This document shows positions 1-27,927 of a DNA stretch of 27,927 nucleotides, in pieces (positions within the stretch are counted from its first letter, which is position 1; every line of letters starts with the position of its first letter). This stretch comes from Alphaproteobacteria bacterium (GTDB lineage Bacteria > Pseudomonadota > Alphaproteobacteria > Rhizobiales > Rhizobiaceae): the NCBI GenBank assembly GCA_017308345.1, contig JAFKFE010000168.1, positions 1 through 27,927 on the forward strand, read 5' to 3'. The position numbers were made by a program, and so were the translations under genes. The notes beneath the pieces were generated by a model. That model ran no database searches, was not told where the DNA came from, and saw only the letters and a program-made list of their open reading frames with translations.

Positions 1-1
1 C

Positions 2-340
2 ACGCTGGTCGACGGCGCCATCCATCGCGAGTGGATCGTCGCCATGGGGCGGCGCTCGAAGGTCTCGCATCTGGCGCATCTGTTCTGCGAGCTGTTCGTC
101 AGGCTGCAGGTGGTGAAGCGCACCAACGACATGAGCTTCCACCTGCCCGTTTCGCAAGCCGAGCTCGCCGATGTGCTGGGTTTGTCGGTCGTGCATATGA
201 ACCGCGTCATCAGCGCGCTGCGCAACAGCGGCGTGATCATCTGGGCGAACCACACGGTGACGATCCTCGACTGGCAGAAGCTGCAGCGGATCGCCGAGTT
301 CGACCCGACCTATCTCTCGATGACGCGCGAGCCGCGCTAG
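2..340 (+). CDS. Crp/Fnr-family transcriptional regulator, C-terminal part (5' end outside window)
   Basis: The reading frame is open from base 2 and ends at a TAG at 338-340, so only the last 112 residues are present. They cover the end of the effector domain/dimer helix and the winged HTH. The recognition region reads SQAELADVLGLSVVHMNRVI. It aligns without gaps to the C-terminus of the complete regulator at 6289-7008, with about 91 of 112 residues identical and the same ends (DPTYLSM-x-REPR). Such proteins bind DNA as dimers. The effector cannot be read from this fragment, and no FNR-type cysteine cluster can be judged. The family call is secure; the target genes are unknown. Confidence 0.9.
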   Translation, partial: TLVDGAIHREWIVAMGRRSKVSHLAHLFCELFVRLQVVKRTNDMSFHLPVSQAELADVLGLSVVHMNRVISALRNSGVIIWANHTVTILDWQKLQRIAEFDPTYLSMTREPR

Positions 341-382
341 ATGATCTTTTCCGAAAGCCGTTTCACGCTTCCGGCATCATGC
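341..382. repeat. Rhizobial-type intergenic palindromic repeat
   Basis: Directly after the regulator stop codon lies a stretch beginning ATGATCTTTTCCGAAA and ending CGGCATCATGC. The ends are inverted copies (ATGAT/ATCAT). It resembles, from memory, a diverged copy of a short repeat common downstream of genes in Rhizobium and Mesorhizobium genomes. It may act as a transcript 3' end, but it has no U-tract. Confidence 0.5.
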
Positions 383-454
383 CCGGCCCTTATCAAATGT
401 GATTTCGCCGCCTCGCGTTCCAGGCCACATTGACCGCATCGGGAGCGCGAGGGA

Positions 455-679
455 TTGAGGGCTTATCGCGTAGACGAGATGGATGGCGAGACCGTCCTTG
501 CAAGCCACGCCATCGAGGCGATGGCTGCGTTCGAGGCCGCCCAAAAAGCGCTCGGCGTCTACGTCACGCTGCGCGGCGGCGCCAGCAAATGGATCCGGGT
601 CGTCGAACTGACCGACAAGCCGCCGACGCGGCTGCGCCCCGGCGTGTTCGAGTTCCGGATTGTCGGCCGCAAGGGTTGA
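455..679 (+). CDS. Hypothetical protein, 74 aa
   Basis: I do not recognise this protein. The start is a TTG (455-457) with GGGAG about nine bases upstream; an in-frame ATG at 479 would remove eight residues. The sequence has a helical N-terminal half (residues about 15-35, Ala/Glu-rich) and a basic C-terminal half with probable beta strands (KWIRVVEL, FEFRIVGRKG). There is no signal peptide or membrane segment, so it is probably cytosolic. It stands alone between the Crp-like gene and the small secreted protein on the other strand. The coding call rests on codon bias and composition only. Confidence 0.55.
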   Translation: MRAYRVDEMDGETVLASHAIEAMAAFEAAQKALGVYVTLRGGASKWIRVVELTDKPPTRLRPGVFEFRIVGRKG

Positions 680-919
680 TTCCGCACGGAACAATGCAAA
701 GCCAGTCCAACTCTCCCGACCGGCGCGCAGCCGGCATCGCCATGGAACATTCAGGTGCCGGCGAAATTCACCTTGCGCAAGATGGTCTGGCGCGGCTTCC
801 GGCTTTCTCAATGGCTGATTATCTGACGCTTCCGGCAAGCTCCCGCGACCTGTTCCGCGCGGTCATTGAAACGATGCCATGCCTGGAGCGTGCATGTCGG
901 GCCGGCGCGTCACAACAAA

Positions 920-948
920 AAAACGGCGGCTGAAAGAGCCGCCGTTTT
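920..948 (-). terminator. Rho-independent terminator of the 966-1259 gene
   Basis: A perfect GC-rich stem (AACGGCGGCT at 922-931, AGCCGCCGTT at 937-946) closes a 5-nt loop. Read on the minus strand it is followed by a run of T (plus-strand A's at 916-923). It lies 17 bases after the stop codon of the minus-strand gene. A weaker T-run on the other side makes it possibly bidirectional. Confidence 0.85.
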
Positions 949-965
949 CTTGACCATCGATGGCT

Positions 966-1259
966 TTAGTTTGCGCCGCCGAGTTCCTTGGTCATCTTGC
1001 AGAAATTGTCATGCTGCTTGGCGATGGCCTCGTCGCTGCAGTCTTTCTTGATCGACGTGCGGTCTTCTTCGGTCATGGCCAGCCATGCCTTCTTGAATTC
1101 ATCGCCGGATCTCATCGTCTTCATCCCCGCATCGGTGAAGAAAGGGGACATCTTCTGGGGATCGTCCAAGGCCGACGTGCCCGTGGAACCGCCGGCCATG
1201 GCCGCGCCGGTCGCAAGCGAAAACGCGATCGCGCTCATGCAAAGCATTTTGGTATTCAT
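966..1259 (-). CDS. Small secreted protein of unknown function, 97 aa
   Basis: Residues 1-22 form a classical signal peptide (basic N-terminus, hydrophobic core, cleavage near AMA-GG), so the protein is exported to the periplasm. The mature part is helical and charged, with two cysteines (in KKDCSDEAI and NFCKMTKEL) that could form a disulphide. I recognise no domain. The start ATG is preceded by GGGAG/AACAAAA on the minus strand. It is monocistronic, with a strong terminator just downstream. It faces away from the ferritin-like gene at 1516, sharing a 256-bp upstream region that shows no clear promoter for this gene. Confidence 0.8.
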   Translation of the reverse strand: MNTKMLCMSAIAFSLATGAAMAGGSTGTSALDDPQKMSPFFTDAGMKTMRSGDEFKKAWLAMTEEDRTSIKKDCSDEAIAKQHDNFCKMTKELGGAN

Positions 1260-1457
1260 TTTTGTTCTCCCTGCCTGGGTTGGAAATAACGTCTGTTGAA
1301 AAGCGCGCCTCCGGGCAAAAAGTTCCAGACGGAATCAAAGAAAGGAGCGTTGCAAAGCGCCTGTCATTTGAACCGGTAAGCCCGGCTGCCGATTTCTTCG
1401 TGCGGCGGTCAATAACAATTGAGCTTTTCGGCCTCTGCTGGCCGAAAAATTCTCTTG

Positions 1458-1482
1458 GGAACAAGTTCGGGAAAACGGTGTT
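1458..1482 (+). promoter_or_regulatory. Candidate EcfG-type (general stress) promoter of the ferritin-like gene
   Basis: GGAAC at 1458-1462 is followed after 16 bases by TGTT at 1479-1482. This fits the alphaproteobacterial general-stress sigma factor pattern (GGAAC, 16-17 bases, CGTT) except for the first -10 base. The -10 is about 33 bases upstream of the start codon at 1516, a normal distance. Confidence 0.6.
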
Positions 1483-1515
1483 GGGTGTTTATCCACCCAC
1501 CCAGGAGATGCGGAT

Positions 1516-2028
1516 ATGGCTACGACGAAGGCGGCCTCCAACAAGGGGCTCAACGAACTTTTCCACGACACGCTGAAAGACATCTATTTCGCCGAGAAGA
1601 AGATTCTCGCCACGCTGCCCAAGATGGCCAAGGCGGCGCAGGACGATGCGCTGAAGGCCGCCTTCGAGAAGCATCGCGACCAGACTCAGGAGCATGTCGC
1701 GCGTCTGGAGGAAGTCTTCGAGGTGATCGACAAGAAGCCGGTGGGCAAGACCTGCGCCGCCATCATGGGCATCACTGAAGAAGGCGCCGAGATCATGGAC
1801 GAGTACAAGGGCTCGCCCTCGCTCGACGCCGGCCTTCTGGCTGCCGCCCAAGCCGTCGAGCATTATGAGATCTCGCGCTACGGCACGCTCAGGACCTGGG
1901 CGCAGGAGCTCGGCCTGACGGAAGCCGTCACCTTGCTCGACAAGACGCTGAATGAAGAAAAGGAAACAGACGCGGCGCTCACCCAGTTGGCTGAGTCCGC
2001 AGTCAACGTGGCGGCGGAGGCTGCCTGA
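1516..2028 (+). CDS. YciE/YciF-like ferritin-fold protein (DUF892)
   Basis: This 170-residue protein matches the DUF892/YciE-YciF family, four-helix ferritin-like proteins induced by stress. Family motifs visible are the N-terminal LFHDTLKDIYFAEKKIL, a central QAVEHYEISRYGTL and the C-terminal LNEEKETDAALTQLAE. Glu and His residues (E43-H-type E/H pairs, EHYE) are placed as in the di-metal site of the fold. Length is normal for the family. The start ATG follows AGGAG with eight bases between. It is cytosolic. Family members are often under stress control in enteric bacteria and rhizobia, which agrees with the GGAAC-type promoter upstream. The exact biochemical activity of the family is not settled. 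Confidence 0.92.
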   Translation: MATTKAASNKGLNELFHDTLKDIYFAEKKILATLPKMAKAAQDDALKAAFEKHRDQTQEHVARLEEVFEVIDKKPVGKTCAAIMGITEEGAEIMDEYKGSPSLDAGLLAAAQAVEHYEISRYGTLRTWAQELGLTEAVTLLDKTLNEEKETDAALTQLAESAVNVAAEAA

Positions 2029-2051
2029 AATCAGGCTGGCACTCTGCAATC

Positions 2052-2081
2052 GGGAAGATCTGGCTTCGGCCGGTCTTTCCC
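2052..2081 (+). terminator. UUCG-capped hairpin after the ferritin-like gene
   Basis: Starting 24 bases after the stop codon, an outer stem GGGAAGA/TCTTTCCC (one bulge) and an inner stem CTGGC/GCCGG enclose a TTCG tetraloop. It is a very stable RNA hairpin at the expected place for a transcript 3' end. A downstream U-tract is missing, so it may be a weak or processed terminator. Confidence 0.5.
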
Positions 2082-2094
2082 GTGGCCTCGAGAG

Positions 2095-2136
2095 CGACCA
2101 TGGAACTTCCGCAAAAAAGCGGCCGTTCCATGGTCG
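2095..2136. promoter_or_regulatory. 42-bp palindrome carrying a consensus GGAAC-N17-CGTT promoter
   Basis: Perfect 12-bp arms (CGACCATGGAAC at 2095-2106 and its complement at 2125-2136) flank an inner CCGC/GCGG stem and an A6 centre. On the plus strand GGAAC (2102-2106) is spaced 17 bases from CGTT (2124-2127), an exact match to the EcfG consensus. On the minus strand GGAAC (2129-2125) is spaced 17 bases from AGTT (2107-2104). The plus-strand promoter points at the small gene at 2151. The minus-strand one would give antisense RNA to the ferritin-like gene. An RNA hairpin or protein-binding palindrome is the alternative reading. Confidence 0.55.
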
Positions 2137-2150
2137 ATGAGGCTTTTCCG

Positions 2151-2378
2151 ATGAGGAGAGTACCGTTACCGATTGCCCGCCTGGTCGGGGGTGCCATCAC
2201 CTCGATCGCCGGCATGTTCTGTCGCTGGCTTTCCTACGAAATCGAGAAGCGTCTGGAAGAGCGGTGGCATCGTCAGGACCACCGATGCTCGGGGCTTCAC
2301 CTCACTTGCCGAGTCCAAGCCCCAGCCTTTGCCCCTCGGCATATGCCTTGGCGAAGGATTCCAGCTCGAATGATGTGA
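2151..2378 (+). CDS. Possible small protein, 75 aa, unknown function
   Basis: The ATG at 2151 has GAGG eight bases upstream and lies 23 bases after the -10 element of a consensus stress promoter. The N-terminal third is basic and moderately hydrophobic (RLVGGAITSIAGMFCRWL) and could associate with membrane. It is followed by a charged helix (YEIEKRLEERW). The last 25 residues run antisense through the end of the 2302-2487 gene and look like shadow sequence. The real protein may therefore be smaller or the frame non-coding. No family recognised. Confidence 0.35.
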   Translation: MRRVPLPIARLVGGAITSIAGMFCRWLSYEIEKRLEERWHRQDHRCSGLHLTCRVQAPAFAPRHMPWRRIPARMM

Positions 2379-2487
2379 CAGTCTCCCTTCCGTCCCTGGC
2401 AACGACGACGAACCACTCGCCCATGTTTTCGTAGACGAGGACCGAGTTGGCAGGCATGGAATCGGATAGGGAAATGTCGGAACACAT
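2302..2487 (-). CDS. Hypothetical protein, 61 aa
   Basis: The start chosen is the ATG at 2487-2485 because GGGAGGAAG sits six bases upstream; longer in-frame starts lack a ribosome site. The product is a small soluble alpha/beta protein with strands VLVYENMGEWFVVVARDG and a helix FAKAYAEGQRLGLGLG. I recognise no family. It is convergent with, and overlaps by 77 bases, the doubtful frame at 2151-2378, and lies 117 bases downstream of the BrkB-like gene on the same strand. Confidence 0.7.
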   Translation of the reverse strand: MCSDISLSDSMPANSVLVYENMGEWFVVVARDGRETVTSFELESFAKAYAEGQRLGLGLGK

Positions 2488-2604
2488 GTGCTTCCTCCCA
2501 CAAGGGTTGGGCGAAAGCACCTGAGTTGACTTCCAAGCGTCTCCTGGCCGGGCAAGATGAAGACGACTCCATCATCATGCGCCCTTCTCCCGGCAAAGGC
2601 GACA

Positions 2605-3540
2605 TCATTTGTTTAGGGCATCGATTTTGCCGACGGCGTTCGAGGGGGCGGCCGAATCCGCAAGGCCATCCGCGGTCACGACTCTGGCCAGATCCTTGCG
2701 GCTGCCCCGGCGTACCGAATAGGCCCGCGTTATCTCGGCACCGAAGAGAAAGATCTGCGCCGAATAATAGACCCAGACCAGCACCACCATTAGCGCGCCC
2801 GCGGCACCGTAGGAGGTGGCTATGGCGCTGGTGCCGATGTACCAGCCGATCAGCGACTTGCCGATGGTGAACAGAAGCGCTGTGACCAGCGCGCCGATGC
2901 CGACATCGCGCCATTTAAGCGCGCGGTCCGGCAGGATTTTGTAGATCGCGGCGAATAGCGACGCGATCAGCACGAAGGAGACGATCGTGTTGATCGCGCT
3001 GACGATCAGTTCTCCAAACGGCACGTTGCGGTTGATGATCTCGCCGAGGGCGGCGATCGCGGTGCTGGCCGCCAAGGACACCAAGAGCAGGAAGCCCAGC
3101 GCCGCCACGAGGCCGAGGCTGGCCGCCCTCGCCCGCATCAGGCGCGGCAGCGACACCCCGCTGGGCTTGACCTTCCAGATTTCGTTGAGCGACTGCTGCA
3201 TCTCGCCGAAAACACCCGAGGCGGTGATGAAAAGCGTGGCCAGTCCGATCAGTGTGGCAAGCGTGCTCGACCAGCGATGCGCGGCGCTCTCGACCGTGGC
3301 CTTCAGAAGGTCGGCGCTCTGCGACCCCATGACGCCCGAGATCTCGGCCGAGAGCGCAAGTTGCGCGGCGTCGTTGCCGATGACGACGCCGGCGATGGCC
3401 ACCACGATCAGCAGGATCGGCGCCAGCGAGGTGGTGGCGTAGAAAGCGATTGCCGCACCATGGCTCAGCGCATTGTCATCGATGTAGCCGGTGACGCTTT
3501 CCTTCAGCAGTATCCAGCCCTCGTCGGCCCAACGCGGCAT
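2605..3540 (-). CDS. YihY/virulence factor BrkB family inner-membrane protein
   Basis: The 311-residue protein has the YihY/BrkB pattern: an N-terminal amphipathic segment (MPRWADEGWILLKESVTGYI), then the hallmark DNALSHGAAIAFYATTSLAPIL, and six predicted membrane helices. A second conserved block is ITRAYSVRRGS near the C-terminus. It sits in the inner membrane; the family has no proven function (BrkB was named for serum resistance, and RNase BN was once wrongly assigned to YihY). The ATG at 3540 matches the usual N-terminus of the family; the frame stays open a further 93 codons upstream without family similarity. A GGAAC-N16-GGTT promoter candidate about 210 bases upstream suggests a long leader and stress control. 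Confidence 0.9.
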   Translation of the reverse strand: MPRWADEGWILLKESVTGYIDDNALSHGAAIAFYATTSLAPILLIVVAIAGVVIGNDAAQLALSAEISGVMGSQSADLLKATVESAAHRWSSTLATLIGLATLFITASGVFGEMQQSLNEIWKVKPSGVSLPRLMRARAASLGLVAALGFLLLVSLAASTAIAALGEIINRNVPFGELIVSAINTIVSFVLIASLFAAIYKILPDRALKWRDVGIGALVTALLFTIGKSLIGWYIGTSAIATSYGAAGALMVVLVWVYYSAQIFLFGAEITRAYSVRRGSRKDLARVVTADGLADSAAPSNAVGKIDALNK

Positions 3541-3752
3541 CGCCCTCACCCATTTCGGACGCGGATCGACCGCGAATTCATGCCGGCTTTGTCGGGTCGT
3601 GCCTGTTCTGCCATTTGCTGCCCAAGCCCAATACGGAGCGGGCCGGGTGGGACAAGAACTCGACTGCCTTTTCGTCGGCCAGGGCGTGAAGCCGGAGAAA
3701 CCAGCCCTGTTCTCTTTACCACCAGGTCCGGCTGACGCGGCCCGCCAATCAC

Positions 3753-3777
3753 AACCCGGTGCCGGCGCCATGGTTCC
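3753..3777 (-). promoter_or_regulatory. Candidate EcfG-type promoter of the BrkB-like gene
   Basis: On the minus strand GGAAC (3777-3773) and GGTT (3756-3753) are separated by 16 bases, close to the general-stress consensus. The -35 element begins only three bases beyond the T-tract of the small-RNA terminator, so the two transcription units abut without overlapping. Confidence 0.55.
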
Positions 3778-3779
3778 GG

Positions 3780-3817
3780 AAAAAAGGCCCGCCCGGCAGC
3801 CAGGAGGCCGGGCGGGC
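3780..3817 (-). terminator. Strong intrinsic terminator, minus strand
   Basis: An 11-bp perfect GC stem (GCCCGCCCGGC at 3787-3797, GCCGGGCGGGC at 3807-3817) with a 9-nt loop is followed on the minus strand by C and six T's (plus-strand A's 3780-3785). No minus-strand protein gene ends here. It closes the candidate small RNA described next. Confidence 0.85.
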
Positions 3818-3878
3818 AAATCGGGCTTGATGGAACCCTAGGACGACAGGCTTGAGGAATGTGGAAGCCTGCCGCCCG
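3780..3878 (-). ncRNA. Candidate small regulatory RNA, about 99 nt
   Basis: A GGAAC-N17-TGTT promoter (3910-3885) predicts a start near 3879-3876, and an intrinsic terminator ends at 3780. Between them the minus-strand RNA can form a first hairpin (CAGGCTT/AAGCCTG, 7 bp) whose 11-nt loop contains UUCCUC. The loop of the terminator hairpin contains CUCCU. Both loop motifs are complementary to Shine-Dalgarno sequences, a feature of several alphaproteobacterial trans-acting sRNAs. No credible protein is encoded. The 3541-4064 stretch otherwise holds only the BrkB promoter and leader. The 5' end is an estimate. Confidence 0.55.
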
Positions 3879-3884
3879 AAGCCA

Positions 3885-3910
3885 AACATGCAGGAGGCGA
3901 GATCGGTTCC
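3885..3910 (-). promoter_or_regulatory. Candidate EcfG-type promoter of the small RNA
   Basis: On the minus strand GGAAC occupies 3910-3906 and TGTT(T) begins at 3888, with 17 bases between. It differs from GGAAC-N17-CGTT only in the first -10 base. No other gene lies on this strand between it and the terminator at 3780-3817. Confidence 0.55.
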
Positions 3911-4064
3911 CAGCCAGGCAATGCCAGGCATTGGGACAATCAGCGGGACAGGCGCCGGCGAGGTCGCGGCTTGGAAAGCGATGCCGCGCCACCGATCGAG
4001 CCTAGGCAAGCCAACGGCATTCAACTAGCCTCGAAGCGGGATCAGAGCCGCGTGGGGGCATGCG

Positions 4065-4655
4065 ATGAAGGTCAATGTCGTCTACGCGCATCCGGCGCAG
4101 GACAGCTACGTGGCCTCGCTTCACAGGCGTGTCGTGGGGGCCCTCAAGGCCAGGGGCGACGAGGTCGTCGATTTCGATCTCTACGCCATGAAATTCGATC
4201 CCGTCATCCAGGTCGAGGAGTTGAAGGGGCACGCCGGTCCATCGCCAGCGCCCGCGGACCTGCGGGTCTATATCGACGCGTTGCAATGGGCCGACGCGTG
4301 TGTGTTCTGCTTCCCGACCTGGTGGTCGGGCATGCCCGCCATGCTCAAGGGATATTTCGACCGCGTGTGGCGCCCGGGCGTCGCCTTCGAACTTCCGACG
4401 GATGGCGGCACGATCAAGCCGGCGCTCTTGAACATCCGCCGGATGGGCGTCGTCACCACCTTCGGCTCGCCATGGTGGTACACCAGGCTCTACATGCAGG
4501 ACCCGGGCAGGAAGGTGCTTTTGCGCGGCTTGAAATCCATGTGCGGACGCACGGAGAAGCACCTCTATCTGTCCAAATACTCGGTGGAAAGCATCTCCGG
4601 CGAGGAGCGGGAAAAGTTCGCCCGCAAGGCGGAGCAGCGGTTCGAGCGATTTTGA
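4065..4655 (+). CDS. NAD(P)H-dependent oxidoreductase, flavodoxin-2 fold (MdaB/KefF-like)
   Basis: The 196 residues match the NQO1/MdaB/KefF flavoprotein family, which binds FMN or FAD and reduces quinones or related electrophiles by two electrons, protecting against redox stress. Visible motifs are the first strand and phosphate-binding turn (VNVVYAHPAQDSYVASLHR), the flavin-binding segment FPTWWSGMPAMLKGYFDRVW near residues 84-103, and the TTFGSPWWYTR segment. There is no signal peptide, so it is cytosolic. Length is normal. The ATG at 4065 begins directly at the first beta strand; the ribosome site (GGGGG) is weak. It is monocistronic, with a terminator-like hairpin 49 bases downstream. 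The precise substrate cannot be inferred. Confidence 0.9.
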   Translation: MKVNVVYAHPAQDSYVASLHRRVVGALKARGDEVVDFDLYAMKFDPVIQVEELKGHAGPSPAPADLRVYIDALQWADACVFCFPTWWSGMPAMLKGYFDRVWRPGVAFELPTDGGTIKPALLNIRRMGVVTTFGSPWWYTRLYMQDPGRKVLLRGLKSMCGRTEKHLYLSKYSVESISGEEREKFARKAEQRFERF

Positions 4656-4703
4656 ACGGCCTCGCCGGACTTGCCGGCAGGCTCGCCAGGCGCAACCCGG
4701 CCA

Positions 4704-4731
4704 TCGGCCGGCACCTCGCCGGCCGAATTTT
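4704..4731 (+). terminator. Intrinsic terminator after the oxidoreductase gene
   Basis: A perfect 9-bp stem (TCGGCCGGC at 4704-4712, GCCGGCCGA at 4718-4726) with a 5-nt loop is followed by ATTTTG. The U-tract is short. It lies 49 bases beyond the stop codon. Confidence 0.7.
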
Positions 4732-4791
4732 GCAATGGAGGACAATCGAGATATGCTTAGCTGACTAAGTGATTCATGGCACGGTGAACCG

Positions 4792-4977
4792 ATGGCCAAG
4801 AAAAAAGACAGACAGGCCACTTCGGGCATCGCGGCGGCCTCCCGCGCCGAAATCCATGAGGCGGCTTATTTTGCCCGCAAATGCGGCCTCACCCGCGATG
4901 AGGCCTTGCAGATGATACGCGAGGCGCACGCCTCGCCGACCCTCAGGCCGGCCGAGACGGAAAAGCGCAAGCACTGA
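4792..4977 (+). CDS. Small DUF3606-like protein, 61 aa
   Basis: The product is a short basic protein with a lysine-rich start (MAKKKDRQ) and a helix-turn-helix-like motif ARKCGLTRDEALQMIREAH. This resembles DUF3606 proteins and the neighbouring 72-aa protein at 8530-8748 (ENTDLSPKQARELIREHGHD). Both are likely cytosolic, and the family is common in rhizobia without known function. A short inverted repeat (CTTAG-N4-CTAAG, 4756-4769) just upstream may mark an operator or promoter. The family assignment is by motif resemblance only. Confidence 0.7.
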   Translation: MAKKKDRQATSGIAAASRAEIHEAAYFARKCGLTRDEALQMIREAHASPTLRPAETEKRKH

Positions 4978-5001
4978 TCCTTCTCGTTCAAGAAGCGGGC
5001 C

Positions 5002-5304
5002 TTATTGCCCCGTCTGCGGCGGCACCTCGCCCGGCTTGATCACCGGCATTTCGCTGCCGGTCGGCGGCGGGTTCGTCGCGTTGTTGTCGCCGGTCGGCGG
5101 GGGCTTCAGCACGCCGCCGCAATTGCCGAGCTGTTTCGACAGTTCATCCGTATCGGCCTGCTGCTTCTGTTTCTGCTGTTGGCCGTTGGCATCGGGCTGG
5201 GCCTGGCAGTCCTGCGTCCGCTGATCCGGCTGCTGGGAGGTCTGGGCCGCCGCCGGCAGTGCCGGCATGAGCGAGACGGCCGCGATGAGAAGCGCTTTCT
5301 TCAT
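5002..5304 (-). CDS. Secreted Gln/Pro-rich protein, 100 aa
   Basis: The ATG at 5304 is preceded by GAGGAGG at a six-base spacing, which decides the start. Residues 1-19 are a signal peptide (MKKALLIAAVSLMPALPAAA), giving a periplasmic or secreted product. The mature chain is low complexity: Gln-rich around residues 20-55, with two cysteines (in TQDCQAQ and GNCGG), then a Pro/Gly/Asn-rich tail with a repeated PPPTG motif. No family recognised; a disordered envelope peptide is likely. It is the second gene of a two-gene unit; its ribosome site overlaps the stop codon of the 50-aa gene upstream. Confidence 0.78.
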   Translation of the reverse strand: MKKALLIAAVSLMPALPAAAQTSQQPDQRTQDCQAQPDANGQQQKQKQQADTDELSKQLGNCGGVLKPPPTGDNNATNPPPTGSEMPVIKPGEVPPQTGQ

Positions 5305-5314
5305 GGGATCCTCC

Positions 5315-5467
5315 TCATGGCGCTTTCGGCTTCGGCTTGTCGCGGTCGGCGGCATCGACCTTGCGCCGCACGGCACGGTGCCTGGGCGTCGTCTTGGCAG
5401 CGTCCGGTTTCTTGGCGGCGGCTGATTTGCAGGCCGCGCCGGTTTTCGCTCGGCTGCTGGTCGGCAT
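5315..5467 (-). CDS. Very small Lys/Ala-rich protein, 50 aa
   Basis: This short frame begins at ATG 5467-5465 with AAAGGAG seven bases upstream and stops at TGA 5317-5315. The product is strongly basic, rich in Lys, Ala and Pro (TGAACKSAAAKKPDAAK, then DRDKPKPKAP at the end), with no membrane segment. It resembles disordered histone-like tails and may bind nucleic acid, but no family is recognised. Its stop codon (TGA) is followed immediately by the GGAGG of the next gene, ten bases before that start, so the two are very probably translationally coupled. It falls below common length cut-offs for gene callers. Confidence 0.6.
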   Translation of the reverse strand: MPTSSRAKTGAACKSAAAKKPDAAKTTPRHRAVRRKVDAADRDKPKPKAP

Positions 5468-5616
5468 GGTGCTCTCCTTTCAAGGGACAACGCATGCCGA
5501 TGGAAAAGGTTGGCCCCGGTTCGCCGAGACGCCTGGACATACATCAAAGTTAAATGCGGCCGCCCGGCCGTGGTGCTAACCCTTCGTCATTGGGGGGACT
5601 CTTCAGGAGGAGTCCC

Positions 5617-5790
5617 ATGGACATTCGAATTCTCATCGACCGGCTCGCGGCCTCATTGCGCCGACGCTCCGCCGTGCAGCATCTCCCCGCCAGGGTGATC
5701 CGCGCGTCGCTCGCTGATGTGCCGCTCAGGCCGCGCCCGCGGCCGCCGCACCGGCCGGCGCCTCCTGCCCGGCCCGCGAGCAACATGTAG
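5617..5790 (+). CDS. Hypothetical basic protein, 57 aa
   Basis: The ATG at 5617 has AGGAGGAG at an ideal spacing, which is the main evidence that this frame is used. The N-terminal half is a predicted amphipathic helix (MDIRILIDRLAASLRRRSAV). The C-terminal half is Pro/Arg-rich (PLRPRPRPPHRPAPPARPA) and probably disordered. There is no signal peptide. It opens a same-strand run with 5867-5977 and 5985-6284. No family recognised. Confidence 0.6.
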   Translation: MDIRILIDRLAASLRRRSAVQHLPARVIRASLADVPLRPRPRPPHRPAPPARPASNM

Positions 5791-5866
5791 CCTTCGAACC
5801 GCCGGGCGGATGCAACCGACTGGCGGAGTCGCCGTTTACGGCCATTCCCAATCATGTGGTGAACCA

Positions 5867-5977
5867 ATGAAATCCTTGCGTTTGAACAGCCCCCTTCTTG
5901 TCTTCGCCGCCGCCATGGTAACGGCCGCGCCCTTTGTCGGCCTTGCCTGGCGAACGCGCGAATGGCTCGGATGGTGA
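5867..5977 (+). CDS. Possible single-pass membrane micropeptide, 36 aa
   Basis: The frame encodes a 36-residue peptide with a basic start (MKSLRLNS), a hydrophobic core of about 18 residues (PLLVFAAAMVTAAPFVGLA) and a charged tail (WRTREWLGW). This is the layout of a small inner-membrane peptide. The ribosome site is weak (GGTGAA). It ends seven bases before the DUF982 gene start, which suggests coupling. No family recognised. Confidence 0.45.
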   Translation: MKSLRLNSPLLVFAAAMVTAAPFVGLAWRTREWLGW

Positions 5978-5984
5978 ACGACCG

Positions 5985-6284
5985 ATGAGCCGTTTCCTGC
6001 CGCTCACCATCCGCTTCGTCAGCGGCGGCTCGATGGTGGTCACCACCGTCGCCGAGGCCAAGAAGGCGCTTGCCGGAACCTGGAAGAACAAGGAGGCGCC
6101 GGATTATCTCAAGGCGGCGCGACTGGTGGAGGACGCGATCGCGGGCACCTGCCGGCCGGCGGTTGCCTTTGCCGCCTTCAAGAAGGTCGCCGCGCAGCAG
6201 GGCTTGCTGAGGCCTGCGCAGCCGAGCGCCGCGCTCACCATGCTGGACGAATTGTGGACGCGCTCCAAAATACCCCCCGGCTAG
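5985..6284 (+). CDS. DUF982 domain protein, 99 aa
   Basis: The product matches DUF982, a family of about 80-100 residues expanded in rhizobia. Visible landmarks are the N-terminal strand pair LTIRFVSGGSMVVTTV, then EAKKALAGTWK, then the helix YLKAARLVEDAIAGTCRPAVAFAAFKKVA. The start ATG at 5985 begins at the conserved region, which I prefer over the longer in-frame ATG at 5934. The family has no known biochemical role. The gene is convergent with the Crp-like regulator, with only four bases between their stop codons. Confidence 0.8.
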   Translation: MSRFLPLTIRFVSGGSMVVTTVAEAKKALAGTWKNKEAPDYLKAARLVEDAIAGTCRPAVAFAAFKKVAAQQGLLRPAQPSAALTMLDELWTRSKIPPG

Positions 6285-6288
6285 ACGC

Positions 6289-7008
6289 TTATCTCGGCTC
6301 TCGCGCCATGCTGAGATAGGTCGGATCGAACTCGGCGAGCCCGACCAGGCGTTGCCAGTCGAGAATCTCGATGCTGTGATTCGTCCAGTTGATCACGTTC
6401 ATGCGGCGCAGCGTGCCGATCACCCGGTTCATGTGGACCACGGACAGGCCGAGCACGTCGGCGAGTTGGGCCTGCGACAGCGGCAGATGGAAGCTCATGT
6501 CGCGGGTCTTCTTCACCACCTGCAGCCTGACGAACAGTTCACATATCAAATGCGCGAGATGCGAGGTCTTGGAGCGTCGCCCCATGGCCACGATCCATTC
6601 GCGGTGGATGGCGCCGTCGACCAGCGTGTCCAGCCACAACAGCCGGGTCAGATGCGGCGCCTGTTCGGTGATCGTTTTCAGCTTGCCATGATCGGCCGCG
6701 AGCACATGACAGGGCGAGAGCGCGATGATGCCGTGATCCATCGTCTTGAGCAGGAAGGCATGCAGGTCGACGAAGTCGCCCGCGACCTGCAGCGAGGTGA
6801 ACTGCCGCCCGCCATCCTCCAGCACCTTGTAGCGCGCAGCCAGGCCGTCGATGATCAGCGTGCTGAAGAGCGGCCGCGTTCCCTCCGAGACGATATCCTC
6901 GCCGGCCGCGACATACTTCTCGAGCGACATGGCGCCGGCCAGCAGCGCCTTCTCTTCCTCCGAGAGGGCGTCGTGCTGGCCGAGATTGAGATAAAGTGAT
7001 TCCAGCAT
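6289..7008 (-). CDS. Crp/Fnr-family transcriptional regulator, 239 aa
   Basis: The protein has an N-terminal cyclic-nucleotide-binding-type beta barrel (residues about 20-120, with ISEGTRP-like turn and GDFVDLHAFLL), a long dimer helix, and a winged HTH (SQAQLADVLGLSVVHMNRVI near residue 175-195). There is no FNR-type cysteine cluster, so it probably does not carry an iron-sulphur cluster. The start ATG at 7008 has GGAGG seven bases upstream; an earlier in-frame start lacks this. It is about 81% identical over the last 112 residues to the truncated gene at 2-340. The two lie in opposite orientation around the stress-type gene cluster. The effector and targets are unknown. Confidence 0.93.
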   Translation of the reverse strand: MLESLYLNLGQHDALSEEEKALLAGAMSLEKYVAAGEDIVSEGTRPLFSTLIIDGLAARYKVLEDGGRQFTSLQVAGDFVDLHAFLLKTMDHGIIALSPCHVLAADHGKLKTITEQAPHLTRLLWLDTLVDGAIHREWIVAMGRRSKTSHLAHLICELFVRLQVVKKTRDMSFHLPLSQAQLADVLGLSVVHMNRVIGTLRRMNVINWTNHSIEILDWQRLVGLAEFDPTYLSMAREPR

Positions 7009-7173
7009 CGGGCTGCCTCCAGTCGCCACTTCCAACGCCGCAGGCCGATGCTGGTTGCAGGCGGTCGCACGCCGCAAGGCAGGCGCATCACCGATTTCCT
7101 CTCAAAATCAGATGTTTCGGAACCATGGCCGCGCTGGAGAATTGAAGGTCGAAATGCCGGGATCGACCTGCCG

Positions 7174-7464
7174 ATGCAACGCTTCTACTTCAACGTGTAC
7201 AACACCGAGCACAGCCAGATGGACAGTGACGGGCAGCTCTTCGCCAGCCGCGAGCGCGCCGGCATGGAGGCGCTGCGCATCCTGCACGACGTCGCCCGCG
7301 ACGAGATGCCAGGCGGCAGCCATCTTACGATCACCGTGAAGGTGCTGGACGCGCAGCGCGACCAGATTTTCGAGGCGTCGCTGACGCTCGATTTAGCCTG
7401 GACGGGACATGACGCCGGCTCCACCAAGCGTCGGGCGCGCCTCGCTTATGCCAACATCAGGTAG
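7174..7464 (+). CDS. DUF6894 family protein, 96 aa
   Basis: The start MQRFYFNVYN, a following short Asp/Gly-containing turn, and the helix ERAGMEALRILHDVARDEMPGG are typical of the DUF6894 family. These are small soluble alpha/beta proteins very common in rhizobia and Methylobacterium with no known function. The ATG at 7174 is chosen because family members begin here; the frame is open upstream to 7048 without similarity. It converges on the membrane-tail gene at 7446-7907 with a 19-base overlap of the 3' ends. Confidence 0.82.
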   Translation: MQRFYFNVYNTEHSQMDSDGQLFASRERAGMEALRILHDVARDEMPGGSHLTITVKVLDAQRDQIFEASLTLDLAWTGHDAGSTKRRARLAYANIR

Positions 7465-7907
7465 AGCAACGGCAGGGCGGCCAGGCCGATCGCCATGGCG
7501 ATCAGCGTGGCATGGCCGAGTCGTTCCGCACGCCTGGCCATGTCGGCGACCACGTCCTCATCGTTGATGATGTCGAGGAACGAAAGATCGGCAAGCGTGG
7601 CACGCTGGTTGTCGTTGGCAGGCAGGCTTTCGGAATCCTGCCGGGCGGGCTTTGCAGAAATGTTGGTCAAAACGTCGTCTCGCTCCGAAGCCGGCTGCGC
7701 GGCGTTCCTGTTGGTGGGTATTGGTGCCCGCCGGAATTGGGCGGGGGGCGACCGGCGGGCACCAGGACGGCCGGCGATGGAGGGGGCTTTTCTCGACGGC
7801 CGCTCCCCAATCCGTGGAAAGCAGATTGGTTGCATAGGCCAGTCCAATGCGTTGGTCAGGTCGGACTTCAGTCTGACCCGGGTCACGAAATGTTTCAGCA
7901 GGAACAT
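7446..7907 (-). CDS. Hypothetical tail-anchored membrane protein, 153 aa
   Basis: The C-terminal 22 residues form one hydrophobic helix (TLIAMAIGLAALPLLYLMLA) preceded by an acidic helix (FLDIINDEDVVADMARRAERLG). The rest is polar, Pro/Arg-rich and probably disordered, so the protein would be anchored by its tail with a cytosolic N-terminus. The start at 7907 lies about 28 bases after the predicted transcription start of a GGAAC-N16-GGTT promoter, though the AAAGG ribosome site is too close to it. A shorter form from the ATG at about 7835 is possible. No family recognised. Confidence 0.6.
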   Translation of the reverse strand: MFLLKHFVTRVRLKSDLTNALDWPMQPICFPRIGERPSRKAPSIAGRPGARRSPPAQFRRAPIPTNRNAAQPASERDDVLTNISAKPARQDSESLPANDNQRATLADLSFLDIINDEDVVADMARRAERLGHATLIAMAIGLAALPLLYLMLA

Positions 7908-7939
7908 CCTTTACAGACGCCTGCTTCACCATCCCGGAT

Positions 7940-7966
7940 GGAACCTCTTCGCCGCCCTTCAGTTCC
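7940..7966. promoter_or_regulatory. Bidirectional EcfG-type promoter (GGAAC-N17-GTTCC)
   Basis: On the plus strand GGAAC (7940-7944) and AGTT (7961-7964) are 16 bases apart. On the minus strand GGAAC (7966-7962) and GGTT (7945-7942) are also 16 bases apart. Each -10 element overlaps the other strand's -35 element. The plus-strand promoter leads to the operon starting at 8023, the minus-strand one to the gene starting at 7907. The spacing fits general-stress sigma factor promoters in both directions. Confidence 0.65.
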
Positions 7967-8022
7967 CCTAGGGATCGGCTGAAGTGCAGCCGTCGCCACA
8001 GGATGGTTCAATGGAGGCGCCA

Positions 8023-8511
8023 ATGTCCCTGCATACACTTCATCCCGAACGCGTCGATGAGACCCGCGTGCAGGCCTACTCGACCTTCGGGCCGTTGCTG
8101 GTCCATTCGCTGGCGCAAAGACTGGCCCGCTGCCAGGGCATGCGCGAACTGGACAAGGTCGAACAGTCGCTGGTGCGCCTCATCGAGGAGACGGGTGTTG
8201 CCGCTCCACATGGCGAGGCGATGAAGGAATTCGCGATCGAGCTCGTCGTGTCGACGCTTCGCAATGCGCGCGAGCATCCCGACGCCAAGCAGGACCTGGA
8301 AGAGATCGATGAACGGCGTGCCGAGGGCCGCTCGGAGGATCAGTTCACGCTGGAAGAGCAATTGCAGTCCGGCCTCGAGGACTCTTTTCCGGCAAGCGAC
8401 CCGCCGGCCGTGGTTTCGACCGCGATCACCGGCGGCTCGAAGGACATCGTCGGCACAGACGAGGTGTTGCGCCGCAAGAAGGAGGCACGCCGCAGGCGGC
8501 CGGCAGACTGA
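8023..8511 (+). CDS. Hypothetical protein with DSFPASDPP motif, 162 aa
   Basis: The ATG at 8023 is chosen because GGAGG lies six bases upstream; in-frame starts at 8011 (ATG) and 7984 (GTG) are alternatives. The protein is soluble and mostly helical. It ends with an acidic segment (LEEQLQSGLEDSFPASDPPAV) found at the C-terminus of many small stress-linked rhizobial proteins, then a basic tail (RRKKEARRRRPAD). The function is unknown. It heads a three-gene run (8023-9094) with 18- and 28-base gaps under a candidate stress promoter. Confidence 0.75.
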   Translation: MSLHTLHPERVDETRVQAYSTFGPLLVHSLAQRLARCQGMRELDKVEQSLVRLIEETGVAAPHGEAMKEFAIELVVSTLRNAREHPDAKQDLEEIDERRAEGRSEDQFTLEEQLQSGLEDSFPASDPPAVVSTAITGGSKDIVGTDEVLRRKKEARRRRPAD

Positions 8512-8529
8512 AACCGAAGGAGGCTCGCG

Positions 8530-8748
8530 ATGCCCCAAGCGAACGACAACATTCCGCATCGTCCCGGCGGCGCCCATGCGCCCCGGACGAGCGAGCTGCC
8601 AACCAAGGGCGGTGACGATCCCGACGTGCGCTTCCTTGCGGAGAACACCGATCTGTCCCCGAAGCAGGCGCGCGAGCTGATCCGCGAGCACGGACATGAC
8701 CGCGCCAAGCTGCTCGAGATCGCAAGAACCATGAAGGCGGAGAGCTGA
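8530..8748 (+). CDS. Small DUF3606-like protein, 72 aa
   Basis: A polar, Pro/Gly-rich N-terminus precedes a conserved helical region VRFLAENTDLSPKQARELIREHGHDRAKLLEIARTM, which has the spacing of DUF3606-type proteins. The ATG at 8530 has AAGGAGG upstream. It is cytosolic with no known role. Its motif resembles the 61-aa protein at 4792-4977. It is the second gene of the 8023-9094 run. Confidence 0.75.
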   Translation: MPQANDNIPHRPGGAHAPRTSELPTKGGDDPDVRFLAENTDLSPKQARELIREHGHDRAKLLEIARTMKAES

Positions 8749-8776
8749 CCGCACCCCATTTATCGAGGAGAAAACC

Positions 8777-9094
8777 ATGCCACGTCGCGACAAGTCGAAA
8801 TACACCGACAAGCAGGAACGCAAGGCCGATCATATCGCCGAAGGTTACGAGAAACGCGGCGTGTCGGAGAAGGAAGCCGAGCGGCGCGCCTGGGCGACCG
8901 TCAACAAGGACGACGGCGGCGGCAAGAAGGAAGGCGGATCGGGGCGCGGCCAGCACACCGGCCACCCGGCCGCGCATAAGGGCGGCAGGATGGGCGGCAA
9001 GGCGTCGGGCGAGCGTTCGCCGTCCGAGCGGTCAGCCTCGGCCAGGAAGGCCGCGGCGACGCGCAAGCGGAATGAGAGCCACGCGCATCATTGA
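8777..9094 (+). CDS. Small basic 'plasmid stabilisation'/KGG-like protein, 105 aa
   Basis: The ATG at 8777 is preceded by AGGAG. The N-terminal half (KYTDKQERKADHIAEGYEKR, EKEAERRAWATVNK) matches a family often labelled plasmid stabilisation protein, although chromosomal copies such as this one are widespread and no plasmid role is shown. The C-terminal half is a disordered Gly/Lys/Ser/His-rich tail with KGG- and GGR-type motifs (HKGGRMGGKASGER). The high positive charge suggests nucleic-acid contact. It is the third gene of the putative stress operon starting at 8023. Confidence 0.8.
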   Translation: MPRRDKSKYTDKQERKADHIAEGYEKRGVSEKEAERRAWATVNKDDGGGKKEGGSGRGQHTGHPAAHKGGRMGGKASGERSPSERSASARKAAATRKRNESHAHH

Positions 9095-9104
9095 GCGCGG
9101 AATT

Positions 9105-9128
9105 CCCTTCTCCCTTGTGGGAGAAGGG
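9105..9128. repeat. Perfect intergenic palindrome between convergent genes
   Basis: CCCTTCTCCC and its exact complement GGGAGAAGGG flank a 4-base loop (TTGT). There is no T-run on either side, so it is not a classical terminator. The same motif is a familiar short intergenic repeat in rhizobia. It may protect the 3' ends of the convergent transcripts ending at 9094 and 9137. Confidence 0.7.
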
Positions 9129-9136
9129 GAAAACTC

Positions 9137-9595
9137 TCACAGCGGCATCGCCGAGGTCTGCTTGATCGTCTGGCTCGGCACATCCGTCTTGACGTTCTGC
9201 ACACCCTTGATGCGGCTCAGATGCTCCGACTGGAAGCGGCGGTAGTCGTCGATGCCGGCGGCGACGATCCGCACCATGGCGTCGCAGTCGCCCAGCATCA
9301 GGTAGCACTCCATCACTTCCGGGAATTTCGCCACCTCGGCCGCGAAATGCTCGATCGTGTCCTCGTCCTGCTGCTTCAGCCAGATGCGGGTGAAGAAGGT
9401 CTGGCCGCGGCCGATCTTGGCCGGGTTGAGCACCGCGACATAGCGGTCGATGACGCCGGCCTCCTCCAGCAGCTTGACGCGGCGCAGGCAGGGCGACGGC
9501 GACAGGCCGACCTCCCTGGCCAGATCGTTGTTGGCCATGCGCCCGTCTCGCTGCAGGGCGCGCAGGATGCGCCTGTCGATCTCATCCAGCTTCAT
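9137..9595 (-). CDS. Lrp/AsnC-family transcriptional regulator, 152 aa
   Basis: The protein has the standard layout: an N-terminal HTH (LDEIDRRILRALQRDGRMANNDLAREVGLSPSPCLRRV, residues about 2-45, shown here only in outline) and a C-terminal RAM domain (residues about 65-145) that binds amino acids. The start ATG at 9595 begins at the conserved MKLDEID; a TTG five codons upstream is possible. It is divergent from azlCD, and in many bacteria an adjacent Lrp-type protein controls this exporter in response to branched-chain amino acids. Length is normal. Control of azlCD is inferred from position. Confidence 0.92.
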   Translation of the reverse strand: MKLDEIDRRILRALQRDGRMANNDLAREVGLSPSPCLRRVKLLEEAGVIDRYVAVLNPAKIGRGQTFFTRIWLKQQDEDTIEHFAAEVAKFPEVMECYLMLGDCDAMVRIVAAGIDDYRRFQSEHLSRIKGVQNVKTDVPSQTIKQTSAMPL

Positions 9596-9641
9596 GGCTT
9601 CAGATTCCAATCATTTTCCCGATTGCGCTATCATATGCCAA

Positions 9642-9654
9642 ATTCTGCCAGAAT
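9642..9654. promoter_or_regulatory. Candidate Lrp-type operator in the azlC upstream region
   Basis: ATTCTG-C-CAGAAT is a perfect 13-base palindrome in the 171-bp region between the Lrp-type gene and azlC, 47 bases from the regulator start. Its size and location fit an Lrp/AsnC binding site; this is not proven. Confidence 0.4.
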
Positions 9655-9766
9655 CGGCGCATCTTCGCAACCCGATTGCCGGGCGTTTGGGCTATGGTCC
9701 GGCAACCGATGACCCCCACAACCGACCGGGAGAACGGCGGCCGCGAGGCCCGCCGACGGCAAAGCC

Positions 9767-10510
9767 ATGAGCGTTTCCGAGATCGCCCTCGCCAAGGGCC
9801 AGACCACCAACGGGCGCGGCGACGAGTTCCGGCGCGGGCTCGCCGCCTCGGTGCCGGTGCTGCTTGGCATCGTCCCCTATGCGCTGGTGCTCGGCGCGCA
9901 GGCCGCGCGGAAGGGCCTCGGCGTCGCCGAGGTGCCGCTGATGACCGGGCTCAACTTCGCCGGCGGCTCGGAATTCGCCGCGATCCAGCTCTGGACCTCG
10001 CCGCCGCACATCCTTCTGATCGCCGCCATCACCTTGCTGGTCAACAGCCGGCATTTCCTGATGGGCGCGGCGCTTGCGCCGTTCATCAAGCACTTGCCGA
10101 GGCGCCAGGTTTTTCCGGCGCTGTTTTTGATGTGTGACGAGAGCTGGGCCGTCGGCTTGGCCGACGCACAGCGCCGCGCCGCCGCCGGCCTGCGGCCGGC
10201 CTTCAGCCTGCCCTTCTATCTGGGCGCCGCCCTGCCCTTCTACCTCGCCTGGGTCGCGTTCACCACCTGCGGCGCGGCGCTCGGTCCAGTGCTGGGCGAC
10301 GTCGAAACATACGGCTTCGCGATGGCCTTCCCGGCTGTCTTCCTGGTGCTGCTTCGGGGCATGTGGAAAGGCTTTGCCGCGGCGCGGCCCTGGCTGGTCA
10401 GCCTGATCGTTGCGGCGCTCGCCCATCTCGCCGTGCCCGGTGCCTGGTATGTGGCCGCCGGCGCGCTGTCGGGCCTGGCGGCGGCGTGGTTCCTGGCAGG
10501 TGCGAGATGA
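9767..10510 (+). CDS. azlC: AzlC-family branched-chain amino acid exporter, large subunit
   Basis: The 247-residue protein is a multi-pass membrane protein with the AzlC/YgaZ signature: EFRRGLAASVPVLLGIVPYALVLG near the N-terminus, LNFAGGSEFAAIQLW in the second block, then NSRHFLMGAALAPF and DESWAV. With AzlD it forms a two-component exporter of branched-chain amino acids and analogues in the inner membrane. Length is normal. The stop overlaps the azlD start (ATGA). The upstream region is shared with the divergent Lrp-type gene. Substrate is inferred from family. Confidence 0.93.
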   Translation: MSVSEIALAKGQTTNGRGDEFRRGLAASVPVLLGIVPYALVLGAQAARKGLGVAEVPLMTGLNFAGGSEFAAIQLWTSPPHILLIAAITLLVNSRHFLMGAALAPFIKHLPRRQVFPALFLMCDESWAVGLADAQRRAAAGLRPAFSLPFYLGAALPFYLAWVAFTTCGAALGPVLGDVETYGFAMAFPAVFLVLLRGMWKGFAAARPWLVSLIVAALAHLAVPGAWYVAAGALSGLAAAWFLAGAR

Positions 10511-10806
10511 TCGATCCGATGACCGTGCTCGCCGTCCTGGCGATGGCCGGCGTGACCTATCTCACCCGCATCGGCGGCTATGTTATGCTGAAGAACCGCG
10601 CCCTCGGCCAGCGCGCCACGGCGGTGATGGAAGCCGCGCCCGGCTGCGTGCTGATCTCGGTGATCGCGCCGGACTTCGTCTCCAGGAATCCGGCCAACCT
10701 CGCGGCTTTGGCCATCACCCTGCTTGCCGCCACAAGGCTGCCGATGCTGCCGACGGTGGTGATCGGGGTCACTTCGGCGGGCGTGCTGAAGTGGCTGATG
10801 GGCTAA
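10507..10806 (+). CDS. azlD: AzlD-family exporter small subunit
   Basis: The 99-residue protein has three to four hydrophobic helices and the AzlD/YgaH features TYLTRIGGYV and a Leu/Pro-containing final helix (ATRLPMLPTVVIGV). It starts inside the last codons of azlC (4-base ATGA overlap), so translation is coupled. It works with AzlC to export branched-chain amino acids. The transcript ends before an intergenic repeat that starts one base after the stop codon. Confidence 0.93.
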   Translation: MIDPMTVLAVLAMAGVTYLTRIGGYVMLKNRALGQRATAVMEAAPGCVLISVIAPDFVSRNPANLAALAITLLAATRLPMLPTVVIGVTSAGVLKWLMG

Positions 10807-10902
10807 AGCGCGTCGCGTTGAACCGGATTCACGCGAAGCGCTGTAAGTCTTTGTTTTTGCGCATGTCGTCTTCCCAGGCCGAGGTCACTTTTGGCGACAT
10901 GC
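10807..10902. repeat. Mesorhizobium-type intergenic repeat (two palindromes)
   Basis: The element starts with AGCGCGTCGCGTTGAACCGG, includes inverted arms AGCGC/GCGCT, a T-rich spacer (TCTTTGTTTTTGCGCATGTCG region), and a second palindrome GCATGTCG/CGACATGC at 10861-10868 and 10895-10902. The layout matches a high-copy repeat I recall from Mesorhizobium genomes. The T-rich spacer after the first palindrome could let it terminate azlCD transcription. Confidence 0.7.
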
Positions 10903-10910
10903 ATTAGGAG

Positions 10911-10943
10911 GGAGCCGCGACCTCCCCCAGAGACCGCGGCTCC
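10911..10943 (-). terminator. Terminator-like hairpin after the Gly/Asp-rich gene
   Basis: A perfect 9-bp stem (GGAGCCGCG, 10911-10919; CGCGGCTCC, 10935-10943) with a 15-nt loop lies 12 bases beyond the minus-strand stop codon. The downstream sequence lacks a U-tract, so its efficiency is doubtful. Confidence 0.4.
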
Positions 10944-10954
10944 GGCGCGGCAAC

Positions 10955-11347
10955 TCAGTCGTCGCCGCCGCCACCACCACCGCTGCCGCCACCTTCGCCG
11001 CCGCCGTCATGACCGCCGCTGTCGCCGCCGCCGTCATGGCCACCGCTGTCATGGCCGCCGCTGCTGCCGCTGTCCCCACCCTGGCCATGATCGCCCTCTT
11101 GATCATCGCCCGCATCGTCGCCCTGGTCACCCTGCTGCGAGCCGGCGTCGACGCCATTGTCGTCGCCTTGCTGATTCTCAGCCGTGGCCTGATCGTCCTC
11201 ATGGCTGCCCGTGGCGCTCTGCTGCTGATCGTCCTGCACAGGCGCGGTCAGGCCGCCGCCGTGGTCGGAGCCCGCGAGCGACGGCTGCGCCGCCAGAATG
11301 CCGAGCAAGGAGACCGAAGCCGCCAGCAGCAAGGGAAAAGCCTTCAT
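10955..11347 (-). CDS. Secreted acidic Gly/Asp/His-rich protein, 130 aa
   Basis: The ATG at 11347 has AAGGAGA upstream, which decides the start. Residues 1-25 are a signal peptide (MKAFPLLLAASVSLLGILAA...). The mature chain is low complexity: Gln/Asp-rich (residues about 30-85), then imperfect repeats of (S)GGHDGGG from about 95 to 125, ending in poly-Gly and DD. It would be disordered, strongly acidic and possibly calcium- or metal-binding, in the periplasm or exported. No family recognised. The tail repeat makes the DNA prone to slippage. Confidence 0.75.
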   Translation of the reverse strand: MKAFPLLLAASVSLLGILAAQPSLAGSDHGGGLTAPVQDDQQQSATGSHEDDQATAENQQGDDNGVDAGSQQGDQGDDAGDDQEGDHGQGGDSGSSGGHDSGGHDGGGDSGGHDGGGEGGGSGGGGGGDD

Positions 11348-11454
11348 TGTCGTCTCCTTCCGGCCCGCGAGCCGCCATTGTCGATGGCTGATCATTGGTC
11401 GTGGCGGATTACAGCGCGCTTAAACGGGCGATTCGAATTTTAGCTATTGCTTAC

Positions 11455-13557
11455 TTATACATGCCGCCGGGCAGGCAGTGTCAATCCGCCCGTCGCCCGC
11501 GCCACGATCGCCTCCAGCGGCTCGGGCCGGTGCAGGAAATAGCCCTGGCCATAGGCGACGCCCATGCCCATGAGTATCTCCAGCGCGGCTTTCTCCTCGA
11601 CCTTCTCGGCCACCACGGCGGCGCCCATCGAGCGGGCGATGCCGGCGATCGCCGAAACGATCTCGCGGTCGAAGCGGCTGTCGGCGATGTGCTCGACGAA
11701 GGAGCCGTCGATCTTGATGGCGTCGATGGGGAAGCGCCTGAGATATTCGAACGAGCTCATGCCGGCGCCGAAATCGTCGAGGCTGACGCGGCAACGGCGC
11801 AGCCTCGCCTTGCGCACGAACTCCGCCGCGGCATCGAAATTGGTGACGGCGGCGGTCTCGGTGATCTCGAAGCCGATGGCCGATGCCGGCGCGCCGCTCT
11901 CGGCCATGGCCTCGTCGACGAAATCCCAGAGCTGCGGATCGGAAAGCGTCTGGGCCGACAGGTTGAAGTCGAGCGAGATGCCGCCCGCGCGCATCGCCTC
12001 GCCATGGCGCGCCAGCGCGGTGCGGATGATCCAGCGGTCGAGCCGGGCGGCAAGGCCGAAGCGCTCGGCGACAGGCATGAAGTCGCCGGGCGGGACGATC
12101 CTGCCGGTGCGGGCCTCGAGCCTGGCCAGCACCTCGACGTGGCGGTTGTCTTCCCACGGCTGGCCGAGCCGGTGGATCTCCTGGCCGAACAGCTTCAGCC
12201 GGCCGTCCTCCATCGCGTCGACAAGGTCGGCGGCCAGCCGCGCGGCGTTGAGGCCGCCGGCGCCCGCCGTCGTTTCCGGCGAGAACACGGCGAAGCGGTC
12301 GCGGCCGCCGGCCTTGGCGGCGTAGCAGGCGTCGTCGGCGCAGGCGAGCGCGTCGGCCACGGCCATGTTGCGGTCGCGCACGAAGGCGATGCCGATGCTG
12401 GCGGCAAGCCTGCGTGAGGTGACCGCCGGGCCGAGATCGGCGTCGCGCACCGCGGCGAGCACGGCGCGGGCAAGTCGCTCGGCGCAGGCGCCATTGCAGT
12501 TCGGCACCAACAGCGCGAACTCGTCGCCGCCAAGGCGCGCCGCATGCGCCGACGCCGGCAGGCTGGCGAGGATGCCCGCCGCGACGCTCCTCAGCGCCAG
12601 ATCGCCGGCGGCATGGCCGGCATAGTCGTTGAGCGCCTTGAAGTAGTCGAGGTCGACATAGAACACGGCGAGCGGCAGGCGCTCGGCCGTGGAGATGTTC
12701 TGGGCAAGCAGCCGGTCGAAGGCGGATCGGTTGAGAAGGCCGGTCAGCGCATCGTGACGCGCAGCGTAGGCAAGCTCCTCGGCGCGCTGCTTCTCCTCGG
12801 TTATGTCGCGCACGGTGCCGAGGACCTGGCCGGACGAACCGACATCGGCGACGAAGCGCACCAGCGACTCGACGTGGCGGACCACGCCATCGCGGCGGAT
12901 GATGCGATATTGCACGGCCACGACGTCGTCCGCGCCGGAGGGCAGCAGATGCGCCCGCTCGGTGGCTTCCTTGTCGTCGGGGTGCAGGAAAGTGTGCCAG
13001 AGGTCGGCGCTCACCTCGTCCTTGTCGGCCACAAAGCCGAATATCTCGCGGGTGCGCGCGTCCCAGTAACTCTTCCTCGTGCCGATGTCGTGGTGCCAGA
13101 TACCGGTGCCGCTGGCTGCGATCGCGAGACGGAAGCGCACATTGACCTGCTCGAGCGCCGCCTCGGCCTCCTTCTGCCGGGTGATATCGGTCTGCACGCC
13201 CAACAGCCGGAGCGGCTTGCCGTCGGCGTCGCGCTCGACGATGCCGCCGCGATCGAGCACCCATACCCAGTGGCCGTCCTTGTGGCGCAGGCGCAGCTCG
13301 GTCTCGATCGAATCGACGATGCCGGCAATGTGACGGTCGCCGCTTTCCTTCGCCCGCTGCCGGTCGTCGGGATGGGTGAGCTGCAACCAGAGGTCCGGCG
13401 TGCTGGCGAGTTCGCCCGGCTCGTAGCCCAGCATCTTCGACCAGGTCGGCGAATAGTAGCAGTCGCCGGTCGACAGATTCCAGTCCCACAAGCCGAGATG
13501 AGCGCGGTCAAGCGCCAGCGCCCAGAACTTGCCGTCACGTTTATTGTCGTCCGCCAT
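11455..13557 (-). CDS. PAS-PAS-GGDEF-EAL cyclic-di-GMP signalling protein, 700 aa
   Basis: Two PAS domains of the PAS_3 type lie at about residues 15-135 and 140-265 (each ends in an LG-(V/T)-(Q/R)-DIT motif). A GGDEF domain follows, with an intact GGDEF at 343-347 and DALTGLLNR. The C-terminal EAL domain has EVL at 475-477 in place of EAL. It keeps the other catalytic landmarks: FNLSAQ, EITET, DDFGAGMSS, IDAIKID, VAEKVE and QGYFL. No RxxD inhibitory site precedes GGDEF. The protein lacks membrane segments, so it is a cytosolic sensor that may make or degrade c-di-GMP. The start ATG at 13557 (MADDN) precedes the first PAS; the frame is open upstream without similarity. It lies 133 bases downstream of the Crp-like gene on the same strand. 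Confidence 0.93.
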   Translation of the reverse strand: MADDNKRDGKFWALALDRAHLGLWDWNLSTGDCYYSPTWSKMLGYEPGELASTPDLWLQLTHPDDRQRAKESGDRHIAGIVDSIETELRLRHKDGHWVWVLDRGGIVERDADGKPLRLLGVQTDITRQKEAEAALEQVNVRFRLAIAASGTGIWHHDIGTRKSYWDARTREIFGFVADKDEVSADLWHTFLHPDDKEATERAHLLPSGADDVVAVQYRIIRRDGVVRHVESLVRFVADVGSSGQVLGTVRDITEEKQRAEELAYAARHDALTGLLNRSAFDRLLAQNISTAERLPLAVFYVDLDYFKALNDYAGHAAGDLALRSVAAGILASLPASAHAARLGGDEFALLVPNCNGACAERLARAVLAAVRDADLGPAVTSRRLAASIGIAFVRDRNMAVADALACADDACYAAKAGGRDRFAVFSPETTAGAGGLNAARLAADLVDAMEDGRLKLFGQEIHRLGQPWEDNRHVEVLARLEARTGRIVPPGDFMPVAERFGLAARLDRWIIRTALARHGEAMRAGGISLDFNLSAQTLSDPQLWDFVDEAMAESGAPASAIGFEITETAAVTNFDAAAEFVRKARLRRCRVSLDDFGAGMSSFEYLRRFPIDAIKIDGSFVEHIADSRFDREIVSAIAGIARSMGAAVVAEKVEEKAALEILMGMGVAYGQGYFLHRPEPLEAIVARATGGLTLPARRHV

Positions 13558-13690
13558 TCTTTGTTCTTGCCGTCCTCCCGTCCCGACAATACTGCATGAA
13601 AGCAAAGAAGAAAGAGTTACCGGGGATATCAGCCATTGCCACCGACCCCGAGCAAGACGCGCAAGGCCGCGCGGTGTTGGCGCCGCGCAA

Positions 13691-14248
13691 TCACGCGGGA
13701 ACCTTTGCCGCTCTGCGTCTGGCCAATTCACGATAAAGCGCCTCGGGACTGACACCGATTTCCTGGGCGACGACGGACCAGTGCCCCTTTGCGGGCTGGC
13801 GGCCGTGCCAGGCGATCCAGGCGTCAAGCCGCGCCGCAACGGTCTTGAGGAACAGAACCTCCGCCTGAAGCCTCGCCTGCTGCACCTCGCGCGCCAGATG
13901 ACGCGCCCACGCCGCCGCCAACTCCGGATCCTGCTGCAGGCGGGCGCGCAGGGCGGAGCGCGGCATGGCCCACGTCACGGCAGTCGTTTCCGCCCGGGCA
14001 TCGCAATGATACTGTGCCGAATAGATCGAGGCTTCGGCCAGGATCGAGGCACGCTCGGCACGCTGAAGGATCAGAATGGAGCCATTATCCTGGTGGCGGA
14101 TAAGATGGATGACGCCCGATCGCACCGCGTGAATGATCCGGACCGGGTCGCCGGCATGAAACACCGGCTCCCCGGCGGCGAACTCGCATTGGCGGCCAGC
14201 AAGGTTGTCGAGCAGGGCAAACAGCGAGGGCGACATGATTATCATCAT
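13691..14248 (-). CDS. Crp/Fnr-like transcriptional regulator, 185 aa
   Basis: The protein has a short cyclic-nucleotide-binding-type domain (residues about 15-95: FAAGEPVFHAGDPVRIIHAV), a dimer helix, and a C-terminal HTH (HWSVVAQEIGVSPEALYREL). It has only two cysteines (in RQCEF and YHCDAR), not an FNR four-cysteine set. At 185 residues it is shorter than a normal Crp (about 210-240). Three in-frame ATGs compete (14248, 14245, 14236); AAAGGG favours the first two. A 30-bp palindrome with a TGAT-N4-ATCA core overlaps these start codons, which points to autorepression. It is divergent from the Met/His-rich secreted protein, its likely target. The inducer is unknown. Confidence 0.85.
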   Translation of the reverse strand: MMIIMSPSLFALLDNLAGRQCEFAAGEPVFHAGDPVRIIHAVRSGVIHLIRHQDNGSILILQRAERASILAEASIYSAQYHCDARAETTAVTWAMPRSALRARLQQDPELAAAWARHLAREVQQARLQAEVLFLKTVAARLDAWIAWHGRQPAKGHWSVVAQEIGVSPEALYRELARRRAAKVPA

Positions 14249-14256
14249 GTCGCCCT
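14227..14256. promoter_or_regulatory. 30-bp palindromic operator with FNR/CRP-type core
   Basis: Arms AGGGCGACATGAT (14227-14239) and ATCATGTCGCCCT (14244-14256) are exact inverted copies around TATC. The core TGAT-N4-ATCA (14236-14247) is the half-site arrangement of FNR/FixK-type boxes (TTGAT-N4-ATCAA). It overlaps the regulator's start codons and lies 41-70 bases upstream of the gene at 14297, where it could control both genes. Confidence 0.7.
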
Positions 14257-14296
14257 TTCGCCGTGGCATGGCAAGTATTCCCGGTCACAGGAGAAA

Positions 14297-14890
14297 ATGC
14301 CGATGTTCCGCGCTCTCGACCTCGCCGCGTTTGCCCTTGCGGCGAGCCTTGTCCCCGCCGCGAGCTTTGCCCAGCAGAGCCAGAACGGCCAAATGATGCA
14401 CCATCACATGATGCGTCGTCAGCCACCCGTGATTGGAGGACACGCGGGGCCAATACAGCCGGGGCAAGATGCCTTCGCCGCGATCCAGGAGATCGTCGCC
14501 ATCCTGGAAGCAGACCCCAAAACCGATTGGTCGAAGGTGGATATCGATGCGCTGCGCAACCACCTTGTGGACATGAACGCCGTCATGCTGGCGGCAACGG
14601 TGACGGACCAGCCTATCGACGGCGGCATGAAGTTTACGGTCACGGGCTCCGGACCGACGCGCGATTCAATCCGCCGCATAGTCGAGGCCCATGCCGCGAC
14701 AATGAACGGAGTGGGCAACTGGCAATACCTGGCGGCGGAAACCGACGATGGCGCGACGCTCAGCGTTCTCGTCCCGAAGGCCGACCGCGCGAAGCTGCAT
14801 GGACTTGGCTTCTTCGGCATCCTGACAATCGGAATGCACCATCAGGAACATCATATGATGATTGCACGCGGCGAAAACCCGCACGGCTGA
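14297..14890 (+). CDS. Secreted Met/His-rich protein, possible metal (copper) binder, 197 aa
   Basis: The ATG at 14297 follows CAGGAG at five bases; a second ATG lies at 14303. Residues 1-26 form a signal peptide ending near SFA-QQ. The mature N-terminus carries a Met/His cluster (NGQMMHHHMMRRQP) and the C-terminus another (GMHHQEHHMMIARGE). Between them is an alpha/beta region with WSKVDIDALRNHLVDMN. Met/His clusters of this kind bind copper in known periplasmic proteins, so metal handling is inferred. No named family is recognised. It is divergently paired with a Crp/Fnr-like regulator and preceded by its probable operator. Confidence 0.8.
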   Translation: MPMFRALDLAAFALAASLVPAASFAQQSQNGQMMHHHMMRRQPPVIGGHAGPIQPGQDAFAAIQEIVAILEADPKTDWSKVDIDALRNHLVDMNAVMLAATVTDQPIDGGMKFTVTGSGPTRDSIRRIVEAHAATMNGVGNWQYLAAETDDGATLSVLVPKADRAKLHGLGFFGILTIGMHHQEHHMMIARGENPHG

Positions 14891-14906
14891 TTCACAACCC
14901 GCCGGT

Positions 14907-16082
14907 TCAAAGCCCGGGCAGCCTTCGCCGCACAATCGCCGCATGATACCGAGCGCCGTGCAGCAGGGCTTCGTCGTTGAAGTCATAGGCAGGGTTGTGC
15001 AGCGGCGGGGTTTCGCCATTGCCCATGAAGACGAAGCATCCAGGCACATGGTCCAGGAAGCGGGCGAAATCCTCCGAGGCGGTCATGGGCTCAGCCGCGA
15101 CGCGAACAGCGTCGTCGGCCGCGATGCCGACGCCATCGCCGGCCAGCACCGCGCGGGCCGCAGCAAGCGCCTCGTCGACAAGCGCGGCATCGTTGATCAA
15201 GGGCACGAACTCGCGCGTGTAACTGACTTCAGCGGCGACATTATAAGCCTGCGCCGTGCCTTCGGCGATGCGGCGCATCTCCTTTTCGATCGCGGCGCTG
15301 ACCTGTGGCCGGAAACTGCGGCAATCGCCCAGGATGCGCGCCAGCCCCGGCAGCGCGTTGCGGGTGCCGTCGGTGATGAGCTCCGTCACCGAGACGACGC
15401 CGATGTCGGCGGGGCTCAGGCGCCGCGAGACGATGGTCTGCAGGCTGACGACCAGCGCGCATGCGGCGACCAGCGTCTCCTGGCCGGCATGCGGCCGCGC
15501 CGCGTGGCCGCCGAGGCCCTTGAGCACGATCTCGAAATTGTCCTCGGCCGACATGACCGGACCGGCGCGTGTTTCAAAATGACCGATGGGCAGGCCGGGC
15601 ATGTTGTGCAGCCCGAAAATCTCCTCGAAGGGAAAGCGCTCGAGCAGGCCGTCGTCCAGCATGGCCAGCGCGCCCCTGCCCCATTCCTCGGCCGGCTGGA
15701 AGATGAAGCGCACCGTGCCGTCGAAGCCGCCCTCGGAAGCGAGCAGCTTCGCGGCGCCCAGCAGCATCGAGGTATGGCCGTCATGGCCGCAGGCATGCAT
15801 GGTGCCCGGCGTCCGCGAGCGCCATGCCTGCGTGCCCTGCTCGGCGATGCGCAGCGCGTCCATGTCGGCGCGCAATGCAATCGCCCGGTTGCCACTGCCC
15901 CTGGTCAGCGTGCCGACGACGCCGGTGCCGCCGATACCCTCGGCCACGTCCAGCCCGAACTCCCGCAACTTCGCGGCGACGAAAGCGGCGGTGCGCTTCT
16001 CCTCGAAGCCGAATTCGGGATGGGCGTGGAGATCGCGCCGCCACGCCGTCATCTCGCCATGCAGTGCGTCGAGGTCGGTCAT
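14907..16082 (-). CDS. M20-family amidohydrolase (aminoacylase/hippuricase-like), 391 aa
   Basis: The protein matches the M20D amidohydrolases, zinc enzymes that cleave N-acyl amino acids. Motifs visible are WRRDLHAHPEFGFEE at the N-terminus, ALRADMDAL, the metal-binding MHACGHDGHTSMLLGAA, FQPAEEWGRGA, and the lid-domain segment GGHAARPHAGQ. The near-C-terminal LHNPAYDFNDEAL is also conserved. All expected metal ligands are present. It is cytosolic and of normal length. It begins 18 bases after the diaminopropionate ammonia-lyase gene with a GGGGCGAG ribosome site, so they form one operon; this pairing recalls ygeX-ygeY of E. coli. The acyl substrate is unknown. Confidence 0.93.
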   Translation of the reverse strand: MTDLDALHGEMTAWRRDLHAHPEFGFEEKRTAAFVAAKLREFGLDVAEGIGGTGVVGTLTRGSGNRAIALRADMDALRIAEQGTQAWRSRTPGTMHACGHDGHTSMLLGAAKLLASEGGFDGTVRFIFQPAEEWGRGALAMLDDGLLERFPFEEIFGLHNMPGLPIGHFETRAGPVMSAEDNFEIVLKGLGGHAARPHAGQETLVAACALVVSLQTIVSRRLSPADIGVVSVTELITDGTRNALPGLARILGDCRSFRPQVSAAIEKEMRRIAEGTAQAYNVAAEVSYTREFVPLINDAALVDEALAAARAVLAGDGVGIAADDAVRVAAEPMTASEDFARFLDHVPGCFVFMGNGETPPLHNPAYDFNDEALLHGARYHAAIVRRRLPGL

Positions 16083-16100
16083 CGCAAGGCTCGCCCCTTT

Positions 16101-17297
16101 TCAGGCAGTCTGCAGCAGCACGTCGCCCGGCGCCATCCCCACCAGCTCCGCATAGCGGCCGGGATCCGTCGCGCCTTCCGAGTTGACGATCAGCACGCGG
16201 GAGTTCCCATCGAGGCCGAGCGCCGCGCGCATCTTCCTGTCGCCGGCGGCGCGGATCAGTCCCGCGAGCCCCGCCCCGCCGCTCTCGCCGGAAACGATCG
16301 CCGGATCGTCGCCGGAAGGTCGCGCCAGGCGGTTCATCACCGACACCGCGTCCTCCTCCTCCACCGTCATGAAGGCATCGCCGATCCGCGACAGCACGCG
16401 CCAGGCGACCAGCGAGGGCTCGTAGCATTCCAGCATCGCCATCACCGTCGGCTTGCTGTGCGCGATCGTGACCGGACGTCCGGCCCTGGCCGTCTCATAA
16501 ATGCACGCTGCCCGGGCCGGTTCGACCACCGTCACCGTCGGCCGCGCCTCGCCGAGCACGATGGCGAGATGGCCGGCGACCGCCGCGGCGAAACCGCCGA
16601 CGCCGGCCTGCAGGAAGACATGGGTGGGCGGTTCGGGCAGGCGCTTCAGCGCCTCGCGCACGATGATCGTGTAGCCCTGCATGACGAGGCCTGGAATGCG
16701 CTCATAGCCCGGCCAGGACGTGTCGGAGACCACCGTCCAGCCGCGCTCGGCGGCGACGCGGGCAGCTTCCCGGACCGACTGGTCGTAGTCGCCCGCGACG
16801 CGCACCATCTCGGCGCCGAAGCGGGCGATGGCCGCCACGCGCTCGTTGCTGACACCCGAATGCACGAAGATGACGGAGCGCGCGCCGACGAGGCCGGCGC
16901 CCTGCGCAACCGAGCGGCCGTGATTGCCGTCGGTGGCGCAGGCGAAGGTCATTTGCGCGGCGATCGCCTTCACCTCGGGGCTCTGGAGTTCCGCGACATC
17001 GACGGCGCGGCCGAGCCGCCTGCCGGCCTCCTCCAGCACAAGACGCATGACTGCATAGGCGCCGCCCAGCGCCTTGAAGCTGCCGAGGCCGAGGCGCTTG
17101 CCTTCATCCTTGATATGCAACGCACCGATGCCGAGTTCGCCCGCCAGCGCCGGCAAGGCATGAAGCGGCGTCTCGGCATGGTTGTCGCGCGCGGCAAGGA
17201 AGCGCTCGGCCTCCCCGGCTCCAGCGATGCCGAGTGTCGCGGCATCTTCCTCGGTCAGCGGCTGGCGGTGGTCGGGGTGGCGGTTGAGCAGGAACAT
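16101..17297 (-). CDS. dpaL: Diaminopropionate ammonia-lyase
   Basis: The 398-residue PLP enzyme splits 2,3-diaminopropionate to pyruvate and two ammonia. The PLP lysine is K75 in LGSFKALGGAYA. The substrate/cofactor loop CATDGNHGRSVA and the family motif SDTSWPGYERIPGLVMQGY are both present, as is the Gly-rich SGESGGAGLAG. Length and order match E. coli YgeX (DpaL). It is cytosolic. It is the first gene of an operon with the M20 amidohydrolase and faces an Lrp/AsnC-type gene, the probable regulator. Related threonine dehydratases lack the WPGYE-type segment, which makes the assignment specific. Confidence 0.93.
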   Translation of the reverse strand: MFLLNRHPDHRQPLTEEDAATLGIAGAGEAERFLAARDNHAETPLHALPALAGELGIGALHIKDEGKRLGLGSFKALGGAYAVMRLVLEEAGRRLGRAVDVAELQSPEVKAIAAQMTFACATDGNHGRSVAQGAGLVGARSVIFVHSGVSNERVAAIARFGAEMVRVAGDYDQSVREAARVAAERGWTVVSDTSWPGYERIPGLVMQGYTIIVREALKRLPEPPTHVFLQAGVGGFAAAVAGHLAIVLGEARPTVTVVEPARAACIYETARAGRPVTIAHSKPTVMAMLECYEPSLVAWRVLSRIGDAFMTVEEEDAVSVMNRLARPSGDDPAIVSGESGGAGLAGLIRAAGDRKMRAALGLDGNSRVLIVNSEGATDPGRYAELVGMAPGDVLLQTA

Positions 17298-17399
17298 GGG
17301 TTTCTCCGTCTTGACCGCTGAAATTTATTGCAGACCAACCGAGAAAGGCGCTCTGTTTTGGCGCATGAATTGCAAGTTTGTTTCGTTTGGAACGCCGTC

Positions 17400-17873
17400 A
17401 TGTCCCTTTCGCCCGACCTCGACGCCTTCGACCGCGCCATCCTCGCCATCCTGCAGAAGGACAACGCCACGCCGCAGCGGGTCATAGGCGAAGCCGTGAA
17501 CCTGTCGGCGCCGGCGGTGCAGCGGCGCATCAAGCGCATGGAGGAGACCGGCGTCATCCGCGCCAATGTCGCCCTGGTCGACCCGGCCAAGGTCGGCCAC
17601 CCGATCACCATCTTCGTGGAGGTGGAGGTGGAGAGCGAGCGGGCCGAACTGATCGACGCCGCCAAACGCGGCTTCGCCGAAGTGCCGGAAGTACAGCAAT
17701 GCTATTACGTGACCGGCGAGGCCGATTTCATCCTCGTCGTCACCGTGGCGACGATGGCCGACTACGAGGCGCTGACAAGGCGGCTGTTCTTCGAGAACAA
17801 CAATGTCAAACGGTTCCGCACCTTCGTGGCGATGGACCGGGTGAAGGTGGGGCTGGAAGTGCCGGTGGGGTGA
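17400..17873 (+). CDS. Lrp/AsnC-family transcriptional regulator, 157 aa
   Basis: An N-terminal HTH (LDAFDRAILAILQKDNATPQ..., recognition helix in NLSAPAVQRRIKRME) is followed by a RAM ligand-binding domain (residues about 70-145, with QQCYYVTGEADFILVV). The start ATG at 17400 is chosen because it precedes the conserved LDAFDRAIL; a longer in-frame start at 17328 has a cysteine-containing extension without similarity. It is divergent from the dpaL operon across 102 bases. A GC hairpin (17867-17886) overlaps the stop codon and may end transcription. Amino-acid-dependent control of dpaL is inferred from position. Confidence 0.92.
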   Translation: MSLSPDLDAFDRAILAILQKDNATPQRVIGEAVNLSAPAVQRRIKRMEETGVIRANVALVDPAKVGHPITIFVEVEVESERAELIDAAKRGFAEVPEVQQCYYVTGEADFILVVTVATMADYEALTRRLFFENNNVKRFRTFVAMDRVKVGLEVPVG

Positions 17874-17883
17874 GGAGCCTCGC

Positions 17884-17985
17884 CCCTTCGTCATTCCAGG
17901 GCGAAGCAAGGAGCGAAGCGACGCGCGCAGACCCTGGAATCCATTCCGTTGCTTCGACGCGTTGCAACGGTGCAGAACTCAACTA
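17884..17985. repeat. Rhizobial intergenic repeat with ATTCCAGGG palindrome
   Basis: The element contains ATTCCAGGG (17893-17901) inverted at 17932-17940, flanking a purine-rich AGCAAGGAGCGAAGCGACGC segment, followed by GCTTCGACGCGTTGCAACGG. It resembles a repeat recurring in Mesorhizobium genomes. It fills most of the gap between the Lrp-type gene and the transporter operon, which are convergent. Confidence 0.6.
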
Positions 17986-18039
17986 CCAGCGGCTGCCTCG
18001 AGACGAAGTTGAGAGGGCCTGCAAACTCACCCGTGCCCC

Positions 18040-18999
18040 TCACCGCCCCAGCCACCGCGCATAAATCTCCCCGACAATACCGCGGCGGAAGATCAGCACG
18101 CAGATCATGAAGATGAGGCCGGTGGCGATCGTCACCGGGAAGCCGGACGTGGCCAGCGTGTTCTCCAGCCCGACCACCAGCCCCGCCCCCACTGCCGGGC
18201 CGGCCATGGTGCCAATGCCGCCGAGCAGCGTCATCAGGATCACCTCGCCCGACATCTGCCAGGTCACGTCGGTGAGCGTGGCGAACTGGAAGACGATCGC
18301 CTTGGTAGCGCCGGCAAGGCCGGCAAGGGCCGCAGACATGACGAAGGCGGCGAGCTTGTAACGGCCGACGGAATAGCCGAGCGAAATGGCGCGGCTCTCG
18401 TTCTCCCTTATCGAGCGCAGGATCATGCCGAAGGGCGAGTTGACGATCCGCCAGATGGCGAAGACGCCGATGAGGAAGACCGCCAGCACGAAGAAATACA
18501 TGTTCATGGTGACGTTGAGGTCGACCACTCCGAAGAGCGTTCCGCGCGCAACGCCCTGGATGCCGTCCTCGCCCTCGGTGAAGGGCGCCTGGACGCAGAA
18601 GAAATAGAACATCTGCGCCAGCGCCAAGGTGATCATCGAGAAATAGATGCCCTGGCGGCGGATGGCGAGGAAACCCATGACGAGGCCAAGGCCCGCGGCG
18701 CCAGCGGTGCCGAGCAGGATGGCGGCCTCCGGCGGCCAGCCCCAGGCTTTCACCGCATAGGCGCAGAAATAGGCCGCGCCGCCGAAGAAGGCGGCATGGC
18801 CAAAGGAAAGCAGCCCGGTGTAGCCGAGGAGAAGGTTGAAGGCGCAGGCAAACAGCGCGAAGCACAGCATCTTCATGACGAAGATCGGGTAGACGACGAA
18901 GGGCGCCGCGATCAGCGCCACGATGCCCAGGCCGACCAGGACCCTTTCCAGCCTGACGGAGGCCGCGGCGCGTTCCTCGTGAAGGGTAAGATCGCTCAT
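18040..18999 (-). CDS. livM: Branched-chain-amino-acid-type ABC transporter permease (LivM-like)
   Basis: The 319-residue permease has eight or more hydrophobic helices and the LivM landmarks NLLLGYTGLLSFGHAAFFG and ESRAISLGYSVGRYKLAAFV; this cytosolic loop contacts the ATPases. With LivH it forms the membrane channel of a hydrophobic-amino-acid-transporter importer. It starts one base after the livH stop codon and is the last gene of the five-gene operon. Length is typical. Substrate specificity cannot be read from the permease. Confidence 0.93.
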   Translation of the reverse strand: MSDLTLHEERAAASVRLERVLVGLGIVALIAAPFVVYPIFVMKMLCFALFACAFNLLLGYTGLLSFGHAAFFGGAAYFCAYAVKAWGWPPEAAILLGTAGAAGLGLVMGFLAIRRQGIYFSMITLALAQMFYFFCVQAPFTEGEDGIQGVARGTLFGVVDLNVTMNMYFFVLAVFLIGVFAIWRIVNSPFGMILRSIRENESRAISLGYSVGRYKLAAFVMSAALAGLAGATKAIVFQFATLTDVTWQMSGEVILMTLLGGIGTMAGPAVGAGLVVGLENTLATSGFPVTIATGLIFMICVLIFRRGIVGEIYARWLGR

Positions 19000-19000
19000 C

Positions 19001-19888
19001 TCAGGCGTCCCTTCCGAACAGGCCGGCGGGCCGAAGCAAAAGCACGATCGCCATGATGACGAAGACGACGAGGTTCGAGGCCTCCGGATAGAAAACCTTG
19101 GTCAGGCCCTCGGCGAGACCGAGCATGTAGCCGGTGACGATGGCCCCCAGGATCGAGCCCATGCCGCCGATCACGACGACGGCGAAGACGACGATGATGA
19201 GGTCCGAGCCCATCAGCGGGCTGACCTGGTAGACGGGTGCCGCGAGGATGCCGGCGAGCCCCGCAAGGGCGGCGCCCAGCCCGTAGGTCAGCGTGAGCAG
19301 CAGCGGCACGTTGACGCCGAAGGCCTGCACCAGCTCGGCATTCTCGGTCGCGGCGCGCAGGTATGAGCCGAGCCTTGTCTTCTCGATCAGGAGCCATGTG
19401 CCGATGCAGACGATGAGCGAGGCGACAACCACCCAGCCGCGATAGTTGGGCAGGAACATGAAGCCGAGATTGGTGCCGCCGGCAAGCAGCGCCGGCACGG
19501 CGTAGGGATTGCCCGAGACGCCGTAGTAATAGCGGAACACGCCTTCGATGACCAAGGCGAGGCCGAAGGTGAAGAGCAGGCCGTAGAGCGGATCGAGCCG
19601 GTAGAGCCTGGACAAAGCGAGACGCTCGACCACCATGCCGAACAGGCCGACGATGAGCGGCACCAGCACCAGCGCCGGCCAATAGCCGATGCCGAGATGG
19701 ACCAGCAGCAGATAGCCGATGAAGGCGCCCAGCATATAGAGCGCGCCATGGGCGAAATTGATGATGCGCAGCAGGCCGAAGATGACCGCGAGGCCGAGGC
19801 TCAGCATGGCGTAGAAGGAGCCGTTGATCAGCCCGACGAGGAGTTGCCCGAGCAAGGCCTGGATTGGGATGCCGAAGATCATGGTCAT
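19001..19888 (-). CDS. livH: Branched-chain-amino-acid-type ABC transporter permease (LivH-like)
   Basis: The 295-residue permease matches LivH: LLVGLINGSFYAMLSLGLAVIFGLLRIINFAHG at the N-terminus (split hydrophobic helix with the conserved NFAHG turn), and RAATENAELVQAFGVNV in the ATPase-contact loop. It sits in the inner membrane with LivM. It begins seven bases after livF, and ends one base before livM. The start ATG at 19888 has an in-frame ATG two codons later as an alternative. Confidence 0.94.
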   Translation of the reverse strand: MTMIFGIPIQALLGQLLVGLINGSFYAMLSLGLAVIFGLLRIINFAHGALYMLGAFIGYLLLVHLGIGYWPALVLVPLIVGLFGMVVERLALSRLYRLDPLYGLLFTFGLALVIEGVFRYYYGVSGNPYAVPALLAGGTNLGFMFLPNYRGWVVVASLIVCIGTWLLIEKTRLGSYLRAATENAELVQAFGVNVPLLLTLTYGLGAALAGLAGILAAPVYQVSPLMGSDLIIVVFAVVVIGGMGSILGAIVTGYMLGLAEGLTKVFYPEASNLVVFVIMAIVLLLRPAGLFGRDA

Positions 19889-19895
19889 GGCGCCG

Positions 19896-20596
<701 letters not shown>

Positions 20597-20600
<4 letters not shown>

Positions 20601-21409
20601 GCCCTGCCCTCTTCATGCTCGGTTCCCATATAGGCGACGCGGACGCGCTCGTCCTGGCTGACGGTGGCGTAGTCGCCGGCGGCGAGCACCTGGCCGCGCT
20701 GCATGACGGTGATCCAGTCGCAGAGGTCGGCGACGACGGTGAGGTTGTGCTCGACCATCAGCACCGCGCGGTCCCTGGCCAGCGAGCGGATGATGCCGGA
20801 GATCATGCCGACATCCTCATGCCCCATGCCGGCCATGGGCTCGTCGAGCAGTAGCACTTTCGGGTCGAGCGCCAGGGTGGTGGCGATCTCCAGCACCCGT
20901 TTCCTGCCATAGGACAGATCGCCGGCGAGACGATGCGCCACGTCGTCGAGGCCGACGATGGCGAGCAGCTCGCGCGCCCTTGGCGTGAGCCGGTCCAGCG
21001 CCGACACCGGGCGCCAGAACTGGTAGCCCAGGCCGCCCGGCCGCTGCAACGCCACGCGCACATTGTCGAGCACGGTGAGATGCGGAAAGATCGCCGAAAT
21101 CTGGAAGGAACGCACCAGCCCCATGCGCGCGACCCTCGCCGGCGGCGTGCGGGTGATGTCGGCGCCGAGCAGTTCGATCCTGCCGCTGGTCGGCTGCAGG
21201 AACTTCGTCAGCAGGTTGAAGATCGTGGTCTTGCCGGCGCCGTTCGGGCCGATCAACGCGTGGATCTTGGCGTGATGGACGTCGAGGTCGACATCCCTCA
21301 CCGCGACGAAGCCGGCGAAGTCGCGCCTGAGGCCGCGGGCGGAAAGCACCACCCGCGGCATAGCTTCGGCGCTGTCCGCACGGACAGCGGTGGCGGTGTC
21401 GAGCGTCAC
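20597..21409 (-). CDS. livG: ABC transporter ATP-binding protein (LivG-like)
   Basis: The 270-residue ATPase carries Walker A GPNGAGKT (54-61), a LivG-type insert (ARMGLVRSFQISAIFPHLTVLDNV), signature LSYGRKRVLEIA and Walker B LLLDEPMAGMG. The first 18 residues are an extension rich in Ala/Thr before the first strand (VVLSARGLRRDF). It pairs with LivF. Start and stop each overlap the neighbour gene by four bases, so translation of livK-livG-livF is coupled. Confidence 0.94.
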
Positions 21410-22614
21410 TTGGTGACGAGCGGACAGCCGCTGTCCTCGGCCTTCGTGAAGGCCTTGTCGCCCGGAATGGTCGCCAGATAGGTGTAGTAGTCCCAGTCCT
21501 TCTTCGACTCTTCCGGCTTCTTGACCTGGTAGAGATACATGTCGTGCACCATGGAGCCGTCGGCTTGCACCTTGCCGTTGGCGGTGAAGACGTCGTTGAC
21601 CGGCATCTCATGCAGTTCCTTGGCCACCGCCTCGGTCTCGTCGGTGCCGGCCTTGTCGATGGCTTTCAGATACTGGGTCACCGCCGAATAGGTGCCGGCC
21701 TGGATCATGTTCGGCATGCGGTTGGTGCGCTTGAAGAAGCGCTCGGCGAAATCGCGGCTCTTGTCGTCGCGGTCCCAGTAATAGCCTTCCGTCAGCACCA
21801 CGCCCTGCGCGGCCTGCAGGCCCAGCCCGTGCACTTCCGCGAGCGTGAAGAGAAGGGCCGCCAGCCGCTGGCCGCCGGCGACGATACCAAACTCGGCCGC
21901 CTGCTTGATCGAGTTCGACGTGTCGAGGCCGGCATTGGCGAGCCCGACGATCTTGGCGCCGGAGGACTGCGCCTGCAAAAGGAAGGAGGAATAGTCGGTG
22001 GAGCCGAGCGGATAGCGCACCTCGCCCAGCACCTTGCCGCCGCTGGCCTCGACGAGCTTGGCGGTCTGGTCCTTCAGCGAGTAGCCGAAGGCGTAGTCGA
22101 CGGTGATGAAATACCAGCTGTCGCCGCCTTGCTTGACGAGCTCGCCGCCGGTGCCGACGGCCTGCGAATGCGTGTCATAAGCCCAATGGAACCCGTAGGG
22201 CGAGCACTGCTTGCCGGTGAGATCGGTGGAAGCGGCGCCGGTGACGATGTCGATCTTCTTCTTTTCCTTCGAAAGCCCCTGGACGGCGAGCGCCACGGAC
22301 GAGGTGGTGAGTTCCATGATCGCGTCGACCTGCTCGGTGTCGTACCACTGGCGGGCGATGTTGGAGGCGATGTCCGGCTTGTTCTGGTGGTCCGCGCTGA
22401 CGATCTCGATCGGCGCGCCCTGGACCTTGCCGCCGAAATCCTCGACCGCCATCTTGGCGGCTTCGACCGACCACTTGCCGCCGAAATCGGCATAGACGCC
22501 CGACTGGTCGTTCAAGATGCCGATCTTGACCTTGCCGTCGGAGATTTCGCCGGCCGCCGCCGACATCGCGGATGCCGCAAGGAGCGCGGCCGAGACGAGA
22601 CAGGATGCTTTCAC
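21406..22614 (-). CDS. livK: Periplasmic amino-acid-binding protein of the ABC importer (LivK-like)
   Basis: The 402-residue protein belongs to the type I periplasmic binding proteins (Peripla_BP_6). A GTG start at 22614-22612 is chosen because AAGGGAGGAA lies seven bases upstream and a signal peptide follows at once (KASCLVSAALLAASAMSAAAG). The mature start reads DGKVKIGILNDQSGVYADFGG, typical of the family. It is the first gene of the operon and delivers the ligand to LivHM. The ligand is not decided: branched-chain amino acids, amides and urea are all bound by close relatives, and the nearby dpaL operon raises the chance of a nonprotein amino acid. The 22615-22814 stretch upstream shows no other gene and should hold its promoter. 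Confidence 0.93.
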   Translation of the reverse strand: MKASCLVSAALLAASAMSAAAGEISDGKVKIGILNDQSGVYADFGGKWSVEAAKMAVEDFGGKVQGAPIEIVSADHQNKPDIASNIARQWYDTEQVDAIMELTTSSVALAVQGLSKEKKKIDIVTGAASTDLTGKQCSPYGFHWAYDTHSQAVGTGGELVKQGGDSWYFITVDYAFGYSLKDQTAKLVEASGGKVLGEVRYPLGSTDYSSFLLQAQSSGAKIVGLANAGLDTSNSIKQAAEFGIVAGGQRLAALLFTLAEVHGLGLQAAQGVVLTEGYYWDRDDKSRDFAERFFKRTNRMPNMIQAGTYSAVTQYLKAIDKAGTDETEAVAKELHEMPVNDVFTANGKVQADGSMVHDMYLYQVKKPEESKKDWDYYTYLATIPGDKAFTKAEDSGCPLVTK

Positions 22615-22814
22615 TGGTGGTTCCTCCCTTTGGCCAGCCACGGGAAACGCGGCGGGCTCGCAATGGTTCAACAGTTCCTTCCGGATTTTGGATTGAGCCT
22701 CGATCCCGCCTGCAATTCCTCCTCTTGCGGGATCGCGTCGCGTGCCTTGGGCGCACGGGCGCGAGCCTAGCATCACCTTTCGCGGGTCTGGAATGCTATT
22801 TTCGTAGCATGGCG

Positions 22815-22916
22815 CAGGGTCACGTCAGCGTGATCTTCCGGCAACCTCGACCGGGGCCAAGCACCGCCTCCACCTCTCCTCCGCCCATGTTGCCGTCGAG
22901 GGATTGCGATCTTCAT
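22815..22916 (-). pseudogene. Decayed N-terminus of a probable NAD(P)-binding protein
   Basis: An ATG (22916-22914) behind GGAGG starts MKAI-like residues (MKIAI). Further pieces of a dinucleotide-binding fold appear in different frames: GNMGGG about six codons on, and HADVTL at 22815-22832. The order matches the start of F420-reductase-like/NADP oxidoreductases (MKIAIIG-x-GN-x-GG...H-x-VTL), but the frame is broken at least twice and no later part is present. The resemblance is short, so the call is tentative. Confidence 0.35.
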
Positions 22917-22948
22917 CCTCGCCTCCTTCGGATACGGTGGATGACCGC

Positions 22949-23041
22949 TCACCACGGTAGCCGCTTGCCGTCGCGAAAAAAGCCGCCGGTCGGGCCGCCG
23001 TCCGGCAAGGTCGCGGCCCAGACGATGCGCCCCACGGGAGC
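22949..23041 (-). pseudogene. C-terminal remnant of a short-chain dehydrogenase
   Basis: The last 30 codons of a minus-strand frame encode GRIVWAATLP, then DGGPTGGFFRDGKRLPW and a stop. This is the characteristic C-terminus of carbonyl-reductase-type SDR proteins (GPTGGFFRD-x-(K/E)-x-(I/L)PW). The expected Rossmann fold and YxxxK are absent upstream, where the sequence becomes unrelated and runs up to the 23190 gene. It is therefore a deletion remnant. It lies directly upstream of the second remnant at 22815-22916, as if both came from one operon. Confidence 0.65.
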
Positions 23042-23189
23042 CAGCTTCTCGCCAGACACAATCCAGAAACAAGATTCAACAGTCCAGAAAAACTCGCGAA
23101 AAGACCGGCTGTCATAAACGGCGCCGGAGCAGCCGGACGATTGCGGCGCGCGACAACAGACATCGATCTCAAACCAAGGATTGCCGATT

Positions 23190-23435
23190 ATGAAAAAGAC
23201 CATTCTTTCCGCACTCGGCCTGGCCGTCGCGCTCGCTTTCGCGGTGCCGGCGCTCGGCACCACCGAAGCCAATGCCGCGACCATGACGACCACCGCGGCG
23301 AAGCCCGCCACCAAGATCGTGCATCACAAGAAGCACAAGAAGCATCACGTGGCGAAGCACCACAAGCACCACGTCAAGAAGCATCACGTGAAGAAGCGCA
23401 CCCACAAGAAGCACGGCATGAAGCACGCCGCATAA
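23190..23435 (+). CDS. Secreted His/Lys-rich protein, 81 aa
   Basis: The ATG at 23190 has AAGGA ten bases upstream. Residues 1-30 are a signal peptide (MKKTILSALGLAVALAFAVPA..., cleavage near ANA-AT). The mature chain is almost wholly Lys and His in repeats of the type KHHVKKHHVKK and HHKKHKKHH (residues about 45-78), so it carries a high positive charge and could bind metal ions or anionic polymers in the envelope. Similar His/Lys-rich small proteins occur in rhizobia without known function. Downstream lie two palindromes (23458-23479 and 23499-23537) and a terminator. Confidence 0.82.
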   Translation: MKKTILSALGLAVALAFAVPALGTTEANAATMTTTAAKPATKIVHHKKHKKHHVAKHHKHHVKKHHVKKRTHKKHGMKHAA

Positions 23436-23545
23436 GGCGCGCAGCCCTTGCTTTTCAGCAATTCCATTCCCGGAATTGCGCCAATGACTTCATGACCGGA
23501 TGATCCCCGACCGCTTCGACAGGGGTCCGGGATCATCGCTTCCGG

Positions 23546-23576
23546 AAAACGCCGTCCCTCAAGGGCGGCGTTTTTG
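23546..23576 (+). terminator. Rho-independent terminator downstream of the His/Lys-rich gene
   Basis: The stem AACGCCG-(T bulge)-CCC pairs with GGGCGGCGTT around a TCAA loop and is followed by TTTTTGCTTTT. It lies about 110 bases after the stop codon. A second palindrome, GATGATCCC/GGGATCATC (23499-23507 and 23529-23537), precedes it. Confidence 0.8.
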
Positions 23577-23627
23577 CTTTTCCGCGATCATGTCCGACGA
23601 CGCGGCGGTTCGCTTCCGGACGACGGC

Positions 23628-24227
23628 CTACTTCTTCTTCTGCGGATGGATCGTCTCGCCGCGCTTCAGCATCGCCACCAGATCGGCGATCTTCTTCTTG
23701 CGTCCCGCCTCTGTCTTCATGGCGTGGGTGCGGAAGGCGAGCGCGAAGCGGTTCCGCGCCGAGAGCTTTTCCAGCATCGCCTTTGCCTTCGGTTCGGCAT
23801 CGATCGCGGCCTGCAGGTCGGGCGGAATGGTCATTTCCTTCGAGCCGGCATAGGCGCGGTTCCAGCGGCCATCGGCCCTGGCGGCCTCGACCTCGCGCAA
23901 GCCATGGCCGGTCATGCGGCCCGCCTCGATCAGGCGTGCGACATTGTCGATGTTGATCCTGCTCCAGATGCTCTTCTTGCCGCGCGGCGTGTAACGCTGC
24001 AGGAAGCTCGTACCGTCGAGCGACTTGCGTACCGCGTCGATCCAGCCGAAGCAGAGCACGACGTCGATCGCCTCCTTCGGCGTGATCGAGGCCAGTCCCG
24101 ATCCGACCTTGTGAACCTTGATCCAGACCTCGCTTTCAGAGGCATGGTTGTCGGCCAGCCATGCGTAAAAACTGTCGGCATCGGGGAATTCGCGCACCTT
24201 GTCCGGATCGACCTTGATCGGCGCCAT
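23628..24227 (-). CDS. YdeI/OmpD-associated family protein, 199 aa
   Basis: The protein has the YdeI layout: an N-terminal DADSFYAWLADNHASESEVWIKVHK, then the conserved EAIDVVLCFGWIDAVRKSLDGTSFLQRYTPRGKKSIWSRIN region in residues about 55-95, and a C-terminal YdeI helix pair with IPPDLQAAIDA and AMLEKLSARNRFALAFR. It is cytosolic; the family is linked to stress or antimicrobial-peptide resistance in enterics without a known reaction. The ATG at 24227 with GAGGT upstream is preferred to the GTG two codons earlier. It is divergent from the SDR gene at 24419. The tail is Lys-rich. Confidence 0.88.
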   Translation of the reverse strand: MAPIKVDPDKVREFPDADSFYAWLADNHASESEVWIKVHKVGSGLASITPKEAIDVVLCFGWIDAVRKSLDGTSFLQRYTPRGKKSIWSRINIDNVARLIEAGRMTGHGLREVEAARADGRWNRAYAGSKEMTIPPDLQAAIDAEPKAKAMLEKLSARNRFALAFRTHAMKTEAGRKKKIADLVAMLKRGETIHPQKKK

Positions 24228-24418
24228 TATCACCTCGTCATTTCATCGTATGCCAGTGTGGACGATTCCGCGGCGGTTGTACCGATTGCTGGCGCCGGTT
24301 CCTGCCAGCGGGCGGCACCACCGCCATCGGCGTCTCCGATATCGCTATCGGTTTCTTCCGTTTCCACCACGCGCGCCAAGCTGCCACATCAGCGTCCATG
24401 CAATGGAAAGGCATGGAC

Positions 24419-25141
24419 ATGGACAAGCAGAAAATCCTGATCGTCGGCGGCAGTTCGGGCATGGGGCTGGCGCTCGCCGGGCGATGTCTCGAGGAAGGCG
24501 CGCACGTCGTCATCGCCGGGCGCGGCGAGGCGAAGCTGAGCGCGGCGCGCGCGGAACTCGGCAACCCCGCAAGTCTCGAAACGGCGGTGGCCAATGTAAG
24601 CCGCGAGGACGAGGTCGCGGCGCTGTTTCAGCGTATCGGCCCGATCGACCATATCGTCAGCACGGCCGCCGATATCGAAGGCGCCTACCGGCTGCTGCCC
24701 GATATCGAGCTTTCTGCCGCGCAAAAGGTGGTGGACAGCAAATTCTACGGGCCGCTGCTGCTCGCCAAGCACGGCGCGCCGAAGCTGGCGCCGACCGGCT
24801 CGATCACCTTCGTCTCCGGCATCGCCGCCTACCGGCCGGCGTCGCGCGGCTCGGTGGTTGCCGCCGTCAACGCGGCATTGGAAGGGCTGGTGCGGGCGCT
24901 GGCCGTGGAGCTCGCGCCGATCCGCGTCAACGCCGTGTCGCCGGGCTGGGTCGACACGCCGATCTGGGAATTCGTCGCCGGCGAGAAAAAGGACGCCACG
25001 CTTGCCGCCATGGCGAAACGCCTGCCGGTCGGACGGGTCGGAAGGCCGCGGGACATTGCCGACGCAATCCGATTCCTGATCGGCAATGGCTTCACGACGG
25101 GAGAGACGCTGCATGTCGAGGGTGGGCACCGGCTGGTCTGA
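24419..25141 (+). CDS. SDR-fold protein lacking the Tyr-x3-Lys pair, 240 aa
   Basis: The protein is a short-chain dehydrogenase/reductase by fold: cofactor motif GGSSGMG (10-16), a structural NVSRED segment, and the C-terminal PIRVNAVSPGWVDTPIW. However, the active-site helix reads SVVAAVNAALEGLVRALA where YxxSKxAL is expected, so the catalytic Tyr is Val and the Lys is Asn. It may bind NAD(P) without normal SDR catalysis, or belong to a divergent subfamily. The start ATG at 24419 has AAAGG eight bases upstream (an earlier ATG is at 24413). Its 3' end overlaps the convergent LysR gene by 50 bases. Confidence 0.88.
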   Translation: MDKQKILIVGGSSGMGLALAGRCLEEGAHVVIAGRGEAKLSAARAELGNPASLETAVANVSREDEVAALFQRIGPIDHIVSTAADIEGAYRLLPDIELSAAQKVVDSKFYGPLLLAKHGAPKLAPTGSITFVSGIAAYRPASRGSVVAAVNAALEGLVRALAVELAPIRVNAVSPGWVDTPIWEFVAGEKKDATLAAMAKRLPVGRVGRPRDIADAIRFLIGNGFTTGETLHVEGGHRLV

Positions 25142-26048
25142 CCGGCGCGAAGTTCCCGCCGATATCCGCGAGCAACTGCTTCAGCGCCGGCGCCTGGACG
25201 CGGCGGCGGCGCCAGATCATCACGATGTCGGCCGAGCGGACCGGGCCCGGCCAGGCAAGCTCGGCCACCTCGCCGCGATCGATCGCGGCGGCGACCGCCA
25301 GCCGCGGCACAAGGCCGAAGCCGGCGCCGGCCGCCACCAGTCCGGCAATCGCGTCTATGCTGCCGGCTTCGGCGGCCAGCCTTGGCTTGCCGAGGCCCGC
25401 CTCCGCGAACACCCTGTCGACCAGGGCGCGGTAGACGCAGCCGGTCTCGGTGGCGACGAAATGCTGTTCGGCAAGCGTCGCCAGATCGACATCCGCCCGG
25501 TTGTCGCCGGGCGGCGCGATCAGCGCCAGCGGCTCGACCGCAACGACGCGCCTGGCAAGGCGCTGGTCAGGCGCGCCGGCATCCGCATCGGCCTCGGGCG
25601 GCCGCTCGAAGCAGAAGGCGACGTCGATCCCGCCCTCGCCCAGCCTGCGCAGCAACTCGCCGCTTCCCGCTATCCTGAGCCTGATGTCGATGCCGGGATG
25701 GGCGGCGCGGAAACCGGCGAGCCAGCCGGCAAGCCTGACGGAAGCGATCGTCTCCAGCGCGCCGATCACGAGGGCGCCGGACATGCCGGACCTGGAGGCA
25801 TCGACGGCGGCGCGCGCGTCGTCGGCGAGCGCCAGCAGGTCCTCGGCATAGGGTTTCAGCGCCTCGCCCGCCGGCGTCAGGGCGAGCCCCTGCCGCGAGC
25901 GGGTGAAGAGGCTGGCGCCAAGCTCGGTCTCCAGCGCCTGGATCTGGTCGCTGACGCTCGACTGGGCGAGATTGACCTCCCGCGCCGCGCGCGTGACGTT
26001 GCCCGTCCGCGCGACCGCCAGAAAGGTCTTCAACAGCCTGGGATGCAT
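25092..26048 (-). CDS. LysR-family transcriptional regulator, 318 aa
   Basis: The N-terminal winged HTH (LLKTFLAVARTGNVTRAAREVNLAQSSVSDQIQALE, residues about 5-40) and the C-terminal effector domain (residues about 90-295) are complete and of normal length. It follows the HtrA-like gene on the same strand by 13 bases, so the two are probably co-transcribed. Its 3' end overlaps the convergent SDR gene by 50 bases, and the last residues are therefore the least certain. LysR proteins usually bind near divergent target genes, but here the divergent arrangement is lacking; the SDR gene or yghU could be targets. Confidence 0.92.
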   Translation of the reverse strand: MHPRLLKTFLAVARTGNVTRAAREVNLAQSSVSDQIQALETELGASLFTRSRQGLALTPAGEALKPYAEDLLALADDARAAVDASRSGMSGALVIGALETIASVRLAGWLAGFRAAHPGIDIRLRIAGSGELLRRLGEGGIDVAFCFERPPEADADAGAPDQRLARRVVAVEPLALIAPPGDNRADVDLATLAEQHFVATETGCVYRALVDRVFAEAGLGKPRLAAEAGSIDAIAGLVAAGAGFGLVPRLAVAAAIDRGEVAELAWPGPVRSADIVMIWRRRRVQAPALKQLLADIGGNFAPVRPAGAHPRHAASLPS

Positions 26049-26061
26049 CGGCGCGCCGGAA

Positions 26062-26964
26062 CTACTGCAGTTGCGGCTTCTTCAGGAAGGAATTGCGGTC
26101 GGCGGATTTGACGCGCAGCCAGGTCTCGCGGCCGTCGCGCACCACGCGCAGCGGAATTTCCGAACCGGCCGGGTTCTGCCAGAGTTTGCGATAGAAATCG
26201 GCAAGGCCGTCGACCTCGCCGTCGCGCACATCGGAGATGATGTCGCCCTGGCGCAGGCCCGCCTTGGCGGCGGGGCCGCCTTCGGCGACGCTCATCACCA
26301 CCACCATGCCGTTCGACTCGGCCGAGAAGGCGCCGAGCCACGGACGCGGCGCCTTGGCCGCCTGGCCGCGCTTGACGAGGTCGTCGAGGATCGGCGTCAA
26401 AAGGTCGATCGGCACGACCATGTTGATGTCGGCCACCTCACCGGCGCGGCTCATCTGCAGGCGCAGCGAGCCGATGCCGAGCAGCTTGCCGTCGCGGTTG
26501 AACAGCGCGGCCCCGCCCCAGGACGGATGCGCGGGCGTGATGAAGATAGCCTCGTCGATCAGATATTCCCAATAGCCGGCGAATTCCTGCTTGGTGACGA
26601 TGTGGGCGTCGACCTGCTGGCCGATGCCGTCGGCGAGCGTCACCGCGTCGCCTATATCGGCCTTCCTGGCATCGCCGAACTGGACCGCCGGAAGATTGAG
26701 CGGCGACAGCGCCTGCACCAGGCCGAAGCCGGTCTCCTGGTCATAGGCCAGCGCATGCGCGGCAACCACGCGGCCGTCCTGGTCGGTCAGCCACACTTCC
26801 TCGGCCTCGGTGATCAGATAGCCTATGGTCAGCACCAGGCCATTGTCGCGGATCACCACGCCGCTGCCCTCGCGGCGCGTGCCCAGCGCATTGGCGGTGA
26901 AGGCGTCGTCCGGAACCGTGGCGCGCACGGCAACGACGGAGCGCGAAATTTTCCCGATGGTCAT
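26062..26964 (-). CDS. HtrA-like (S1C-PDZ) protein with degenerate catalytic triad, 300 aa
   Basis: A trypsin-like domain (residues about 5-185) is followed by one PDZ domain (about 200-290: NGMVVVMSVAEGGPAAKAGLRQGDIISDV). The overall order matches DegP/DegQ. Each catalytic position has changed: the His motif TNxHV reads TIGYL (Tyr49), the DLA motif reads GFGLV (80-84), and GNSGG reads PSWGG (Trp149 at the Ser site). There is no signal peptide or membrane anchor, so it is predicted cytosolic. It is probably a noncatalytic binding or chaperone protein. It is the first gene of a unit with the LysR gene. Confidence 0.88.
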   Translation of the reverse strand: MTIGKISRSVVAVRATVPDDAFTANALGTRREGSGVVIRDNGLVLTIGYLITEAEEVWLTDQDGRVVAAHALAYDQETGFGLVQALSPLNLPAVQFGDARKADIGDAVTLADGIGQQVDAHIVTKQEFAGYWEYLIDEAIFITPAHPSWGGAALFNRDGKLLGIGSLRLQMSRAGEVADINMVVPIDLLTPILDDLVKRGQAAKAPRPWLGAFSAESNGMVVVMSVAEGGPAAKAGLRQGDIISDVRDGEVDGLADFYRKLWQNPAGSEIPLRVVRDGRETWLRVKSADRNSFLKKPQLQ

Positions 26965-27059
26965 CTATCCGTCCTGCATTGCGGGTCTTTGTCTATAAGT
27001 ATGGCCGAAGGGGCGCGGCGCAAGAGCGGATTTGCCGCGTGGCGGCTGGCCCAAGCACT

Positions 27060-27079
27060 AGTTCAACGAAGATTGAACT
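27060..27079. promoter_or_regulatory. Candidate operator upstream of yghU
   Basis: AGTTCAA and its inverted copy TTGAACT flank six bases (CGAAGA), 90 bases upstream of yghU. The size suits a dimeric repressor. The following T6 tract also allows a weak terminator on the plus strand, but the AU-rich stem makes this less likely. Confidence 0.4.
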
Positions 27080-27168
27080 TTTTTGTTTGACGCGCGCGCA
27101 ACCGTACCTAAGTCTATCGGCATCAGTGGCAGACGTCCCACCCCTTCAGGAAACACAAGGCCTCCAAC

Positions 27169-27927
27169 ATGGACGAATACATCCCGCCGAAAGTCTGGAC
27201 CTGGAACAAGCCCAGTGGCGGCCAGTTCGCCTCGATCAACCGGCCGATCGCGGGCCCGACGCATGACAAGGAGCTGCCGGTCGGCAAGCATCCGCTGCAG
27301 CTCTATTCGCTGGCCACGCCCAACGGCCAGAAAGTGACGATCATGCTGGAGGAGCTTCTGGCGCTCGGTCACAAGGGCGCCGAATACGATGCCTGGCTGA
27401 TCAAGATCGGCGACGGCGACCAGTTCGGTAGCGGCTTCGTCAAGGTCAACCCGAACTCGAAGATCCCGGCGCTGATGGACTACAGCGAGCCGAAGCCGGT
27501 GCGCGTGTTCGAATCCGGCTCGATCCTGACCTATCTCGCCGAGAAATTCGGCGCATTCCTGCCGACCGAGCGCGCGGCGCGCGCGGAAACCTTCTCGTGG
27601 CTCTTCTGGCAGATGGGCTCCGCGCCCTATCTCGGCGGCGGCTTCGGCCATTTCTACGCCTATGCGCCGCACAAGATCGAATATGCGATCGACCGCTTCG
27701 CAATGGAGACCAAGCGGCAGATGGACGTGCTCGACCGCAGGCTGGCGGAGAGCGAATATCTCGCGGGCCCCGACTACACGATCGCCGACATTGCGGTGTG
27801 GCCCTGGTACGGCGGGCTCGCCAAGGGCCGCAGCTACAACGACGCCGCGCAGTTCCTCTCGGTGCATGAATACAAGAACGTGCAGCGCTGGGCCGACGCG
27901 ATCGACGCGAGGCCTGCGGTAAGCCGC
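27169..27927 (+). CDS. yghU: YghU-type glutathione S-transferase/disulphide-bond oxidoreductase, N-terminal 253 residues
   Basis: The frame starts at ATG 27169 and is still open at the window edge, so the C-terminus is missing. The sequence tracks E. coli YghU closely: KVWTWNKPSGGQFASINRPI, LPVGKHPLQLYS, TPNGQKVTIMLEELL (thioredoxin-fold glutathione site), VNPNSKIPAL, FESGSILTYLAEKFG, and the alpha-helical domain with GGGFGHFYAYAPHKIEYAI. It uses glutathione, probably to reduce disulphides or peroxides; it is cytosolic. E. coli YghU is 288 residues, so about 30 are lacking here. An inverted repeat at 27060-27079 may regulate it. Confidence 0.95.
   Translation, partial: MDEYIPPKVWTWNKPSGGQFASINRPIAGPTHDKELPVGKHPLQLYSLATPNGQKVTIMLEELLALGHKGAEYDAWLIKIGDGDQFGSGFVKVNPNSKIPALMDYSEPKPVRVFESGSILTYLAEKFGAFLPTERAARAETFSWLFWQMGSAPYLGGGFGHFYAYAPHKIEYAIDRFAMETKRQMDVLDRRLAESEYLAGPDYTIADIAVWPWYGGLAKGRSYNDAAQFLSVHEYKNVQRWADAIDARPAVSR

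Follow-up and report, generated by a model that had tools for sequence, protein, structure and literature searches.

The general stress response of alphaproteobacteria is known mainly for a protein switch, PhyR-NepR-EcfG. GsrN of Caulobacter has a general-stress sigma promoter directly ahead of its gene and an exposed C-rich loop near its 5' end (PMC5869019). The same source assigns putative rhizobial homologues of GsrN by their proximity to the ecfG-phyR locus, a placement to which Caulobacter crescentus itself is an exception (PMC5869019). SmelA075 and SmelA099 are presented as CCUCCUCCC anti-Shine-Dalgarno (anti-SD) RNAs of Rhizobiales, and SmelA075 was suggested to be stress-induced (PMC3927594). 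In Sinorhizobium meliloti, 23 sRNAs have predicted Sigma-E2 (RpoE2) motifs upstream, and for eight intergenic regions microarrays lend support (PMC3616915). For M. huakuii, a further study tabulates 16 novel sRNA candidates, given by coordinates (PMC5596092).

The locus described here lies in a stretch of 27,927 nucleotides (the window) and probably holds a real, unannotated sRNA gene that is EcfG-driven and belongs to a Mesorhizobium family without an Rfam entry. Compared by description, the element resembles GsrN and the GsrN-like RNAs of Rhizobiaceae in having a general-stress promoter directly ahead of the RNA gene. It also shares with GsrN a C-rich loop at the 5' side, which in the window reads CCACAUUCCUC. 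A general-stress sigma promoter before an sRNA is likewise of a known kind when set beside the RpoE2-dependent sRNAs of S. meliloti, to which the element is likened by description. Unlike the GsrN-like RNAs as described there, the window element stands beside Atu_At1 and brkB (contig C1267) and away from ecfG-nepR-phyR, with nepR on contig C990 of an assembly in 1307 contigs. Also unlike GsrN, again compared by description, the family of the window element has three C-rich hairpins and occurs in several copies.

Promoter, fold and neighbours of the predicted sRNA element

An earlier note on this DNA had proposed a minus-strand promoter of the form GGAAC-N17-TGTT at 3910-3885, and an EcfG-type promoter is present there (3885-3910). 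It is kept in two relatives (G079 and G132), and a third (G113) carries AGTT as its -10. The arrangement GGAAC-N16/17-NGTT, with TGTT as the -10, stands at the right distance from a predicted sRNA of about 100 nt (3780-3878, minus strand; fold z -5.2 and covariance models R1 and R3), whose 5' end we infer from promoter spacing to lie near 3878. Across the window, GGAAC-N16..18-GTT has 8 matches, whereas 100 shuffles average 1.11 and none reached 8; the 8 matches are 6 distinct places, because two sites match on both strands. Requiring [CG]GTT as the -10 leaves 3 matches where 0.89 would be expected, a count attained by 6 of 100 shuffles; the element's own promoter, with TGTT, falls outside this set.

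The RNA from 3880 to 3780 folds with a minimum free energy of -55.1 kcal/mol (z -5.2), and none of 200 shuffles was as stable. Two hairpins had been described earlier; the fold shows three. Hairpin 1 (3841-3877, minus strand) has the loop CCACAUUCCUC, and hairpin 2 (3823-3838, minus strand), previously undescribed, has the loop CCAUCA. Hairpin 3 (3780-3817, minus strand) is the intrinsic terminator, with the loop CUCCUGGCU and a T-tail. A terminator had been placed here, about 100 bases beyond the promoter, and it is present with a GC stem of 11 bp (stem-loop 3817-3787) and a T-run (tail 3786-3780). A simple terminator scan, which permits loops of 3-8, missed it; the loop here has 9. The element has an intrinsic terminator and a structured RNA, with no credible protein frame.

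As had been stated, the T-run stops at 3780 and GGAAC begins three bases further on, at 3777. The further statement that the intergenic region is fully partitioned up to the BrkB gene fell, as Rfam places the sRNA Atu_At1 (RF02496; 88.4 bits, cut-off 60) at 3747-3640 on the minus strand. The second EcfG-type promoter at 3777-3753 (GGAAC-N16-GGTT, minus strand, a motif match), which had been taken for that of BrkB, therefore stands first before Atu_At1; the brkB-like gene (PF03631; 2608-3540, minus strand) follows downstream. At1-like starts were located by word match in 32 of 61 brkB-upstream sequences (60 regions, two of them short, and the window). Within 45 nt upstream of these starts, GGAAC-N15-18-NNTT was found in 32 of 32, and shuffling gives an expectation of about 4% for GGAAC in a comparable stretch. 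Matches to At1 occur in 80 of 146 genomes of the genus at E<=0.001. By its sequence, the locus is predicted to hold two EcfG-type sRNA genes in tandem, followed by brkB. If the general-stress reading of the element holds, Atu_At1 would also be under EcfG in Mesorhizobium. Like the element, Atu_At1 is an sRNA gene that has, in this genus, an EcfG-like promoter; the two adjoin, and the element itself has no RF02496 match.

Relatives in Mesorhizobium and the covariance models

DNA BLAST within the genus, taken to be Mesorhizobium, found the element in 3 of 146 genomes, its own included; the two relatives were G079 (94%) and G132, the latter over the terminator part. A reading of the element as private, drawn from BLAST, was rejected when covariance models showed the limit of BLAST sensitivity. 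The alignment of the three sequences (window, G079 and G132) has weak covariation, with 2 pairs changed on both sides, a level reached by 50 of 500 shuffles. A covariance model of these three, R1, yields a fourth copy upstream of brkB in G113 (71.6 bits), and the window's own subtype is rare (4 of 146 genomes). Copies at other places were also matched by R1. In G127, G058, G086 and G076 they lie downstream of brkB, at a distance of about 3 to 3.6 kb (a Crp-like gene adjoins the G058 copy). The copy in G104 is 1.2 kb upstream of brkB, and that in G044, whose sequence type is shared by G125, G005 and G072, comes after a kinase and a response-regulator gene. All nine start with GGAAC-N-NGTT. Weaker copies, which make up one more type (group E, L164-L168), occur in the same region in G127, G086, G076, G113 and G132.

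R1 matches below 30 bits were not accepted alone, because antisense matches to the terminator palindrome reach 26-28 bits; one locus at 27.6 bits (L104), which has no promoter, was not accepted. A text scan for a promoter followed by a GC terminator, which takes no account of hairpins 1 and 2, picked out 15 places across the window and 12 regions; 13 of the 15 are R1 matches.

The second model, R3, is based on A7, a structure-fitted alignment of 13 members. A7 was used for the counts because the consensus of the plain alignment A5 lacks hairpin 1, and the group E copies stayed outside it with scores that were too low. In A7, 94.1% of cells are paired and 22 of 31 pairs show changes on both sides, with none of 500 shuffles as high; these figures are favoured by fitting to the model and come from related sequences. 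As a control, shifting the partner by one column brought pairing below 50%. Changes on both sides were seen in 10 of 13 pairs of hairpin 1, 2 of 7 of hairpin 2 (2 further pairs are invariant) and 10 of 11 of the terminator hairpin. The window element, itself a training member (129.2 bits), combines an EcfG-type promoter with three co-varying hairpins.

R3 has matches in 77 of 146 Mesorhizobium genomes at E<=0.01. These are 129 matches, 115 of them at E<=0.001, and 13 of the 115 are training members. The check across Mesorhizobium that had been suggested earlier came out in favour of the element: promoter, hairpins and terminator are conserved jointly, with covariation. With deeper scoring, 25 of 37 genomes have a match at E<=0.001 and 12 have none, in a set that was chosen by hand, is rich in complete assemblies and is non-random. 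Four genomes (G032, G134, G140 and G143) carry six copies each. In a sample of 297 genomes of the family, R3 matches 3 genomes outside the genus, at 27-29 bits. In an order sample, also of 297 genomes, there is no match outside Mesorhizobium, a difference from the RpoE2 sRNAs of S. meliloti; at least six Mesorhizobium genomes in that sample are also without a match. The contrast between the genus and its surroundings is somewhat overstated, because fewer candidates per genome were scored outside it (11 in the family and order samples, against 23 in the scan of 146 genomes and 92 in the 37). When 69 of 80 named brkB loci were scanned, R3 yielded 12 matches at E<=0.1, each of them in a Mesorhizobium record. 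The genome of the window has one clear copy and one further weak match (18.8 bits) in an assembly that is 79.9% complete. A match of 21.3 bits within the window (7718-7834, minus strand) has no promoter and was taken as chance.

Rfam 15 has no match at or above its curated cut-off over the element in the window, and over the element in relatives (sets of 12, 12 and 20 loci) none reached the cut-off. Weak matches far below the cut-offs, among them sX13 (18.3 bits), CC3664 (17.4) and Pxr (16.9), were set aside. No description of an R3-type family was found in the titles and abstract beginnings of the papers retrieved from the open-licence literature, where the M. huakuii candidates appear as coordinates. 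The copies form a predicted RNA family without an Rfam entry, with an EcfG-type promoter and three hairpins with C-rich loops, the last of which is the terminator.

At ten loci (L053, L054, L056, L063, L064, L065, L068, L069, L077 and L085), a second type of element occupies the place of the window sRNA directly upstream of At1. It is built of a GAAAC/GGAAC ... GAGTT promoter, a hairpin and a terminator with a CUCCC-like loop (model R2), and it was kept separate from the R3 family. R3, which had no R2-type training, matches two R2-type copies at the same places (L258; G100). Distant homology of the two is possible and is not claimed.

Loops, proposed function and rival readings

A strict promoter stands before 50 of 61 aligned R3 matches (59 sources) and is missing from 11; since its columns are part of both R1 and R3, promoters in matches are there partly by construction. 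Among 61 members with a strict promoter, the -10 is AGTT in 29, GGTT in 20, TGTT in 8 and CGTT in 4. Reading at the level of sequence covered at most 58 of the 129 R3 matches beyond the training members. The loop counts cover 69 distinct members that start with GGAAC, with the match at 7718-7834, rows lacking the GGAAC start and repeats identical over the compared stretch left out. All but one of the 69 fold into three hairpins, and the remaining one into two. An inverted repeat, TTAG-N-CTAA, lies in the spacer between -35 and -10 of 16 of the 69 members (for example L184, L192-L194, L201, L205-L207, L211, L215 and L219) and may be where an additional regulator binds.

The loops of the 69 members are 55% C and 23% U. 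Tetramers resembling anti-SD words are present in 101 of 206 loops, only slightly above the 89.2 that loop composition predicts, and 19 of the 69 members have CCUCC or CUCCC in a loop. The family loops are C-rich as such, rather than tuned to one word. The strings UUCCUC and CUCCU, which the earlier note had read in two loops, are both present, but the exact anti-SD letters are only partly conserved. Among the four sequences of the window's subtype, CAUUCCUCAA is kept in 3, while the terminator loop has CUCCU in 1 and UCCU in 3.

RNAs of the SmelA075/SmelA099 type that carry CCUCCUCCC, also known as 'cuckoo RNAs', are like the family, by description, in having three (or four) hairpins, pyrimidine-rich loops of anti-SD kind, variable stems and several copies per genome; the genome of the window has one clear copy. 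Their loop sequence CCUCCUCCC was found in 0 of the 69 family members. By analogy, the element would work like GsrN and the CCUCCUCCC RNAs, and it is filed under neither.

It is fairly likely, judged from sequence, that the element is a trans-acting sRNA gene of the general (EcfG) stress response and that the C-rich loops of its RNA pair with ribosome sites rich in G. EcfG control is proposed because of the promoter and because NepR scores above its cut-off in the same genome; pairing with ribosome sites is proposed because of the precedents of GsrN and SmelA075. Under stress, PhyR would free the sigma factor EcfG from NepR, and EcfG would start transcription at about 3878. RNA polymerase would halt at the terminator and release an RNA of about 100 nt with three hairpins. 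Strong stems would keep the pyrimidine-rich, mostly C, loops open, and these may pair with G-rich stretches of mRNA, such as ribosome-binding sites, and lower translation. Transcription, EcfG dependence and the pairing with mRNA targets are what we infer. When the three loops were tried in duplexes with At1 and with seven start regions of the window, no clear partner emerged; the lowest p in 24 tests was 0.03. The stress-sRNA reading of the earlier note is supported in part: as an unannotated EcfG-type gene, here one member of a multi-copy family, it is backed by conserved promoter, hairpins and terminator, by covariation and by the lack of a conserved protein frame, while its specific anti-SD strings are weakened.

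Several other accounts of the element were weighed. The stretch could have no role in trans, being a short transcript driven by EcfG, or a terminator insulating the unit of At1 and brkB, and be kept for reasons in cis. It does end three bases ahead of the At1 promoter, and in G132 and G113 the element also lies upstream of brkB. This account is nonetheless unlikely: relatives stand at unrelated places, such as about 3 kb downstream of brkB or near kinase and response-regulator genes, and insulation needs neither two hairpins before the terminator nor C-rich loops. A sponge, with loops that bind other small RNAs or an RNA-binding protein in place of mRNAs, would suit an RNA that has three similar C-rich loops and is present in several copies in a genome, which could titrate one partner. 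At1, the sole partner compared, shows no clear complementarity to the three loops (p 0.55 to 0.73), and a sponge is regarded as distinctly unlikely.

Up to six copies per genome and strong palindromes are also what a mobile, REP-like repeat without RNA function would display. Such a repeat is very improbable, given that promoter, three hairpins and T-rich end keep a fixed order while the stem letters vary, and that in four genomes the copies found downstream of brkB occupy similar positions. The last account makes the stretch the gene or the leader of a small protein, or else part of a brkB frame extended at its N-terminus; it is scarcely credible and was graded as already contradicted. Within the predicted RNA, a TTG at 3819 is the sole start codon and lacks an obvious SD; in the window its frame does run open into brkB (an ORF of 404 aa). 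No frame is conserved, because a stop lies 6 nt ahead of the brkB start in G079 and directly ahead of it in G132, and the G132 element has indels of +1, -1 and -1 that break the frame. The terminator and At1, moreover, intervene before brkB. The earlier view that no credible protein lies here is thereby borne out.

A wider proposal can be made tentatively, as one that may or may not hold. The family could be a multi-copy, EcfG-driven sRNA arm of the general stress response that is Mesorhizobium's own, with three hairpins and C-rich loops, diversified inside the genus, where about half of the species would carry between one and six copies, and standing here in tandem with At1. Such an arm would act after transcription, as a layer of the stress response with an origin separate from those of GsrN and the CCUCCUCCC RNAs. 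If true, a genus of legume symbionts would hold an RNA family that co-varies, can be searched for and is predicted to be under stress control.

Some smaller observations were made along the way. Near the family copy of G086, L105:1993-2136 (plus strand) has a sub-threshold match to the Brucella sRNA BASRCI27 (48.8 bits, cut-off 59.8). In the window, an EcfG-type motif GGAAC-N-TGTT at 1458-1482 (plus strand) lies shortly upstream of a DUF892 gene (1516-2028), and the surroundings resemble a cluster of general-stress genes. A small protein without a Pfam match is encoded at 5005-5343 (minus strand) and ends in MPVIKPGEVPPQTGQ; a homologous end is found directly upstream of the sRNA element in G132 and G068.
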